Assembly (NCBI GenBank): GCA_947503005.1
Contig: CANNCA010000001.1
Coordinates: 682,001 to 746,000 of the forward strand
DNA from: an uncultured Flavobacteriaceae bacterium
GTDB lineage: Bacteria > Bacteroidota > Bacteroidia > Flavobacteriales > Flavobacteriaceae
DNA: 64,000 bases
Direction of reading: 5' to 3'
In this document: in pieces, positions 1-64,000 of the stretch
Layout of the letters: every line of letters starts with the position of its first letter
How positions within the stretch are numbered: the first letter of the stretch is position 1
The notes under the pieces: generated by a model
What the model was told of the DNA's origin: nothing
Databases searched by the model: none
The model's input: the letters and a program-made list of their open reading frames with translations, nothing else
Translations under genes and position numbers: made by a program

Positions 1-3000
1 TATATGCAAAAAGATAAAAATGGCAGCTACGTTCTCTACACCAGAGAAGCAAATTCAAATTTGGGAACCAAATTGGCATGCTCTACCGAAGCTACAATGG
101 TCAAAGACATTGATTTCTCAAGTTTCAAGCAACCAGTGAATGGTCAGGTGTTACGAAAATTTAGATTGGCCGTATCTGCTTCTGGGGAGTATACTACTTT
201 TCATGGTGGGACCGTAGCGGACGCTTTAGCTGCGATTAATGCTACCGTGACAAGGGTTAACGAAGTTTTCGAGAATGATTTGGCCGTGACTTTTGAAGTG
301 ATAGCCGATACGGATGAGGTCATTTATACGGATCCGGTAACCGATCCTTATAATGGAAGTTTGAGTAGTTCAATCCAAAATACATTGACCTCTACTATTG
401 GTGAGGCGAATTATGACGTGGGAATTTTATTTCACAGAATTGAAAACGGGGCCGATGGGAATTCGGGTTTTATCGGGGCAGCCTGTGTTGATAACAGAAA
501 AGGAAGTGCTTTTGCAGCTATACCAAATCCCGTGGGTGATATTTTCGATCTTGATTTTGTGGCACATGAAATTGGACATCAGTTTGGGGCCAACCATACA
601 TGGTCTTTTCAAGAAGAATCAAGTGTAACAGCAGATGTTCAAGTAGAACCTGGAAGCGGTACAACCATTATGGGGTATGCAGGCATTGCACTGGAAAACA
701 ATGTTGCATCGAATGGGGAGGATTACTTTCATTATGTTAGTATCGTTCAGATAATGGATTATTTGAATACGGTTAGTTGCGCCGAAATCATTAATTTGAC
801 AAATACACCACCAACAGTGACCCCTATTGGCGGGTTTACGATCCCGATATCCACAGCCTTTGTATTAACAGCCGCTGCAACTGATACGGATGGTTCGGAT
901 GTTTTGACGTATACATGGGAGCAAATAGATGATGGTCTGGTTACACAATCAAGTTTTGGCCCTGAAAACATAAGTGGTGCACTATTTAGGTCTCAAAAAC
1001 CTTCGACTTCACCGGAGCGGTATTTTCCAAAATTATCTAGAGTGATAGAGGGCAATCTGACACAGACAAACCCCGATATCAATACAGCATGGGAGACCGT
1101 TTCAAATGTGGAACGCGAACTGAATTTTGCCATGACCGTGCGTGATAATGCTATTGGGGGAGGTCAGGTAGCCTCTGATTTGGTAAACGTTTTTGTATCG
1201 AGAGATGCTGGGCCATTTGTTGTAACATCTCAATCCACTTCGGTTACTATGACAGCCGGTAGCATCGAGAACATTACTTGGGATGTTGCCAATACTTTCT
1301 TTGCCCCAATCAATGCCAAAATGGTCGACATATTCTTATCTACCGATGGTGGAGTCACTTTTCCGATCCTTCTGGCGGAAGATGTTGCCAATGACGGAGA
1401 ACATGCTATTGTTGTTCCAGGAAATCCTACTTCGGAGGCCCGGATTATGATAAAAGCAAGCAACAATATATTTTTTGCGGTCAATACAGCTGATTTTACC
1501 ATTTCCGAATCTGAAATTGTGCTCAACTTTACCGATTTGAATTATGAAGTCTGTCAGCCAGATACTTTAGTGGCACCCTTTGTCTACGAAACCTACCTCG
1601 GTTTTGATGAGGAAGTAACCTTTAGTGTGGATAACCCACCTGTTGGTTTAGATGTGTTATTTTCACCCGAAACTGCAACAGGCGGAGATACGCCTGTTAC
1701 AATTACTTTTTCAAACACCGAGAATTTAGCGGTAGGGAATTATCCGATTAGCGTTTTGGCTACCTCCATGAACAATTCGAAGGAAGTTACCATCGATTTG
1801 AATGTTTATGACACCAATCTTTCTGAGGTTATTTTGATCTCTCCACCTGATGCATTTCTTGACGTTTCAAAAAATACTACTTTGGAATGGGAAGAGCAAT
1901 TTGCGGCTACCTCGTATGAAATTGAAATAGCTACGGAAGCTGCCTTTACCAATGTGATAGAGACTGCAGAGGTTTTTTCAAATTCCTATGCGCCAACTAG
2001 TCTGAACAACGCTACTGCTTATTTTTGGAGGATAAAACCAGAAAACAGTTGTGCAGAGGGATTATTCAGTGCGCCTTTCAGTTTCACTACTATTGAATTC
2101 AATTGTACCAGCAATGATGCCCCAGGCTTACCGCAGACAATTTCGGCTACCGGTACACCAACGGTAACGTCTAGCGTAACTTTTCTTGAAGATATACCGC
2201 TGGCAGATATAAATGTGTCATTGAACTTGGATCATTCGTTTTTAAGAGATCTTACGGTAACCTTGACTTCACCATCTGGTACTATTGTTACCCTTTTCGA
2301 AAATGTATGTGAAAGCCTAGATAACGTAAATGCTGTTTTTGATGATAGTGCGCCTCTTTTAGTTTGTGGTGGAAATCCGGCAATTGAGGGGAGTGTAAGA
2401 CCAATTGGCTCTTTGGCTACTTTTATCGGCGAGTCGATTCAAGGGGAATGGGTATTGACAATTTCAGATGATACATTTAATGACGGTGGAGCTTTAAAAG
2501 CATTTTCTTTGGAAGTCTGTGTCGAAGGAAGTTTTAGACCTGACGATGATGGCGATGGTGTTTTTGATGATGGACCTGATTTATGTTTGGGAACTCCTAG
2601 TGGAACTCCCGTAGATTCTTCGGGTTGTCCTGTATTTTTGTTTCCGAACGATGCTTTTTCCATTCGGTTACAAAGCGAGTCATGTAGGTCCAGAAATGAC
2701 GGCTCCATTACCATTGAAGCGAACCAAACCTTGGATTATACGCTGCAGATTACTGGAAACGGAACTGATACCAGTGCTGATTTTACAACAAGTTATACCG
2801 CTAGCGACTTAAGTGCTGGTACTTACTCTGTTTGTATTAATGGCACAGATGGTACAATTGTTTATGAAGAACGTTGTTTTGATATCGTGATTTCCGAACC
2901 GGAAGCACTCAGTGTAAGTTCAAAGGTCTCCCTGCAAACAAGAATAGTGGAGCTTGATTTGACAGGAGGAACACTTTATAACCTAGAACTTAATGGTATT

Positions 3001-3357
3001 GTAACACAAACCCAAGACTCAAAAATTTCCTTAGACCTTCGGGAAGGCACCAACACTTTAAAAGTGTCCACAAGTTTACCTTGTCAAGGAGTCTATGAGG
3101 AGCAATTCTTTGTTTCTGACGGACCGGTGGTTTATCCAAATCCTTTTTTCGATGCTGTGAACGTATCATTTGGTGCGAATGTCACCACGATATTGGCAAC
3201 TGTTTTTAGTGCTGACGGAAGGCTGGTTCATAACAAGAGATATCAAGTCAATGGCGTTGAAATGGAACTGGATCTGTCAAACCTTTCAATTGGGTTATAC
3301 CAGCTCAGATTAGAAGGGGAAAACGTAAAAAAAACAATTAAACTGCTAAAAAGATGA
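1..3357 (+). CDS. Secreted reprolysin-like zinc metalloprotease with P-domain and T9SS sorting tail (5' partial)
   Basis: The reading frame is open to the left edge, so the N-terminus, including any signal peptide, is outside the window. Numbering from the first in-window Met (base 4), a zinc-protease motif HEIGHQFGANH lies at about residues 188-198, followed by a Met-turn candidate (TIMGYAG), as in reprolysin-like (M12B) peptidases. The middle part is beta-rich with fibronectin-III-like segments (around 600-690). Around residues 700-840 is a proprotein-convertase P-domain, recognisable by NVSLNLDHSFLRDLTVTLTS. The last 75 residues start with YPNPF and end with a Lys-rich tail, typical of type A type IX secretion sorting domains, so the enzyme should be exported by T9SS. 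The stop overlaps the start of the following lipoprotein by 4 bases, suggesting co-translation. Substrate is unknown. Confidence 0.9.
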   Translation, partial: YMQKDKNGSYVLYTREANSNLGTKLACSTEATMVKDIDFSSFKQPVNGQVLRKFRLAVSASGEYTTFHGGTVADALAAINATVTRVNEVFENDLAVTFEVIADTDEVIYTDPVTDPYNGSLSSSIQNTLTSTIGEANYDVGILFHRIENGADGNSGFIGAACVDNRKGSAFAAIPNPVGDIFDLDFVAHEIGHQFGANHTWSFQEESSVTADVQVEPGSGTTIMGYAGIALENNVASNGEDYFHYVSIVQIMDYLNTVSCAEIINLTNTPPTVTPIGGFTIPISTAFVLTAAATDTDGSDVLTYTWEQIDDGLVTQSSFGPENISGALFRSQKPSTSPERYFPKLSRVIEGNLTQTNPDINTAWETVSNVERELNFAMTVRDNAIGGGQVASDLVNVFVSRDAGPFVVTSQSTSVTMTAGSIENITWDVANTFFAPINAKMVDIFLSTDGGVTFPILLAEDVANDGEHAIVVPGNPTSEARIMIKASNNIFFAVNTADFTISESEIVLNFTDLNYEVCQPDTLVAPFVYETYLGFDEEVTFSVDNPPVGLDVLFSPETATGGDTPVTITFSNTENLAVGNYPISVLATSMNNSKEVTIDLNVYDTNLSEVILISPPDAFLDVSKNTTLEWEEQFAATSYEIEIATEAAFTNVIETAEVFSNSYAPTSLNNATAYFWRIKPENSCAEGLFSAPFSFTTIEFNCTSNDAPGLPQTISATGTPTVTSSVTFLEDIPLADINVSLNLDHSFLRDLTVTLTSPSGTIVTLFENVCESLDNVNAVFDDSAPLLVCGGNPAIEGSVRPIGSLATFIGESIQGEWVLTISDDTFNDGGALKAFSLEVCVEGSFRPDDDGDGVFDDGPDLCLGTPSGTPVDSSGCPVFLFPNDAFSIRLQSESCRSRNDGSITIEANQTLDYTLQITGNGTDTSADFTTSYTASDLSAGTYSVCINGTDGTIVYEERCFDIVISEPEALSVSSKVSLQTRIVELDLTGGTLYNLELNGIVTQTQDSKISLDLREGTNTLKVSTSLPCQGVYEEQFFVSDGPVVYPNPFFDAVNVSFGANVTTILATVFSADGRLVHNKRYQVNGVEMELDLSNLSIGLYQLRLEGENVKKTIKLLKR

Positions 3358-4034
3358 GGTATTTACCATTTCTTTTAGTAATTGTGCTGTGCTTTTCGTG
3401 CAAGAAGAAAGACCCTCCCAAACCGCCAGAAAGTGCAAAATTGGTTTTTCCTCAGAACAACTCGGAATGTACCACTGGTACCAATACAAGTCCAACCACA
3501 AGTATGGTTGAGTTTAGATGGCAACAAGCAGCAAATACCGATTCTTATGAGCTACGGGCTACTAATATGAATACCAACACGACCCAAACCGTGAGTACTT
3601 CATCATTGTCCGCGAAGCTACCGCTGCAGAAGGGTGCGTTATACACATGGGTGGTGAGTACCAAGAATAAAGCGGTTTTACAGGTAACAACAAGTCAAAC
3701 ATGGCGTTTTTATAATGCTGGATTTGAGACGAGCTATGCTCCTTTTCCCGCCGAAATCATCTTGCCGGAACTGGGCAAATCGGTTTTTAAAGATATCAAT
3801 AACGAAGTTAGCTTGAGTTGGTCAGGTTCAGATGTGGATAATGATATTGTGTCATATCAATTGTATTTTTCCACAGAGAAACCACCAACTACTTTGGTAG
3901 CTACTATAACGACAGGTTCAACCACTAGAAAACTTACAGTCGAAAGCAATACCATTTATTATTGGAAAGTGATTACCATCGACAGCGAAGGTAATTCTTC
4001 AGATTCCGGCGTTTTTGATTTCAGGGTGGAATAA
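3354..4034 (+). CDS. Lipoprotein with two fibronectin-III-like segments
   Basis: The N-terminus is a short hydrophobic signal ending in a lipobox-like CFSC, followed by Lys-rich KKKDPPKPPES, so this is a probable lipoprotein anchored after lipidation at Cys16. Two beta-sandwich segments (about residues 30-122 and 132-226) have the W...Y...L...W spacing of fibronectin-III-like or Ig-like modules, for example FRWQQAANTDSYEL and LSWSGSDVDNDIVSYQL. It overlaps the metalloprotease stop by ATGA and is probably co-expressed with it, perhaps as a surface partner. No catalytic motif is visible. It ends 4 bases before the convergent pth stop and no terminator hairpin is visible between them. Confidence 0.8.
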   Translation: MRYLPFLLVIVLCFSCKKKDPPKPPESAKLVFPQNNSECTTGTNTSPTTSMVEFRWQQAANTDSYELRATNMNTNTTQTVSTSSLSAKLPLQKGALYTWVVSTKNKAVLQVTTSQTWRFYNAGFETSYAPFPAEIILPELGKSVFKDINNEVSLSWSGSDVDNDIVSYQLYFSTEKPPTTLVATITTGSTTRKLTVESNTIYYWKVITIDSEGNSSDSGVFDFRVE

Positions 4035-4038
4035 AAAA

Positions 4039-4668
4039 TCAAGTGCCGTTATATTGATTCATAGTTATGTTCACCCCAGCTAAAACGAAAGAACGAATTA
4101 ATTCGCATGATTTTTCAAGCCGTTCTTCCAATTGTTCTTTTTCGATTTCACTCCATTTTCCTAAGACATAATCGACTTGTCTTCCTTTTCCGAAATCAGC
4201 ACCAACACCAAAACGAAAGCGGTTGTATTTGGTTGTTTGCAAAACATTTTGAATATCCTTAAGTCCATTATGGCCTCCGTCGCTTCCCTTTGTCTTCAAA
4301 CGCAATGTTCCGAACGTCAGATTAATATCATCTGTAATGATCAAAACGTTTTCCAAAGGCACTTTTTCTTTCTCCATCCAATATTTCACCGCCTTACCGC
4401 TAAGGTTCATATAGGTAGAAGGTTTGAGACACAGTAGACTTCTTCCTTTGATTTTTACCATGGTTATATCACCCAGTCGTGCAGATTCGAATGTCGATTT
4501 CTCGGCAATAGCAAAGCTGTCCAAAATTTTAAAACCAATGTTATGTCTAGTCTCGGCATACTCCTCGCCAATATTTCCTAAACCAACAATTAGAAATTTT
4601 TTCATGGAATCTTTTTCTTCAAAATAAGATGTTCCAAAGCCAAAGAGGGTTTTAAAAAAATTGAACAT
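4039..4668 (-). CDS. pth: Peptidyl-tRNA hydrolase
   Basis: Hydrolyses the ester bond of peptidyl-tRNA released from stalled ribosomes, recycling tRNA in the cytoplasm. Family landmarks are present: [10 protein letters not shown] with the conserved Asn, TRHNIGF with the catalytic His (about residue 42), [21 protein letters not shown] with the catalytic Asp, and GSDGGHNGL. The core is family-typical in length. The frame has two plausible starts: Met1 at 4668, preceded by an AAGGA-like sequence, and Met22 at 4605 ([11 protein letters not shown]), which matches the family start better. The short N-terminal extension is tentative. It lies directly downstream of rplY on the same strand, with a terminator hairpin in between. 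Confidence 0.95.
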
Positions 4669-4697
4669 AATTTGGTCCTTGGTGTTTCGTAAAAATA

Positions 4698-4729
4698 CAA
4701 AAGCATCCTACTAATGCAGGATGCTTTTG
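4698..4729 (-). terminator. Rho-independent terminator downstream of rplY
   Basis: Inverted repeat CAAAAGCATCCT / AGGATGCTTTTG with an 8-base loop between rplY and pth. Read on the minus strand, the stem is followed by a short T-rich run, so it should end or attenuate rplY transcription before pth. Confidence 0.75.
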
Positions 4730-4746
4730 CCATAATAATGTTTATA

Positions 4747-5424
4747 CTATTCTTTGTCTTCAGCAGCAGGTGCCTCAGTTCCTCCAGCTGCAGGAGCCTC
4801 TGCTCCATCAGTACCTTCAGCGCCTTCTGCACCTTCAACTCCTTCTTCTCCTTCTTCATCTTCCACTTCTTCAACAATCGCCGCACGAGCAGTTTTAACT
4901 TGCACCACAACAGTTGTTTCAGGGTGAAGAATGGCAAAATCATCGTTCAATAGTGATTCTACTGTAATATTATCACCAATTTTCAATTTTGAAATATCGA
5001 TATCAAAGAAATCGGGTAGGTTATCTGGCAAAGCTTTGATAGCCAATTTCCTTTTTCTAAACAACAAACGACCACCGTTTCTAACCCCAGGGGAGTTACC
5101 CTGTAGTCGAACAGGAATGTTCATTGTAACTTCTTTATCATCAAATAGTTGATAAAAATCAATATGCAAAATCTTATCCGTCACTGGATGGAATTGAATA
5201 TCCTGCATAATGGCCTTCACCTTACCTTCACCTAAGTCAACCTTTACGGTATGGGCTGCGCCGGTGTACACTAAATCTCTGAAACTTAATTCAGGTGCTG
5301 AAAAGTGTAATGGTTTTTCCCCTCCGTATACTACGCAAGGAACCAATCCAGCATTACGTAGGGCCTTCGTTGCCTTTTTGCCCACGCTTTCTCTTTCTGA
5401 TCCTTTAATTGTAATTGACTTCAT
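4747..5424 (-). CDS. rplY: 50S ribosomal protein L25/general stress protein Ctc
   Basis: Binds 5S rRNA in the large ribosomal subunit. The protein starts [20 protein letters not shown], typical of L25, with the N-terminal 5S-binding domain at about residues 1-90 ([30 protein letters not shown]) and the beta-rich CTC domain at about 95-185 ([20 protein letters not shown]). The final 35 residues are a Glu/Ala/Gly-rich low-complexity tail, as often seen in Bacteroidota ribosomal proteins. It lies beside prs in the same direction (about 54 bases apart); a prs-rplY-pth order is common in bacteria. Confidence 0.96.
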
Positions 5425-5478
5425 TATATAGTTTAATAATTAATAATTCATTGTTTTCTTCACCCCGAAATCGAAAGT

Positions 5479-6420
5479 CTACATCAAAAATTTAGACGCG
5501 ATAGAGGTATTGTGGTGTACTCTGTGCATTACATCTGCAAATAAAGGAGCACAACTTAAGACTTTTACTTTTTCACTATCTTCTCTAGAAGGAATTGAGT
5601 CAGTAATTATCAATTCCAACAATTGGGACTTCTGTATTTTTTCATAGGCATTGCCAGAGAGTAAACCGTGGGTAGTTATTGCCCTTACACTCAGTGCTCC
5701 TCTTTCCATCATTAAATCAGCTGCCTTTGTCAGAGTTCCGGCCGTATCTACCATATCATCTACCAAGACCACATTCTTACCTTGAACATCTCCAATAAGC
5801 TCCATATGTGAAATGACATTGGCTTTAGCCCTTTGTTTGTAACAGATGACAACATCACATTCCAATGCTTTTGAATAAGCATAGGCTCTTTTTGACCCAC
5901 CCATATCCGGTGAGGCAATAGTAAGGTTGTCTAAGTGCAACTTTTTCAAATATGGCAAAAATAATGTCGAAGCGAACAAATGATCTACTGGTTTCTCAAA
6001 AAACCCTTGTATTTGATCAGCATGAAGATCCATGGTAATTATTCGGGTAGCACCCGCGGCCTCTAACATTTTTGCAACTAATTTTGCGGCAATGGGCACT
6101 CTTGGTTTGTCTTTACGATCTTGTCTGGCCCAACCAAAATAGGGCATCACAGCAGTAATGTGTCTCGCTGAAGCACGCTTTGCGGCATCAAGCATCAACA
6201 ACATTTCCATCAGATTTTCTGAGCTCGGGTTGGTAGAACCTATTATAAAAACCCTTGCACCCCGAACAGATTCTTCGAAGGAGGGTTGAAATTCACCGTC
6301 GCTATATCTTGAAAAGATTACGTTGCCCAGACTTGTGCCATAAATTTCAGCAATTTTTTCTGCCAAAACAGTACTCTGGGTACAGGCAAAAATCTTGGGT
6401 TCTGGCACAGTGTACGACAT
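5479..6420 (-). CDS. prs: Ribose-phosphate pyrophosphokinase (PRPP synthetase)
   Basis: Makes 5-phosphoribosyl 1-diphosphate from ribose 5-phosphate and ATP for nucleotide, His and Trp synthesis. The length (313 aa) is standard. Recognisable are the N-terminal FSRYSDGEFQPSFEESVRG, the catalytic/ATP region FGWARQDRKDKPR, the signature DLHADQIQGFF, and the PRPP-binding loop VLVDDMVDTAGTLTKAA. The start MSYTVPEPK is the only convenient ATG. A minus-strand TAAATTTG element lies about 50 bases upstream. Confidence 0.97.
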   Translation of the reverse strand: MSYTVPEPKIFACTQSTVLAEKIAEIYGTSLGNVIFSRYSDGEFQPSFEESVRGARVFIIGSTNPSSENLMEMLLMLDAAKRASARHITAVMPYFGWARQDRKDKPRVPIAAKLVAKMLEAAGATRIITMDLHADQIQGFFEKPVDHLFASTLFLPYLKKLHLDNLTIASPDMGGSKRAYAYSKALECDVVICYKQRAKANVISHMELIGDVQGKNVVLVDDMVDTAGTLTKAADLMMERGALSVRAITTHGLLSGNAYEKIQKSQLLELIITDSIPSREDSEKVKVLSCAPLFADVMHRVHHNTSIASKFLM

Positions 6421-6472
6421 GGTTAATCTCTTGTATCTTAGTTTATTGGATTCCCTTTTTCTAAGGGAGGTG

Positions 6473-6480
6473 CAAATTTA
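6473..6480 (-). promoter_or_regulatory. Putative -7 element of the prs promoter
   Basis: On the minus strand the sequence reads TAAATTTG, a full match to the Bacteroidota TAnnTTTG -7 consensus. A TTT-type partner lies 19 bases further upstream (around 6500-6502). It sits about 53 bases from the prs start. Confidence 0.5.
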
Positions 6481-6545
6481 GAAATTAATTTGTGTTGCTA
6501 AAGGATAATTGTTGTTATTTTCATTTTAAAAATGAATTATTTTTT

Positions 6546-6553
6546 TAGCTTTG
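6546..6553 (+). promoter_or_regulatory. Putative -7 element of the tRNA-Leu promoter
   Basis: TAGCTTTG, a full match to TAnnTTTG, 17 bases before the mature tRNA 5' end. A T-rich TTT lies at the expected -33 distance (6524-6526). The position fits transcription starting just before the tRNA. Confidence 0.55.
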
Positions 6554-6570
6554 CAGTCCTGTTTTAGTTT

Positions 6571-6651
6571 GCTCGAGTGGCGGAACTGGTAGACGCGCTG
6601 GATTCAAAATCCAGTTCCTTTGGAGTGTGGGTTCGATTCCCACCTCGAGTA
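6571..6651 (+). tRNA. tRNA-Leu (anticodon CAA)
   Basis: 81-nt cloverleaf. Acceptor arms GCTCGAG and CTCGAGT pair (with a terminal G-U), and the discriminator is A. The D-arm region is GGCGGAACTGGTAGACGC, the anticodon stem CTGGA/TCCAG encloses TTCAAAA with CAA at 6605-6607, there is a short class II variable arm, and the T-arm contains GGTTCGATTCC. CCA is not encoded. It lies between prs and uxaC. Confidence 0.96.
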
Positions 6652-6657
6652 CTTTGA

Positions 6658-6685
6658 AACCTTCCTTTTTAGGGAAGGTTTTTTT
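6658..6685 (+). terminator. Terminator of tRNA-Leu
   Basis: Perfect stem AACCTTCC / GGAAGGTT with a 7-base loop, followed by a T run, starting 7 bases after the tRNA. Confidence 0.85.
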
Positions 6686-6787
6686 AGTTTAAGGGGGGTA
6701 TGCTTCCTCCGAGGATTCAGGGCTAACTCAAGTATTTAATAAACTTCCGAATTGGAAGACTTTCATGAAGGGAAATGGGCAAGGTGT

Positions 6788-8194
6788 CTAAAACTCAAAA
6801 TAATCCTTGGCATTGTAGTAGCAAATATCCTGAACAAGTTTCCCGATCCACTTCATATCATTGGGTAGTTCACCGTTTTCAATGTCTTTGCCGAAGAGGT
6901 TACAAAGAATACGTCTAAAATATTCATGTCTGGGAAATGATAGAAAGCTCCTCGAATCGGTTAGCATTCCTATAAAACAGCTAAGGAGCCCAATATTCGA
7001 AAGGGCATTCATTTGATCGATCATACCTTCCTTTTGATCCATAAACCACCAACCCGATCCAAACTGAACTTTTCCCTTGATGCTTCCGTCGTTAAAATTG
7101 CCTATCATGGAAGCTATCATTTCATTGTCCACAGGGTTGTTGTTATAAATAATGGTTTTTGTCAATTTGTTCTTGGCATCCATTGTATTTAAAAACTTAG
7201 AGAGGCTACTTGCTTGTTTAAAATCTCCAATGGAATCCCATCCGGTGTCCGGCCCTAATTGGGCTAACATTCTGCTATTGTTATTTCGCAAAGCACCTAA
7301 GTGAAATTGTTGTACCCAGCCAAATTCATGATATAATTCCGAAAGATAAATAAGTAAAGCACTTTGAAATTTCAGAACTTCCTCATTTGAAATAGGCTTA
7401 CCATCAAGTTTCCTCTTAAAGATAGTTTTCACTTCACTTTCTGTAAAGTCGGTAGCATACATATTTTCAAAACCGTGATCACAGAGACGGCATCCGTTAG
7501 CATGAAAATATTCCACACGATTACGTATTGCATTGCATAGTGTATCATAAGAATCAATAGTGATATCCGAGATCGAAGCTAACTTATTCAAATAATCGCT
7601 GTATGATTTATTTTCGATAAAAATGGCTTTATCAGGCCGAAATGCCATACTTACCCTGGTTTTAAAATCACTTTTTGTTATTTTCTGATGATGCTCTAAG
7701 GAGTCAACAGGATCATCAGTCGTGCATAAATACTCCACATTCATTTTTGTAAGTAGGCTTTGGCAACTAAAGGCTTCGGTCTGAAGTTTTTCAGATGTCT
7801 CTTTGTAAATTCTATCAGCACTTTCGGGGTTTAGCAAATCTGAGATTCCAAAATAACGGTCCAATTCCATATGCGTCCAATGATACAACGGATTGCGCAT
7901 GGTATATGGCACGGTACGGGCCCACTTCTGAAATTTATCCAAGTCAGAAGCCGTTCCGGTAATATATTTTTCATTTATACCGAGGGTTCTCATGGCTCTC
8001 CATTTATAATGATCACCATTGATCCATATTTCGGTTATCGTATCAAAAATCTTGTTTTCGGCAATTTCCTGAGGCGGTAGATGATTGTGGTAATCGATAA
8101 TGGGCATTTTGCTCGCATATCCATGGTAAAGCTCTTCCGCAAAAGAATTTTCCAAGAGAAAATTATCGTGAATGAATTTAGCTGGTCGGTGCAT
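6788..8194 (-). CDS. uxaC: Glucuronate isomerase
   Basis: Interconverts D-glucuronate/D-fructuronate and D-galacturonate/D-tagaturonate, the first cytoplasmic step of hexuronate use. The start at 8194 (MHRPAKFIHDNFLL) gives 468 aa, the usual UxaC length; an in-frame Met 16 codons upstream would add a basic, non-family extension. The amidohydrolase-like metal motif DYHNHL is at about residues 34-39. Other family stretches are EIWINGDHYKWRAMR, YCTTDDP-like LCTTDDPVDSL, and DSRSFLSFPRHEYFRRILCNL near the C-terminus. It diverges from the DUF1080 operon across a short region with CGTTAACG repeats, suggesting shared control by the nearby LacI-type regulator and a uronic-acid-containing substrate. 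Confidence 0.95.
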   Translation of the reverse strand: MHRPAKFIHDNFLLENSFAEELYHGYASKMPIIDYHNHLPPQEIAENKIFDTITEIWINGDHYKWRAMRTLGINEKYITGTASDLDKFQKWARTVPYTMRNPLYHWTHMELDRYFGISDLLNPESADRIYKETSEKLQTEAFSCQSLLTKMNVEYLCTTDDPVDSLEHHQKITKSDFKTRVSMAFRPDKAIFIENKSYSDYLNKLASISDITIDSYDTLCNAIRNRVEYFHANGCRLCDHGFENMYATDFTESEVKTIFKRKLDGKPISNEEVLKFQSALLIYLSELYHEFGWVQQFHLGALRNNNSRMLAQLGPDTGWDSIGDFKQASSLSKFLNTMDAKNKLTKTIIYNNNPVDNEMIASMIGNFNDGSIKGKVQFGSGWWFMDQKEGMIDQMNALSNIGLLSCFIGMLTDSRSFLSFPRHEYFRRILCNLFGKDIENGELPNDMKWIGKLVQDICYYNAKDYFEF

Positions 8195-8298
8195 TATAAT
8201 TCTTTGTTTAGAAGAAAATAACAAAAGCCGCAAATTACGCATATTACACGCAACAAACTGCCTGTTCTCGGTGGTAAGTTAAAAATATTATTTATATT

Positions 8299-8312
8299 CG
8301 TTAACGTTAACG
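8299..8312. promoter_or_regulatory. Putative LacI-type operator (two overlapping CGTTAACG)
   Basis: CGTTAACGTTAACG, a palindrome made of two overlapping CGTTAACG units, lies between the divergent uxaC and DUF1080 genes. The same core occurs twice upstream of susC and in near form before the LacI-type regulator gene. Assignment to that regulator is inference from motif sharing. Confidence 0.6.
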
Positions 8313-8389
8313 CAAATTAATTTTCTTATTTTTTAAATCCTACTTCCATAGAATAGGAATATCAAATCTAACACGAGAATCTTTTTTAA

Positions 8390-9763
8390 ATGAAAAAAAT
8401 GAAAATACTATTTTTTGTTGCCGTTGTGCTATCAACTGTTACGCTTTCAGCCCAAGAAAATTGGGAGGTTCTGTTCAATGGCAAAGACTTGAAGAACTTC
8501 AAGCAATTGAACGGGGATGCCAAATACGAAATTAAAAACAATGAATTGATTGGTACATCGAAAATGGGCACACCCAACAGTTTTATGGCCACGAAGAACG
8601 AATATGGCGACTTCATTTTGGAATTCGATGTACTTGTGGAGAACGGCTTGAACTCAGGTGTTCAATTTAGAAGTTTGAGTATTCCCGAGTATATGGATGG
8701 CAGGGTCCACGGCTACCAATGCGAAATTGAAACAAGCAATAGGAAATGGGCCGGAGGTGTTTATGACGAAGCACGAAATGGTTGGTTGTATCCCTTATCT
8801 CGAAACCCTAAGGGACAAGAAGCGTTTGTGCCTGGACAATGGAATCACTATCGAATAGAAGCCATCGGCCCGAACATTCGTACTTGGATTAATGACGTAC
8901 AATGTGCCAATTTGGTCGAAGATACCACAGCAAAAGGTTTTATAGCTTTTCAAGTACATAGCATTCATGATGACAGTTTAGAAGGAAAAACGGTGCGCTG
9001 GAAGAATATTAGAATAAAGACAACCGATTTGGAAAATGCCAGAAAAGAGGTTGACAGCGATGTGCCAGAAATTAGCTATCTCACTAATAACCTAACAGCT
9101 AATGAAATTAGAAAAGGATGGCGCTTACTGTGGGATGGAAAAACTACCAATGGATGGCGCGGAGCGAAATTGGACAAGTTCCCGGAAAAAGGATGGGAGA
9201 TGAAGGATGGTATTCTGAAAGTCTTATCCTCGGGGGGAGCTGAATCTCGAAATGGTGGTGACATCGTGACCAATAATTCTTTCAGTGATTTTGAACTAAG
9301 CGTTGATTTTAAAATAACCGAGGGAGCCAATAGTGGTATCAAATATTTTGTGGACTCTGAACTTAACAAAGGGGAAGGGTCTGCAATTGGTTTGGAGTTT
9401 CAGGTTTTGGACGATAAAAAACATCCCGATGCAAAAATGGGCAAGAACGGTAACCGAACTGTTGGTTCTTTATATGATTTGATCCGAGCTGAAAACAACG
9501 GTAGTTCACGAGGAAAGAACTTTAAGGGAGTTGATAAATGGAACAATGCACGGATTGTCGTCAAAGGTGGCCATGTTGAACATTGGCTCAATCAAATTAA
9601 GGTAGTGGAATTTGATCGTTTCAGCCAAATATTCAAGGCACTGGTCGAGAAAAGTAAATATGAGAAGTGGGAAAACTTTGGCCGTGTTCCTGAAGGCCTG
9701 ATACTATTACAGGACCACGGAGACGAAGTTTCATTCAAGAGTATTAAAATACGGGAATTCTAA
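8390..9763 (+). CDS. Secreted protein with two DUF1080 (3-keto-glycoside hydrolase-like) domains
   Basis: An N-terminal signal peptide (residues 1-21, ending VTLSAQ) indicates export. Two concanavalin-like DUF1080 domains follow: residues about 24-212 ([15 protein letters not shown] ... [10 protein letters not shown] ... [12 protein letters not shown] ... KNIRIK) and about 240-457 ([16 protein letters not shown] ... [11 protein letters not shown] ... [18 protein letters not shown] ... FKSIKIREF). DUF1080 proteins act on 3-keto-glycosides made by partner oxidoreductases. It is the first gene of a co-directional set with the Gfo/Idh/MocA oxidoreductase 10 bases downstream, consistent with oxidation at C3 followed by cleavage of the keto-sugar. 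The duplicated domain arrangement is notable because a shorter, single-domain paralogue lies four genes on. Exact glycoside is unknown. Confidence 0.88.
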
Positions 9764-9773
9764 ATCAAAAGAA

Positions 9774-11132
9774 ATGAAAAAAAACAGAAGAGATTTTATA
9801 AAGAAAACAGCTTTGGCCTCTGGGGGAATTGTTTTGGGTGCAAACGCGATGAGCGCAAGTAGCTATAGAAAAATTTTGGGTGCGAACGATCGGGTACGTG
9901 TGGGTATCTCTGGTTTTTCAAACCGTTTTAAGGGTGCTTTACTTCCTGCGTTCAACAGCCACAGTAAAGCCCAAAATTTTGAACTTGTTGGGGTGTCCGA
10001 TATTTGGAACCGTCGTCGAGATGAAGGTATGGCTGCCGTAAAAGAAGTAACCGGAAACAAGATTACTTCCTGGAGAAATAATGAAGAAATGTACGATAAG
10101 AACGAAATTGATGCGGTAATCATTTCTACAGCTGATTTTCAGCACGCATTGCATACCGTTCAAGCCGCCAACGCAAAAAAGGATGTATACTGTGAAAAAC
10201 CATTTGCCGAAACCATGGCCGATGCCCGAGTGGGTATGAAGGCCGTCAAAGATGCAGGTATTGTATTTCAGATAGGCTCACAAAGGAGGAGTGGCTCCAA
10301 TTATCACGCTGCCAATGATTATATAAAGTCAGGCAAGTTCGGTGACATAGTGATGGTCGAAATGACTTGGAATGTCAACCAGCCTGGTAGATGGCGTTTG
10401 CCGAAGTTGACGAGTGAAATACGGGAATCGGATACCGATTGGAAACGCTATCAAATGAATCGCCCCGAGGCGGCATGGGATCCGAGAAAATATTTGGAAT
10501 ATCGATTGTTCTGGCCTTATTCTTCAGGTATTCCAGGTCAATGGATGTCCCATCAAATTGATACCGTTCATTGGTTCTCAGGCTTGAATCATCCTAGAAG
10601 TGTTGCTGCCAACGGCGGTATATATTTATGGAAAGATGGGCGAAAGAACTTTGATACCATGTCCGCCGTTTTTGACTACGGACCTGCCGACGATTTGAAC
10701 TCTGGTTTTCAGGTTACATATTCTTCACGATTTACCAATTCAGCAGGTGGCATCAAAGAAATTTACTATTCAAATGGCGGAGAACTGAACTTGGACACGA
10801 ACAAAGTAAGTGATAATGGCGGGCTGTCGGAACGGTTTGCCTCCGCAATGGATATGAAACCTAATAAATTAGAAGGGTTTAATCTAGCCGATAACGCTCC
10901 GAAAGTAGTTACTTCCGCAAATACGGGTGCAGATAATATGACTACAACACATATGCTAAACTGGATGGAATGTGTTCGAAGTCGCGAAACCACAAATGGC
11001 CCGGTGGAAGCGGGTTACAATCATTCCATTGCTAACATCATGACTACTGCCGCACTGAGAACTGGCCTCAAAGCTACATTCGATGAGATGACTCAAGATG
11101 TACTTGCGGGCGGTAAAGTATTTCAGTATTAA
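9774..11132 (+). CDS. Gfo/Idh/MocA-family oxidoreductase, Tat-exported
   Basis: The N-terminus has a twin-arginine-type signal, KNRRDFIKKTALASGGIVLG, so the protein is probably folded with its NAD(P) cofactor before export to the periplasm. A Rossmann-like start (VRVGISGFSNR) is followed by the family EKP motif (YCEKPFAETMADA, catalytic Lys) and a C-terminal alpha/beta domain with WRLPKLTSEIRESDTDWKRY and MSHQIDTVHWFSGLNHPRS. Members of this family oxidise sugar hydroxyls, including glycoside C3. Placement between DUF1080 and PmoA-like genes supports a keto-glycoside route. Substrate is not determined by sequence. Confidence 0.9.
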   Translation: MKKNRRDFIKKTALASGGIVLGANAMSASSYRKILGANDRVRVGISGFSNRFKGALLPAFNSHSKAQNFELVGVSDIWNRRRDEGMAAVKEVTGNKITSWRNNEEMYDKNEIDAVIISTADFQHALHTVQAANAKKDVYCEKPFAETMADARVGMKAVKDAGIVFQIGSQRRSGSNYHAANDYIKSGKFGDIVMVEMTWNVNQPGRWRLPKLTSEIRESDTDWKRYQMNRPEAAWDPRKYLEYRLFWPYSSGIPGQWMSHQIDTVHWFSGLNHPRSVAANGGIYLWKDGRKNFDTMSAVFDYGPADDLNSGFQVTYSSRFTNSAGGIKEIYYSNGGELNLDTNKVSDNGGLSERFASAMDMKPNKLEGFNLADNAPKVVTSANTGADNMTTTHMLNWMECVRSRETTNGPVEAGYNHSIANIMTTAALRTGLKATFDEMTQDVLAGGKVFQY

Positions 11133-11147
11133 GAAACTAATTGAAAA

Positions 11148-12218
11148 ATGTTCAAAATAATAGTCAATTGTTGTTTGATTTTAACCTTGCTTTCTATGTC
11201 CTGCAAAGAGAAGAAAGAGACTGCCGAAAGTGAATCTTTTGTTGAAAGTATAATGACTCCAAGCCCCAGGGTCACTTTCACCAATGACACAGTCAACAAA
11301 CAAGTTGACGTTAAAATCGAAGGAGAATTGTTTACGAGCTATGTCTATGATGGGCAGACCCCGAAACCTATATTGTATCCCATACTGACCAAAAGCGGTA
11401 AAACTGTCACAAGAGGTTTTCCGTTTGCAACCAGACCTAATGAAAGGGTGGATCATCCGCATCATGTCGGTCTCTGGTTAAATTATGGTGATGTTAACGG
11501 ATTTGATTTTTGGAACAATTCATTTGCTATTCCTAAAGAAGAAAAGCATAAATACGGTACGATTTATCATCAAGAAATTTTAGAAAATAATACGGATTCA
11601 GGAGTATTAAAAATCAGAGCTATTTGGCGTTCGCCTTTGGATGCTGATCTGTTGGAAGAGGTTACTGAATTTAAATTTTCCGAGCAAGGTGATACTAGAA
11701 TTATCGATCGGTCAACAACTTTGAAAGCATTGGTTGATGTTTTTTTTAATGATAATAAAGAGGGAATGATAGGTATTCGCGTCGCACGTGAACTCGAATT
11801 ACCCACAGATAAACCCGTCTTGTATACGGATGTAGAAGGAAATATAACGGAAGTAAAAGCCTTGAACAACGAAGGGGTAAACGGCGATTATTTTGCGAGT
11901 GAAGGCTTGACAGGTAATGACGTTTGGGGTACTAGAAACAAATGGGTAAAATTGGAAGGAAACATCGAAGGAGAAACGGTATCGGTTACGATAATGGACC
12001 ACAAGAAAAATGTTGGGTTTCCTACCTATTGGCATGCTCGTGATTATGGTCTTTTCGCTGCAAATCCGTTAGGTCAAGAAATTTTTTCCGAGGGAAAAGA
12101 AATTTTGAATTTTAAGTTAAGAAAAGGAGAGTCGACTACTTTTAAATATCGTATTCTAGTTCATAATGGTTCAAAGCTTTCCCAAGATATACTCAATCAA
12201 TCTTTTAATGAATTTTGA
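11148..12218 (+). CDS. PmoA-like (DUF6807) lipoprotein
   Basis: The signal sequence ends LTLLSMSCKEKKE, a lipobox with probable acylated Cys19. The body contains the family-typical TRGFPFATRPNERVDHPHHVGLWLNYGDVNG (cited in part: DHPHHVGLWLNYG), later HARDYGLFAANPLGQ and a terminal beta strand FKYRILVHNG. These are hallmarks of the PmoA/DUF6807 family often found with Gfo/Idh/MocA and DUF1080 genes. The conserved His cluster might be catalytic or metal-binding, but no activity can be assigned. It lies 15 bases after the oxidoreductase in the same operon. Confidence 0.82.
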   Translation: MFKIIVNCCLILTLLSMSCKEKKETAESESFVESIMTPSPRVTFTNDTVNKQVDVKIEGELFTSYVYDGQTPKPILYPILTKSGKTVTRGFPFATRPNERVDHPHHVGLWLNYGDVNGFDFWNNSFAIPKEEKHKYGTIYHQEILENNTDSGVLKIRAIWRSPLDADLLEEVTEFKFSEQGDTRIIDRSTTLKALVDVFFNDNKEGMIGIRVARELELPTDKPVLYTDVEGNITEVKALNNEGVNGDYFASEGLTGNDVWGTRNKWVKLEGNIEGETVSVTIMDHKKNVGFPTYWHARDYGLFAANPLGQEIFSEGKEILNFKLRKGESTTFKYRILVHNGSKLSQDILNQSFNEF

Positions 12219-12246
12219 CAATAACGCTCACTATAAAATTTAGGTA

Positions 12247-12852
12247 ATGAAACGTACTTTTTTATTGATTTTCATGACGGTATTTGCATTAAATAGCTTT
12301 GGTCAAGAGAACGAACCTCAGATGGAAACAATTTTTGACGGTGATGATTTAGACTATTGGGAAGTTCCGGAAAGCAATGTTTGGTGGTCTATTGATGAAG
12401 GAACGCTTTGGGCAAAAAGTGACCCTGATAAAAAAGGTTCGATTTTATGGACTAAGAAAAAGTATAAAGATTTCATGGTGCAAATGGATTTCAAATTCGG
12501 AGAAGGCACTGTTGATTCAGGTATTTTTATGCGAGGTGATGACGAAAGAAATGCTCAAATCCAAATTGGTGAATCCGGGTCTTTAAAGCGAGATATGACC
12601 GCATCACCCTATGTTCCGAAGATGGGTTATCCTGTAGAAGCTGAGGGAGTTAGGAATTTATTGAAAATGAACGATTGGAATACCATAAAGGCAATAGCCG
12701 TTGGTAACGCTTATAAAGTTTGGTTAAACGGTACGGAGGTGATGAACTACTCCCTTGAGAATGCTAACTTGGAAGGTCCGATTGGTATTCAGCTGCACCC
12801 AAATAGGGATATGTCGATACAATTCAGGAATATTTCGGTCGCTGAACTATAA
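12247..12852 (+). CDS. Secreted single-domain DUF1080 protein
   Basis: The signal peptide MKRTFLLIFMTVFALNSFGQ is followed by one DUF1080/concanavalin-like domain: METIFDGDDLDYWEVPESN, FMVQMDFKFGEGTVDSGIFM, a central MGYPVEAEG stretch, WNTIKAIAVGNAYKVWLNG, and terminal IQFRNISVAEL. It is about half the length of the two-domain paralogue at 8390-9763 and probably has a related, possibly complementary, role in keto-glycoside cleavage or binding. It follows the PmoA-like gene by 28 bases and precedes the LacI-type regulator. Confidence 0.85.
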   Translation: MKRTFLLIFMTVFALNSFGQENEPQMETIFDGDDLDYWEVPESNVWWSIDEGTLWAKSDPDKKGSILWTKKKYKDFMVQMDFKFGEGTVDSGIFMRGDDERNAQIQIGESGSLKRDMTASPYVPKMGYPVEAEGVRNLLKMNDWNTIKAIAVGNAYKVWLNGTEVMNYSLENANLEGPIGIQLHPNRDMSIQFRNISVAEL

Positions 12853-12924
12853 AGAGTCTAATTGACCGATAAATTTTTAAAATCTAACTCAAACATAGTA
12901 CCTTACGGCGCTTCAAAAAATCAG

Positions 12925-12932
12925 CGTTAACA
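12925..12932. promoter_or_regulatory. Putative autoregulatory operator half-site
   Basis: CGTTAACA, one mismatch from the CGTTAACG motif seen before DUF1080/uxaC and susC, ends 7 bases before the start codon of the LacI-type regulator. A single short match is weak evidence. Confidence 0.35.
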
Positions 12933-12939
12933 ATTCGCT

Positions 12940-13974
12940 ATGGGAATAAAGCAAATAGCCAAATTAGCAAATGTTTCAATCGGTACCATTGACCGGGTAT
13001 TACATAAACGCGGTGGTGTCTCTAAAGAAACCGAAGAGAAAATCCTGAAAATTATAAAGGAAACCGGCTATCAAAAGAATATGATGGCCAGTAGGCTGAA
13101 ACTCGCATCTGTAAAGAAAATTAAATTCGCCGTCTTAATTCCGGAAACAGGAGATAAGTATAGTTACTGGAAATTACCTAAGAAGGGTATTTCAAAAGCG
13201 GTCGATGAATTAAAAGATCTAGGTGTAAAGGTAGATTACTATCAATTTGCAGGTTCTTCCGCCTCTTTTAAGGAAGCAGCACAACAGATTTTCTTGAAAA
13301 GTTATGATGCCATCATTACAGTTCCATTTTTTGAAAAGGAGTGTAATACCATATTGAAGAAAGCCAAATCGAAAAACATTCCGGTAGTTTTCTTAGATAC
13401 CGAGATCAAACTTAATGAACCATCCCATTTTATTCGGCAAAATTCTCATGTTGCCGGTATGGTTGCCGGCAGATTGCTTCATGGTTTGGTGGGTAATGAA
13501 GGCAAGTATTTTATAGTCAATATTATCAATGATTTAGGGATTCAGGTAAACAACAAGCAACGAGAAGACGGTTTTAGAGCATTTTTCAAATCCATAGGCC
13601 AAAACGTAGATATTAAAACCATTAATCATCCTTTAAATGATTCATTTAAAGCTACACCTGAGATGCAGTCTTGGAACAATGATACGCACCTTAAAGGTAT
13701 CTTCGTCACCAATTCAAGAGCCCATCGTCTTCCTGAAATAATAAAGGAGTACAAGGTTCAAAATACATTTATTGTTGGTTTTGATTTGAACAAAAAGAAT
13801 TTAGAATACCTAAAGAACGACCAAATTAACTTCCTGATCAATCAACAGCCTAAGTATCAAGGTTATGCAGCAATTAAGGGGCTTTTTAACTTTTTAACAA
13901 AACAAGATGATTCTGAACTTAACCTTGACATTCCTGTTGAGATTATAGTCAAAGAACATTTAACTTCATTATAA
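12940..13974 (+). CDS. LacI-family transcriptional regulator
   Basis: An N-terminal LacI helix-turn-helix is clear at residues 1-25: MGIKQIAKLANVSIGTIDRV, followed by a hinge (GYQKNMMASRLKLAS). A periplasmic-binding-protein-like sugar-sensing domain follows at about 60-344 (KIKFAVLIPETGDKYSYWKL, VDYYQFAGSSASFKEAA, DAIITVPFFEKECNTIL, IPVVFLDTEI, GIFVTNSRAHRLPEI, TFIVGFDLNKKN). It lies between the DUF1080 operon and the convergent SusD/SusC genes, so it is the best candidate to bind the CGTTAACG palindromes flanking this locus, releasing them on sensing a sugar product. Ligand is unknown. Confidence 0.92.
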   Translation: MGIKQIAKLANVSIGTIDRVLHKRGGVSKETEEKILKIIKETGYQKNMMASRLKLASVKKIKFAVLIPETGDKYSYWKLPKKGISKAVDELKDLGVKVDYYQFAGSSASFKEAAQQIFLKSYDAIITVPFFEKECNTILKKAKSKNIPVVFLDTEIKLNEPSHFIRQNSHVAGMVAGRLLHGLVGNEGKYFIVNIINDLGIQVNNKQREDGFRAFFKSIGQNVDIKTINHPLNDSFKATPEMQSWNNDTHLKGIFVTNSRAHRLPEIIKEYKVQNTFIVGFDLNKKNLEYLKNDQINFLINQQPKYQGYAAIKGLFNFLTKQDDSELNLDIPVEIIVKEHLTSL

Positions 13975-13984
13975 GTATAAAAAA

Positions 13985-14016
13985 ATCCTCCCTTTATTCT
14001 GAAATAAAAGGAGGAT
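13985..14016 (-). terminator. Terminator of the susCD operon
   Basis: Inverted repeat ATCCTCC...TTTATT / AATAAAAGGAGGAT with a short loop. On the minus strand the stem is followed by a run of T, so it terminates transcription from susC-susD and may also slow plus-strand readthrough from the regulator gene. Confidence 0.8.
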
Positions 14017-14045
14017 CTAACTAAAACTAACTCAAACTAAATATT

Positions 14046-15710
14046 TTATTGAGGATAACCAGGATTTTGGGCGTATCCACCTAAAGTTCTGTCTATTTGA
14101 TTCTGTGGTATCGGCCGAACTGTGTGATAGTCCTGAATATTTGGTGCAGCACCAGTATTGTGCATTCTTGTGCGTTCTACCAAGGTTCCCGTACGGGCCA
14201 AATCCCACCAACGATGACCTTCACCTACTAGTTCTCTTGCTCTTTCATCAAGTAGAAAATCAAGGGTGACGTCCGCAGGAGTGATTTGAATAGCTGCTTC
14301 TTGTCCAGGTACAGCTGCTCTTGTTCTAATCTCATTAATGTCTTCCGCAGCGCCAGTGGTATTACCTTGAGCTAATCTGGCCTCTGCCCTCAATAAGTAA
14401 GCATCAGCCAAACGCATTAAGATAAAATCGCGTTGCCCCTGGGTTTTTTGACGATCAGGTCGAGTTGGATCAATCCATTTGTTCATAGAAGGGAAAAGTC
14501 TTTCGGTATATTCATCGTCAGTAATGACCAAATAAGGAACCATATCTTGTCTCGATTGGGGCCATAATTCATTCCGCATTGGACCTGGAATGTAGATGGC
14601 AGTATCTCCAACAGCCAATGCTGCTCTTGCGGGCTCATCACCTACTGCATCGGTAGCAGGCTCATCTTTATTTGCAAACCAGACATGCTTGAAAGATGCA
14701 TCATAGCGGGTATCTATGGTTCTATCCCAAAGTGTCAACATAAAGTCAGTGGGTCTGTGTCTCTTCCATGGTCTGCCATTGGCAATATCCCTCGTCATTC
14801 CTCTACGCACATCATATTCTTGTAAAAAATAGAGGTGCCATCGATGTCCAAATGGGTCAATTCCACTATCTACCTGTGATTTGGAATTGGGTTGTACAAA
14901 TACCATTTCACTATTTTCCTGATTACCAATATCCCACAAGTCAGCAAAATTTGGTAACAATGAAAAACCATAATTATTGATGACATTACCGAATAATGTT
15001 TCCGCTCTGGAAGCATCCGTTCCCTCAGAGAAAGACTTATAGCTTCTTGTTAATAAGGCCTTGGCCAACAAAAATTCTGCTGCTGGTTTTGTTGCCCGTC
15101 CATAATCACCTTCGAAAGGCTCATCTTGCAAATTGGCAATGGCAAACTCCAAATCAGGTACTATGGCCTGACTATAAATCTCAGATTGAGAGGTCTTATT
15201 CGCTTCAACCTCGATACCTTCGGTTTCTTCAAGGCTCAAATGAGCATCACCGAAAGTAGTCACAATATGAAAATAGTAGAAAGCCCTTAAAAATCGCACT
15301 TCAGCTAGTTGTATGGTTTTTTCTGCTTCATCCATCTCCACGTTTTCGGAACGGTTGATGACCCCGTTGGCTTGATTAATACCTCTATACCAGGTGTCCC
15401 ATGAATCACGTATATAGCTTTCCGATCCGTTAAGACCGCCATCGTAGAAATTAAATACCTTATGACCTCCATCAGCACCATTTTGCCATATGTCGGTTCC
15501 AAAAGTCGTCATGGCAGCTCCTATTTCTTGACCATAGAATGGCTTTAATGAGGCGTAGGTAGCTTTTACTCCATCTTCAAAGCCGCCTTCTGTAGTGTAG
15601 TAAGAGGCCGCTGAGACATCGGTTACCAGCTCCTCTTCTATAAATTTATCACAGGACTTCGTTGAAAAGGCCAGTGCTAAAACTAGGATTATATAAATTT
15701 TTCTGTTCAT
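14046..15710 (-). CDS. SusD/RagB-family nutrient-binding outer-membrane lipoprotein
   Basis: A lipoprotein signal (MNRKIYIILVLALAFSTKSC, Cys20) is followed by the SusD-like TPR-rich fold: EEELVTDVSAASYYTTEGGFE, WDTWYRGINQANGVINR, EVRFLRAFYYFHIV, and near the C-terminus FILMRLADAYLLRAEARLAQ and LLDERARELVGEGHRWWDLAR. SusD proteins lid the SusC transporter and capture glycans or oligosaccharides at the cell surface. It is 40 bases downstream of the partner susC. Glycan specificity cannot be read from sequence. Confidence 0.94.
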   Translation of the reverse strand: MNRKIYIILVLALAFSTKSCDKFIEEELVTDVSAASYYTTEGGFEDGVKATYASLKPFYGQEIGAAMTTFGTDIWQNGADGGHKVFNFYDGGLNGSESYIRDSWDTWYRGINQANGVINRSENVEMDEAEKTIQLAEVRFLRAFYYFHIVTTFGDAHLSLEETEGIEVEANKTSQSEIYSQAIVPDLEFAIANLQDEPFEGDYGRATKPAAEFLLAKALLTRSYKSFSEGTDASRAETLFGNVINNYGFSLLPNFADLWDIGNQENSEMVFVQPNSKSQVDSGIDPFGHRWHLYFLQEYDVRRGMTRDIANGRPWKRHRPTDFMLTLWDRTIDTRYDASFKHVWFANKDEPATDAVGDEPARAALAVGDTAIYIPGPMRNELWPQSRQDMVPYLVITDDEYTERLFPSMNKWIDPTRPDRQKTQGQRDFILMRLADAYLLRAEARLAQGNTTGAAEDINEIRTRAAVPGQEAAIQITPADVTLDFLLDERARELVGEGHRWWDLARTGTLVERTRMHNTGAAPNIQDYHTVRPIPQNQIDRTLGGYAQNPGYPQ

Positions 15711-15750
15711 AATATTTAAATTATACTATTTAAACTAACAATTTTTTTCC

Positions 15751-18700
15751 TTAAAAAGTGGCGTTTAATGATAAAGACCACTGTTTCGTACTTGGCACAA
15801 CGGCGCTGCTCAATGATATTCCATTATCTCCAGGATTTGGCGGGTCTTCTGAAACTTCGGGATCGAACGTGTCATAATCGCTAATAAACCATAAGTTCTG
15901 ACCAGATACTGTTAAACGTAGTTTTTCCATACCGAGTTTTTCAGTAATTGAATTTGGTAGATTATACCCTAGGGATAAATTTCGAAGTTTGATAAAACTA
16001 CCATCAAAATATCGAAGTGTTGATCCATTTCTTGGGCTCTCTTGATTCTCATTAGGTCGTGGGAATTCATTTGTAGGATTATCGATGGTCCAATAGTCCA
16101 CATCCAGATTATTATACCTTCCAAATAAGGAGTTGTTTGAAGCATGAAACTGTGAATTCACCGTATGTCCTTGTCTGTACACAAAGAAAATACCGAGGTC
16201 AAAGCCTTTAAATGATAATTTATTATTGAAACCACCATAAAAATCGGGTACACCATCACCGATAATTTTACGGTCATCGGGGGTAATAACTCCGTCGCCA
16301 TTTAAATCGGCCAACTTAATTTCTCCAGGTACTTTATTATCAGCCGCAAGTGCTGCAGCTTCCTCATTGGCTTGCCAAATGCCAATTTTTTCATAATCAT
16401 AAAATACTTGAATGGGTTGACCTATGAACCAGCCGTTGCCGATATCATCTTGAGGATTTCCGTCAGCATCCGTTAAAGCCAGTTCTGTTATTTCTTCTTT
16501 ATAAGTTGAAATATTCAAATCTATGTCCCAATTGAAACCATCACCCTCATTATCTATGATACCTCCACTTATAGAAAATTCAAAGCCTGTTGTTCTTGTT
16601 GCTCCCACGTTCTGCAAAACACTTTCGTACCCTGAAGTTGAAGGAAGACTTCTTGCTAGTAACAAGTCTACGGTATTGGTTTTGAACCAATCGAAAGACC
16701 CAACTAGGCGATTATTGAAGAAACCATAATCAAGACCTATGTCCAATGTTTTTGACACCTCCCAAGTTAAATCCTCATTCGGTATTTCAGAAAGCCCGAA
16801 ACCAAGTGCCGGCTCTTCTCCAAATGCATAAACAGTGCCGCCTAATCGGCCGGCGGTCTGATATGGTAAAACAGAAGTGTTTCCTACTTCTCCATAAGAA
16901 GCTCTTAACTTCATTTCAGAAATAGAAGTGTTAACTAAAAAATCCTCTTGATCCATTCTCCATCCCGCGGAAACACCTGGAAAGTATTTCCATTGGTTGC
17001 CAGGTGCCAATCTTGAAGAACCATCAGCTCTTAAAGAGGCCTGAAATAAATACTTACCGTCAAAATCATAATTGATCCTTCCCATAAAGGAAGCTAGAGC
17101 CCACTCCGTTAAATTGGAGGCAACAACACCTCCTGCGGTACCTGAACCCAAGTTATAAAACGACTGCGACTCATATGGTATACCGGCGGCATTACCAAAG
17201 GACCTTTCTATTCTTGATTTTTGTATACTTTGTAACAAGGTGACCTTTAAATTTTGTCTATCGGTCAATGCGGTATTATAAGTCAATAAATTTTCAAGAG
17301 TGTACCCGAAATCAGTTATATTTTCGATATTGGCGAAACCCGGACCTCCACGATTCGTATTTGTTAAACTTCCGGCAAAAACTCCTCTTCTGCCTATTCT
17401 AATATCCGGGCCAAATGTAGTTGTCCATTTCAGACCTTCCATAATGTTAATGTCTAAATACATAGGAGCGAAAATTCGTGTCTGCTGTCGCTCATCTATA
17501 TAAGCGCCTTCGACCAATTCACTTAAAGGATTGGTACGGATACCGTCATTGGTCGGCAAGAATTTCAAATCTCCATTCTCATCGTACGGTACACCAAGCG
17601 GGTTATTCGCCAAAGATTCTTGCATGGTTGCATTGGAGCCCCAATTCTGCTCTGTTTTTGCAAGTAAAAATGAGGCTCCTATTTTGAAGATATCATTGAT
17701 TTTATGGTCTACTGCCAATCGACCTGAAAAACGTTCAAAATCTTGATTGCTGATAATACCTTGTTCCTTAAAATATCCAATAGAGCTGCTGAAAGTGGTA
17801 TTTTCCGATCCACCGCTTACCCCGATTTGGTGGTTGGTCTGCCAACCATCGCCCAGAACAAGATCTAGATAGTCGGTAGAGCGTCCAAGGGAAAGTGATT
17901 CAAGTTCTATTGGGTCCAAAAATACCTCTGTATCGGCGGGTATTGCCCCGTTCCATCCGATTCGTCTAGACTCTCTTTTTAAAGCTGCGAACTCCTCTCC
18001 GTTCATCATATCAACCAACCGGGTTGCAGAAGTTATGCCATAACGACTACTATAAGTAACTTTTGTTTTTCCGACCCTGCCTCGGTTCGTTGAAACCAAG
18101 ATAACACCGTTCGCACCTCTCGATCCATAAACCGCGGTAGCGGCGGCATCCTTTAGTACTTGCATTGATGCAATATCGTCTGGGTTAATATCTGCCATAG
18201 AATTGGCTCCGTCTATTAATGGTATACCGTCTACTACATATAGGGGATCGTTCGATGCACTTATGGAACGTCTACCCCGAATTCTTACTGTAGGAGTTTG
18301 ACCTGGCCTACCACCGGTGGATTGAACGTCCACACCGGCAATTTGACCCTTTATTGCATCAATAGTGCTCGCAACCTGAACGATACTCAATTGCTCGGCA
18401 GTTACGGTTTCGATCGCACCGGTTACTTCGCCTTTCTTTTGCGTACCATAACCAACCAATACTACTTCGTCTAATGCGGATGCATCCGGTTGGAGGCTTA
18501 CATTTATTGTAGATTGGCCGTTGATGGCTACCTCCCTTCTTCCATAACCAACATAGCTGAATACCAAAGTTCCATCTGAAGGGGCTTGAATCGAATAATT
18601 TCCGTCAAAATCAGCGCTTGCTCCTGTGGTAGTTCCTTTTACAACTACCGTTGCCCCTGATAAAGGCACTCCGTTTTCATCGGTTATCGTACCGGTTACA

Positions 18701-18840
18701 GTAGACTGTAATATCTCAATTGAGCTTATTTCATTTTCTGAGTTGGCTAAAAGCAATGGCGCCGTCAAAACACAAAGTATGACGGACACTAAAAAACTTC
18801 TTGCTTTTGGCCTTAGTTTCTTAAGGTGTAGTTTTTTCAT
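15751..18840 (-). CDS. SusC/RagA-family TonB-dependent outer-membrane transporter
   Basis: After an N-terminal basic/hydrophobic signal (residues 1-33) comes a carboxypeptidase-regulatory-like domain (about 45-125: VTGTITDENGVPLSGATVVV ... LVFSYVGYGRREV). The plug (about 127-250) starts with the SusC-typical DEVVLVGYGTQKKGEVTGAI and includes RIRGRRSISASNDPLYVVDG and LKDAAATAVYGSRGANGVIL. The rest is a 22-strand beta-barrel, with the last strand ending in an aromatic-rich WSLSLNATF. It imports oligosaccharides delivered by SusD using TonB energy. It is first in the susCD operon; upstream are two CGTTAACG-type palindromes. Length (1029 aa) is typical. Confidence 0.95.
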   Translation of the reverse strand: MKKLHLKKLRPKARSFLVSVILCVLTAPLLLANSENEISSIEILQSTVTGTITDENGVPLSGATVVVKGTTTGASADFDGNYSIQAPSDGTLVFSYVGYGRREVAINGQSTINVSLQPDASALDEVVLVGYGTQKKGEVTGAIETVTAEQLSIVQVASTIDAIKGQIAGVDVQSTGGRPGQTPTVRIRGRRSISASNDPLYVVDGIPLIDGANSMADINPDDIASMQVLKDAAATAVYGSRGANGVILVSTNRGRVGKTKVTYSSRYGITSATRLVDMMNGEEFAALKRESRRIGWNGAIPADTEVFLDPIELESLSLGRSTDYLDLVLGDGWQTNHQIGVSGGSENTTFSSSIGYFKEQGIISNQDFERFSGRLAVDHKINDIFKIGASFLLAKTEQNWGSNATMQESLANNPLGVPYDENGDLKFLPTNDGIRTNPLSELVEGAYIDERQQTRIFAPMYLDINIMEGLKWTTTFGPDIRIGRRGVFAGSLTNTNRGGPGFANIENITDFGYTLENLLTYNTALTDRQNLKVTLLQSIQKSRIERSFGNAAGIPYESQSFYNLGSGTAGGVVASNLTEWALASFMGRINYDFDGKYLFQASLRADGSSRLAPGNQWKYFPGVSAGWRMDQEDFLVNTSISEMKLRASYGEVGNTSVLPYQTAGRLGGTVYAFGEEPALGFGLSEIPNEDLTWEVSKTLDIGLDYGFFNNRLVGSFDWFKTNTVDLLLARSLPSTSGYESVLQNVGATRTTGFEFSISGGIIDNEGDGFNWDIDLNISTYKEEITELALTDADGNPQDDIGNGWFIGQPIQVFYDYEKIGIWQANEEAAALAADNKVPGEIKLADLNGDGVITPDDRKIIGDGVPDFYGGFNNKLSFKGFDLGIFFVYRQGHTVNSQFHASNNSLFGRYNNLDVDYWTIDNPTNEFPRPNENQESPRNGSTLRYFDGSFIKLRNLSLGYNLPNSITEKLGMEKLRLTVSGQNLWFISDYDTFDPEVSEDPPNPGDNGISLSSAVVPSTKQWSLSLNATF

Positions 18841-19055
18841 ATCATGTTCAAAATTAAGTTAGTTATGCAGTTGAATGTTAGTGGTACCGTATCGATTCGA
18901 TTACTTATACGGTTTGTGAGATTTAAGGGAAACGGAAAGCAACACTCTAAGGTTCTTTCAGGTTAATTAATCAAGGACTATTATTGGTGTCTATCATGAT
19001 GAGGTTGTTTATTTGTATATATGATGAGTACTACTAAAATTTAAGGGAAAATTAA

Positions 19056-19069
19056 GAACGTTAACGTTC
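19056..19069. promoter_or_regulatory. Putative LacI-type operator upstream of susC
   Basis: Perfect 14-bp palindrome GAACGTTAACGTTC, about 215 bases upstream of the susC start, sharing the CGTTAACG core found before DUF1080/uxaC. Confidence 0.55.
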
Positions 19070-19085
19070 ACGATAAAATAGTGTA

Positions 19086-19093
19086 CGTTAACG
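19086..19093. promoter_or_regulatory. Second CGTTAACG operator upstream of susC
   Basis: CGTTAACG again, about 28 bases (roughly three helical turns, centre to centre) from the first palindrome, which would suit binding on one face of the DNA. Confidence 0.5.
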
Positions 19094-19191
19094 AATATAA
19101 GAATAGATTTGATTATAAAAAATCTATTTTTCAATTTTTATATCATAATAGTACAGAATGTATAGAAAATATACGCTGAGAATATGAATTT

Positions 19192-19387
19192 CTAATCTGT
19201 GAGGTTTGGCAATTTCTTTTTTAGAAAAAGATACAATTCGCGTAAGGAACCTTGATATAGTTCCTTTATTCGAGTTGCCCCAAAAAGGTTGAAGTCAATT
19301 TCGGCATAGGCTTTTTTTTGGCCTCGAAGTTCAATATCGAGAACATCAATAAAAAGATTGATTTTATGTATTTTGACTAATATTCAT
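19192..19387 (-). pseudogene. Small ORF broken by a one-base shift
   Basis: On the minus strand, an ATG at 19387 encodes MNISQNT and then hits TAA. Skipping one T (19366) opens a 57-residue frame with protein-like composition: KINLFIDVLDIELRGQKKAY, then AEIDFNLFGATRIKELYQGS, and ending LFLKKKLPNLTD before TAG. The long frame has no ATG/GTG/TTG of its own near its 5' end. It may be a pseudogene, a sequencing error, or a gene with an unusual start. I do not recognise the family. Confidence 0.4.
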
Positions 19388-19474
19388 TTCGTTTTAACCA
19401 ATATCTATCTAATCGGGTAAAGTTTGCACAGACTTTGTTGTCTCTATAGTATATAACGTTAAAATGAAATGATT

Positions 19475-19645
19475 ATGAAGACAACGCTACTTATTAAGGA
19501 GATTTATTTGGAAGGATTTAGAAATTTAGGAAATTATATTCTAAAAAATTATTTAAAGATATTTTCATGGTTCAGTTTTGCATTGATTTCCATTGGAATA
19601 TATGCCTTGCTTTTTAGAATATTCACTGGTTTTGCCTTTGATTGA
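19475..19645 (+). CDS. Small single-pass membrane protein (possibly DUF6747)
   Basis: A 56-aa frame starting MKTTLLIKEIYLEGFRNLGN, with an amphipathic N-terminal half and one membrane segment at about residues 29-50 (IFSWFSFALISIGIYALLF), ending TGFAFD. It is followed about 50 bases later by a good terminator, supporting a real transcript. The sequence resembles short conserved Flavobacteriaceae membrane proteins I associate, from memory only, with DUF6747. Function unknown. Confidence 0.6.
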   Translation: MKTTLLIKEIYLEGFRNLGNYILKNYLKIFSWFSFALISIGIYALLFRIFTGFAFD

Positions 19646-19692
19646 TAACTTTAAAGTCATATGTCATGAACAATGAAACAAATAGTTAAAAG

Positions 19693-19720
19693 AACCCTAG
19701 CGTATGTTTAGGGTTTTTTT
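19693..19720 (+). terminator. Terminator after the small membrane protein
   Basis: Stem AACCCTA / TAGGGTT followed by seven T, located between the 56-aa gene and dinB. Confidence 0.75.
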
Positions 19721-19796
19721 GATGATATTAATATGGAAAATATCCAAAAATTAGGAATAATTCCATAAATTAGCTATCCCAATTTTGAGGATAGTA

Positions 19797-21011
19797 ATGA
19801 CTAAAACCATACTCCATATAGATCTCGATACTTTTTATGTATCCGTAGAACGTTTGCTGAACCGCGAATTGCAAAATCGGCCGTTGTTGGTAGGCGGTAC
19901 GGGGGATCGTGGCGTGGTGGCGGCTTGTAGCTATGAAACTCGCGGTTTTGGTGTTCATTCGGGCATGCCCATGAAAATGGCTCGAAAGCTTTGTCCCGAA
20001 GCTTTTGTGATACGGGGTAATGCAGGCACTTATGGTAAATACTCTGATATGGTTACTGAAATCATTAAAGAGCATGTGCCACTGTTCGAGAAATCAAGTG
20101 TTGACGAGTTTTATGCGGATCTGTCAGGCATGGATTGTTTTTTTGGCTGTTATCAATATGCATCCGAAATGCGAACGAAGATTATTAAAGAGACGGGGCT
20201 TCCTATTTCTTTTGGACTGTCGGCGAATAAAGTAGTTTCCAAAGTTGCTACGAACGAAGCAAAACCCAATAATCAGTTGAAGATAGATGCGGGCTATGAA
20301 AAACCTTTTTTAGCTCCCTTATCCATCAAGAAAATACCAATGGTAGGCGATAAAACTTACCAAACATTACGAAACCTAGGGTTGCGAGAAATAATAAATA
20401 TTCAAAAAATGCCCATGGATGTTATGCAACGGGTCTTGGGCAAGAATGGATCCGTTATTTGGAAACGTGCCAACGGCATTGACAATACACCCGTAATTCC
20501 GTTTTGCGAGCGAAAATCCATTTCCACCGAGCGTACGTTTGATCGAGATACCATTGATGTGGTAAAATTACGGGGCATTTTGATTGCCATGACCGAGAAT
20601 TTGGCCTATCAGTTGCGGAGGGGCGAAAAACTTACGGCATGTATTGCGGTCAAAATCCGGTATTCCGATTTTAATACCTATTCAAAACAATTACGTATCC
20701 CCTATACGAGTGCCGACCATATTTTGATTCCCAAGATTTTGGACATGTTCAAAACACTATACAATCGAAGATTGCTGGTGCGTTTGGTCGGTATCCGATT
20801 TAGTCATTTAGTAAGTGGAAACTACCAGATCAACTTATTCGAAGACACCGAAGAAACCTTGAACCTTTATAACGCAATGGACACGATAAGAAATCGCTAC
20901 GGCGATAAAAGCGTTGTACGTGCCTCTGCCATGGGCAAGAATACCATAGGCCGAATGCATAACCCTTTCAATGGTATGCCACCGGTGGTGCTGGCGCATC
21001 GGAAACAATAA
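19797..21011 (+). CDS. dinB: Y-family DNA polymerase IV
   Basis: Translesion polymerase. The start ATG at 19797 (MTKTILHIDLDTFYVSVERL) has GAGG about 9 bases upstream and fits the family; an in-frame TTG 12 bases earlier is less likely. Catalytic acidic residues are in HIDLDTFYVSVE (Asp9) and KSSVDEFYADLSG (Asp/Glu pair). Also visible are the YETRGFGVHSGMP finger region, a helix-hairpin-helix stretch (KKIPMVGDKTYQTLRNLGL), and the little-finger domain (ERKSISTERTFDRD). It is immediately followed by a DnaE-type polymerase gene, an arrangement resembling damage-tolerance cassettes. No clear C-terminal beta-clamp motif was confirmed. Confidence 0.93.
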   Translation: MTKTILHIDLDTFYVSVERLLNRELQNRPLLVGGTGDRGVVAACSYETRGFGVHSGMPMKMARKLCPEAFVIRGNAGTYGKYSDMVTEIIKEHVPLFEKSSVDEFYADLSGMDCFFGCYQYASEMRTKIIKETGLPISFGLSANKVVSKVATNEAKPNNQLKIDAGYEKPFLAPLSIKKIPMVGDKTYQTLRNLGLREIINIQKMPMDVMQRVLGKNGSVIWKRANGIDNTPVIPFCERKSISTERTFDRDTIDVVKLRGILIAMTENLAYQLRRGEKLTACIAVKIRYSDFNTYSKQLRIPYTSADHILIPKILDMFKTLYNRRLLVRLVGIRFSHLVSGNYQINLFEDTEETLNLYNAMDTIRNRYGDKSVVRASAMGKNTIGRMHNPFNGMPPVVLAHRKQ

Positions 21012-21063
21012 TATAGTATTTGATAGTTGGCCATCAACCATCAACGAACAATCATCAACGATT

Positions 21064-24000
21064 TTGTATTTAAACTGTCACACATATTACAGCCTCCGCT
21101 ACGGCACTTTCTCTGAGCTAGAACTCTTGAAATTGGCGCAAGAGAACCAAGTCACCCAATTGGTGTTGACCGATATCAATAATACGTCGGCCGGACTCAA
21201 TTTCGTACGTAAGGCCCCTGAATATGATATCAAACCAATTTTGGGTATCGATTTTAGAAAAGGCGTGGAGCAATGTTTTGTTGGTATCGCAAAGAACAAC
21301 GAAGGCTACCAAGAATTGAATACTTTTTTATCGGAACATCTACATGATAAAAAAGAACTGCCTTTGCTTGCCCCCAAATTCGAACATGCTTATGTGGTAT
21401 ACCCCTTTGAAAAAGTGGTTCAGAACGAGCAAAATACTTTTGCTAAGCATGAATTCATTGGTGTTTCCATTGCAGATTTGAGACGATTGTCTTTTTCTAA
21501 ATTATTAAAGTTCAAAGACAAATTGGTCGTACAACAGCCTGTCACTTTTCGTTCGAAAAGAGATTTCAACGCACACCGATTACTCAGGGCCATTGATAAC
21601 AATACGCTGTTAAGTAAGCTGTCAACAACTGAACAGGCATCTGAAGAAGAGAGAATGTTTCCTATTGAGAACCTAGTGAAAGCTTTTTCCGAACACTCGT
21701 ATATTTTGGAGAATACGGAGCTTTTGCTGAATTCTTGTGATATCTATTTTGATTTTTCTACAGATCGAGAGCCACAAAACCTTAAGACTTATAAAGCGAC
21801 TAAAGAGGAAGACGAAGAGATGATTGAGCGTTTGTGTCAGGAGGGTTTACCCCGTAGGTTTCCTGAAGGCGGAGAAGCTGTTGAAAAACGTCTGGAAAAA
21901 GAACTGCAATTGATCAAAAAAATGGGGTTCGTCTCTTACTTTCTCATCAATTGGGACATTGTCTCTTATGCCCGCAAAAAAGGGTTTTTCTATGTGGGTC
22001 GGGGTAGCGGAGCCAATAGTATCGTTGCATACTTACTATACATCACCGATGTGGATCCTATGGATTTGGACTTGTATTTTGAGCGATTTATCAATCTCTA
22101 CCGTGCAAATCCACCAGATTTCGATATCGATTTTTCACATCGGGACAGGCTCGAGATGACCCAGTATATTTTTGACCGTTTTGAGCACGTTGCCCTTTTA
22201 GGTACTTATGTCACATTTAAATGGAAAGGCATGGTTCGTGAACTCGGTAAAGTTTTCGGTTTGCCCAAAGAAGAGATTGATGCACTTTCTGACGGCCATA
22301 GAGGGTCTTCTAGGTTAGATGGTATTTCAGCCTTGGTCGTCAAATATACCAAGCTGCTTGAGGGCATGCCCAATTATCTCAGTATTCATGCAGGGGGTAT
22401 TTTGATCAGTGAAAAACCGGTAGAGTATTTTTCAGCGACCCATTTACCACCAAAAGGATTTGCCACTACTATGTTCGACATGGTTATTTCCGAGGATGTA
22501 GGTTTATTCAAATTCGATATTCTGGGCCAACGCGGACTTTCTAAAATAAAGGAGGCTTTGGATATTTTAAATGAGAACTACCCCGAAGAATCGGCCAATA
22601 TCGATATTCATAATATCAAAAAGTTCAAAGAAGACCCGAAAATTAATGGCCTTATCAAAACAGCGCAGTGCATGGGTTGCTTCTATGTAGAATCGCCTGC
22701 TATGCGGATGCTACTCAAAAAATTAGAGGTAGATAATTACTTGGGTCTGGTGGCGGCAAGCTCGATTATTCGTCCTGGTGTTTCCAAAAGCGGTATGATG
22801 CGCGAGTACATCTTACGACATCGTAATCCGGGTAGAACTGAAGAAAAAGCACATCCGGTCATGCTCAGTATCATGCCCGAAACTTATGGAGTCATGGTCT
22901 ATCAGGAAGATGTTATCAAAGTCGCACACCATTTTGCGGGTCTCACTTTAGGTGAGGCCGACGTACTCCGCAGAGGAATGAGCGGCAAGTTCCGGTCGCG
23001 CGAAGAGTTTCAAAAAGTAAAGGAAAAGTTTATCGACAACTGTCGAAAAAAGGAAGAAAATGAGAAGGTTATCTTTGAGATTTGGGAGCAGATTGCCAGT
23101 TTTGCGGGCTATGCTTTTGCCAAGGGACATTCGGCTTCCTATGCTGTTGAAAGCTATCAGACGTTGTTCTTACGAGCTTATTACCCCTTGGAGTATATGG
23201 TGGCCGTTCTCAATAATGGCGGCGGATTTTACCGTTCTGAATTTTATGTACACGAAGCTAGAATGCTGGGAGCGACCATCCATCCACCTTGTATCAATAA
23301 AAGTTTTTCGAAAAACCGTATCCAAGGCAAGGATATCTATTTGGGGTTTGGATATTTGCGTGAATTGGAAAGCCTCGTCACAGGGCGTATTCTAAAAGAA
23401 CGCACCACAAACGGAAGCTTTGTTTCTTTGGAAGATTTTTTAGATCGAGTGATTATTTCCATAGAACAAGCAAGTATCTTGATTCGTATCGATGCCTTTC
23501 GTTTTACCCATACCAATAAGCATGAACTATTATGGAAGGCCCATTTGTTCCTGAATAAAAATGTAAAAATAGACCATCCGAAACTATTCAAGCCCAGACA
23601 CCAAAAGTTCCAAATCCCGAAATTGCATACGACTGATTTGGAGATGGCCTTTACCCAATTGGAACTATTAGGGTTTTGTTTGTGCAGTCCGTTTGAACTG
23701 TTGGCCGAACCGCCTAAAAATACTACGGGAAGCAAAGATTTAGAGCGCTATTTGAATCACCATATTGATATTTATGGGTATTTGGTTACAGTGAAGAATA
23801 CAAGTACCCATGACGGCAAACGTATGCACTTTGCGACAATGATTGATCAGCAGGGTAAGGTGTTCGATACGGTGCTCTTTCCACCTGTGGCCGCGCAATA
23901 CTATTTTAGAGGCAGGGGAGTCTATCGTTTTTATGGCAAGGTGGTTAGCGAGTTCGGGTTTTTAAGTATCGAAGTCATTAAAATGCAGAAGCAAGATTAT

Positions 24001-24108
24001 GTGCCTGATCCAAGGTATGCGGATATGAAAACGACAACTAGAAGGCTAGGATTTATAAGAAAGAATGGGTCTTCTTCTGAAGATAAATCTATTTCTGTAG
24101 AAAATTAA
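21064..24108 (+). CDS. Second DNA polymerase III alpha (DnaE-type, probably damage-associated)
   Basis: A C-family replicative-type polymerase without an exonuclease domain. A start at TTG 21064 gives MYLNCHTYYSLRYG, the conserved PHP-domain beginning; the frame itself extends upstream to 20971, overlapping dinB, but that part looks non-family. The PHP domain (about 1-210) is followed by the palm with GRGSGANSIVAYLLYITDVD and PPDFDIDFSHRDR (catalytic Asps, about residues 350-360), the IHAGGILIS stretch, and fingers FAKGHSASYAVESYQTLFLR. The C-terminal OB region (about 915-1000) contains IDIYGYLVTVKNTSTHDGKR. At about 1015 aa it is shorter than the main DnaE at 43010-47395. Pairing with dinB suggests error-prone repair synthesis. 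Confidence 0.9.
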   Translation: MYLNCHTYYSLRYGTFSELELLKLAQENQVTQLVLTDINNTSAGLNFVRKAPEYDIKPILGIDFRKGVEQCFVGIAKNNEGYQELNTFLSEHLHDKKELPLLAPKFEHAYVVYPFEKVVQNEQNTFAKHEFIGVSIADLRRLSFSKLLKFKDKLVVQQPVTFRSKRDFNAHRLLRAIDNNTLLSKLSTTEQASEEERMFPIENLVKAFSEHSYILENTELLLNSCDIYFDFSTDREPQNLKTYKATKEEDEEMIERLCQEGLPRRFPEGGEAVEKRLEKELQLIKKMGFVSYFLINWDIVSYARKKGFFYVGRGSGANSIVAYLLYITDVDPMDLDLYFERFINLYRANPPDFDIDFSHRDRLEMTQYIFDRFEHVALLGTYVTFKWKGMVRELGKVFGLPKEEIDALSDGHRGSSRLDGISALVVKYTKLLEGMPNYLSIHAGGILISEKPVEYFSATHLPPKGFATTMFDMVISEDVGLFKFDILGQRGLSKIKEALDILNENYPEESANIDIHNIKKFKEDPKINGLIKTAQCMGCFYVESPAMRMLLKKLEVDNYLGLVAASSIIRPGVSKSGMMREYILRHRNPGRTEEKAHPVMLSIMPETYGVMVYQEDVIKVAHHFAGLTLGEADVLRRGMSGKFRSREEFQKVKEKFIDNCRKKEENEKVIFEIWEQIASFAGYAFAKGHSASYAVESYQTLFLRAYYPLEYMVAVLNNGGGFYRSEFYVHEARMLGATIHPPCINKSFSKNRIQGKDIYLGFGYLRELESLVTGRILKERTTNGSFVSLEDFLDRVIISIEQASILIRIDAFRFTHTNKHELLWKAHLFLNKNVKIDHPKLFKPRHQKFQIPKLHTTDLEMAFTQLELLGFCLCSPFELLAEPPKNTTGSKDLERYLNHHIDIYGYLVTVKNTSTHDGKRMHFATMIDQQGKVFDTVLFPPVAAQYYFRGRGVYRFYGKVVSEFGFLSIEVIKMQKQDYVPDPRYADMKTTTRRLGFIRKNGSSSEDKSISVEN

Positions 24109-24269
24109 TAAACTAAAAAGGGTATAATTTTTTAAACATAACTATATGGTAAGAAAACAACATTTTGGTAAAGCTTTTTATCTGTAGGTATTTCATATTT
24201 TCTTCAATAATTGTAACTTTTTACATCAAAGTATGACTATATTTAATCAATATCAAAAAATCACAATTT

Positions 24270-24710
24270 ATGTTTGGACTGGCATATAAATCGAAGGCGA
24301 GCCAAGAATTCGGGCAAGAAGATATACAATTTATGCTCGAACAAGCAAGAGATTTCAATAAGCAGCATCATATAACAGGATGCTTGCTTTACTATCAGGG
24401 TAAATTTTTACAGTATATTGAAGGAAACCAAGAGAAGATTTTAGATCTCTTTGATAGAATAAAAGTAGATAATCGACATTCAGAGGTAACCTTACTTTCT
24501 TATGATTATACTTCGGAAAGAGTTTTTCATAATTGGGAAATGGCGTACGAAGATTTTCTTGGTGCAACCAATCATCAATTGCAGTATCTAAGGCTAATGG
24601 TAGCGCTATTCATTGAAAACCCAAATACATCACTGAAAGGCAACCCTACTTCTAAAAGCTTCTGGAGTATTGTACAAAAATTATTGATATCAGAATCAAT
24701 TGACAGGTAA
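24270..24710 (+). CDS. BLUF-domain blue-light photoreceptor
   Basis: A 146-aa protein consisting almost entirely of a FAD-binding BLUF domain: N-terminal GLAYKSKASQEF (conserved Tyr6), EDIQFMLEQARDFNKQHHIT, GCLLYYQGKFLQYIEGNQE (with the conserved Gln), then LLSYDYTSERVFHNWEMAYE, where the Trp/Met of the photocycle region lies. No output domain is attached, so signalling would be through protein-protein interaction. It stands alone, about 160 bases after the DnaE-type gene, with AT-rich flanks. Light regulation is family knowledge, not shown here. Confidence 0.88.
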   Translation: MFGLAYKSKASQEFGQEDIQFMLEQARDFNKQHHITGCLLYYQGKFLQYIEGNQEKILDLFDRIKVDNRHSEVTLLSYDYTSERVFHNWEMAYEDFLGATNHQLQYLRLMVALFIENPNTSLKGNPTSKSFWSIVQKLLISESIDR

Positions 24711-24927
24711 CGTCAAACCTCGAACAAATTATTTATATATGAATTTTAAATCACTTTAAAAAAAATCAGTTATTCAATTGGGCTATTTTAAGAGGACTTC
24801 ATATGAAAACGAAAAAGGCCCAAGTCAGCTATGAATTTATGTTCAAAACATATGTAATTAAATTCTACTTCATGCTAGGATCTTATTTAAAAAACCAATA
24901 GTTTCGTTTATACGATCAACGAAGAAC

Positions 24928-26166
24928 ATGAAGATAAAAGTAGTCGAACTTTTTGCAGGTGTTGGTGGGTTTAGAATAGGTTTGGAAGGTTTTCCAAAAA
25001 CGAAAGATTCCTTTTATGAAGTAGTTTGGAGCAATCAATGGGAGCCATCGACCAAAATACAGCATGCCTCAAAAGTATATGAAGCACGCTTTGGTAGTGA
25101 AAACCATTCCAATCAAGACATCGCTTCAGTTGACATTTCGGAAGTACCCGATCACGACTTGCTTGTAGGTGGGTTTCCCTGTCAAGACTATTCGGTTGCT
25201 ACTACGCTGCACAATTCAAAAGGATTGATTGGCAAAAAGGGAGTGCTTTGGTGGTCTATATACAGAATTCTTTCTGAAAAGAAAAACAAGCCCAAATATC
25301 TTTTTCTCGAAAATGTAGACCGCCTATTAAAATCTCCCTCAAATCAAAGGGGCCGTGATTATGCGGTTATGCTCAAAAGTTTAGATGATTTGGGCTATGC
25401 TGTGGAATGGCGTGTCATCAATGCAGCGGAATATGGAATGCCACAAAGACGACGACGTATTTTCTTTATGGCTTATCACAAATCCACCGCGGTCTACAAA
25501 AGATTAAAGATAGCCAACAAAATTGATTGGTTATTGAATGATGGTACTATTGCGAATGCTTTTCCTGTTGAAATAGGCACTACAAACAGTTTGGATTTTG
25601 AACTTGAAGGAGATTTAGTTTCTATCACGAAGGAGTTCAATAAAGATGGAAAATTATCTCCCTTTGCGAATACCGGATTGTTGGTAAATGGAAAAATACA
25701 TACGGCCAAAACAACACCAAGTTTTGACGGAAAACGAACTGTCTTGGCCGATGTGCTGCAAAACGGCGAAGTGATCGATGATTTCTTTATCGATAAAGAA
25801 GACTTTCCAAAGTGGGAATATTTAAAAGGGTCGAAAAAAGAAATGCGAAAGACAAAAAGCGGGTTCGAATATAACTACAGTGAGGGAGGAATGATATTTC
25901 CTGACGCATTGGACAACGCTTCAAGAACTATAATTACAGGAGAAGGGGGCAAATCTGCCTCCAGGTTTAAACACGTGGTCAATACGAAAAAGGGCTTGCG
26001 AAGATTGACGCCAGTAGAGCTGGAACGATTGAACATGTTCCCTGACGACCATACCAAACTTGAAGGAATAACAGCTGCCAAAAGAGCCTTTTTTATGGGT
26101 AATGCATTGGTAGTCGGGGTTGTGGAAAGAATTGGAAAAGCACTCTACAACCAAATCAAGCGTTAG
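24928..26166 (+). CDS. DNA (cytosine-5)-methyltransferase of a type II-like restriction-modification pair
   Basis: Transfers methyl from S-adenosylmethionine to C5 of cytosine in a specific DNA site. C5-MTase motifs are in order: I, VVELFAGVGGFRIGL (res 5-19); IV, GGFPCQDYSVA with catalytic Cys85; VI, LENVDRLL (128-134); VIII, MPQRRRRIFFMA (171-182); a variable target-recognition region (about 195-345); and IX/X, LTPVELERLNMFPDDH and FFMGNALVVGVVERIG. Length (412 aa) fits type II enzymes. The 3' end overlaps the convergent endonuclease-like gene by 11 bases. The recognition site cannot be read from sequence. Confidence 0.93.
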   Translation: MKIKVVELFAGVGGFRIGLEGFPKTKDSFYEVVWSNQWEPSTKIQHASKVYEARFGSENHSNQDIASVDISEVPDHDLLVGGFPCQDYSVATTLHNSKGLIGKKGVLWWSIYRILSEKKNKPKYLFLENVDRLLKSPSNQRGRDYAVMLKSLDDLGYAVEWRVINAAEYGMPQRRRRIFFMAYHKSTAVYKRLKIANKIDWLLNDGTIANAFPVEIGTTNSLDFELEGDLVSITKEFNKDGKLSPFANTGLLVNGKIHTAKTTPSFDGKRTVLADVLQNGEVIDDFFIDKEDFPKWEYLKGSKKEMRKTKSGFEYNYSEGGMIFPDALDNASRTIITGEGGKSASRFKHVVNTKKGLRRLTPVELERLNMFPDDHTKLEGITAAKRAFFMGNALVVGVVERIGKALYNQIKR

Positions 26167-26773
26167 GAAATATGCGTTTCGAAATTTTGGCGTCCATTAG
26201 ATATTTTAATTTGAGTTGCAAATTTATGGGCTGCTCAGATAAATGCTCTGTAAAAAATAGCGAACCGAATTTAGGATTTATTTCTTCAATGGCATGTTTT
26301 CCGTACTGTTGGTTTTGACGAATTTCATGGTCATAAAACTCCAGTTTGGCACGCGTCAATCCTAAACGATTTAAATGCTCAATCAGTTTTGTTCTATCAA
26401 CACTGGTAATTTTACAACTTCTGAAGTTTTTATAATCCTTTAAATATATCCCCTTTAAAAATATTCCGGTGATTAAAAAGTAGTGGTCAGTTATTTTTTC
26501 CTCATCGAACAACCATCCTTGTTTTAAAGTGTCGTTCTTCAAATAAGAAAGTTCAAAAGTGAACGTGGGTAGGTCTTTGTTCAAGTAGTTTAGTTGGGCT
26601 TTTTCGTCAATGTATAAATCGTTCCCCTTGTGTGAATAAATCAAGTCAGCGCCTCGGTATTGCATATTTGTATCGGATACCCGTTGGAAGTCAAGACCCA
26701 AACCTGTGTAAACAACATCCAAGTATTGACTCAAAATAGTTTCTTTTAACAGATCTTCTTGGAATTTTGACAT
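26156..26773 (-). CDS. Probable type II restriction endonuclease partnered with the C5-methylase
   Basis: I do not recognise a named family, but context and residues support a restriction enzyme. Residues 43-58 contain a PD-(D/E)XK-like arrangement: GADLIY (Asp43) followed, after a hairpin, by LYIDEKAQ (Asp56-Glu57-Lys58). It is convergent with, and overlaps by 11 bases, the C5-methyltransferase gene, as in compact type II systems. The protein is 205 aa, small and soluble, with no membrane segments. It could instead be another nuclease; the DEK motif is short. Confidence 0.65.
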   Translation of the reverse strand: MSKFQEDLLKETILSQYLDVVYTGLGLDFQRVSDTNMQYRGADLIYSHKGNDLYIDEKAQLNYLNKDLPTFTFELSYLKNDTLKQGWLFDEEKITDHYFLITGIFLKGIYLKDYKNFRSCKITSVDRTKLIEHLNRLGLTRAKLEFYDHEIRQNQQYGKHAIEEINPKFGSLFFTEHLSEQPINLQLKLKYLMDAKISKRIFPNA

Positions 26774-27126
26774 GTTTTAAGGCATTATCCGCGATTTTAA
26801 AAGTAGTAATTTTATTGTTAAATAGTATCACCAAAAAGGATTGGGATGGCTTAGATTTAAAAGAAGTAAATAGCTAAACTAAAAAGAGCCCCGTCTTTCG
26901 ATCGGAGCTCTTTTACGAGAACACTATATGAAAATGAAAAATTTTATTTCTTTATTACACTTCAAATATATGCGGTTCAAAGGGCTACAAAAATTAAATG
27001 ATGTGTAAGAAGGCAAAGTTGTGGTGTATGTAAGGAAATATGTTTTTTGATGCTATTCTAGCGGATAATTGAACATATTAGTATTAAATTTAAGAGCAAT
27101 AATAGTTGAAGGATCAAACGCTTCAG
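26774..27126. other. Intergenic region before the molybdopterin oxidoreductase
   Basis: About 350 bases. It holds a hairpin terminator (26881-26914) not next to any plus-strand gene. A short plus-strand frame ends just before it (KKDWDGLDLKEVNS then stop at about 26875), possibly the eroded 3' end of a lost gene. Downstream is AT-rich leader sequence for the oxidoreductase. Confidence 0.5.
26881..26914. terminator. Terminator hairpin without an obvious gene
   Basis: AAAAGAGC-C-CCG / CGG-A-GCTCTTTT with a 9-base loop, A run before and T run after, so it could act in both directions. On the plus strand no intact gene precedes it. Confidence 0.65.
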
Positions 27127-29427
27127 ATGGAGGAAAAATTTCAAAGAAAGGTATCGGTTAGAGGTTCTCAAGATTTCACAGGACTCGTTCTGAAAGATCC
27201 AGTGCTTTATGGTGCAGGACCATTGGGCGTTAAGGAAGCAATGCGCCATGGTTTTAAGGAAATGGGAATCGTACGGTCAATGCGTGCGTTGCTCGATATG
27301 AACCAACATGATGGTTTTGACTGCCCAAGTTGTGCTTGGCCCGACCCAGAAAAACCTTCGAAAATTGCTGAATATTGCGAGAACGGAGCCAAGGCATTGG
27401 CTGATGAGGCTACCGAAAAACATATCGGTGGTGATTTCTTCAAGAAGTTTTCTGTGGAAGAACTTTCGCAATTGACCGATTTTCAGCTCAATAAATTTGG
27501 GCGTATTACTGAGCCCTTGGTTTTACGAGAGGAGAGTATTCACTATGAACCTATCTCATGGCAAGAAGCTTATCAACTTATTGCTAATGAACTGCACAAT
27601 TTGGAGAATCCGAACGAAGCAATTTTCTATACCTCAGGAAGATCCAGCAACGAAGCCGCTTTTTTGTACGGAATGTTCGCGCGTGCTTACGGAACCAATA
27701 ATATGCCCGATTGTTCCAACATGTGCCATGAATCGAGTGGAGTAGCACTTGGTGAGACTCTGGGTATTGGCAAAGGATCGGTAACGTTGGAAGATTTATA
27801 CGAAGCTGAGGTTATCATTGTGGCTGGTCAAAACCCAGGTACTAACCATCCAAGAATGCTTTCGGCATTAGAGAAATGCAAAAACAATGGCGGGAAAATA
27901 ATTAGCATCAATCCTTTGGAAGAATCGGGTTTGATGAATTTCAAAAATCCACAACATTTAAAAGGATGGCTAGGTAGTACCGATATAGCAGATTTGCACC
28001 TCCCGGTAAAAATCAATCAAGATATTCCACTGATAAAACTGATTCTAATAAAACTAGCTGCGCTAGACGCAATCAAAAAAGATATTTTCGATCATGATTT
28101 TTTAAGCACCTATGTTGACGGATACGATAGACTATTGTCAGATTTAATGACCTACGATGAAAGAGAATTGTTGTCGCAATGTGGCATCGCAAAAGATAAA
28201 ATTGATATTGCGGTCAACTTTTTAGCGAAAAAATCTAAAATTGTCGTCTGTTGGGCCATGGGATTGACGCAACACAAAAACGGGGTCGAGAATATTCGTG
28301 AGTATGTGAACTTACTTTTGCTAAAAGGTGCCATCGGTAAACCGAACGCGGGTACATGTCCTGTTCGTGGTCACAGTAACGTGCAGGGTGATCGTAGTGT
28401 AGGTATCATGCATTTTGTTGATAAAGCCTTGAACGAAAGAATTGAGAAATACTTAGGATTTAAACCTCCAACTGACGAAGGTGTTGACACGGTTGGGGCG
28501 ATGAAGGCGATGCACGATGGAAATGCCAAATTCTTCATGTGCTTGGGTGGAAATTTTCTAATGGCGGCTTCCGATACGGAGTATACGGCAAAAGCCATCC
28601 AGAACTGCAATCTCACCGTTCAGGTCAGCACCAAGCTAAACAGAACTCATCTGGTTACAGGGAAAAGGGCGCTATTGCTTCCCACTATCGGCCGTTCTGA
28701 GAAGGATATGAAAAATGGAAAACCGCGTCATTTTACAGTGGAAAATAGTATGGGCCGTGTAACGCAGTCGAAAGGAATTTTAAAACCTGCTTCTGATACT
28801 CTAAAAAGCGAACCTGAAATCATTGCCGAATTGGCGGATACGTATTTTAAAGGAAATCACTCGGTCAACTGGAAGGGCATGGGCGAAGATTATTCCCTCA
28901 TACGAGAAAAAATAGATCAAGTCGCAAAAGGATTCATCGAAACCGAGAAGCGTTCGAAGGGGGTAGGTTACTACCTTCCCAATAATGTTCGTGAACTTGA
29001 TTTTAGCGCTTTGCCAAATGGGAAGGCACAGTTGACGATTAATCGGCCTCCATCGCATAACTTAAAATCTGACGAATATATGTTGATGACCATCCGATCT
29101 CATGATCAGTTCAACACCACCATTTATGGACTAGATGATCGGTACCGTGGGGTATATAATGAACGCCGTGTTCTTTTTATGAATGAAGAAGATATGCAGA
29201 AAGCTAATCTGAAAAAACGAGATGTCATCGATTTAACGAGTACCTATGATGGCATTGAAAGAAAGGCCTTTAAGTTTATCGTACTTCCATATAAAATTCC
29301 ACAGGGAGATTTGGCCGCTTACTTTCCGGAGACGAATGTACTAGTGCCTTACAATCATTTTGCTGACAGAAGTAAAACCCCAATTAGCAAATCAATTAAA
29401 GTACGCGTGCTAAAAAGTGCAATGTAA
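27127..29427 (+). CDS. FdhF/YdeP-family molybdopterin oxidoreductase
   Basis: Large molybdopterin-guanine-dinucleotide enzyme related to formate dehydrogenase alpha chains. The N-terminal region has GFDCPSCAWPDPEKPSKIAE, a YdeP-family Cys stretch rather than the full four-Cys 4Fe-4S motif. The catalytic region shows FYTSGRSSNEAAFLYGMFAR and MCHESSGVALGETLGIGKGS, where a Ser rather than Cys/Sec is near the expected Mo-ligand position. Further on are VVCWAMGLTQHKNGVENIRE, NAGTCPVRGHSNVQGDRSVG and the C-terminal MoCo dinucleotide-binding domain (MLMTIRSHDQFNTTIYGLDD). The ATG at 27127 (MEEKFQRKV) was chosen over an in-frame TTG 21 bases earlier. Physiological substrate is unknown. No signal peptide, so cytoplasmic. 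Confidence 0.9.
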   Translation: MEEKFQRKVSVRGSQDFTGLVLKDPVLYGAGPLGVKEAMRHGFKEMGIVRSMRALLDMNQHDGFDCPSCAWPDPEKPSKIAEYCENGAKALADEATEKHIGGDFFKKFSVEELSQLTDFQLNKFGRITEPLVLREESIHYEPISWQEAYQLIANELHNLENPNEAIFYTSGRSSNEAAFLYGMFARAYGTNNMPDCSNMCHESSGVALGETLGIGKGSVTLEDLYEAEVIIVAGQNPGTNHPRMLSALEKCKNNGGKIISINPLEESGLMNFKNPQHLKGWLGSTDIADLHLPVKINQDIPLIKLILIKLAALDAIKKDIFDHDFLSTYVDGYDRLLSDLMTYDERELLSQCGIAKDKIDIAVNFLAKKSKIVVCWAMGLTQHKNGVENIREYVNLLLLKGAIGKPNAGTCPVRGHSNVQGDRSVGIMHFVDKALNERIEKYLGFKPPTDEGVDTVGAMKAMHDGNAKFFMCLGGNFLMAASDTEYTAKAIQNCNLTVQVSTKLNRTHLVTGKRALLLPTIGRSEKDMKNGKPRHFTVENSMGRVTQSKGILKPASDTLKSEPEIIAELADTYFKGNHSVNWKGMGEDYSLIREKIDQVAKGFIETEKRSKGVGYYLPNNVRELDFSALPNGKAQLTINRPPSHNLKSDEYMLMTIRSHDQFNTTIYGLDDRYRGVYNERRVLFMNEEDMQKANLKKRDVIDLTSTYDGIERKAFKFIVLPYKIPQGDLAAYFPETNVLVPYNHFADRSKTPISKSIKVRVLKSAM

Positions 29428-29428
29428 A

Positions 29429-31015
29429 TTATTTCAAATAGGCTTTGAGTGCTAAGTACACTCCATTGCTCCATCCAAAACCATCTTGCACGGGATATTC
29501 GCCACCACCCGCTTCTAAAGTCAGGTCCTCCACATTGTATTTTTCCACGAATTTTCCTGTATTGGCGTAGACTTTTTCATTTAAGTTTACCCATCGCTCA
29601 GCTATGGTCTTTGCCAAGTTGGAATGTCCGTAGTTATCCAAACCTTTGATGGCCATCCATTGTAAAGGAGCCCATCCATTTGGTGCATCCCATTGTTGAC
29701 CTGAATGGTTCAAAGTCGCCGGAAGGCCTCCTGGTTTCAAGAAGTGTTTCTCTACGTAAGCTGCGACTCCATCTGCCTGTTCTTGCGTAGCCATATTGAA
29801 AAACAAAGGATATACCATAGCCAGTGATTTTACATTGGTCTTCTGTTGTTTTACCCAATTGTAATCTTCAAAAACACTATCAGTAGCATTCCAAGCATAA
29901 TTTTGCAGAAACTCCTTGCGATTATTCATACTGGTCTTCAAGGCGGCAACAAAGGCTGGGTAATCAGCATAGCAACGAGTCAATACTTCTTCGAGCCCAT
30001 AGAGCAAAGCGTTTAAGTCAACTGGAATGATATCAGTCGTTTCAATGGTTTCCATAGTCCTTCCATCGGCAAACCAACGTGTAGTATAGTCCCACCCAGA
30101 TTCTGCTCCCGATCGCAAATCACGATACATTTTTGCTCCCTTGTTTGTTTTTTGAACCAATTCATAGTCTTCGCGATATGATTCTTGGCGGGGAGTATCG
30201 CCTAAGTCGTAATAGCGGTTCATAATACCCGATGGTGTGCTCACACAGTGTTTGATCGCGGTGCCGGTGGCGTTTCGACCTTCCATCCAAAATTCATACT
30301 CTTTTCGCAATACTTCTTTATACCTTTCGTAGACTACTTCACCCTCATGCTCTACAAGTAAGGCAACCATCTGCGAGAAAAAAGGAGGTTGTGAACGCGT
30401 TATGTAATACGTTCGGTTTCCATTAGGAATATGCCCCACAGTGTTGATTAAATGAGCAAAATTATCAAGCATGTTGGTGATAATATCGAATTTTCCGCTT
30501 TCAGCGAGTCCTAGCATCGTAAAATAGCTATCCCAATAATAAACTTCTCGAAAACGTCCCCCAGGAACGATATAGGGTTGGGGAAGTGAAAGTAAAGTGC
30601 TACCACTTTTCTCCTCATCAGACTTTCTCAGCAAAACCGGCCACAAAGCTTCAACATGTTCTTCCGCAGTTCTAATCGGATCAGATTTAAAATCTGAAGT
30701 TATGGATGGAGGCACTTCAAAATGCTCTAACACAAAAGTCTTTAAATCGAAATCGGTTTTGGTTCTTTGTTCTGCAAAATTTTTTCGTATGGTGAAGTAA
30801 GGATACTTAGCCCTGCAATCAACAAAGGTTTTGCCATCCTCAAAAACCTGAGCTAATTGAACTTCTGCGAAAAGGTCTCCCAAAAGCACATCCGGAGTTT
30901 GAATCTTTTCGTTTTGTGCTGATTCTACTGATTTAGTGGCGACAGTATTTTCAGATTTTTTATCTGTTTTGCACGCCAAAAAAAGCACAACCGCCAATAG
31001 CGTTAGGTATTTCAT
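29429..31015 (-). CDS. treF: Trehalase lipoprotein, GH37
   Basis: Hydrolyses alpha,alpha-trehalose to two glucose. The lipobox LFLACKTDKK (Cys15) predicts envelope anchoring, followed by a polar linker (to about residue 40). GH37 signatures are present: PGGRFREVYYWDSYFT (about 151-166) and QWDAPNGWAPLQWMAI near the C-terminus, plus HIPNGNRTYYITRSQPP and GAESGWDYTTRWFADG carrying catalytic Asp/Arg residues. Length (528 aa) is normal. The 3' end meets the oxidoreductase gene with one base between stops. The symbol reflects family only; periplasmic forms are also named treA. Confidence 0.93.
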   Translation of the reverse strand: MKYLTLLAVVLFLACKTDKKSENTVATKSVESAQNEKIQTPDVLLGDLFAEVQLAQVFEDGKTFVDCRAKYPYFTIRKNFAEQRTKTDFDLKTFVLEHFEVPPSITSDFKSDPIRTAEEHVEALWPVLLRKSDEEKSGSTLLSLPQPYIVPGGRFREVYYWDSYFTMLGLAESGKFDIITNMLDNFAHLINTVGHIPNGNRTYYITRSQPPFFSQMVALLVEHEGEVVYERYKEVLRKEYEFWMEGRNATGTAIKHCVSTPSGIMNRYYDLGDTPRQESYREDYELVQKTNKGAKMYRDLRSGAESGWDYTTRWFADGRTMETIETTDIIPVDLNALLYGLEEVLTRCYADYPAFVAALKTSMNNRKEFLQNYAWNATDSVFEDYNWVKQQKTNVKSLAMVYPLFFNMATQEQADGVAAYVEKHFLKPGGLPATLNHSGQQWDAPNGWAPLQWMAIKGLDNYGHSNLAKTIAERWVNLNEKVYANTGKFVEKYNVEDLTLEAGGGEYPVQDGFGWSNGVYLALKAYLK

Positions 31016-31038
31016 GTTCTTTGGATTTTTGGTAGTAA

Positions 31039-32217
31039 TTATTTGAAAGCCTGAATACCGGTAATGTCGGCACCGGTTATCAACAAATGAATGTCATGTG
31101 TACCTTCATAAGTAATAACACTTTCAAGGTTCATCATGTGACGCATGATACTGTACTCTCCTGTAATACCCATTCCACCCAAAATTTGGCGCGCTTCACG
31201 GGCAATTTTAATGGCCATATCAACATTGTTCCTCTTTGCCATCGATATTTGGGCCGTAGTTGCCTTCCCTTCATTTTTCAGCTGACCAAGTCTAAAAGCT
31301 AACAATTGAGCTTTTGTAATCTCTGTTATCATCTCGGCCAATTTCTTCTGCTGTAACTGGAATCCTGCAATCGGTTTCCCGAATTGTATGCGCTCTTTTG
31401 CATAACGTAAAGCGGTATCGTAACAGTCCATAGCGGCTCCAATGGCACCCCAAGAAATCCCGTATCTAGCAGAATCTAAACATCCCAATGGTGCACCCAA
31501 TCCGTTTTTACCCGGTAACAGGTTTTCCTTGGGCACTTTTACGTTATCGAAAATCAATTCTCCAGTTGCCGAAGCACGCAAAGACCATTTGTTATGGGTT
31601 TCTGGAGTAGAAAAGCCTTCCATTCCGCGTTCAACTATAAGTCCGTGAATACGTCCCTCTTCATTCTTCGCCCAAACTACGGCGATATCACAGAAAGGGG
31701 AATTCGATATCCAAAGTTTAGCACCGTTCAACAGATAATGGTCGCCCATATCTTTGAACTTGGTTTCCATTCCACCTGGGTTTGAACCATGGTTCGGTTC
31801 GGTCAATCCGAAAGAACCCATCCATTCGCCCGAAGCTAATTTTGGTAGATATTTTTTGCGTTGCTCCTCATTTCCATAAGTGAAAATCGGATACATGACC
31901 AAAGAAGATTGTACAGAAGCGGTTGAACGCACCCCACTATCGCCACGTTCAATTTCCTGCATGATGAGACCATAACTGATTTGGTCTAATCCGGCACCGC
32001 CGTATTCCTCAGGAATATAGGGTCCAAAAGCCCCGATTTCTGCCAAGCCTTTAATGATTTGTTTGGGGAATTCAGCTTTTTGGGCATATTCCTCTATAAT
32101 AGGAGAGACGTCACGCTTTACCCATTGCCGTGCAGCATCGCGCACCAATAAGTGTTCTTCGGAGAAAAGGTCATCAAGATTGTAATAATCGGGAGCTTCA
32201 AATAGATCGGGCTTCAT
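31039..32217 (-). CDS. Acyl-CoA dehydrogenase, glutaryl-CoA dehydrogenase-like
   Basis: FAD-dependent acyl-CoA dehydrogenase. GCDH-like features are the N-terminus MKPDLFEAPDYYNLDDLFSE, FGLTEPNHGSNPGGMETKF (flavin/substrate binding), WISNSPFCDIAVVWAK, and the C-terminal VITYEGTHDIHLLITG with the catalytic Glu in YEGTHDIH. This is the glutaryl-CoA dehydrogenase pattern in lysine/tryptophan breakdown, but specificity should be treated as probable. It is 23 bases from the trehalase start on the same strand. Length 392 aa is family-typical. Confidence 0.9.
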   Translation of the reverse strand: MKPDLFEAPDYYNLDDLFSEEHLLVRDAARQWVKRDVSPIIEEYAQKAEFPKQIIKGLAEIGAFGPYIPEEYGGAGLDQISYGLIMQEIERGDSGVRSTASVQSSLVMYPIFTYGNEEQRKKYLPKLASGEWMGSFGLTEPNHGSNPGGMETKFKDMGDHYLLNGAKLWISNSPFCDIAVVWAKNEEGRIHGLIVERGMEGFSTPETHNKWSLRASATGELIFDNVKVPKENLLPGKNGLGAPLGCLDSARYGISWGAIGAAMDCYDTALRYAKERIQFGKPIAGFQLQQKKLAEMITEITKAQLLAFRLGQLKNEGKATTAQISMAKRNNVDMAIKIAREARQILGGMGITGEYSIMRHMMNLESVITYEGTHDIHLLITGADITGIQAFK

Positions 32218-32333
32218 AAAAACAAATTTTCATCAAAGGTATAAATGATATATAACATTCTATACGGTCATTGTTATATTTATTAATTTGAATTCCGACG
32301 AATACGTTAGAACCCTATAAATGTAAAGGAATT

Positions 32334-33422
32334 TCAATGGTTAAGAAACGAAGCTAGTAGTCCATGAAAATGATGAACTCCTTTTTCTCTGGTAGGCGAG
32401 AAGCGCCCTGTTTTATAAAAATGGGAGTTCACGCCTTTTTGAACTCCTTCGACAACTTCTTCATCTTCTAGCTCGACTTTGTCTAGTCCGGTTCCGGCAC
32501 CTTTATCAAGTTTTGATTCGTCAAAAACATAACTCAGAAAAGATACTTTGGTTCGATTTAATTCTAATGGTTGTACGATGTTCACGGATACCCCCCAAGG
32601 ATAAAAATTGAACATCATATTAGGGAATACCCAATAGTAATACGCGGCTATTTTTTTGCCGTAGTCGATATGATTTTCCGGTAGTTCGAAAACAGCCTCG
32701 GTTTCCTCTGCATATCCTATTTGTAGGTTACAAAATTCATGTATAATGGTATCGTAACTTCCATAATCCAAAACTTGATTCAAATCTTCGTGAACGAACG
32801 GAATGTGAAATCCTTCCAAATAATTATCACAATAAAGTGCCCAATGAGCGTTTACAAAATAGTCTTTTCCACGGGTTTTATCGAGTTTGAAATTATGTAA
32901 GGGCATGAAACCGACTCGCTCGTTCATCACATCCAATACCTGTTGAAAATCAAAATGAGGATTTAATCCGGCAAACAAAAAAGGACCCCATTGACGCAAT
33001 GGGAATTGACATAAATCGTCACAAGGCCTAGGAAAATCTTTAGTATCCTTAAACTCTGGCATGTATTCAAACGCACCATCAAGCTGAAACCGTCGACCAT
33101 GATAACCACAAATAAGTTTTTTGCTTTGCGATGCATCTTTTACCACAAGATTTCCACGGTGCGTGCACACATTGCTTAGACAATTGATTTTACCTTCATC
33201 ATCGTGGGTCAAGACCATAGGTTCGGTTAAATACTTATCTAGAAGTGTAAACGGATATACTTGGCGTTTTGAGCTAACAAGATTTTCATCTCCGACCCAT
33301 TGCCATGTTCGATAAAAAATATGATTCTTAATGGCTTCGAAAACCTCTGGGTCTCTATAAAAGAAAGCAGGTAAAGTTTCTGCTTTTGCGATATCAGGGT
33401 CGACGTGAAATTTTTGAATCAC
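32334..33422 (-). CDS. Rieske-type aromatic-ring-hydroxylating-like oxygenase alpha subunit
   Basis: Contains a Rieske 2Fe-2S centre, CTHRG (Cys86, His88) and CGYHGRRF (Cys105, His108), followed by the mononuclear iron site in DNYLEGFHIPFVHEDL (two His), with the third acidic ligand in the C-terminal domain. I chose the GTG at 33422 (MIQKFHVDPDIAKAE) because the longer frame to 33491 overlaps the divergent permease and adds non-family residues; there is no ATG in between. Such enzymes oxidise aromatic acids or quaternary amines; the substrate is unclear and no reductase subunit lies nearby. It is divergent from the APC permease. Confidence 0.85.
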   Translation of the reverse strand: MIQKFHVDPDIAKAETLPAFFYRDPEVFEAIKNHIFYRTWQWVGDENLVSSKRQVYPFTLLDKYLTEPMVLTHDDEGKINCLSNVCTHRGNLVVKDASQSKKLICGYHGRRFQLDGAFEYMPEFKDTKDFPRPCDDLCQFPLRQWGPFLFAGLNPHFDFQQVLDVMNERVGFMPLHNFKLDKTRGKDYFVNAHWALYCDNYLEGFHIPFVHEDLNQVLDYGSYDTIIHEFCNLQIGYAEETEAVFELPENHIDYGKKIAAYYYWVFPNMMFNFYPWGVSVNIVQPLELNRTKVSFLSYVFDESKLDKGAGTGLDKVELEDEEVVEGVQKGVNSHFYKTGRFSPTREKGVHHFHGLLASFLNH

Positions 33423-33482
33423 CAGAGATAGATTTTGTACATTTAAAAATATGGATTTCTTTTGGATAAAAGACCACAACCA

Positions 33483-34781
33483 ATGAACCAAGACAAACCA
33501 AGTAAAAAAATTGGGCTTTGGATGAGCACTTCGTTGGTGGTAGGAAATATGATCGGTGCAGGAATATTTCTGATGCCTTCTGCGCTTGCCAGTTACGGAG
33601 GTATAAGCATTCTAGGATGGCTTTTTTCCGCAGTAGGGGCTTTGTTGTTGGCGAAGGTTTTCGGTAACCTCAGCACCATGGTGCCTTATAAAAGCGGTGG
33701 ACCCTATGTATATTCCAAAGTTGGTTTTGGGGATTTTGTAGCCTTTTTGGTTGCTTGGGGCTATTGGATTTCAATCTGGGTCGCAAATGCGGCAATTGCG
33801 ATTGCTTTTGTCGGGGCGCTCAGTGTGTTTATTCCAGCTTTGGAAGAAAACAAAATATTGGCCGTTTTAGTTGGTTTGGGTGCAATATGGTTCTTGACTT
33901 GGATAAATTCAAAAGGGATAAAGGAATCAGGTAAGATGCAACTTATTACAACCGCCTTAAAATTGATTCCTTTACTACTTATCATTTTTGGCGGGTTTTT
34001 CTTTTTCAATTCCGATAATTTTTCGCCGTTCAATCTCAGTGAAGAAAGCACCTTTGGTGCGATTTCGATAACCGCGGCGATGACATTGTACGCGTATATG
34101 GGTGTGGAAAGTGCTACGATTCCGGCAGCAAGTATAGAAAATCCTGAGAAAACCATTCCAAGAGCGACTTTATTGGGTACCCTACTTACGGCTATGGTCT
34201 ATATTCTAGGTACGGTAATGATCATGGGAATGATACCGCCGGAAATTCTCTCTAAATCTCCAGCACCTTATGCCGACGCCATGGAAATTATAAGCGGACC
34301 TTGGGGCAGGGATTTAGTAGCAATCGGTGCTGCTATAGCTGCTTTTGGTGCCCTCAACGGTTGGATTTTAGTTCAGGGTCAAATTGCAATGGCAACAGCA
34401 AAAGATGACCTTTTTCCTAAGTTGTTTAAAAGGGAAAACAAGAACGGGGTCCCAATTCTTGGTATGATTCTAGGGAGTGTTCTGACGTCTATTGTGATGT
34501 TGATGAATTATACCGATGGACTTGTAGACCAATTCAAGTTCTTGATTTTGCTTACGGCACTTTGTGTACTTATACCTTATTTATTTTCAGCGGCTTCCTA
34601 TGTTTTGATAACAATTCAAAGAAAGTCACAGACCACCAATTGGATTTTGGTCCTTGGTCTAGGGGGCCTAGCTTTTGCTTATTCTTTGTGGGCGATATTC
34701 GGTGCAGGAGAGGAAGCAGTTTTTTGGGGATTTCTCTTATTGATGACCGGAATTCCACTTTATGTTTATATGAAACGATGA
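33483..34781 (+). CDS. APC-family amino acid permease
   Basis: Inner-membrane amino acid/polyamine transporter with about 12 membrane segments. The N-terminal TM1 has the APC signature LVVGNMIGAGIFLMPSALAS, followed by SILGWLFSAVGALLLAKVFG (TM2) and VPYKSGGPYVYSKVGFGDFV. Later helices include YAYMGVESATIPAASIENPE, typical of the basic amino acid antiporter/exporter subgroup. The ATG at 33483 is preferred over an upstream in-frame TTG. It ends 5 bases from the convergent trmN6 stop. Substrate is undetermined. Confidence 0.9.
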   Translation: MNQDKPSKKIGLWMSTSLVVGNMIGAGIFLMPSALASYGGISILGWLFSAVGALLLAKVFGNLSTMVPYKSGGPYVYSKVGFGDFVAFLVAWGYWISIWVANAAIAIAFVGALSVFIPALEENKILAVLVGLGAIWFLTWINSKGIKESGKMQLITTALKLIPLLLIIFGGFFFFNSDNFSPFNLSEESTFGAISITAAMTLYAYMGVESATIPAASIENPEKTIPRATLLGTLLTAMVYILGTVMIMGMIPPEILSKSPAPYADAMEIISGPWGRDLVAIGAAIAAFGALNGWILVQGQIAMATAKDDLFPKLFKRENKNGVPILGMILGSVLTSIVMLMNYTDGLVDQFKFLILLTALCVLIPYLFSAASYVLITIQRKSQTTNWILVLGLGGLAFAYSLWAIFGAGEEAVFWGFLLLMTGIPLYVYMKR

Positions 34782-34786
34782 CCTAA

Positions 34787-35500
34787 CTACATTTTTAAGT
34801 AGAAGTCTTTTGTTAGGCCTATGTATTCTTCAGTATACCGATGTCTTTCTTTTTCGATAACCAATTCATCTTCGGAAATAGTTGCTTGCTGAAAAGTAAA
34901 TTCCAATAAACTTCTTTTGATTTCGGCGGATGGATTTCCTCTGACTCTCATTATCCTTTTCGTAAAAAGTCCCATCATAGCTGCCAACTCAATAAAGGTT
35001 TTTTCCTGTTTAAAAGGAATTATGGTAGTAAAATTTCCGTCCTTCGAAAGCAATTTTGAAACGCCTTCTAAAAGTTCTTCGAACGGGAGCGATCGGTTTT
35101 GACGTGCAACGTCCCTTGAACCATTTCCGCTAGAAACATCTTCGGAATAAAAAGGTGGGTTAGAAATAATTAAATCGTAAGGCTCCTCTATCTCCTCTAC
35201 AAACTCATCCAAACCAGCATGATAGCAGAAAAGCCTGTCCGCCCAAGGGGAACCTTCAAAATTTTCAACGCACTGTTCATAGGCTTCTTCATCAATTTCC
35301 AAAGCTTCTATGTTCTCCGCCAAGCTTCTTTGTGCTAGCATCAACGATAAGAGTCCGGTACCAGCGCCTATATCCAAAATTGAGTTTGGTCCGTTTTCGA
35401 TGGTTGCCCATGCACCAAGTAGAACTCCATCCGTGCCAATTTTCATTGCGCAGCGGTCTTGGTTAATAATAAATTCTTTAAAGCTAAAAAGTTCTTTCAA
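34787..35500 (-). CDS. trmN6: tRNA1(Val) (adenine-37-N6)-methyltransferase
   Basis: SAM-dependent N6-adenine methyltransferase of the YfiC/TrmN6 type. N-terminal FKEFIINQDRCAMKIGTDGV is the family start; motif I is ILDIGAGTGLLSLMLAQRS, motif IV is LIISNPPFYSED (NPPF), which fits N6-adenine chemistry. C-terminal IMRVRGNPSAEIKRSLLEFT is also conserved. It belongs to the housekeeping genes near rimM/rpsP that are often clustered in Flavobacteria. Length 237 aa is typical. Confidence 0.92.
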   Translation of the reverse strand: MKELFSFKEFIINQDRCAMKIGTDGVLLGAWATIENGPNSILDIGAGTGLLSLMLAQRSLAENIEALEIDEEAYEQCVENFEGSPWADRLFCYHAGLDEFVEEIEEPYDLIISNPPFYSEDVSSGNGSRDVARQNRSLPFEELLEGVSKLLSKDGNFTTIIPFKQEKTFIELAAMMGLFTKRIMRVRGNPSAEIKRSLLEFTFQQATISEDELVIEKERHRYTEEYIGLTKDFYLKM

Positions 35501-35635
35501 AATACAGTATCATGTTAAAATAAGTAGAATCACACTCCTTAAATGACTGTAAAATCAGCCTTTTTAAAATTGGTCTCGCTAAAACTGAACCTTTATTTTT
35601 CAGTTTCGTATATACATTAACTAAATATAACAAAC

Positions 35636-37234
35636 ATGAAATTTACTATTAAAAATTTAAGTATACTGCCAATATTGGCCAGTATATTACTTGTCGCTAG
35701 CTGCAGCAACGATGATGGAACAATACCAACGGACCCTGAGATGATGGATCCTGAAATGATGGAACCGGAAGAGGAGGCCGTAAGCGAAGTAGATTCGAAA
35801 ACGTATCCCTTGGGATTCGTTGCTAACCCTGATATTTCAGGTACCGCAAAATTCATCACGTTCAGCAATGACTCTACGGTTATCGAATTGAAGCTTGAGA
35901 ATACTCCCGCCGGAGGCATGCATCCCGCCCACATACATTTCAATACCGCTGCTGAAGGTGGGGATATTGCACTTGATTTAACAGCTGTTGATGGCGGAAC
36001 TGGCGAAAGTTCCACGGAAGTGACAACATTGAAGGATGGCACGGCCATAACTTTTGATGAACTTTTAAATTTTGATGGATATATAAATGTTCATTTAAGT
36101 ACTGAAGAACTGGGTACCCTTGTGGCCCAAGGTGACATAGGTCAAAATGAACTGATTGGAGGTTCTAAGGAGTATATTCTGGATAGTGTAGATGTACCGG
36201 AAATTGATGGTACTGCAACTTTTTTCGAACGTAAAAATGGTGAGGCCTTAGCTGTGATTATGCTGAACAATACTCCTGCTGGTGGTATGCACCCAGGTCA
36301 TATACACAATAACACGGCGGCTGAGGGTGGCGATATCGCTTTTACCTTTAATCCTGTGAACGGCGATACGGGTATCAGCAAAACCAACATTGCGGCTTTA
36401 GATGATGAAACAGCTTTTGGCTATGCTGATGTTCTTACCGTCGATGGCTATATTAACATTCATTTAAGCGCAGATGAATTGGGCACGCTAGTGGCGCAAG
36501 GAGATATTGGGCAAAATGAACTTACAGGAACTTCAAAAGAATATGAATTAGGTAGTGTAGACATTGCAACAATTGATGGTACAGCTACTTTTTTCGAAAG
36601 AGTAAATGGTGAGGCCTTGGCCGTAATAGCATTGAACAATACACCCACAGACGGTATGCATCCTGGGCATATTCATGCGAACAGTGCTGCTGAGGGCGGA
36701 GATATCCTTTTTACCTTTAATCTTGTAATCGGTGCTACAGGAATTAGCAAAACCAATATTGCGGCTCTAGATGATGAAACAGCTTTTGGATATTCAGATG
36801 TGCTCACGATAGATGGTTACATCAACATTCATTTAAGTGCGGACGAATTAGGCACTCTGGTCGCGCAAGGAAATATTGGCAGCAATGCAGGTGAAGAGGA
36901 GGAAGAGGAAATGTCAAAAGACTTCGTGGTAACCAATAATGGTGCTTCGTCATATATTTTCAATTCGAACGATTTTAATAATCTTGAAAATCCTGATTTG
37001 ACATTAAAACGGGGAGAGACATACACGTTTGCTGTCAATGCTTCGGGGCATCCTTTTTTCATCAAATCAACCCAAGGGAATACGAATGCGAATGCCTTTA
37101 ATGATGGCGTAACTAATAATGGTTCACAAGATGGTACGATAACTTTTGTAGTGCCCATGAATGCGCCGGACACCTTATTTTATAATTGTCAATTTCATTC
37201 GGTGATGACAGGCACTTTGAATATTGTCGACTAA
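35636..37234 (+). CDS. Lipoprotein with three CHRD domains and a C-terminal cupredoxin-like domain
   Basis: The lipobox is LVASCSND (Cys23), followed by an acidic Met/Pro/Glu linker. Three CHRD modules follow (about residues 50-170, 173-295, 296-418), each with GGMHPAHIHFNTAAEGGDIA-type and GYINVHLSTEELGTLVAQGD-type motifs rich in conserved His. Modules 2 and 3 are tandem near-duplicates of 123 codons. After an acidic linker, residues about 425-532 form a cupredoxin-like domain with likely type I copper ligands: GHPFF (His), then NCQFHSVM (Cys, His, Met). It may be a surface electron-transfer or metal-binding protein. CHRD function is not defined. It stands alone, ending at a bidirectional terminator. 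Confidence 0.88.
   Translation: MKFTIKNLSILPILASILLVASCSNDDGTIPTDPEMMDPEMMEPEEEAVSEVDSKTYPLGFVANPDISGTAKFITFSNDSTVIELKLENTPAGGMHPAHIHFNTAAEGGDIALDLTAVDGGTGESSTEVTTLKDGTAITFDELLNFDGYINVHLSTEELGTLVAQGDIGQNELIGGSKEYILDSVDVPEIDGTATFFERKNGEALAVIMLNNTPAGGMHPGHIHNNTAAEGGDIAFTFNPVNGDTGISKTNIAALDDETAFGYADVLTVDGYINIHLSADELGTLVAQGDIGQNELTGTSKEYELGSVDIATIDGTATFFERVNGEALAVIALNNTPTDGMHPGHIHANSAAEGGDILFTFNLVIGATGISKTNIAALDDETAFGYSDVLTIDGYINIHLSADELGTLVAQGNIGSNAGEEEEEEMSKDFVVTNNGASSYIFNSNDFNNLENPDLTLKRGETYTFAVNASGHPFFIKSTQGNTNANAFNDGVTNNGSQDGTITFVVPMNAPDTLFYNCQFHSVMTGTLNIVD
36152..36889 (+). repeat. Two tandem in-frame copies of a 369-bp unit (CHRD modules 2 and 3)
   Basis: Segments starting at about 36152 and 36521 are highly similar at the DNA level, for example ATTGATGGTAC at 36203 and 36572 (369 bases apart), and GATGATGAAACAGCTTTTGG in both. 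The first CHRD module (35783-36151) is more diverged, suggesting a recent duplication of the second. Confidence 0.85.
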
Positions 37235-37258
37235 GTATTTTATGAAAAAGAAATGTTT

Positions 37259-37287
37259 AAATCCCGTTGCATTGCAACGGGATTTTT
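37259..37287. terminator. Bidirectional terminator between CHRD protein and sulfatase
   Basis: Perfect stem AAATCCCGTTGC / GCAACGGGATTT with ATT loop, T run on one side and A run on the other, placed between convergent genes. Confidence 0.88.
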
Positions 37288-37297
37288 AGTTGTATTA

Positions 37298-38740
37298 CTA
37301 ATCGATTGTTCCAGCTGGTCTGGTTTCAGAACCTTCTAATTCAAGTAAGGAATCTCCAAGTTTCGAACGCATATTGTTGGCCAAAATTTTTATTTTATGA
37401 ACAATGTCAGGATGCTTTTCCGCAACATTTTCAGTCTCGCTAACATCGTTCACCACATCGTACAATTCGATTTCTTCCATATCGACCATTCTATAATTTC
37501 CTGGCAAACCGTCTTTGCCCAATTCTTGTCCGTCCATGGTGCGGTACCGATGCGGAAAATAGAGTTTCCATTTTCCATAGCGAACACCAAATAATTCGTT
37601 GACACGATAGTAAAAGAAATAAGCCTCTTGTGGACTTTTCACCGATTCGCCAGTAAGTACTTTCCAAACGCTTTTGCCATCTATGGTTTTTATAGGAAGT
37701 TCAGCATTCGTGATTTCTGCAATAGTGGGGAGTATATCGATTGCCATTACGGGTATATCCAATATTTTACCAGCTTCCAGTTTCTCAGGATATTTCATGA
37801 TAAAGGGTTCACGCTGGCCACCTTCCCAAGCGGTTCCTTTGCCTTCTCTGAGGGGAAATGCGCTTCCGCCATGATTTCCGTAGGATAGCCATGGACCATT
37901 ATCAGAAGTAAATATGATGACAGTGTTTTGGGTCAATCCATTTTCTTCCAAGGCATTTACTATCTGTCCAACGGACCAATCGATTTCCATGATAACATCG
38001 CCATACAATCCTCTATTTGATTTTCCTTTAAACTTATCCGACACAAAAAGCGGCACATGGGGTTGTGGATGCGGAACATATAAAAAGAACGGATTGTCTT
38101 TGTTCCGATGGATGAAGTCTACACTCCGTTCCGTAATTTGAGTGGTTAGTTGTGACTGTTCCAATAAAGTATCAATAATAGTCTCATTTTCATATAAGTG
38201 CAAATTGGGGAAATTAAAGATAGGCCCCTGCTGCGGATGAAAAGGCCACATATCATTGGAATAGGGTATACCGAACCATTCGTCAAAACCGTGTCTGGTA
38301 GGCAAGAATTTTTTATGATGTCCTAAATGCCATTTTCCGTAAATGGCGGTTTTATAGCCTTTTTCCTTTAGCATTTCGGCCATTGTGGTTTCTGAAGTAT
38401 TTATTCCGTGGGTATTGTCCGGTCCCAAAGCGTTATGAATGCCAATTCGGTTGGGGTAGCAACCGGTCAATATACCTGCGCGAGATGCTGAGCACACTGC
38501 CTGAGCGGAATAATAACTTGTGAGTTTTACCCCATCGGCAGCCATTTGATCAAGATTGGGGGTCGCAATATCATTCGCCCCAAAAACTCCAACATCATTA
38601 TAGCCCTGGTCATCTGTAAATATTAGTACAATGTTGGGTTGTGCTGGTTTTTGCTCAACTTGTTTTTCTTTTTCACCCTGCTTGCAAGCATAAATGATAA
38701 TCAAAAGAATCGCAGAAAGAACTATTCTCATAGGGGTCAT
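37298..38740 (-). CDS. Sulfatase lipoprotein with atypical CSASR motif
   Basis: Type I formylglycine sulfatase. The lipobox IIIYACKQ (Cys19) predicts envelope anchoring. Metal ligands are in NIVLIFTDDQGYNDVG (Asp43-Asp44). The formylglycine site is CSASRAGILTG (Cys83-Arg87), with Ala where most family members have Pro, though such variants can still be modified. Other landmarks are GKWHLGHHKKFLPTRHGFDE and IFTSDNGPWLSYGNHGG. It likely desulfates an algal or host polysaccharide. It is divergent from the TIM-barrel isomerase. A second sulfatase lies at 41407-42834. Confidence 0.9.
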   Translation of the reverse strand: MTPMRIVLSAILLIIIYACKQGEKEKQVEQKPAQPNIVLIFTDDQGYNDVGVFGANDIATPNLDQMAADGVKLTSYYSAQAVCSASRAGILTGCYPNRIGIHNALGPDNTHGINTSETTMAEMLKEKGYKTAIYGKWHLGHHKKFLPTRHGFDEWFGIPYSNDMWPFHPQQGPIFNFPNLHLYENETIIDTLLEQSQLTTQITERSVDFIHRNKDNPFFLYVPHPQPHVPLFVSDKFKGKSNRGLYGDVIMEIDWSVGQIVNALEENGLTQNTVIIFTSDNGPWLSYGNHGGSAFPLREGKGTAWEGGQREPFIMKYPEKLEAGKILDIPVMAIDILPTIAEITNAELPIKTIDGKSVWKVLTGESVKSPQEAYFFYYRVNELFGVRYGKWKLYFPHRYRTMDGQELGKDGLPGNYRMVDMEEIELYDVVNDVSETENVAEKHPDIVHKIKILANNMRSKLGDSLLELEGSETRPAGTID

Positions 38741-38853
38741 TTATTGGTTCATCTAAAGATACTGTAAAAAGGACTTTTGTTCCTTAGAATCTTTTTTAGA
38801 ATAAAAAATTGTACATTGATTTCATTAAAATCAGAAAATTAAAAGGCACACCT

Positions 38854-39900
38854 ATGAAAGCTAACCAACATAACCCAAGTAGAAGAAAATTCATTACAAA
38901 AACAAGCCTTGCCACTGCTGGAATAGCTTTGACGGGTTCGTCTCTCTTTAGTGCTCCGGCCATACTAAGGCATTATAAAAAACCATATTCGGTAATCAGC
39001 GGAGTTCAGATAGGGGTAATCACCTATTCATTTCGAAGTATGGAAGACCAAAGTGCGGAAGCTACTTTAAAATATATTTTGGATAGTGGAATTAATGCTA
39101 TTGAACTGATTGGAGATCCCGCCGAGACTTTTGCCGGAAGACCGGATAATCCAATTGATATGGCAAAAATGTGGCCGTTGCGAGAAAAAAGACGAGATGG
39201 TAAAATTACCGAAGAGGAAGAAAAGGAGCTCGTAGAAATGTCCGCGCAACTAGAGTCATATAAAAAACAAGTATCCGAATGGCGTAAAACTTCTGATAAA
39301 AGTAAGTTCGAGCAGTTTCGAAAAATGTACAATGATGCTGGAGTCAGTATTTATGCTTTTAAGCCCAGAAATACTTTCGGTAAAGATAATTCCGATGCCG
39401 ATATCGAATGGGGAATGAAAGTCGGAAAAATTCTTGGAGCCAGTCATGTCACTGTAGAGCATCCAAGCGATGATGCCCATACGATGCGATTGGGTGCATT
39501 GGCCAAAAAGAATGGAATTTATGTTGGGTATCACGGACACGAACAACAAACACCAACTTTATGGGATACTGCATTAGAGCAGTCTGAATACAACGCTTTA
39601 AATCTCGATCTAGGCCATTATGTCGCTGCAGGAAATTCAAAACCTTTGGAAATAATTATCGCAAAACACAACCGCATAAAAAGCATGCATCTAAAGGATC
39701 GCCAAACTCCCGCACATGACAAAGGAAATCTTTCTTGGGGACAGGGCGACACACCAATTGCTCAGGCGCTTCAACTCATGCGAAATAATAAATACACGTT
39801 TCCTGCAACTGTGGAACTGGAATATGATGTTCCTGAAGGTTCAAATGCGGTAGAAGAGGTGAAAAAATGTTTAGCGTTCTGTGAGCAGGCGCTAAAATAG
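38854..39900 (+). CDS. Tat-exported sugar-phosphate isomerase/epimerase-like TIM-barrel protein
   Basis: The ATG at 38854 (MKANQHNPSRRKFITKTSLA) gives a twin-arginine signal (RRKFIT) followed by a hydrophobic core and APAIL; it is preferred over an upstream in-frame TTG and has AAAAGG 10 bases before. The xylose-isomerase-like TIM barrel shows VITYSFRSMEDQSAEATLKY, INAIELIGDPAETFAG, SHVTVEHPSDDAHTMRLG, VGYHGHEQQTP, LNLDLGHYVAAGN and IKSMHLKDRQ, with probable metal ligands Glu, His, Asp. Such proteins often work with Gfo/Idh/MocA and DUF1080 proteins in keto-sugar metabolism, as in the locus at 8390-12852. It is convergent with rimM. Confidence 0.86.
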   Translation: MKANQHNPSRRKFITKTSLATAGIALTGSSLFSAPAILRHYKKPYSVISGVQIGVITYSFRSMEDQSAEATLKYILDSGINAIELIGDPAETFAGRPDNPIDMAKMWPLREKRRDGKITEEEEKELVEMSAQLESYKKQVSEWRKTSDKSKFEQFRKMYNDAGVSIYAFKPRNTFGKDNSDADIEWGMKVGKILGASHVTVEHPSDDAHTMRLGALAKKNGIYVGYHGHEQQTPTLWDTALEQSEYNALNLDLGHYVAAGNSKPLEIIIAKHNRIKSMHLKDRQTPAHDKGNLSWGQGDTPIAQALQLMRNNKYTFPATVELEYDVPEGSNAVEEVKKCLAFCEQALK

Positions 39901-39906
39901 AATTTA

Positions 39907-40434
39907 TTAAGACAGGTATAAATCGACTAAACCTTCTGGCGTGGTCACATGAACTATTTTGTTCTCACGGTCTAATTTGGTGATAATGTCATCATTGATG
40001 GGTATCAATAATTGTTTATCATCCTTCAAGATTTCAAAAAGGGCTTGTGAAGTGGTATCGTTTACACTTTGAATGATTCCGATATCACCATGAATATCAT
40101 CTAAAACTTTGAAACCAATTACTTCGTGAAAGTAGAATTTATTTCCAGAAAGCTTTGGTAAAAAGGAAAGTGGCAGATAAAGTTCAGCCCCCATAATTTT
40201 ATCGGCATCATCTTCTGAATTCACGTCTTCAAAATCGATACGTAACAACTGAGATTTGTGTAATCGACATTTTGCAATAAAAAATGGAACCAGATTATTG
40301 CGTAGTGCAACAAAAACTGATTCCATATTATCGTATAATTCGGGTTCGTCAGTATCTATCTTTACAAGTACCTCGCCCTTAAAACTATATTTCGAAACGA
40401 TTTTGCCTAGGTAGAAACAATCTTCCTTTTGCAT
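39907..40434 (-). CDS. rimM: Ribosome maturation factor RimM
   Basis: Assists 30S head maturation by binding S19. N-terminal FYLGKIVSKYSFKGEVLVKI is the RimM signature, with a C-terminal PRC-barrel (FHEVIGFKVLDDIHGDIGII ... QLLIPINDDIITKLDREN). Length 175 aa is normal. It lies 17 bases downstream of rpsP on the same strand, the classical rpsP-rimM operon. Confidence 0.95.
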   Translation of the reverse strand: MQKEDCFYLGKIVSKYSFKGEVLVKIDTDEPELYDNMESVFVALRNNLVPFFIAKCRLHKSQLLRIDFEDVNSEDDADKIMGAELYLPLSFLPKLSGNKFYFHEVIGFKVLDDIHGDIGIIQSVNDTTSQALFEILKDDKQLLIPINDDIITKLDRENKIVHVTTPEGLVDLYLS

Positions 40435-40450
40435 CGTTCCTAAAGAATTA

Positions 40451-41227
40451 TTATTCTTCCTCCGCAGAAGGTGCGGGTTTCACCTCTTCATCACTTGCTT
40501 CCATCACTTCTTCAACGGATGGAGCTTTTTTCATATCCTCGTTCGCTTCGATCACTTCTTCAGCAACAACAGGTGCTACTGGTGTGTGGTCTGCATTATC
40601 CTTATCGGGTTGCGGAGTTTCCGGAGTCTCTACGACCTCTTCTGTAGTCGGAGTTTCAGTTTCAGCACTTCCTTCAGTATTCTCGCTTTGCGCGACATCT
40701 GCCTCAGGGGCTGGTGCTACGGCTAACGCTTCAACTTCTTCTTCGGCGCTTTCCCCTTCTGGGGTATCTGGTAATTCTGCTTCTGCAGCTGCTATGGCTC
40801 GTTTTTCGTTTACTTCTTTCTCAGCTTTCAAAGCAGCGGCCTTAGCTTCCGCTTTTGCTTTATCCAATCCGCCCACCTTAGCAGCGACCGATTTTTCTTT
40901 TTCTTCTAACCAAGCATTGAATTTTTCTTCTACTTGCTCTTCTGTCAAGGCTCCTTTGCGAAGTCCACCTAGTAAGTGGTGCTTTAACATCACACCCCTG
41001 TAAGACAGAATAGCTCTGGCCGTATCGGTAGGTTGCGCACCATTCTGTAACCACTTAACGGAGTTATCAAGATTTAATTCGATTGTTGCTGGGTTGGTGT
41101 TAGGATTGTAGATTCCTAATTTTTCCAAGAATTTACCATCTCTTTTTGCTCGCGCATCTGCTGCTACGATCCAATAAAATGGTTTACCTTTTTTACCGTG
41201 TCTTTGTAATCTAATTTTAACTGGCAT
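40451..41227 (-). CDS. rpsP: 30S ribosomal protein S16 with long C-terminal extension
   Basis: Residues 1-80 are canonical S16: [54 protein letters not shown]. The remainder to 258 is unusually long and rich in Ala/Glu, first a likely helical [20 protein letters not shown], then acidic low-complexity sequence. The tail contains a tandem repeat, [15 protein letters not shown] then [16 protein letters not shown] (about 223-254). Many Bacteroidota S16 proteins have extensions, but this one is long. A promoter and a leader hairpin lie upstream. First gene of rpsP-rimM. Confidence 0.94.
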
Positions 41228-41287
41228 ATCACATTAATTTGTAGGGTGCCCGACCCTGGTTATTAATTCATTTTTTTTATAATGTCT

Positions 41288-41305
41288 TTCCCGCGAGGGC
41301 GGGAA
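41288..41305 (-). promoter_or_regulatory. GC-rich hairpin in the rpsP leader
   Basis: TTCCCGC-GAGG-GCGGGAA (as read on plus) forms a perfect 7-bp stem with a 4-base loop, about 60 bases upstream of the rpsP start and downstream of its predicted promoter. It may be an attenuator or protein-binding leader element; no further evidence. Confidence 0.4.
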
Positions 41306-41358
41306 TCTTTTAAATTTAACTCAGAAGGTTTTGATTAGCCTTTTTCACTAAGCGGATG

Positions 41359-41388
41359 CAAATATACTTCAATTTGTATAATACACAA
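41359..41388 (-). promoter_or_regulatory. rpsP-rimM promoter
   Basis: On the minus strand: TTG (41388-41386), 19-base spacer, TATATTTG (41366-41359), an exact match to the Bacteroidota TTG-N19-TAnnTTTG pattern. It predicts a leader of roughly 125 bases before rpsP. Confidence 0.7.
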
Positions 41389-41406
41389 TAGGTTTGTGTT
41401 TTTACT

Positions 41407-42834
41407 TTATTCCCTGTCTGCAAGTTGATCTTCGCCTCTTACTAAATTAGCGCTGTGATTGGTAACTAATTCTTGAATTTGCTTCAGAATTTCAGGATGT
41501 TTTTCTGCTATATCAAACTGTTCAGACGGGTCATGACTTAGATTATAAAGAAGCGGTTTTTTATGTTCTTCTCTTTTCCCAAACTGCCCATACGCACCTT
41601 GAATAATGAAATGAGCCTTATAATCTCCCAGTCGTACGGCGTAGATTTCGGTTCCTCTATAATAGACCACGCTTTTTCGAGTATTCGCTTCTTGAGCGAA
41701 TAAAGTGGGACTCAAATCATGGCTATCTAAGATTCTATCTTCTGGCAGCGATGCCCCGGCTATTTTGCTAAATGTAGCAAAGAGGTCCATGGTGGAGCCT
41801 AAAGCTGTAACCACGCCAGGTTTGATTTGACCAGGTGCCCAAAAAATTCCAGGTTCACGCATACCACCTTCCCAAGTAGTGCCTTTTCCTGCTCTGAGCA
41901 ATCCTGCAGAACCACCATTCAACTTGAAGGGAAGCCAAGGCCCATTGTCGGATGTAAATACCACAATAGTATTTTCTGCCAAGCCCTCATCTTCCAAAGT
42001 CTTTAATATTTTACCAACACCATTATCGATTTCTTCAAGTACGTCTCCGTATAAACCCCTTTCACTCGTGCCCTTGAACTCATCTGAAACGAATAATGGA
42101 ATATGAGGAAGGTTGTGAGCTAAGTACACAAAGAACGGGCTGTCTTTATTTTTCTTGATATAAGAAACGGCTTCATTTGAATACCGAGTTGTAATTGTAT
42201 TTTGGTTTGCGGGACGTTCAATGATCTCGGTGTTTCGAAATAGAGGCACATTGAAATGTTCTGTTTTTATAGAATCATTGGGTTGTTGCCAATATTCCCA
42301 ATAGGGTGCAAGTCCAGAAACCATATCCATGTCATTAGAATAGGGAATCCCAAAATAATAATCGAAACCATGGTTGGTGGGCAGGTATTGTTCTTTATGG
42401 CCCAAATGCCATTTGCCAATGGCAGCGGTGCTATACCCAACTTTTTTTAATTGTTCTGCTAACGTGATTTCACTTGCTGGCAAACCGTTTTTTGAATCAG
42501 GAAAAAGCACACGCTGTTTGCTGCTTGCCATACCGCTTCTCACAGGAAGCCTACCGGTCAACAGGGCAGCACGGCTTGGAGTGCAAACACTTGCGCCTGC
42601 ATAGAAGTTGGTCCATTTTTGACCTTCTTGGGCCATTCTGTCTAAATTGGGAGTCTTTATGGTTGGGTGTCCATAGGTGCCTAAATCTCCGTAGCCGAGG
42701 TCGTCAGCGAAAATGACGACGAAATTGGGTGGACTTTTTTCTTTGGTAGATGACTTAGTTTCTGCTGATTTTTCTGAACAGGAAATCAGAAATATACCTA
42801 GTATTACTACTAATAACTTACCTTGGGTTTGCAT
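41407..42834 (-). CDS. Sulfatase lipoprotein (arylsulfatase-like)
   Basis: The start at 42834 (MQTQGKLLVVILGIFLISCS) gives a lipoprotein signal with Cys19; an in-frame Met 20 codons upstream looks non-native. Metal ligands are in FVVIFADDLGYGDLG (Asp44-Asp45). The formylglycine motif is canonical CTPSRAALLTG (Cys84-Arg88). Other family stretches are GKWHLGHKEQYLPTNHGFDY, FVYLAHNLPHIPLFVS and FTSDNGPWLPFKLNGG. It likely removes sulfate from polysaccharide fragments in the envelope and requires a formylglycine-generating enzyme not seen here. Divergent from dnaE. Confidence 0.92.
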   Translation of the reverse strand: MQTQGKLLVVILGIFLISCSEKSAETKSSTKEKSPPNFVVIFADDLGYGDLGTYGHPTIKTPNLDRMAQEGQKWTNFYAGASVCTPSRAALLTGRLPVRSGMASSKQRVLFPDSKNGLPASEITLAEQLKKVGYSTAAIGKWHLGHKEQYLPTNHGFDYYFGIPYSNDMDMVSGLAPYWEYWQQPNDSIKTEHFNVPLFRNTEIIERPANQNTITTRYSNEAVSYIKKNKDSPFFVYLAHNLPHIPLFVSDEFKGTSERGLYGDVLEEIDNGVGKILKTLEDEGLAENTIVVFTSDNGPWLPFKLNGGSAGLLRAGKGTTWEGGMREPGIFWAPGQIKPGVVTALGSTMDLFATFSKIAGASLPEDRILDSHDLSPTLFAQEANTRKSVVYYRGTEIYAVRLGDYKAHFIIQGAYGQFGKREEHKKPLLYNLSHDPSEQFDIAEKHPEILKQIQELVTNHSANLVRGEDQLADRE

Positions 42835-43009
42835 GGAATGGTTTTGAAGATATTTAAATATATGAAATCTTTGAAGGTTAATAACTCCTAACAACTACAC
42901 TTTTTCAAACTCCCCTTTTTCTGTATTTTTAGCAACCCTTTTTTAAGCAGTTCCCGACACAATTTATCTCGAGCCAGGTCGAGTAGTTCAAACAGACAGA
43001 TTATATCAT

Positions 43010-46000
43010 ATGTACCTAATTTTCGATACAGAAACCACCGGCCTTCCAAAGAATTGGAATGCACCCATAACCGACACTGACAACTGGCCACGCTGTATTC
43101 AAATCGCATGGCAGTTGCATGATGACATGGGAAATTTAGTCGACCAGCAAGATTATTTGGTACGGCCTGATGGTTTCAATATTCCGTACGATGCAGAGAA
43201 AATCCATGGTATTTCTACAGCTTTAGCGGAAGAAAAAGGGGTTGCCTTATCCGAAGTGCTGGAGAAGTTCAACCAAGCCATGGCAAAGACGAAATTTATT
43301 GTTGGTCAGAACGTCGGTTTCGATCTAAATATCATGGGAGCGGAGTTCCACCGTTTGGGTGTTGAGAACCTGTTACAAGAACTTCCTGTATTAGATACCT
43401 GTACGGAGGAGACCGCACTTCTTTGCCAAATTCCGGGTGGTCGTGGTGGCAAATTCAAACTTCCTACTTTGACTGAATTGCATCAACACCTTTTCGGAGA
43501 ACCTTTTAGTGAAGCGCATAATGCAACAGCAGATGTGGAAGCCACTACAAGATGTTTCTTGGAACTGATTCGAAGAAAACACTATTCGATTGAAAAATTA
43601 GACGTACAGCCTGATTATTTTGAAAATTTTTCAGAGGCGAATCCTCAGGAAATACAACTAGTCGGTCTAAAACACATTAACCTTAAAAAGGCATCAAAGA
43701 AAATTGCCGATGTCCTATGGGATGAGGATACCGGAGATGTCTCTCAAGAAGAAATACAAGAAAATGTTGCAACGCTTGAAGAGGCCCCCTTTTCACATTT
43801 ACATAACCACTCTCAATTTTCGGTCCTACAATCGACCATTGCAGTACGTGATTTGGTCGCTTCGGCAGCCAAGGAAAAGATGCCAGCTGTTGCGATAACA
43901 GATCATGCGAACATGATGGGTGCCTTTCATTTTGTGAAAGAAATCAAGTCGTATAACAAGCGAGTTAAAGAACGGAATGCCGAGGCCATTGAAAAAGGGG
44001 AATTACCTGCGGAGACTGAAATTAAACCCATAATAGGTTGCGAGTTTTTTGTTTGCGATGATCATACGAACAAGAATGTAAAAGATTACGGTCATCAAAT
44101 CGTGCTGTTGGCCAAGAACAAAAACGGCTATCACAATCTGGCGAAAATGTCGTCCATCGCCTATACCGACGGTTTTTACTATGTCCCCAGAATAGACCGA
44201 AAAGTAATTGAACAATACAAAGAAGATATTATTGTTTTGACAGGAAACCTTTATGGCGAAGTGCCGGGAAAGGTTTTGAACGTTGGAGAAAACCAAGCAG
44301 AAGAAGCTTTGCTTTGGTGGAAAGAACAATTTGGTGATGACCTATATATGGAAATCATGCGCCACGGACAAGAAGATGAAAACCGTATAAACCCTGTTTT
44401 GGTGCAATTCGCAAAAAAGCACCAGATCAAAATGGTCGCTACCAACAACACTTATTATTGTGCAAAAGAAGACGCTGATGCGCACGATATTCTACTCTGT
44501 GTAAAGGATGGAGAAAAGCAGGCCACGCCAATCGGTCGCGGTCGTGGCTATCGTTACGGACTTCCGAACCAAGAATATTATTTCAAGTCGCAAGACGAGA
44601 TGAAGGCACTTTTCAAAGATGTGCCTGAAGCCATTTTGAACATTCAAGAAGTAGTCGATAAAATCGAACCTTTTGAATTGGCGCGTGACGTACTGTTACC
44701 GAAATTCGATATTCCAGAGACGTTCAAAGTAGCCGAAGATGAGGTTGACGGAGGCAAACGAGGTGAAAATGCCTATTTACGACATATTACTTACGAAGGA
44801 GCAAAAAAACGATATAAGGAAATCACCCCGGAAATTGAAGAGCGCATCGATTTTGAGCTGAAAACGATTGAAAATTCAGGTTACCCGGGTTACTTTTTGA
44901 TAGTAGAAGATTTTATCCGTGAAGCCAGGAATATGGATGTTTCCGTTGGGCCGGGTAGGGGCTCTGCTGCAGGTTCGGTGGTTGCCTATTGTTTAAAGAT
45001 CACCAATATCGATCCGTTGAAATACGATTTGCTTTTTGAGCGTTTCTTGAATCCAGATCGCGTATCGATGCCCGATATCGATATTGATTTTGATGATGAA
45101 GGGCGAGGTCGAGTGATGGATTATGTTATCAAGAAATATGGTGCAAATCAAGTGGCACAGATTATTACCTATGGTACCATGGCGGCAAAATCGTCGATCC
45201 GAGATACTGCACGGGTTTTGGATTTGCCATTAGGCGATGCCGATAGAATTGCCAAGCTGATTCCCACCATGTCCAAACTGGGCAAGATTTTCGGGAAGAC
45301 GGATGCGGAATTGAAGAAACAATTCCGAGCTGATGATTATGAGAAGGTTAACGAATTACTGAACATTTCGGAAGGTGATGATCTCGAAGGTCAGACCCTA
45401 AAAATGGCACGAACTTTAGAAGGTTCAGTTCGAAATACAGGAATTCACGCTTGTGGAGTTATTATTACTCCTGGCGATATAACCGATTATGTTCCGGTGG
45501 CGACCGCAAAAGATTCCGATTTGTATGTGACCCAATTCGATAACTCCGTCGTAGAAAGTGCAGGACTCTTAAAGATGGATTTCTTGGGATTAAAAACCTT
45601 GACTTTGATTAAGGACACGGTCAAAATCGTCAAGGCAAAACATGGAATTGAACTGGTGCCAGATGACTTTCCGTTAGATGACGAGAAAACCTATGAGCTT
45701 TTTCAGCGAGGAGATACGGTAGGGATATTCCAATATGAATCCCCTGGAATGCAAAAACACATGAAGGATCTGAAGCCTTCCGTTTTTGATGATCTAATTG
45801 CCATGAACGCACTCTATCGACCTGGGCCGATGGAATATATTCCAGAATTTATCCAACGTAAAAATGGAATGGCCGAAATCAAGTATGACCTTCCAGAAAT
45901 GGAGGAATATCTGAAGGAAACCTACGGAATTACGGTGTATCAAGAGCAAGTAATGCTGCTTTCCCAAAAGTTGGCAGGTTTTTCCAAGGGTGATGCGGAT

Positions 46001-47395
46001 GTTTTGCGTAAGGCAATGGGGAAGAAGATTTTCGCCGTACTGCAGAAGATGAAACCACAGTTTTTAAAAGGTGGGGCCTCCAACGGACATCCTGAAGATA
46101 TTCTCGAAAAAATATGGAAAGATTGGGAGGCATTCGCTGCCTATGCATTCAATAAAAGTCATTCCACTTGTTACGCTTACATTGCTTATCAGACGGCTTA
46201 TTTGAAAGCACATTACCCCGCAGAATACATGGCGGCGGTGTTGAGCAACAATATGAACGATATCAAGCAGGTCACTTTCTTTATGGAAGAGTGTAAGCGG
46301 ATGGGCTTGGAAGTGCTCGGCCCGGATGTCAATGAATCGTATTACAAATTTGCCGTGAACAAAAGGGGAGCGGTGCGTTTTGGAATGGGTGCAATTAAAG
46401 GCGTGGGTCGTTCAGCGGTAGAGACTATCGTGGAGCATAGGAAGAAAGATGGACCTTATAAATCGGTTTTTGATTTAGCCAAACGTATCGATTTGCGTTC
46501 AGCGAACAAAAAGGCATTCGAGAACCTGGCTGTGGCAGGCGGATTTGATTCCTTCGGAACAACTCACAGGGCACAGTATTTTCATACTGAAGGCGATTCG
46601 ATAACGTTTTTAGAGAAGGTCATAAAGTCGGCCGCAAAATATCAAGAGAACAAGAATTCTTCTCAAATGGATATGTTCGGGGGAATTTCAGAAGCCCAGA
46701 TTCCTGAGCCGGAGGTGCCGCCCTGCGAGGAGTGGGGTACTATGGAAAAACTCCGTAGGGAAAAAGAAGTGGTGGGAATCTATATTTCTGGGCATCCACT
46801 AGATGATTTTAAAACTGAAATCAATGCATTCTGCAATGCAAGTGTATCTTGTGCAAACGAGCTTGAGAATTATGTAAACAGAGAGTTGTCCGTGGCTGGG
46901 GTAATAACCGACGTTCAACATCGTATTTCAAAAAATGGAAAAGGTTGGGCTGCTTTTACCATGGAAGATTATACGGATTCTTTTGAATTCAGGATTTTTG
47001 GAGAGGAGTATTTAAAATTCCGTCATTTTTTAATGATCAACTCTTTCGCCTATGTTAAGATTTTTGTCCGTGACGGTTGGGTAAATCGCGATACTGGTAA
47101 AAAAGGAGACCCTAGAATTCAGTTCAATAGCTTTATGTTGTTGCAGGAAGTGATGGAGGCGTATGCCAAAAAGCTGACCATTAAATTGAATATCGCAAAC
47201 TTAAGGGAAGAACGTGTACGGTATTTGAAAGATACTTTAATTTCCCACAAAGGAAATCATACGCTGAATTTTGTAGTATATGAAATGGAAGAAGAGATCA
47301 AAGTGAATTTATCGCCCAGAAAACAAAAGGTGCAAATTTCAAGTGAGCTTTTGCATCAGTTGGAAGAGAATGATGTGCATTATAAGTTGAACTAA
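43010..47395 (+). CDS. dnaE: Replicative DNA polymerase III alpha with fused N-terminal 3'-5' exonuclease
   Basis: Main replicative polymerase. Residues 1-195 form a DnaQ-like DEDDh exonuclease: YLIFDTETTGLPKNW (Asp6, Glu8), IVGQNVGFDLNIMG, and HNATADVEATTRCF (His, Asp), providing proofreading in cis. The PHP domain starts at about 260 (FSHLHNHSQFSVLQS). The polymerase core carries GPGRGSAAGSVVAYCLKITN and MPDIDIDFDDEGRGRVMDYV (catalytic Asps, about 688-706), FNKSHSTCYAYIAYQTAYLK, and a C-terminal OB-fold (VAGVITDVQHRISKNGKGW). At 1461 aa it fits exonuclease-fused DnaE proteins in Bacteroidota. It is followed by trxA. Confidence 0.95.
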   Translation: MYLIFDTETTGLPKNWNAPITDTDNWPRCIQIAWQLHDDMGNLVDQQDYLVRPDGFNIPYDAEKIHGISTALAEEKGVALSEVLEKFNQAMAKTKFIVGQNVGFDLNIMGAEFHRLGVENLLQELPVLDTCTEETALLCQIPGGRGGKFKLPTLTELHQHLFGEPFSEAHNATADVEATTRCFLELIRRKHYSIEKLDVQPDYFENFSEANPQEIQLVGLKHINLKKASKKIADVLWDEDTGDVSQEEIQENVATLEEAPFSHLHNHSQFSVLQSTIAVRDLVASAAKEKMPAVAITDHANMMGAFHFVKEIKSYNKRVKERNAEAIEKGELPAETEIKPIIGCEFFVCDDHTNKNVKDYGHQIVLLAKNKNGYHNLAKMSSIAYTDGFYYVPRIDRKVIEQYKEDIIVLTGNLYGEVPGKVLNVGENQAEEALLWWKEQFGDDLYMEIMRHGQEDENRINPVLVQFAKKHQIKMVATNNTYYCAKEDADAHDILLCVKDGEKQATPIGRGRGYRYGLPNQEYYFKSQDEMKALFKDVPEAILNIQEVVDKIEPFELARDVLLPKFDIPETFKVAEDEVDGGKRGENAYLRHITYEGAKKRYKEITPEIEERIDFELKTIENSGYPGYFLIVEDFIREARNMDVSVGPGRGSAAGSVVAYCLKITNIDPLKYDLLFERFLNPDRVSMPDIDIDFDDEGRGRVMDYVIKKYGANQVAQIITYGTMAAKSSIRDTARVLDLPLGDADRIAKLIPTMSKLGKIFGKTDAELKKQFRADDYEKVNELLNISEGDDLEGQTLKMARTLEGSVRNTGIHACGVIITPGDITDYVPVATAKDSDLYVTQFDNSVVESAGLLKMDFLGLKTLTLIKDTVKIVKAKHGIELVPDDFPLDDEKTYELFQRGDTVGIFQYESPGMQKHMKDLKPSVFDDLIAMNALYRPGPMEYIPEFIQRKNGMAEIKYDLPEMEEYLKETYGITVYQEQVMLLSQKLAGFSKGDADVLRKAMGKKIFAVLQKMKPQFLKGGASNGHPEDILEKIWKDWEAFAAYAFNKSHSTCYAYIAYQTAYLKAHYPAEYMAAVLSNNMNDIKQVTFFMEECKRMGLEVLGPDVNESYYKFAVNKRGAVRFGMGAIKGVGRSAVETIVEHRKKDGPYKSVFDLAKRIDLRSANKKAFENLAVAGGFDSFGTTHRAQYFHTEGDSITFLEKVIKSAAKYQENKNSSQMDMFGGISEAQIPEPEVPPCEEWGTMEKLRREKEVVGIYISGHPLDDFKTEINAFCNASVSCANELENYVNRELSVAGVITDVQHRISKNGKGWAAFTMEDYTDSFEFRIFGEEYLKFRHFLMINSFAYVKIFVRDGWVNRDTGKKGDPRIQFNSFMLLQEVMEAYAKKLTIKLNIANLREERVRYLKDTLISHKGNHTLNFVVYEMEEEIKVNLSPRKQKVQISSELLHQLEENDVHYKLN

Positions 47396-47502
47396 AGGAG
47401 CATAGGATTTACCAATATAGCAATAGATATAACGTATTCATCGATAGTAAGGTAAGAGCAGAATATTTGACTAACTTTACATAATTATTAAAGCAAATTA
47501 AA

Positions 47503-47820
47503 ATGGCATTAGAAATAACAGATGCTACTTTTGACGAAGTAGTTTTAAAAAGTGATAAACCAGTTGTAGTGGACTTCTGGGCAGCCTGGTGCGGGCCTTG
47601 TAGAATGGTAGGGCCTATTATTGACGAGGTAAGCAACGAATATGAAGGTAAAGCAGTAGTCGGCAAAGTTGATGTTGATGCTAACCAGGAATTTGCTGCC
47701 AAATATGGAGTTCGAAATATTCCAACCGTATTGGTTTTCAAAGATGGTGAAATAGTAAGCCGTCAGGTTGGCGTTTCGCCAAAGAAAGTCTACACTGACG
47801 CTATCGACGCACTTCTATAG
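47503..47820 (+). CDS. trxA: Thioredoxin
   Basis: Small cytoplasmic disulfide reductase. The active site WCGPC is at residues 29-33 in DFWAAWCGPCRMVGPI, followed by the cis-Pro region VRNIPTVLVFKDGE. At 105 aa with no signal peptide, it is a standard TrxA. It lies 107 bases after dnaE and is followed by its own terminator. The dnaE-trxA neighbour order is frequent in Flavobacteria. Confidence 0.97.
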   Translation: MALEITDATFDEVVLKSDKPVVVDFWAAWCGPCRMVGPIIDEVSNEYEGKAVVGKVDVDANQEFAAKYGVRNIPTVLVFKDGEIVSRQVGVSPKKVYTDAIDALL

Positions 47821-47844
47821 CATACATAGGAAATCAGAAATATA

Positions 47845-47880
47845 AAAGGTCGGCCAAATTTATTTGGCCGACCTTTTTTT
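47845..47880 (+). terminator. Terminator of trxA
   Basis: AAAGGTCGGCCAAAT-TTA-TTTGGCCGACCTTT-type hairpin followed by T run, starting 25 bases after the stop codon. Confidence 0.92.
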
Positions 47881-48133
47881 GTACTCTAGTTAAAGAAAAT
47901 CGCATTTTCGAGGATTATTTTTAGAGCAAATTGATTTATCAATTATTATGGAGACTTGTTTCATTTTTATTATGGGTTATCTTTTTACCACTAATCGTTT
48001 AAAAATCTTGCACAATAAATATGTAAATTTGTGTGTTGTATTTAGTAATTGAGAACAGTACAACGGTCATCCAAAAAAGGAGACAGCCTTTTCCTAGAGA
48101 GCACCTGGGAAACAACTTTTAAAACATTTGAAA

Positions 48134-49573
48134 ATGAAAAAATTAAATTTCTTTGCTAGAATATTTTTCCTGTTAATTATTGTATTAATTCCTTTAGCTT
48201 GTGGTAGTGACGACAATGGAGGAGGAGAGGAACCCAAAGTTGACGTTGAAGCAGTATATAGTGTTAATACCCCGAAAGAGGTAAGTGACTACAATACAGA
48301 CGAATCTTTAGCAACCGTGACTGATGCCGATGGAGCAATCACCCAAGCTTCACTTGATAGCGGTTCTTTGCCCGATGGAATAGCCCTCAATGGCAGCACA
48401 GGAGAATTGACCGTTTCTGATGTCGGGGCTTTGGTAGCAGGTACCTATTCCTTGGCTATTACAACTGAAGATGCCACGGGTGGTACAACCGAGCATACCG
48501 TATCAATTACGCTAAACGATAAAGTTGATACTGCTGCCTCATATACGGTCATCGAGGCCAAGGCAGTTCAAGATTATACCATGGGAGAGTCGATAGCCAT
48601 AGTAACTGATGTTGATGGAGATATTGTTAGCGCGACTCTTGAAAGCGGGTTCGAGCTTCCTGCCGGAACGGCTTTAAATGCAACTACAGGTGAGATAACA
48701 GTAGTAGATACAAGCCTTTTGACACCGGGCGCCTATGAAATCAATATTAACACCGAAGATGTAGAAGGAGGTACAAACGTCAATGTGATAACGATTACAT
48801 TCAATCAAAATCCTGATGTTGCGGCAGTGTATACTGTCACGGAGGCCAAGGCGGTCGAGGAGTACGCGCAAGATGAAGCGATTGCCACAGTATCAGATGA
48901 TAACGGAGACATCATAAGTGCCGTACTCGGAATTGGATCGACTCTTCCTGCCGGTACCGCTTTAAATGCGGTTACCGGAGAGATTACAGTAGCGGATCCA
49001 ACACTTTTGGTGCCGGGTACCTATGAGGTTGAAATCACGACTGAAGATGAGAACAGTGGCACTACAACGCATACGGTTACTTTGGTTTTTAATGAAAACC
49101 CGGTCATTGTTAACATTAATTCTGGTGGTGATGAACTTGTATTTACGGATATCACCTACCTGGCGGACCAGTTTTTCGTGGGTACCAGTATGCCATTTAC
49201 GCCTGACCCAATACCTGAAATAGAAAATACCGAAATGGATGAGTTGTACGTAACTGAAAGGTTTGGAGCTGACTTTGGTTACGCAGTTGAACTTGAAAAT
49301 GGCACCTATAAAGTAATACTTCATTTTGTTGAGCTGTATTGGGGGGCTCCTGGCTTTGGGTCTACCGGCGGTGTGGGAAATAGAGTATTTGACGTCTCTC
49401 TCGAAGGTGTAGTAGTAAAGAACGATTATGATATATTTGCTGAGGTTGGGGCTTTATTTGCAACTCAGGAAGAGTTTGAAGTAACCTTGACAGATGGTAT
49501 GTTGAACATTGATTTTTCAGCGTCTGTAGATAATGCAAAAATTACCGCTATCGAGATTGAGAAAGTTAACTAG
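48134..49573 (+). CDS. Lipoprotein with three cadherin-like repeats and C-terminal malectin domain
   Basis: The ATG at 48134 (MKKLNFFARIFFLLIIVLIP) leads to lipobox LIPLACGSDD. Three tandem beta-sandwich repeats of about 95 residues follow (about 37-130, 131-227, 228-323), each containing the pattern LPAGTALNATTGEITV and TEDxxGGTxxxxITI, resembling putative Ig/cadherin-like modules. Residues about 325-479 are malectin-like: VNINSGGDELVFTDI, YLADQFFVGT, YAVELENGTYKVILHFVELY and GNRVFDVSLEGVVV, a fold that binds di-glucose or other carbohydrates. A surface glycan-binding or adhesion role is inferred. Ends at a strong terminator. Confidence 0.88.
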   Translation: MKKLNFFARIFFLLIIVLIPLACGSDDNGGGEEPKVDVEAVYSVNTPKEVSDYNTDESLATVTDADGAITQASLDSGSLPDGIALNGSTGELTVSDVGALVAGTYSLAITTEDATGGTTEHTVSITLNDKVDTAASYTVIEAKAVQDYTMGESIAIVTDVDGDIVSATLESGFELPAGTALNATTGEITVVDTSLLTPGAYEININTEDVEGGTNVNVITITFNQNPDVAAVYTVTEAKAVEEYAQDEAIATVSDDNGDIISAVLGIGSTLPAGTALNAVTGEITVADPTLLVPGTYEVEITTEDENSGTTTHTVTLVFNENPVIVNINSGGDELVFTDITYLADQFFVGTSMPFTPDPIPEIENTEMDELYVTERFGADFGYAVELENGTYKVILHFVELYWGAPGFGSTGGVGNRVFDVSLEGVVVKNDYDIFAEVGALFATQEEFEVTLTDGMLNIDFSASVDNAKITAIEIEKVN

Positions 49574-49589
49574 GCTTTTTTGCAAATGG

Positions 49590-49619
49590 AAAAAGGTCCG
49601 ACTATAGTCGGACCTTTTT
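49590..49619 (+). terminator. Terminator after the malectin lipoprotein
   Basis: Perfect self-complementary arms, AAAAAGGTCCGACTA then TAGTCGGACCTTTTT, in the 63-base gap between the malectin-domain and DUF58 genes. Confidence 0.85.
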
Positions 49620-49636
49620 GTTTTATCTTTAACATC

Positions 49637-50566
49637 ATGAACCTTCAGTCGGAATTAAATAAATCCAGCTTATTTCAAAACCTGGAACTTTTAGCCAATC
49701 AAGTTGTTGAAGGATTTATCAGTGGTATACATAAAAGTCCATTTCATGGTTTTTCTGCGGAATTTGCGGAGCATAAGATTTATAATACTGGAGAGAGCAC
49801 CAAGCACATTGACTGGAAGCTTTTTGCCAAGACAGATAAGCTCTACACCAAACGATACGAGGAGGAAACTAATTTGAGGTGTCATATGATTCTCGATAAT
49901 TCGGCTTCCATGTACTATCCGGAGATAAAGAACTTGAGTATTTCCGATTTGAATAAAATCGGGTTCGGTGTTTTGTCCATCGCAGCTTTAATGAACATTT
50001 TAAAAAGACAGCGTGACGCAGTTGGTTTAAGTGTTTATTCTGATACGTATAATTATTATTCCCCAGAGAAAGGTAGCGAGCGTCATCATCAGATGCTTTT
50101 GGCCAAGTTGAGTGAGATTAGCTTAGATACCAAACCTTCCAAGGAAACAGAAACCTATAAGTATTTACATTTGATCGCGGAAAAGATAAAGCGGAGAAGC
50201 TTGATTTTTTTGTTTACAGATATGTTCCAAACTACTACGGACGAAGAAAAACTATTCGATGCGTTGCGCCACCTGAAATATAATAAACATGAGGTAGTAC
50301 TTTTTCACTTGACCGATGAGTCCACCGAACAAAAATTTAACTTTGAAAACACACCCAAACGGTTTGTAGATGTTGAAACAGGCGAGCATATTGACTTGTA
50401 CGCTGAAAACATAAAAGAGTCCTATGCAAAAAGCGTGAAGACCTATTTTGATGCGCTAAAATTGAAGTGTGCCCAATATAGAATCAAGTATGTTGCGATA
50501 GACGTTCGAAGTGATTTCTCAAAGGTTCTGAACACCTATCTGGTCGAACGCCAAAAATTTCTCTGA
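49637..50566 (+). CDS. DUF58-family protein
   Basis: The ATG at 49637 (MNLQSELNKSSLFQNLELLA) lies after the terminator and fits the family; an in-frame ATG at 49580 would start inside the terminator. Family hallmarks are SPFHGFSAEFAEHKIYNTGE, STKHIDWKLFAKTDKLYTKR and the vWA-like HMILDNSASMYYPE (metal-ion-dependent adhesion motif DxSxS). DUF58 proteins often accompany MoxR ATPases in aerotolerance-type operons, but none is adjacent here. 309 aa, no signal peptide. Just upstream of tRNA-Asp. Confidence 0.9.
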   Translation: MNLQSELNKSSLFQNLELLANQVVEGFISGIHKSPFHGFSAEFAEHKIYNTGESTKHIDWKLFAKTDKLYTKRYEEETNLRCHMILDNSASMYYPEIKNLSISDLNKIGFGVLSIAALMNILKRQRDAVGLSVYSDTYNYYSPEKGSERHHQMLLAKLSEISLDTKPSKETETYKYLHLIAEKIKRRSLIFLFTDMFQTTTDEEKLFDALRHLKYNKHEVVLFHLTDESTEQKFNFENTPKRFVDVETGEHIDLYAENIKESYAKSVKTYFDALKLKCAQYRIKYVAIDVRSDFSKVLNTYLVERQKFL

Positions 50567-50593
50567 ATCGCCTTTAATTTTAAATGAAATAGT

Positions 50594-50623
50594 TTGTGCA
50601 ATAGAAATAACGATTTATATTTG
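50594..50623 (+). promoter_or_regulatory. tRNA-Asp promoter
   Basis: TTG (50594-50596), 19-base spacer, TATATTTG (50616-50623), an exact Bacteroidota-type promoter ending 73 bases before the mature tRNA 5' end. Confidence 0.75.
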
Positions 50624-50696
50624 CACACGCTTTACAAAAGCATTTGAACAAGATTTGAATCTCGCTGTTGCGAGAGTCTTTTAAGATAAAATCATT

Positions 50697-50770
50697 GGTC
50701 TGGTAGTTCAGTTGGTTAGAATACCTGCCTGTCACGCAGGGGGTCGCGGGTTCGAGTCCCGTCCAGACCG
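50697..50770 (+). tRNA. tRNA-Asp (anticodon GTC)
   Basis: 74-nt cloverleaf. Acceptor GGTCTGG pairs with CCAGACC, discriminator G, D-arm AGTTCAGTTGGTTAGAAT, anticodon stem CCTGC/GCAGG with GTC at 50731-50733, T-arm GCGGGTTCGAGTCCCGT. The 3' end is the integration target of the island: its last 21 bases plus one flanking base are repeated at 63658-63679. The island left a complete tRNA. Confidence 0.97.
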
Positions 50771-50771
50771 C
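50750..50771 (+). repeat. attL of the genomic island (22-bp direct repeat, copy 1)
   Basis: Starts GTTCGAGTCC and ends CCAGACCGC, within the tRNA-Asp 3' end plus one base. An identical copy at 63658-63679 marks the right end. Confidence 0.9.
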
Positions 50772-50797
50772 TAGAAATTGTTCAAAATTTCACAAAA

Positions 50798-50828
50798 AGC
50801 CTGTAAATCAATGATTTACGGGCTTTTT
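50798..50828 (+). terminator. Terminator just inside the island after tRNA-Asp
   Basis: AGCCTGTAAAT / ATTTACGGGCT with one G-T pair and a CAATG loop, followed by T run. The island seems to bring a substitute terminator for the tRNA whose own one was displaced. Confidence 0.8.
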
Positions 50829-51011
50829 CATTTTATTTAACATCAAAAAATACCATATAAAACCATATAAAAAGGGCGGAAATCGGTGCGTATTTTACCC
50901 CTCCAAAAACCCGCACCTAAATCGCTGTAATTGACTGTTAAAGAAAACTTTACAAAGAAATTTTAACATTTGTTTTTCGTACCTTCTGGTGAGGATTTAA
51001 AACCCGCACCT

Positions 51012-52268
51012 ATGTATGGAAAGATGAACATCCTTTTTTACCCGAAAAAATCTGAAAGAAATGATGACGGAATGGTCATGATTTATTCCCGTATAACCAT
51101 CAATGGCAAGCGGAGTGAATTTAGTTTGGGTCGACGTGTGAATGAACAAAGATGGGATTCAAGGGGTGGAAAGCTGAAAGGGACAACTACAGAAGTATCA
51201 AATTTCAATCGATTTCTGGACAATGTCAAGAACAGACTTTATGACATTTATGATTCACTTCTTAAAGAAAGAGAGGATATTTCGGCTACCATCATAAAGA
51301 ACATCTATTTAGGGAAAGAGGGCAAAGAGTATATGCTTCTCGAAATCTTTCAAGAGCATAACGATGAAATCGAAAGTCTGTTAGGTAAAGGTTTCACCAA
51401 AGGAACGCTACAACGTTATAAGGCAGCCTACAAACATGTATCAGCCTATATCCAACAGAACTATCATAGAAACGATATTCCCGTTCGTAGGGTCGACCAC
51501 AAGTTTATTACGGGATTAGAATTCTTTTTAAAGTCTCAAAGAAACTGTGAACACAACACGGCTATTAAATATGTGGTGAATTTTAAAAAGATTATGCGGA
51601 TTGCTTTAGCTAATGAATGGATAACTAAAGACCCGTTCTTTCATTGGAAAGCTTCTTGGAAAACAAAGGAAAAGCAATATCTGACACAAACCGAGCTAGA
51701 TGCGCTTAGAGAGAAGAAAGCTTTTTTGCCACGTCTTGATTTGGTTAGGGATATTTTTGTTTTCTGCTGTTACACAGGTCTGGCCTATTCGGATGTGCAA
51801 CAACTAAAAGAAGAACATATTATAATTGGGGTCAATGGGGATAGATGGATTAAAATGCCTAGAAAAAAAACCAAAGCTATCAGTAGTATACCATTGTTGG
51901 CTCCAGCGGAAGAAATTATTCTAAAGTATCATAACCATCCTTACGTATTAGATGGAAAAGGAGTTTTACCAGTATTGACCAATCAGAAATCTAATGCCTA
52001 TCTAAAGAAGATTGCCGATGTCTGTGGAATCAATAAAAATCTCACTACACATTTAGCACGGCATACATTTGCGACTACAGTGACATTGTCAAATGGAGTA
52101 TCAATTTCGACAGTCAGTAAAATGTTGGGACATCGTTCTTTAAAGACCACCCAGATTTATGCCAAGGTTCTTGATAGCAAAATAGCCGAGGAAATGGACC
52201 GATTAAAAGAAAAGATAAAACCTGTTGAAAATTCTAATCAAAAAGACGAAGGCAGCATTGAAAACTAA
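51012..52268 (+). CDS. Tyrosine recombinase/integrase of the island
   Basis: Site-specific recombinase expected to act on the tRNA-Asp att sites. The ATG at 51012 (MYGKMNILFYPKK) was chosen over an in-frame TTG at 50970. N-terminal arm-binding-like domain (MNILFYPKKSERNDDGMVMI), SAM-like core-binding domain (about 90-200), then the catalytic domain: CYTGLAYSDVQQLKEEHI, KTKAISSIPL (Lys), HLARHTFATT (His-x-x-Arg), LGHRSLKTTQIYAKV with nucleophile Tyr. At the first-Arg position the motif reads TGLAYSD, as in many Bacteroidota integrases that lack that Arg. 418 aa. Confidence 0.93.
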   Translation: MYGKMNILFYPKKSERNDDGMVMIYSRITINGKRSEFSLGRRVNEQRWDSRGGKLKGTTTEVSNFNRFLDNVKNRLYDIYDSLLKEREDISATIIKNIYLGKEGKEYMLLEIFQEHNDEIESLLGKGFTKGTLQRYKAAYKHVSAYIQQNYHRNDIPVRRVDHKFITGLEFFLKSQRNCEHNTAIKYVVNFKKIMRIALANEWITKDPFFHWKASWKTKEKQYLTQTELDALREKKAFLPRLDLVRDIFVFCCYTGLAYSDVQQLKEEHIIIGVNGDRWIKMPRKKTKAISSIPLLAPAEEIILKYHNHPYVLDGKGVLPVLTNQKSNAYLKKIADVCGINKNLTTHLARHTFATTVTLSNGVSISTVSKMLGHRSLKTTQIYAKVLDSKIAEEMDRLKEKIKPVENSNQKDEGSIEN

Positions 52269-52589
52269 AATTGTCCCAAATCCTTACCCCTAACTTTTGC
52301 GCACGGTTCCTGTCGGGCTTTTGTAGCGTCCCGATAGGTAAGCGTAAAGCAAAAATCCGATAGGGCGCAATCTACTTTTTTGAATGAAAAGTACCTTTTT
52401 AAGGTTTACAAAATTTAGTAGCGAAGCGGATAAGGTTTGTAAAGCAAGAGGGTAACACGCTAACGCGATGTTACCAGTCACAAACCATTGATTTTCAATG
52501 AATTGAAAATATAGTGCGATTATTTTTTGCATCAAAAACACAGTAAAAACCCTGTGAAACCCTATAAACGTTGAAAAAAATTACTGTAA
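52269..52589. other. Intergenic region with several inverted repeats
   Basis: About 320 bases between integrase and the next gene. It contains CCTGTCGGG/CCCGATAGG (52309-52338), GGTAACA/TGTTACC (52451-52475) and a perfect ATTTTCAAT-GA-ATTGAAAAT (52491-52510). No coding frame looks convincing. It may hold regulatory or transfer-origin-like structure; nothing decisive. Confidence 0.5.
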
Positions 52590-53153
52590 ATGGAATTGAA
52601 AAAGAAGAAAATAAGTGATTTCTCGGCCATAAGTATTAATCGGATAGTTGCCGGAAGATATAGGGAGTTTTCAAAGAAAATTTCCAAGTCGCACACAATG
52701 ACTTTAGAACTGATGATGGACTTTTTTGAAGGAGCAAAAATCTCCCCAAAGAATAAATATTTGATGAACTATATGGGTTCTGAACATCGGCTGAATAAAA
52801 GGTTGGATTATTTGGAAGAACTACTTCGAAATTGGGAGAAGAACAGTAGCATCCCGAAAATCCATGAGATGCTCAAAAAGGTATTCGATTTTGCAGAGGC
52901 GGAGGAAAAAAGTAAAAGAAAGGATTTGGAGTTTCAGGAAAAGATGTACGACCATTCGTTAAAAAGGGACAAGGTGAGTCAATACGATAATTATATGCTA
53001 AAGGAGAGTTGGAAAAAAGAAAGAAATAGGATTTTGAAAGTATTGGATAAAATTAAATTTGAAAAACCTCGGTTTGGAAAATCGTACTATAAAATTGAAA
53101 TCGAGGAAAGTGATTTGGAAAATCTGAAACAAGATTTAAATCAAGAACTTTGA
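52590..53153 (+). CDS. Possible BfmA/BtgA-type mobilization protein
   Basis: A 187-aa Lys/Glu-rich soluble protein. N-terminal FSAISINRIVAGRYREFSKK then SHTMTLELMMDFFEGAKISP resembles the ribbon-helix-helix-like part of BfmA/BtgA mobilization proteins that follow integrases in Bacteroidota elements. The rest (about 70-187) is helical with coiled-coil-like charge pattern (LNKRLDYLEELLRNWEKNSS, EEKSKRKDLEFQEKMYDHSL). Assignment is from memory of that family and position only; otherwise it is a hypothetical accessory protein of the island. Confidence 0.5.
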   Translation: MELKKKKISDFSAISINRIVAGRYREFSKKISKSHTMTLELMMDFFEGAKISPKNKYLMNYMGSEHRLNKRLDYLEELLRNWEKNSSIPKIHEMLKKVFDFAEAEEKSKRKDLEFQEKMYDHSLKRDKVSQYDNYMLKESWKKERNRILKVLDKIKFEKPRFGKSYYKIEIEESDLENLKQDLNQEL

Positions 53154-53317
53154 TTTACCTCGCAAAAAGATAGGATGAAGTTTGGTAAGTTTTGGGACTT
53201 GCAGCACGAAACTTCGTTTCGCTCGCTTAAATATGCAAAATAAAGTAGATAAGTATCCTTTATATATGACAATTAATTCATTTATTGTCGTCAATACTCC
53301 GGCTATTAACATAACAT

Positions 53318-53398
53318 CCGGCAAATATTTATTTTAAATGCCGTAATAAATACGGCAAATAATTTTAAATACGGCAAATATACTCTATATTTGCCGTA
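53318..53398. repeat. Cluster of TACGGCAAAT-type repeats upstream of fic
   Basis: Direct copies CCGGCAAATA (53318), TACGGCAAAT (53351 and 53370) and inverted copies ATGCCGTA (53339) and ATTTGCCGTA (53389-53398) within about 80 bases, ending 25 bases before the Fic start codon. It looks like an operator array or, less likely, structured leader. Confidence 0.75.
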
Positions 53399-53423
53399 TT
53401 ATTTACTGTAAACTCATATCGCA

Positions 53424-54527
53424 ATGTATCTACATCACAGAAAGGACTGGCCAAATTTTGAATGGGACGATGAAACCTTGCTTCCACATGTAAGCAAAGC
53501 ACGTGACCTTCAAGGTAGATTAATTGGCAGAATGGAGAGCATGGGTTTTGATTTAAGAGAAGAGGCTGTACTCGAAACATTAACGGAGGACATTGTAAAG
53601 ACTAGTGAAATAGAAGGTGAATTGTTGAATCCACAAGAGGTACGATCATCGGTAGCTCGAAGGTTGGGAATGGATATATCAGGATTACCAGAAGCAAGTC
53701 GTGATGTGGAGGGCGTAGTTGAGATGATGTTGGACGCAACTCAAAAATATAAAGAACCGCTATCCAAAGATCGTCTATGCGGATGGCATGCGGCACTTTT
53801 TCCAACAGGGAGAAGTGGTATGTACAAAATAACGGTTGGAGACTGGAGAGATGATAAGAAGGGGCCTATGCAAGTTGTTTCTGGACCGATGGGAAGAGAG
53901 AAAGTACATTATACAGCTCCTGAGGCATCAAGACTTGAAGGTGAGATGGATACATTCCTTGAATGGTTCAATACGAATGAGAGTACGGAACCAATAATCA
54001 AGTCAGCCATAGCGCACTTATGGTTCGTTAGCATCCACCCATTTGATGATGGTAATGGGAGAATAGCAAGAGCTATAGGGGATTGTCAATTGGCGCGCGC
54101 CGATAGAACCAGTCAAAGATTCTATAGCATGTCAGCACAAATCATGAAATCCAAAAAGGGATATTATGACATATTGGAGTCAACTCAAAAAGGAAGTATG
54201 GATGTGACCCAATGGCTTGTGTGGTATTTCGAACGCTTAACCGAGGCACTTGAAGCAACGGCCGAAATATTGTCCAAAATAATGGTAAAAGCAAAATTCT
54301 GGGAGCGACATAAAACCACTCAATTCAATGAACGACAGATATACATGATAAATAAGCTTCAAGGCGATTTCATCGGTAAATTATATTCATCAAAATGGGG
54401 GAAAATGACAAAAGTACACAGAGACACTGCTCTTAAGGATATTCAAGATTTAGTCGAAAAAGGGGTTTTGTTAGATTCTGGTGAAGGCGGAAGGAGTACT
54501 AACTACGTTTTGAATCTTTCTACTTAG
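53424..54527 (+). CDS. Fic-family protein with N-terminal inhibitory motif and C-terminal wHTH
   Basis: Fic proteins transfer AMP or similar groups to target proteins. N-terminal DUF4172-like region (MYLHHRKDWPNFEWDDETLL) contains inhibitory-helix motif TSEIEGE ([ST]xxxE[GN], about residues 59-64), which would restrain activity in cis. The core motif HPFDDGNGRIAR is intact (205-216, catalytic His205). The C-terminus (about 325-367: KVHRDTALKDIQDLVEKGVL) resembles a winged helix, perhaps DNA-binding. The upstream repeat cluster could be bound by it (autoregulation). Length 367 aa is typical. No separate antitoxin is seen. Confidence 0.92.
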   Translation: MYLHHRKDWPNFEWDDETLLPHVSKARDLQGRLIGRMESMGFDLREEAVLETLTEDIVKTSEIEGELLNPQEVRSSVARRLGMDISGLPEASRDVEGVVEMMLDATQKYKEPLSKDRLCGWHAALFPTGRSGMYKITVGDWRDDKKGPMQVVSGPMGREKVHYTAPEASRLEGEMDTFLEWFNTNESTEPIIKSAIAHLWFVSIHPFDDGNGRIARAIGDCQLARADRTSQRFYSMSAQIMKSKKGYYDILESTQKGSMDVTQWLVWYFERLTEALEATAEILSKIMVKAKFWERHKTTQFNERQIYMINKLQGDFIGKLYSSKWGKMTKVHRDTALKDIQDLVEKGVLLDSGEGGRSTNYVLNLST

Positions 54528-54629
54528 CAAGAGTAAGAAATATAGGCTGGTTTCTATTTTGAACATTATGCCTATTTCTATGGTACTTGTTTTTATGAAG
54601 GAAAAATCTTAATTCTACACCGATAACAA

Positions 54630-54660
54630 TTGTCAAACTGTTATGTATTGTTTATTTTGG
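54630..54660 (+). promoter_or_regulatory. Candidate promoter of the defence operon
   Basis: TTG (54630-54632), 20-base spacer, TATTTTGG (54653-54660; one mismatch to TAnnTTTG), 38 bases before the hsdR start. Confidence 0.4.
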
Positions 54661-54697
54661 CTATATCAACTAACCAGATGTAACCAACTACTCAAAA

Positions 54698-57226
54698 TTG
54701 AAAAATGAAGCTCACGCAAGAATAAAGATAAATCAACTGCTCGAAGAAGCAGGATGGAGATTCTTTGACAATGAGCAAGGTTCAGCGAATATCTTACTTG
54801 AAAATCATGTAAAAATTACCCAAACTGAAGTAGATGCTTGGGGAAATGACTTTGAGAAAGTTAAATCTGGTTCATTAGATTTTTTACTCGTTGACACAGA
54901 CGATAAGCCTATTTGCGTCCTAGAAGCAAAAAAGGAAAGTTTACATCCACTTGTCGCAAAGGAACAAGCAAGAAAATATGCAAAAACTGTTGGTGCTCAA
55001 TTCATCATTCTCTCGAATGGAATTGTCCACTTTTTATGGAACTTAGAAAAAGGCAATCCAAAACCTATTTATAAATTTCCTTCACCATCTGAAATAGGTG
55101 CAATTAAAGAATGGAATCCTGACCGAACTGAATTAGCAAATGAAAAGGTCGAAGATGACTTTATTGCGATTGTTCAAATGCCAGATTATGCGGTAAGACC
55201 TGAGTGGAAAGGAAACCCAATTGACAGCAAAGATTTCGTTTGGAATAACGGATTACGATTTTTGAGGCATTACCAATTAAAAGCAATTCAAAAACTTCAA
55301 AAGGCAGTTGCAAATAAAAAAGACCGTTTTCTTTTTGAAATGGCAACTGGAACTGGAAAAACACTTACTGCTGCTGGAGTAATTCGTCTTTTTCTAAGAA
55401 CTCAAAACGCAAGAAGAGTTTTGTTTCTAGTCGACAGATTGGAATTGGAAGACCAAGCTTGGAAAGCTTTTACCAATTATCTTAAACCAGATTACACAAC
55501 ATTTATTTACAAAGAACATAAAAGCGATTGGAGAAAAGCAGACATAGTTGTTACAACTATTCAATCATTAATGTTCGACAATAAATACAGATATCAATTT
55601 AAACCTACAGATTTTGATTTGCTAATCTCTGATGAGTCGCATCGTTCAATTTCTGGAAACGCCAGAGCTGTTTTCGAATATTTTCACGGTTATAAATTAG
55701 GTTTAACAGCAACACCAAAAGATTATTTGAAAAGTGTAGATATCGACAGAGTCAAGGAAAACGACCCTAGAGAAATCGAAAGACGTTTGCTAAGAGATAC
55801 TTATGCAACCTTCGGTTGCGAAGGTGGTGACCCAACTTTTCGTTATTCATTAATTGATGGTGTAAAAGATGGTTATTTAATTAATCCTAAGGTCTTAGAT
55901 GCTAGGACAGAAATAACGACACAATTACTTTCTGATGAAGGTTATTCCGTTGCAGTCACCACAGAAGAAGGAGAAGAAACGGAAACCTTTGTTTCCAGAG
56001 ATTTTGAGAAAAAATTCTTTTCAGAAAAAACAAATCGTGTTTTCTGTAAAACGTTTTTAGAAAATGCTTTACGTGACCCAATCACAAAAGAAATAGGCAA
56101 AACAATTGTGTTTGCAGTGAGTCAAAATCACGCAAGAAAAATCACTGAAATCCTAAATGACTTTGCAGATCAATTATATCCTAACAGATACAATTCAGAT
56201 TTTGCTGTTCAAGTGACTTCACAAGTCAGTGACGCACAACAAATGACAATCAACTTTACGAATAACAATCTTAATGGTAAATCCACTTGGTTAGAAGGGT
56301 ACAAATCGAGTAAAACAAGAATTTGCGTAACAGTTGGAATGATGACAACAGGTTATGATTGTCCTGACATACTGAACCTATGTATGATGCGACCAATATT
56401 CAGTCCTGCCGATTTTGTTCAAATTAAAGGACGAGGAACTCGTAAACATACATTCACTCATAAATTTAAAAACGAGCTTCACGAAGAAGAAACCATAAAA
56501 GAAGAAAAAGTAGTATTTAAACTCTTTGACTTCTTTGCAAACTGTGAGTATTTCGAAGAAAAATTTGATTATGATGAAAAACTAAAACTACCTAAACCGA
56601 GAAATGGTGAAGCTGAAGGTGGAGGCGGGGGAATTGATATTGACAAATACACCAGTTTACGACCAGACCCAATTTTAACTTTGAATGAAGAACAAATTGG
56701 TTATGAAGGAATGCGAATCGACAGAGAACTTTTTAGAAAGTTTGAAGACCGAATTGTTATGGATGACATTATCAAAAAGAATGTTGAATTAGGCAATTGG
56801 GAACACGTTGTCAGTCATATTCAGGCAGAGATATTTGACAAACCAGAAGAATACTTTAATCTTGAAAAATTAAGAAAAGCCGCAAAAATTGACCGAAAAG
56901 TTTCAATTAGAGAAGTCGTAGAAAAAATTTTCGGAATCATACCAAAATTCAAATCTAAAGATGAGTTGTTAGAAGAAGAATTTGACAAATTCATTTCTAT
57001 CTATCCACCAGAGGAAGATGTAAACACTAGAGCTTTGAAGTACTTTTTCAAAGCTTATATTGTTGACCAAGATATTAGAAAAATCATTGAAACTAAAGAC
57101 TTTCAAGCATTACAAACTAACCCCACACTAACTATATCACAATTTAAGGAAGTGGCAAAAAAGTACCGCGAAGTAATACCGGTCTACATAAAAGACTATA
57201 TAAAATTAGAGCAGTTTGCTGCTTAA
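54698..57226 (+). CDS. hsdR: Type I restriction endonuclease subunit R (HsdR)
   Basis: ATP-dependent DNA translocase and nuclease of a type I restriction system. The frame starts at TTG 54698 (MKNEAHARIKINQLLEEAGW); no in-frame ATG fits. N-terminal nuclease domain: Asp61 (LDFLLVD), CVLEAKK (Glu76, Lys78), QARKY (90-94). Superfamily 2 motor: MATGTGKT (Walker A, 215-222), DESHR (312-316), LTATPKDY, and GRGTRKH (motif VI). C-terminal EcoEI-R-like region. Length 842 aa fits compact HsdR proteins. It is first in a tightly packed defence operon; 6 bases separate it from the next gene. Confidence 0.94.
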   Translation: MKNEAHARIKINQLLEEAGWRFFDNEQGSANILLENHVKITQTEVDAWGNDFEKVKSGSLDFLLVDTDDKPICVLEAKKESLHPLVAKEQARKYAKTVGAQFIILSNGIVHFLWNLEKGNPKPIYKFPSPSEIGAIKEWNPDRTELANEKVEDDFIAIVQMPDYAVRPEWKGNPIDSKDFVWNNGLRFLRHYQLKAIQKLQKAVANKKDRFLFEMATGTGKTLTAAGVIRLFLRTQNARRVLFLVDRLELEDQAWKAFTNYLKPDYTTFIYKEHKSDWRKADIVVTTIQSLMFDNKYRYQFKPTDFDLLISDESHRSISGNARAVFEYFHGYKLGLTATPKDYLKSVDIDRVKENDPREIERRLLRDTYATFGCEGGDPTFRYSLIDGVKDGYLINPKVLDARTEITTQLLSDEGYSVAVTTEEGEETETFVSRDFEKKFFSEKTNRVFCKTFLENALRDPITKEIGKTIVFAVSQNHARKITEILNDFADQLYPNRYNSDFAVQVTSQVSDAQQMTINFTNNNLNGKSTWLEGYKSSKTRICVTVGMMTTGYDCPDILNLCMMRPIFSPADFVQIKGRGTRKHTFTHKFKNELHEEETIKEEKVVFKLFDFFANCEYFEEKFDYDEKLKLPKPRNGEAEGGGGGIDIDKYTSLRPDPILTLNEEQIGYEGMRIDRELFRKFEDRIVMDDIIKKNVELGNWEHVVSHIQAEIFDKPEEYFNLEKLRKAAKIDRKVSIREVVEKIFGIIPKFKSKDELLEEEFDKFISIYPPEEDVNTRALKYFFKAYIVDQDIRKIIETKDFQALQTNPTLTISQFKEVAKKYREVIPVYIKDYIKLEQFAA

Positions 57227-57232
57227 TTAGAG

Positions 57233-58240
57233 ATGAGAGTTATCACCCAAAAACCAGAGATAAAAAGGCTTCATCATAAGTTGACAAAGAAACTAGAAAA
57301 CTTTGCTTCCGAGACTATTATTGCGCGTACGGGCCATAAAGGAAATAGTTTTGACAAGGAGGTAAAGTATTCCGAAGAGTTGGACATTTGGTGGGACATG
57401 GGTGGATATAGCAAAGGTAAATCGGGAGTACGTTACTGGAATGCCTTTGGTATTGGCAAACCAATTCCTAAAAGAATCGCTAATATTATTTGCGAAATCA
57501 ACTACCCTGAAGAAGGCATTAATAAACGCGTAGCCGCAAACTGGGTTCAAGATGGTAGAGATTTTTTACTGGTTCATAGTGGTAAAATTGGAGGCGGTAG
57601 AAAAGGAATTGGTAAAAACGGTTTCATAGAAAATTACAGCGGCAGTTTTCAAGAAATTGATTCGCTGGATTTGCCAAATCAAGTAACGGTAATTGGCAAT
57701 TTAAAAGATGAAAACTTGCCTTATCAAATTAAAAATTTTGTTTACGAAGCAAGTCGAATTAAAGATTTGCTAGTTGGTAACGAAGCTAAGACGACTATCG
57801 CAGAACCCTTAGAGAAAATTAAGCACAGTTTTAATGAAGAGTTTGTGGGCACTAAAGAATACAAACACAGAAAAGGGAAAGTTTCGGCAACAGCTAATCA
57901 TGGTCTTGTTGTAAACAATCTCAAAAAACGAATTGAGGAAATGGGCTTGCTAGTGGCAAATGACCAACAACGCGATTTGTATATCTATAATAAAAAGGCC
58001 AAGATAGAAAGTGTTTTTGAGGTAAAGACGTCGCTTAAATCACAATCCATATTTACAGCAGTAGGACAGCTTTTTGTAAACAATGCTCGCCTAAATCCAC
58101 AACCTAGATTGATATACGTTATTCCAGAGAAACCGAATAAAAACCTCTCAAAAACATTTAAAAAACTAAATATAGAAACCTTAGTGTATCACCTATCAAA
58201 AGGAAAGACAAGTTTTAATAAACTAGAGAAATTTATTTAA
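57233..58240 (+). CDS. PD-(D/E)XK-like protein of unknown function inside the hsd operon
   Basis: I do not recognise a named family. The C-terminal part (about 220-320) looks like a PD-(D/E)XK nuclease fold: HGLVVNNLKKRIEEMG helix, QQRDLYIYN (Asp248), SVFEVKTSLKS (Glu263-x-Lys265), TAVGQLFVN (Gln279) and RLIYVIPEKP strand. The N-terminal 200 residues (for example WWDMGGYSKGKSGVRYWNAF) are of unknown type. It is sandwiched between hsdR and the HsdM-HsdS fusion, sharing a TAATG overlap with the latter, so it is probably co-produced with the restriction system. It could be an extra nuclease or a non-cutting recognition module. Confidence 0.7.
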   Translation: MRVITQKPEIKRLHHKLTKKLENFASETIIARTGHKGNSFDKEVKYSEELDIWWDMGGYSKGKSGVRYWNAFGIGKPIPKRIANIICEINYPEEGINKRVAANWVQDGRDFLLVHSGKIGGGRKGIGKNGFIENYSGSFQEIDSLDLPNQVTVIGNLKDENLPYQIKNFVYEASRIKDLLVGNEAKTTIAEPLEKIKHSFNEEFVGTKEYKHRKGKVSATANHGLVVNNLKKRIEEMGLLVANDQQRDLYIYNKKAKIESVFEVKTSLKSQSIFTAVGQLFVNNARLNPQPRLIYVIPEKPNKNLSKTFKKLNIETLVYHLSKGKTSFNKLEKFI

Positions 58241-60711
58241 TGCTAGATACAATAACAAAGAAAAGAATTGATGACTGCCGAGATATATTGGTAGGTAAAC
58301 TTCCAGACCCAAAAGCACAGATAGAACAAATAACCATAGGCTTAATTTACAAGTTTATGGATGATATGGATAAGGAAGCGATTGATTTAGGTGGCAAAGC
58401 CAAATTCTTTTCAGACTATACCATTCCAGACCCAAAAGATGAAGAAAATGAAATCACAATTCCTTTTTCAAATTATAGTTGGGATAGACTTTTTGACACA
58501 AAAGTAACTGCATCAGAAATGTTGCGTTTGTATTCTGAAGCCATTGAGGGAATGGAAAAAAACCCAAACATTCCACAACTCTTTAGAGATATTTTCAATA
58601 ATGCTTATTTGCCCTATCGCGACCCAGAAACGCTAAAGCTGTTCTTGAAAACCATAGGCGAATTCGAGTACACTCACAGTGAAAAATTAGGTGACGCCTT
58701 TGAGTATTTGCTTTCTGTAATGGGTTCACAAGGTGATGCTGGACAATTCAGAACACCAAGACACATTATTGATTTCTTAGTAGCTATTGTCGACCCAAGT
58801 AAAACAGATACAATAATGGACCCTGCTTGCGGTACTGCTGGATTCTTAATTTCTGCTTTTAAACACCTTAAACTAAAAAACAATAATCAATTTACACCTG
58901 ACGAGCAGAAAAAGATTATCAAAAACTTTGTTGGATATGATATTTCACCTGATATGGTGCGATTAAGTTTGGTGAATTTGTATTTACATGGATTTACAGA
59001 ACCTCATATTTATGAATACGATACTTTGAGTAGCGAAGAACGATGGAATGACAACTTCGATGTCATTTTAGCCAACCCACCATTTATGAGTCCGAAAGGA
59101 GGTATTAGACCTCACAAAAAATTTACAATATCAAGTAAACGTAGTGAAGTTCTATTTGTAGATTATATCGCTGAACATTTAAACCCAAAAGGAAGAGCAG
59201 GAATCATTGTGCCAGAAGGAGTTATTTTTCAAAGTGGGACAGCATACAAGGATTTACGAAAAATGTTGGTAGAAAACTATTTATATGCAGTAGTTAGTTT
59301 GCCAGCAGGTGTATTCAACCCTTATAGTGGTGTGAAAACTTCTATTCTTTTATTGGACAAAGAACTTGCTAAAAAGAGCAATAGAATTCTATTTATCAAA
59401 ATAGAGAACGATGGTTATAGTTTAGGAGCACAACGAAATGAAATAAAGGGAAGTCAGCTTATAGAAGCCATTGAAACTACAAAGACATTTCAACAAGCTA
59501 TATTAATAGGAAAAGACTTTGAAAACACTACTATTGCTCATTCAGTAGATATAAAAAAAATAGTAAAGAATGGTGAATACAATTTAAACGGTAGTAGATA
59601 TAAAGAGCAACATATCTCTGATTCCGCCTTTCCATTGATTAAACTTAGTGATGTACTAGACTATGAACAACCCACGAATTATATCGTAGAAAGCACAGAA
59701 TATAAAGACCAATATAAAACACCTGTACTAACAGCTGGTAAATCTTTTGTTCTTGGTTATACAAATGAAGAAAAAGGAATATATGATTCACCTCTACCTG
59801 TAATCATTTTCGATGATTTTACTACGGCGACAAAATATGTAGATTTTCCATTTAAGGTCAAGTCTTCAGCTATGAAGATTCTTAAAGCGAATTCAAACGC
59901 TAACATTACATATTTGTATTATGTAATGCAAAAAATAAATTTTGATAGTAGTAATCACAAACGATACTGGATTTCTAGATATTCTAATATCGAAATACCT
60001 CTACCACCTTTAACCATTCAAGAAGAAATAGTTGCTGAAATAGAAGGCTATCAAAAAATAATTGATGGTGCAAAAGCAATACTAGCTAACTACAAGCCTA
60101 AAATAGATATTGACACAGATTGGGAAATGGTGACAATAGGTAGTGTTTGTAAAATGAAAGGCGGTTATGCATTTAAAAGTGCTGATTATGTAGATGAAGG
60201 TGCTACAGTAATAAGAATGGGTAATATTAAAGCTATGCATTTTGATTATTTAAATAATCCTAAATACCTGCCAAAGTCTTATTTACAAACTCATAAAAAC
60301 TACATGCTAACGAAAGGAGATATACTTATTTCAATGACTGGAACTGTGGGGAAAGAAGATTATGGTAATGTATGTATGGTAGACGTTGAAGGGGATTTTC
60401 TATTGAATCAACGAGTTGGAAAATTCGAAATAACTAGTTCTGAGTTGGATAATGATTTTCTCTATTTAGTGGCTAATCAAGATTGGTTTAGAAAACAAAT
60501 TTTCAAAAATACATCTGGTGGAGTAAGACAGGCCAATATTAGTAATAGAGGAATTGAAGCAATTGAAATTCCTTTACCAGATATTGAAGTGCAACAACAA
60601 ATTGTTAAAAATATAGCGAATGAGCAAAAATTGGTACATGGGAGTAAAGAACTTATTCAAATCTTTGGGAAAAAGATAAAGGATAGAATTGCTAAAGTTT
60701 GGGAGAGCTAA
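58240..60711 (+). CDS. hsdM-hsdS: Type I modification-specificity fusion (HsdM-HsdS)
   Basis: One polypeptide carries modification and specificity functions. The HsdM part (about 1-440) has the N-terminal helical domain, SAM motif DPACGTAGF (194-202), VGYDISPDMVRLSLVNLYLH, and N6-adenine catalytic NPPF (279-282). The HsdS part has two target-recognition domains (about 455-595 and 655-790), each followed by a conserved helix: IPLPPLTIQEEIVAEIEGYQ and IPLPDIEVQQQIVKNIANEQ. Two half-sites imply a bipartite recognition sequence. Normally M and S are separate genes; here they are fused. Start and stop overlap neighbours by single bases (TAATG). Confidence 0.92.
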   Translation: MLDTITKKRIDDCRDILVGKLPDPKAQIEQITIGLIYKFMDDMDKEAIDLGGKAKFFSDYTIPDPKDEENEITIPFSNYSWDRLFDTKVTASEMLRLYSEAIEGMEKNPNIPQLFRDIFNNAYLPYRDPETLKLFLKTIGEFEYTHSEKLGDAFEYLLSVMGSQGDAGQFRTPRHIIDFLVAIVDPSKTDTIMDPACGTAGFLISAFKHLKLKNNNQFTPDEQKKIIKNFVGYDISPDMVRLSLVNLYLHGFTEPHIYEYDTLSSEERWNDNFDVILANPPFMSPKGGIRPHKKFTISSKRSEVLFVDYIAEHLNPKGRAGIIVPEGVIFQSGTAYKDLRKMLVENYLYAVVSLPAGVFNPYSGVKTSILLLDKELAKKSNRILFIKIENDGYSLGAQRNEIKGSQLIEAIETTKTFQQAILIGKDFENTTIAHSVDIKKIVKNGEYNLNGSRYKEQHISDSAFPLIKLSDVLDYEQPTNYIVESTEYKDQYKTPVLTAGKSFVLGYTNEEKGIYDSPLPVIIFDDFTTATKYVDFPFKVKSSAMKILKANSNANITYLYYVMQKINFDSSNHKRYWISRYSNIEIPLPPLTIQEEIVAEIEGYQKIIDGAKAILANYKPKIDIDTDWEMVTIGSVCKMKGGYAFKSADYVDEGATVIRMGNIKAMHFDYLNNPKYLPKSYLQTHKNYMLTKGDILISMTGTVGKEDYGNVCMVDVEGDFLLNQRVGKFEITSSELDNDFLYLVANQDWFRKQIFKNTSGGVRQANISNRGIEAIEIPLPDIEVQQQIVKNIANEQKLVHGSKELIQIFGKKIKDRIAKVWES

Positions 60712-61559
60712 TGGAAGCTTTAAGAGAAATTGTAGACCAACACGACCGGGTGGCCTTTTTAATCGGCAATGGCCCTAACTTGGCATCCAATATTATGCCT
60801 TCTTGGAAAGACTTGTTAAAATCAATTTCAGATAAACCCATACCCTTTAGTGTAGACGGCCTTTCAAACACTGAAGTTTATGATTTGGTCGAATTAAACT
60901 CTGATAATCCAAATGAAGTAAAAAAGAAAGTTGGAAATAAACTAGAATTGCTTTGGGAACACGACACCTCTCTTCACCGTAGCTTGATGAATTTTGCCAA
61001 CTCAGTAAGTGCTCCCGTTTTGACCACTAATTTTGATGAGGTTTTTGAAAAATCGTTCGGAGCAAAACTTTACAGAATTGGTTCAAAAGGTTTCACAAGA
61101 TACTATCCCTGGAGGTCGTACTATGGTATTGCTCGACTAGCTTCGCCTTTAGATGGTTTTGGTATTTGGAAAATTCATGGTGATGTTAGATATACTGATA
61201 GCATTCGTTTGGGATTAACGGATTATATGGGCAGTGTTGAAAGAGCAAGAAGGATGATTCATAAAGGAGAGGATAGACTTTTCAGGGGGAAACGCAGAAA
61301 GCAATGGAAGGGGCATCAATCTTGGCTACATATCTGGTTCAATTTACCAATCGTAATTTTTGGCTTTGGTTTTGGTACGGACGAAGTCTTTTTGCGATGG
61401 CTTTTGATTGAACGTAGACGTTATCTGAGAATATATAATGCACCTATGGAGGTTTACTACCTTTCGGTAGGCCAACCGCAACCATCCATTGCCAATCTAT
61501 TACAAAACCTAGGAGTTGAAATAAGAGTTTTAACGAGCTATGAAGAATTATATTCGTAA
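60711..61559 (+). CDS. SIR2-like (predicted NAD-hydrolase) defence protein
   Basis: The ATG at 60711 overlaps the hsdMS stop (TAATG), preferred over an in-frame TTG at 60699. SIR2-type landmarks are RVAFLIGNGPNLASN (Gly-rich NAD loop, residues 13-27), PVLTTNFDEVFEKSFG (TTNFD 105-109), IWKIHGDVR (His156, catalytic candidate), and VIFGFGFGTDEVFLRWLL (216-232). Standalone 282-aa SIR2 domain. SIR2 proteins in bacterial defence deplete NAD on infection; whether this one does is inference. It is between the restriction fusion and a HEPN-like gene, all coupled. Confidence 0.88.
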   Translation: MEALREIVDQHDRVAFLIGNGPNLASNIMPSWKDLLKSISDKPIPFSVDGLSNTEVYDLVELNSDNPNEVKKKVGNKLELLWEHDTSLHRSLMNFANSVSAPVLTTNFDEVFEKSFGAKLYRIGSKGFTRYYPWRSYYGIARLASPLDGFGIWKIHGDVRYTDSIRLGLTDYMGSVERARRMIHKGEDRLFRGKRRKQWKGHQSWLHIWFNLPIVIFGFGFGTDEVFLRWLLIERRRYLRIYNAPMEVYYLSVGQPQPSIANLLQNLGVEIRVLTSYEELYS

Positions 61560-62284
61560 TGGAGGAAGCCTACGAAATATTAAATTACCTGCCAATTCGA
61601 TTTAAAAATCGAACGGAACAGGAGTATATCGAGTTTCTATGGGATTCTTTTGAAAGCAATTATACGAATGAAAAATACCAATTTTCTTTTATGGCGTATC
61701 ATATGCTTTTTATGAGTTTCGTTTATTTCAATGTTTGGCAAATCAAAAAAATACATCAGGAAGATTACGATAAAATCACTCTAGGTTTTAATGATTGTTT
61801 TATTGATGCTTCTTCTCCTTTTACATTTAGCAAAGAAAGTGAAAGCCGAATATTTTTACTCTTTACCTTTTTCGGTTTAGGTAAAGATAAAATTGGTAAT
61901 TACAAAAAACTTGTAAAAAGCAGAAATGAAGTAGCTCACAGCAACGGTCATATTTACTTCCCATCACAAGAAACTGTTAATGAAAAGATTACAGAATTTT
62001 TGAAATTTGCAGATGAAATTCAAGATAAAACCAAGTCCGCTATAGAAGATGGTTTTGAGAAGTTTTTAATAGATAGTCAAGATGAAGAAGAAAGACGATA
62101 TATAGATATTCAAGAACAAATAAACGAGGAATTGATACACGAACATTATATGTCACAAAAGGACATTGAATTTTGTTTGAATTATAATATTACCCAATTA
62201 TCAGAACAACCGAATTATGCCGAAATTGAAAAGATATTTGAAGAATTGAAAACGGAATACACCCAAGAAGAAAGTACTTTATAA
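61559..62284 (+). CDS. HEPN-like helical protein (predicted RNase or partner)
   Basis: Unnamed family. All-helical, 241 aa, with HEPN signature R-N-x-x-x-H in SRNEVAHSNG (Arg122-His127), preceded by helices such as FMAYHMLFMSFVYFNVWQIK and RIFLLFTFFGLGKDKIGNYK, where an R-phi-x4-6-H segment is normally located. C-terminal 100 residues are charged coiled-coil-like (EEERRYIDIQEQINEELIHE). HEPN proteins in toxin and defence systems are frequently RNases. It shares TAATG with the SIR2-like gene, and precedes the Ntn hydrolase by 9 bases. Confidence 0.7.
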   Translation: MEEAYEILNYLPIRFKNRTEQEYIEFLWDSFESNYTNEKYQFSFMAYHMLFMSFVYFNVWQIKKIHQEDYDKITLGFNDCFIDASSPFTFSKESESRIFLLFTFFGLGKDKIGNYKKLVKSRNEVAHSNGHIYFPSQETVNEKITEFLKFADEIQDKTKSAIEDGFEKFLIDSQDEEERRYIDIQEQINEELIHEHYMSQKDIEFCLNYNITQLSEQPNYAEIEKIFEELKTEYTQEESTL

Positions 62285-62293
62285 AACTTTATT

Positions 62294-63334
62294 ATGACTT
62301 TAATAATTGGTTGTATCACAAAAGAATTTGGCATCATAGCTGGAGATACACAATTGTCTTCTGGTGATTTGGCTAGAGGAGAATTTGATAGACTAATTCA
62401 GCATAAGGTACAACAGTATGGTCCAAATTTTATGATGGGTATATTGGGTAAATGGAGCTTTATTGACCCTATGAAAGATGGTACAGGCACTTTGATAGAC
62501 TTTCACAAAACATTACAAAAAGCCTTGCTTAATTCTGAAAACACCAACAAACTCGACTTCCTAAATAAATATCTCCCTGGTAAACCAAATATAGAAGCTA
62601 CGGCCATCTACGTTGCAAAAGATAAGGCATACAAACTGGATTGTGTTACTAGTGATGGAAATACCAAAACCATCAAAAATATCAAGGTACAGGGTAAGTC
62701 ACTAATGTTCAATGAACCCTTTTTTGATACGAATCCAAATTTTGTAGAAGATTTGATTAGAGAGTTTTGCGAGAGTCACAAATTGTCCGATAATCTTCAG
62801 GATACGATATTTCTCTTAAACAATGTTATACTTGATATCATAACAAGGGGTAAAACTTTGAGTTTATCGGTTAAAAATGTTACCCTTACAGGTATTCCAA
62901 ATAGCGTGGGAGGCTACGTTACTATGCAAGTGCTATTAGGAGATGTTCATCACCGTAACTGCTTGCACAATGCCTACCTCGACCCTAAGGTATTCTTGGA
63001 CGGAACTACATTCCCATTCGCTAGATCTGTTGACCACTCAAATAAGACTAATTATGTCGATAATCTTGCTATGATAGCACGAAATACAAACAATTCCAGT
63101 AATAGTATTACAAATGAACTTAAAGAGGTACTACTAAAACAGATTGAGTTTATTAATTCCGAAGAAATTTTTGGAACAGACCTCTTAAATGAGTTGATTG
63201 AAAGAATTAATGACAATTTCGAGATGAAGCTCGTAAAATATCCTGAAGATAAAAGCTCAAACGCCCTACTAACCGGTTTCTTAGGTGATGACGGTACCGA
63301 GGAAAACCACGAATATTATAAAAGATTTTTCTAG
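62294..63334 (+). CDS. Proteasome/HslV-like Ntn hydrolase (predicted N-terminal-Thr protease)
   Basis: The start MTLIIGCITKEFGIIAGDTQ resembles the HslV/proteasome beta start. After Met removal Thr2 becomes residue 1; Asp lies exactly at position 17 (IIAGDTQ), and Lys at 37 (IQHKVQQ) is the best match to the active-site Lys33, with a four-residue insertion. The following FMMGILGKWSFIDP fits the substrate-pocket strand. The C-terminal half (about 150-346) is longer than HslV (about 175 aa) and of unknown type (for example DVHHRNCLHNAYLDPKVFLD). It is last in the operon after SIR2-like and HEPN-like genes. No ATPase partner is seen. Ntn fold is supported by motif only. Confidence 0.68.
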   Translation: MTLIIGCITKEFGIIAGDTQLSSGDLARGEFDRLIQHKVQQYGPNFMMGILGKWSFIDPMKDGTGTLIDFHKTLQKALLNSENTNKLDFLNKYLPGKPNIEATAIYVAKDKAYKLDCVTSDGNTKTIKNIKVQGKSLMFNEPFFDTNPNFVEDLIREFCESHKLSDNLQDTIFLLNNVILDIITRGKTLSLSVKNVTLTGIPNSVGGYVTMQVLLGDVHHRNCLHNAYLDPKVFLDGTTFPFARSVDHSNKTNYVDNLAMIARNTNNSSNSITNELKEVLLKQIEFINSEEIFGTDLLNELIERINDNFEMKLVKYPEDKSSNALLTGFLGDDGTEENHEYYKRFF

Positions 63335-63335
63335 T

Positions 63336-63497
63336 GGTTTCCAATTGTTTACCGTAGCAATGTATGTTTTCGGGCGACTAGTTATCAAAAAGGAGTTTGA
63401 AGGCAAAGAAGAGGGAATGCGCCAAGACCTCTTACAATACTGCAAGCTAGATACCTTTGCAAAGGTTAAAATCTTATCCTATTTAGAGTACATATAG
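63336..63497 (+). pseudogene. Remnant of a DUF2779-like (RNase H-fold) protein C-terminus
   Basis: The plus frame ending at 63497 reads VFGRLVIKKEFEGKEEGMRQ then DLLQYCKLDTFAKVKILSYL and stops. The YCKLDT-x-A-x-VKI-x-YL pattern is typical of the C-terminus of DUF2779/RNase H-like nuclease proteins. There is no upstream continuation, and an in-frame ATG lies inside the Ntn gene, so it is probably a decayed 3' end left at the island edge. Confidence 0.5.
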
Positions 63498-63657
63498 CTG
63501 CAATTATCAATGAAGCACGTTCTAGTTTGCCATATTTTAGTCTTAAGGGTAATCATAATTCGATAAAACGTTAAACTTATGTTAAAGGGTGAGCCTTGCG
63601 GTGCGTCCAAAAAATGACCCCCTGGCAAGCCTTTGATACAGGGCATTTTCAAGAAAA
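63498..63657. other. Right end of the island, non-coding
   Basis: About 160 bases with no coding frame. An 8-bp CGGTGCGT (63599-63606) also occurs near the left end (50884-50891), a possible integrase arm site, weakly supported. Confidence 0.4.
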
Positions 63658-63679
63658 GTTCGAGTCCCGTCCAGACCGC
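63658..63679 (+). repeat. attR of the genomic island (22-bp direct repeat, copy 2)
   Basis: Identical to 50750-50771, covering the last 21 tRNA-Asp bases and one more base. No other tRNA part is present here. Confidence 0.9.
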
Positions 63680-63683
63680 ATTA

Positions 63684-63709
63684 GCCTCTAAGAAATTAGA
63701 GGCTTTTTT
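63684..63709 (+). terminator. Displaced tRNA-Asp terminator beyond attR
   Basis: GCCTCTAA-GAAA-TTAGAGGC followed by six T, 4 bases after attR. In the uninterrupted chromosome it would directly follow tRNA-Asp. Confidence 0.85.
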
Positions 63710-63907
63710 ATGGGTAAGTTTTATTTAGAAGAGCAATATCCAAATATTACTGAGATTTCGTCTAAAGTTAATCCATCGCTTTCTTACAAGCTTACAGAAA
63801 TACTATTGGAAGTTGACGCTGTTGATATTGCGGTAGAGGATTAAAACACTGATTCTGCTTTGAGAGCTTTGCGTAAACTAAGTATTGACTATGAAATTAT
63901 AGAATGA
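63710..63907 (+). pseudogene. Small ORF with an in-frame stop, chromosomal flank
   Basis: ATG at 63710, right after the terminator T run, opens MGKFYLEEQYPNITEISSKV ... VDIAVED, then TAA at 63842-63844. The same frame continues NTDSALRALRKLSIDYEIIE to TGA at 63907. It could be a 44-aa gene or, more likely, a decayed one. Family not recognised. Confidence 0.4.
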
Positions 63908-64000
63908 ATTAAACCTCCGATTAAAATCTAGTTCGATACACATTTGTTTAAATATCATAAGGGGCAGAAGAGTACTAGTCCTGTATGATTTTTTAGGTCT
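63908..64000. other. Right edge of window
   Basis: Short AT-rich sequence; nothing recognised. Confidence 0.4.

Follow-up and report, generated by a model that had tools for sequence, protein, structure and literature searches.

The SIR2, HEPN and Ntn genes of the window, the 64,000-nucleotide stretch of DNA that was analysed, form the cargo at the 3' end of a type I RM operon on an integrative element, and the Ntn gene recurs at other loci beside DNA-targeting nuclease systems. What is new in the finding is this recurrent linkage of Ntn to nucleases, which, judging from gene order, points to an immunity role for Ntn. The anatomy of the element, its repeats and the modular distribution of its genes were observed directly. 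It seems fairly probable that the whole is a mobile island in which a type I RM system is followed by a stack of back-up effectors, that Ntn is tied to DNA-cutting motors and the proteins have the biochemical roles that we infer below.

An integrative element carrying a type I RM operon

The element is 12.9 kb long, is inserted at tRNA-Asp and is bounded by an exact 22-nt repeat (Table 1); as in tRNA-integrated mobile elements, its integrase adjoins the tRNA and the tRNA 3' end is directly repeated. A relative in the genus (G302) has the same tRNA-Asp site and the same flanking genes, with an integrase remnant, Fic and different cargo. The Fic/DUF4172 protein is common to the two islands at 86% identity (tblastn); HsdR and Ntn queries gave no tblastn match in the relative, and no nucleotide match to 54.52-63.55 kb of the window was found in this relative.

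The operon begins with hsdR, whose product matches NCBIfam restrict_EcoAI with E 4e-65, under the equivalog cut-off. By Pfam, the R motor/nuclease, M and S components of a type I RM system are all present in the window, the HsdM-HsdS fusion scoring 3.7e-57 for N6_Mtase and 2.6e-27 for Methylase_S (2 stretches). The protein encoded between hsdR and hsdMS, which may, on the basis of a motif only, be a PD-(D/E)XK nuclease, has a counterpart of 67% identity at a second locus, L008. Three intact consecutive genes follow hsdMS, and the coordinates, frames and overlaps given for them in the preliminary description are all correct: the HsdMS stop codon TAA (60709-60711) shares a base with the SIR2 ATG (60711), the HEPN ATG (61559) begins on the last base of the SIR2 stop (61557-61559), and the Ntn start lies 9 bases beyond the HEPN stop. 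The motif residues named there (SIR2 TTNFD and KIHGD, HEPN R122 and H127, Ntn Thr1, Asp17 and Lys, which are Thr2, Asp18 and Lys38 of the encoded protein) are likewise present and exceed chance. The proposed link with a type I RM operon is borne out by L008, where the whole six-gene set is repeated at 57-87% protein identity to the window; the L008 set lies beside tRNA-Phe, the window element in tRNA-Asp. A promoter scan gave 61 matches against 47.3 +/- 6.3 expected and was left out of the interpretation.

Table 1. Features of the element in the window (positions are those of the window).
Feature	Position	Strand	Evidence or remark
tRNA-Asp (gtc)	50697..50771	+	integration target; ARAGORN
Left attachment repeat	50750-50771		last 22 bases of tRNA-Asp
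Tyrosine integrase of the element	50970..52268	+	Pfam Phage_integrase, Phage_int_SAM_5, Arm-DNA-bind_5
BfmA/BtgA-type mobilisation protein	52590..53153	+	NCBIfam NF041200 E 1.4e-14, 54 bits against cut-off 24
Fic/DUF4172 protein	53424..54527	+	Pfam Fic and DUF4172; tblastn
HsdR (EcoAI-like), type I restriction motor/nuclease subunit	54698..57226	+	Pfam ResIII, HSDR_N_2
Unclassified 335-aa protein between hsdR and hsdMS	57233..58240	+	DUF6602 E 0.089, below cut-off
HsdM-HsdS fusion, methylase and two specificity stretches	58240..60711	+	Pfam N6_Mtase, Methylase_S
SIR2-like protein, predicted NADase	60711..61559	+	Pfam SIR2_2; family alignment
HEPN protein, predicted endoRNase	61559..62284	+	HEPN_RiboL-PSP sub-threshold; R122-N-x-x-A-H127
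Proteasome-like Ntn hydrolase	62294..63334	+	Thr residue 2 (Thr1 after Met removal), Asp18, Lys38
Right attachment repeat	63658..63679	+	exact 22-nt copy of tRNA-Asp 3' end
Terminator-like hairpin	63683..63704	+	immediately beyond right repeat

The SIR2 and HEPN proteins

The SIR2 domain proposed earlier was confirmed, since SIR2_2 (PF13289) is matched by the window protein above the Pfam cut-off (27.9 bits against 24.5; E 2.9e-6) and, with E <= 0.1, by 10 of the 11 relatives in the alignment. The protein carries the motifs GNG (19-21), TTNFD (105-109) and KIHGD with H156; N107 is invariant in the 11 aligned sequences, and the H156 column holds Asn in L015, L016, L020 and L035. It also gives a weak match to ThsA (E 5e-4). 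With ThsA and SIR2-STAND, which we take to be SIR2-only or SIR2-containing defence proteins, it shares the SIR2_2 domain and the GNG, TxN and His motifs, but it differs from them in consisting, at 282 aa, of the SIR2 domain alone, no sensor domain being recognised. Most SIR2 homologues at the loci read, a set that leaves out the plasmid match H5 and the phage matches H8 and H9, stand without RM, HEPN or Ntn. The most likely role of the window protein is that of an effector which depletes NAD autonomously and was recruited into the operon. Scans of viral contigs with a single SIR2 or HEPN query gave no confirmed relative; alignment queries did confirm relatives of both.

The HEPN assignment appears the least firm of the three, with weaker support by profile and fold. 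The R-x4-6-H signature is present in the window as R122-N-E-V-A-H127, and R122, N123, A126 and H127 are invariant in five of five aligned relatives, with identity down to 27%; L014 and L019, which both count among these five, are nearly identical. All five members match HEPN_RiboL-PSP (PF18735) with E <= 1, the lowest value being 0.0012, but the window protein, at 19.2 bits, falls below the curated cut-off of 28.4. The predicted structure is all-helical (3 sequences), one of five models being confident (79.0) and the rest reaching 52-59; in the fold search the sole match of use was HEPN AF0298, at rank 4 (E 1.7, prob 0.60), and nothing came at E <= 0.001. Pfam, NCBIfam and other profile searches found no ABC or SMC-type profile in the protein; a match to ATP synthase B (E 0.88) was at chance level.

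HEPN lies behind an RM methylase/specificity gene at all five loci read, a count that leaves out L028, a sixth weak profile match (E 3e-4). It directly follows the M/S gene in L014, L019 and L039, SIR2 intervening in the window and L008, and it is accompanied by Ntn at two of the five loci and not at the other three. The family occurs in Bacteroidota, on an alphaproteobacterial plasmid, on a viral contig and in a gut phage record. PrrC-EcoprrI, a type Ic RM system, likewise has a HEPN RNase in a type I RM operon, presumably kept silent; according to the portions covered of PMC3710099, PrrC has an ABC ATPase regulatory domain fused to HEPN, whereas the window protein is a stand-alone 241-aa HEPN without that domain, placed behind an hsdMS fusion and accompanied by SIR2 and Ntn. 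By analogy the protein is probably PrrC-like, and its family may be regarded as candidate RNase toxins guarded by RM, compact and free of an ATPase.

A proteasome-like hydrolase beside DNA-targeting nucleases

The Ntn protein has, in its predicted structure, a proteasome beta-type fold, in agreement with its earlier designation as proteasome-like. The AlphaFold model (pLDDT 75, pTM 0.80; stretches 23-33, 187-206, 226-249 and 320-337 at low confidence) matches 20S proteasome subunits in Foldseek (for the best match E 2.2e-5, prob 1.00, TM 0.38 on the query and 0.60 on the target); the best 50 of 413 matches are all proteasome, and there is no connectase among the matches listed. T2, D18 and K38 (Thr1/Asp17/Lys) are invariant in 9 of 9 homologues, in eight of which MTL is the sole possible ATG/GTG/TTG start, and the comparison with ten HslV sequences runs ungapped from the catalytic Thr through Asp (E 0.002, at a probability of only 13.9). 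No credible family was found in Pfam, NCBIfam, PHROGs or PADLOC, the matches being weak and sub-threshold or none; PF00227 in particular gave no match at E <= 1 (Pfam), and the Ntn profile returned nothing meaningful from PDB sequences (best E 0.21). The phage and plasmid collections gave no match to Ntn at E 0.01. The genome itself contains no PF00227 protein, the control being positive in 10 of 14 genomes, and an early three-row Ntn profile detected only this genome in the order- and phylum-level samples (1/395 each), which overlap in genomes. The most likely identity of Ntn is that of a dedicated threonine protease made without a propeptide.

Proteasome-like homologues are numerous. In the portions covered of a 2021 survey of proteasome homologues (PMC8665760), HslV, Anbu, BPH, connectase and 22 novel families share with Ntn the Thr1/Asp17/Lys residues, the core and the lack of a propeptide, and the authors found for the 22 no gene neighbourhood that hinted at a function. 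Ntn may itself belong to one of these (e.g. a PMI family), but it is set apart by being unmatched by PF00227, by a C-terminal extension of ~130 aa and by its RM/Gabija linkage.

The neighbour of Ntn is a DNA-targeting nuclease system in eight of nine loci. In seven it stands within an RM operon, ending, besides those of the window and L008, four other type I operons and one type III operon; in one it lies 5 bases upstream of gajA (Gabija). At the remaining locus, L036, only long ORFs were seen, one with a weak STAND NTPase match, and no RM or Gabija gene. Direct neighbours other than SIR2 and HEPN are PIN_12, a YgjP peptidase, a protein judged by eye to be membrane-bound, type III Res and GajA; among the genes next to Ntn, none was recognisable as coding for an AAA+ unfoldase. 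Within 1.5-kb flanks, RM/Gabija queries matched at 5/9 Ntn loci and at 0/20 PF00227 (HslV-type) loci, and within 4-kb flanks at 8/9 Ntn loci, the PF00227 control having been run at 1.5 kb only; the RM queries were drawn from Ntn loci, which makes these counts partly circular, and the PF00227 contrast at equal flanks serves as the control. Because DNA-targeting nuclease systems adjoin Ntn at eight of nine loci, SIR2 and HEPN cannot be its general substrates. A literature search covering titles and abstract openings, with few subscription papers, found no proteasome-like gene described in RM or Gabija operons. A proteasome-type family whose recurrent context is DNA-targeting defence operons has a directly testable role.

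Possible mechanism and alternative explanations

In the mechanism that we favour, HsdR and HsdMS would restrict unmethylated DNA as the first line of defence, the HEPN RNase would be silenced by the RM complex and set free once a phage disables RM, by a PrrC-like logic, and SIR2 would deplete NAD autonomously. Section 10 of PMC3710099 presents RM-linked HEPN proteins as back-up suicidal effectors, and the backup abortive infection proposed in the preliminary description fits this logic, but not in the form of one coupled trio. In the portions covered of PMC3710099 and PMC12839542, HEPN, PIN and other suicidal effectors likewise stand beside modification-based defence in RM- and BREX-associated systems; the window differs by its stacking of SIR2, HEPN and Ntn, of which these portions make no mention ('sir2' and 'proteasom' have 0 occurrences in the main text of PMC12839542, and 'sir2' has 0 in PMC3710099).

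Ntn, for its part, would have been recruited several times over to the side of DNA-cutting motors of different kinds (type I, type III and Gabija), and would target the motor nuclease or its attackers rather than specifically serve SIR2 and HEPN, doing locally what ClpXP does in restriction alleviation. In ClpXP-dependent alleviation, according to the part covered of PMC4231737, the type I motor is turned over by ClpXP, so that proteolysis controls the motor subunit, as is proposed for Ntn; ClpXP is, however, a housekeeping AAA+ protease, whereas Ntn is a hydrolase encoded in the operon itself. With no AAA+ unfoldase gene recognised near it, the way in which Ntn would degrade a motor that is folded stays unexplained. 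In a bolder version, which we hold to be unlikely, Ntn would represent an unrecognised proteasome-like protease family serving as a portable immunity part, which joins type I RM, type III RM and Gabija, senses the motor and, by one specific cleavage, shuts it down for the protection of the host or frees HEPN, SIR2 or PIN when a phage blocks it. If Ntn does have a role in defence operons, whichever it is, the proteasome fold would join the defence-associated proteases, and it may be asked whether bacteria encode control or back-up proteases in operons for their own restriction motors.

Ntn could instead be a back-up effector in its own right, one of several interchangeable suicide genes at the tail of RM operons, whose protease would attack the proteins of the host once the adjoining nuclease system has been inhibited; we regard this as doubtful, if worth keeping in view. 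Without an unfoldase, the activity of proteasome-like folds is usually narrow, which speaks against such a role, as does the presence of another possible effector in at least three RM loci (SIR2 and HEPN twice, PIN once), superfluous if one effector is enough. In its favour, Ntn occupies positions held elsewhere by other effectors (SIR2, HEPN, PIN_12) and is exchanged between systems, and the literature describes back-up effectors encoded next to modification-based defence (PMC12839542, in the portions covered). Passive cargo, that is, genes piled up in mobile islands with no functional tie to RM, is unlikely: every gene does lie inside the integrative element, the cargo of G302 differs and SIR2 is mostly unlinked, but the start/stop overlaps between genes, the place of HEPN behind the M/S gene at 5/5 loci read, the alphaproteobacterial plasmid and the gut phage record included, and the tail position of Ntn repeated across different operons all argue against it.

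Less probable still is the arrangement put forward in the preliminary description, a dedicated suicide module in which Ntn would cleave, and so activate or restrain, the two toxins. The tight gene overlaps in the window and the complete trio in L008 favour it, but tblastn with the window proteins as queries placed SIR2 and HEPN in the flanks of only 2/9 Ntn loci (the L007 flank being 3.7 kb upstream only), Ntn has other direct neighbours elsewhere, HEPN does without Ntn at most loci read, and the window Ntn is about equally close to the type III-linked L007 copy (59%) and to that of L008 (60%). No locus other than the window and L008 was found to carry the complete trio together with type I RM genes; elsewhere its parts are scattered, and on this distribution we reject a fixed three-gene system.

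Quite improbable, too, is a specific amidohydrolase or connectase-like ligase that would modify a defence protein: the Ntn copy of L003 weakly matches connectase MJ0548_N (E 0.1, below cut-off), and the positions that we take to correspond to Ser129 and Ser169 appear by alignment reading as Asn140 and Val205, part of that region falling in the low-confidence stretch 187-206, but the leading fold matches are proteasome and Thr1/Asp17/Lys is kept. The example of connectase, a ligase, also tells against the protease of the favoured mechanism, as it shows that a proteasome-like fold does not imply a protease (PMC8665760, in the portions covered).

Organization and mobility of the integrated element

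In the window, SIR2, HEPN and Ntn lie downstream of hsdR, a 335-aa gene of no assigned class and a fused hsdM-hsdS gene (hsdMS), all on the same strand. The preliminary description had placed the three genes correctly; all are intact, carry the motifs it named and, as it noted, the first two start at TAATG overlaps. The region is a complete element integrated in tRNA-Asp. Its attachment repeats, exact over 22 nt, enclose an integrase, a mobilisation gene of the BfmA type, Fic, the restriction-modification (RM) operon and the three genes; a terminator-like hairpin stands just outside the right repeat. The Fic/DUF4172 protein is possibly a protein-modifying toxin. The product of the 335-aa gene, possibly an extra nuclease, gave a weak DUF6602 match only and has a 67% counterpart in the homologous locus L008; a DUF6602 gene also adjoins HEPN, on the opposite strand, in a Paracoccus plasmid (L014).

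Coordinates of the element and its features in the window
Feature	Position	Remarks
Integrated element	50697-63704	
tRNA-Asp	50697-50771	last 22 bases are the left repeat
Hairpins	53339-53406	between BfmA and Fic; two hairpins resembling terminators, and inverted arms of 19 nt
Fic/DUF4172	53424-54527	
335-aa gene	57233-58240	between hsdR and hsdMS
SIR2	60711-61559	282 aa from ATG; TAATG overlap
HEPN	61559-62284	241 aa; TAATG overlap
Ntn	62294-63334	346 aa; begins 9 bases beyond HEPN
Right repeat	63658-63679	exact copy of the last 22 bases of tRNA-Asp

At locus L076 of G302, a relative from the same genus, the genes of both window flanks surround tRNA-Asp, an integrase remnant (77% to the window over 106 aa and 73% over 30 aa), Fic, kept as an 86% counterpart, and other cargo. 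Both attachment repeats can be recognised there, and the far repeat matches at 93% over 28 bases; queries with HsdR, BfmA and Ntn were unmatched at this locus, and its nucleotide comparison gave no match within 54.52-63.55 kb of the window. The presence of other cargo at the shared tRNA-Asp indicates a cargo-exchanging integration site. One protein of the G302 island (L076 3363-3899) has a weak PD-T4-10_B match.

The three genes had been proposed to form a backup abortive-infection module coupled to the type I RM operon. The complete six-gene set, from hsdR to Ntn, was found in two loci, the window and L008, at different tRNA genes, and thus can move as a unit; otherwise HEPN, SIR2 and Ntn were found separately, each of them having a wider distribution of its own.

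The SIR2 and HEPN genes

SIR2 moves freely as a single gene and was found in 5 of 299 family genomes, five plasmid records, two phage records and six viral contigs, and in one of the 14 genus genomes scanned, the window's own. In the SIR2 loci L034 (58% relative), L035, L016, L017 and L020-L025, tblastn with the window HsdR, HsdMS, HEPN and Ntn found no relatives, and the annotation of L015 shows no RM gene; a remote relative (L037) sits inside an hsd operon, and the SIR2 gene of L038 adjoins an ORF that resembles DUF262. In L023 (5141-8510) the relative was matched as two separated pieces, with ORFs between them that by eye resemble an insertion element. The SIR2_2 match of the window protein exceeds the curated cut-off, and G19, N20 and G21 of the first glycine-rich motif, together with N107, are invariant among 11 aligned sequences. 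H156 is present in the window protein, by its family a predicted NAD depleter; the same column holds Asn in the stand-alone relatives L015, L016, L020 and L035, suggesting an altered or lost NADase chemistry in these.

The partner of HEPN is the RM methylase/specificity gene. Besides L008, it was found in one of 299 family genomes (the window's own), one plasmid, one phage record and one viral contig. In the plasmid (L014) and the viral contig (L019), whose HsdR and HsdMS are 59% and 43-44% identical to those of the window, HEPN overlaps the stop of hsdMS; in L039 (3871-7586), a gut phage record, it just follows a single-chain HSDR_N, N6_Mtase and Methylase_S protein. No SIR2 or Ntn was found at these three loci. 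In the window and L008 the order is hsdMS, SIR2, HEPN. A further weak HEPN-profile match (L028, E 3e-4) lies in the L008 genome, outside the loci described.

The HEPN_RiboL-PSP match of the window protein is below threshold, and five of five aligned members match at E <= 1. R122, N123, A126 and H127 are invariant in all five, the most distant being 27% identical; the members from L014 and L019 are nearly the same. The AlphaFold model (three input sequences) is all-helical with pLDDT 79, the remaining four models reaching 52-59; Foldseek gave no match at E <= 0.001, the sole informative one being the HEPN protein AF0298 at rank 4 (E 1.7, probability 0.60). The HEPN assignment thus derives from the motif and the weak profile, not from the fold.

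That HEPN occurs with RM is already known, as is the idea of a back-up (PMC3710099; PMC12839542). In the published model, RM subunits reversibly hold an RNase that is released when RM is neutralised (PMC3710099), and this model would best fit the window HEPN as a predicted RNase, held by the RM subunits and freed upon their neutralisation. The ATPase domain of PrrC is absent from the window HEPN.

The proteasome-like protein Ntn

Searches of Ntn in four libraries gave weak sub-threshold matches or none. Its AlphaFold model (pLDDT 75, pTM 0.80, four low-confidence stretches) matched 20S proteasome subunits by Foldseek (best E 2.2e-5, probability 1.00; TM 0.38 by query and 0.60 by target for the best); there were 96 matches at E <= 0.001, and each of the 50 listed is a proteasome entry. 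T2, D18 and K38 are invariant in nine of nine sequences. When its profile was compared with ten HslV sequences, the catalytic Thr and Asp aligned ungapped (E 0.002, with a probability of only 13.9). Since MTL is preceded by no other in-frame ATG, GTG or TTG after the previous stop in eight of nine loci, Thr is the second residue there; L007 has one alternative start upstream. The Met ahead of Thr is predicted to be removed. The window Ntn is 60% identical to that of L008 and 59% to that of L007, the three forming one group (95/100 support) of ambiguous internal branching order. No protein of the HslV-type family PF00227 is present in the window genome; of 198 genomes sampled from the phylum, 153 have one; among the seven other Ntn-carrying genomes, one has a distant member.

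Ntn was found in three of 299 family genomes, the window's own included, in six loci of one genome-contig scan and in one viral contig, and in none of 72,556 plasmid or 50,697 phage records. This gives nine loci, counting once L002/L012, whose PIN genes are 100% identical, and L003/L036. Ntn goes together with various kinds of DNA-cutting motor system: type I RM accompanied by SIR2 and HEPN (window, L008), with GmrSD and a YgjP peptidase (L010, from Pfam; L013, from ORF likeness and HsdR tblastn), with a protein lacking Pfam matches that by eye appears membrane-bound (L011) or with PIN_12 (L012); type III mod-res (L007); and Gabija (L009), with the Ntn stop 5 bases upstream of gajA. In L036, Ntn precedes two long ORFs; a weak STAND NTPase match falls in the second. 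The close-spaced gene run ends with Ntn in all seven RM loci, the next same-strand ORF of L007 lying about 190 bases further on, and tRNA genes stand just past Ntn in L008 (Phe), L011 and L012 (Ser). RM, Gabija or GmrSD queries matched eight of nine loci at both 4 and 8 kb flanks; because these queries were taken from Ntn loci, only the equal-flank contrast at about 1.5 kb, five of nine against 0 of 20 control PF00227 loci (12 read as HslV-like), is informative.

As far as our searches reach, the literature describes no proteasome-like family that recurs in defence operons. A 2021 survey reports 22 new proteasome homologues and gives no suggestive contexts for them (PMC8665760); the Ntn family may be one of these.

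We commit to Ntn as a predicted protease that targets the motor nuclease or works on its behalf, on the grounds of its recurrent neighbours HsdR, Res or GajAB and of the proteolysis of HsdR by ClpXP, a known control (PMC4231737). The main difficulty for such a protease is the missing unfoldase, and it is nearly as likely that Ntn is itself an effector.

In L010 (9275-9988) and L013 (7283-7996) the YgjP-like metallopeptidase gene lies between hsdR and Ntn, so that two different predicted proteases tail one RM operon (Pfam was run for L010 only). L009 (2048-14950) is a dense defence cluster of a metallophosphoesterase, a NACHT-like gene (weak match), a SEC-C protein, Ntn and the Gabija pair.
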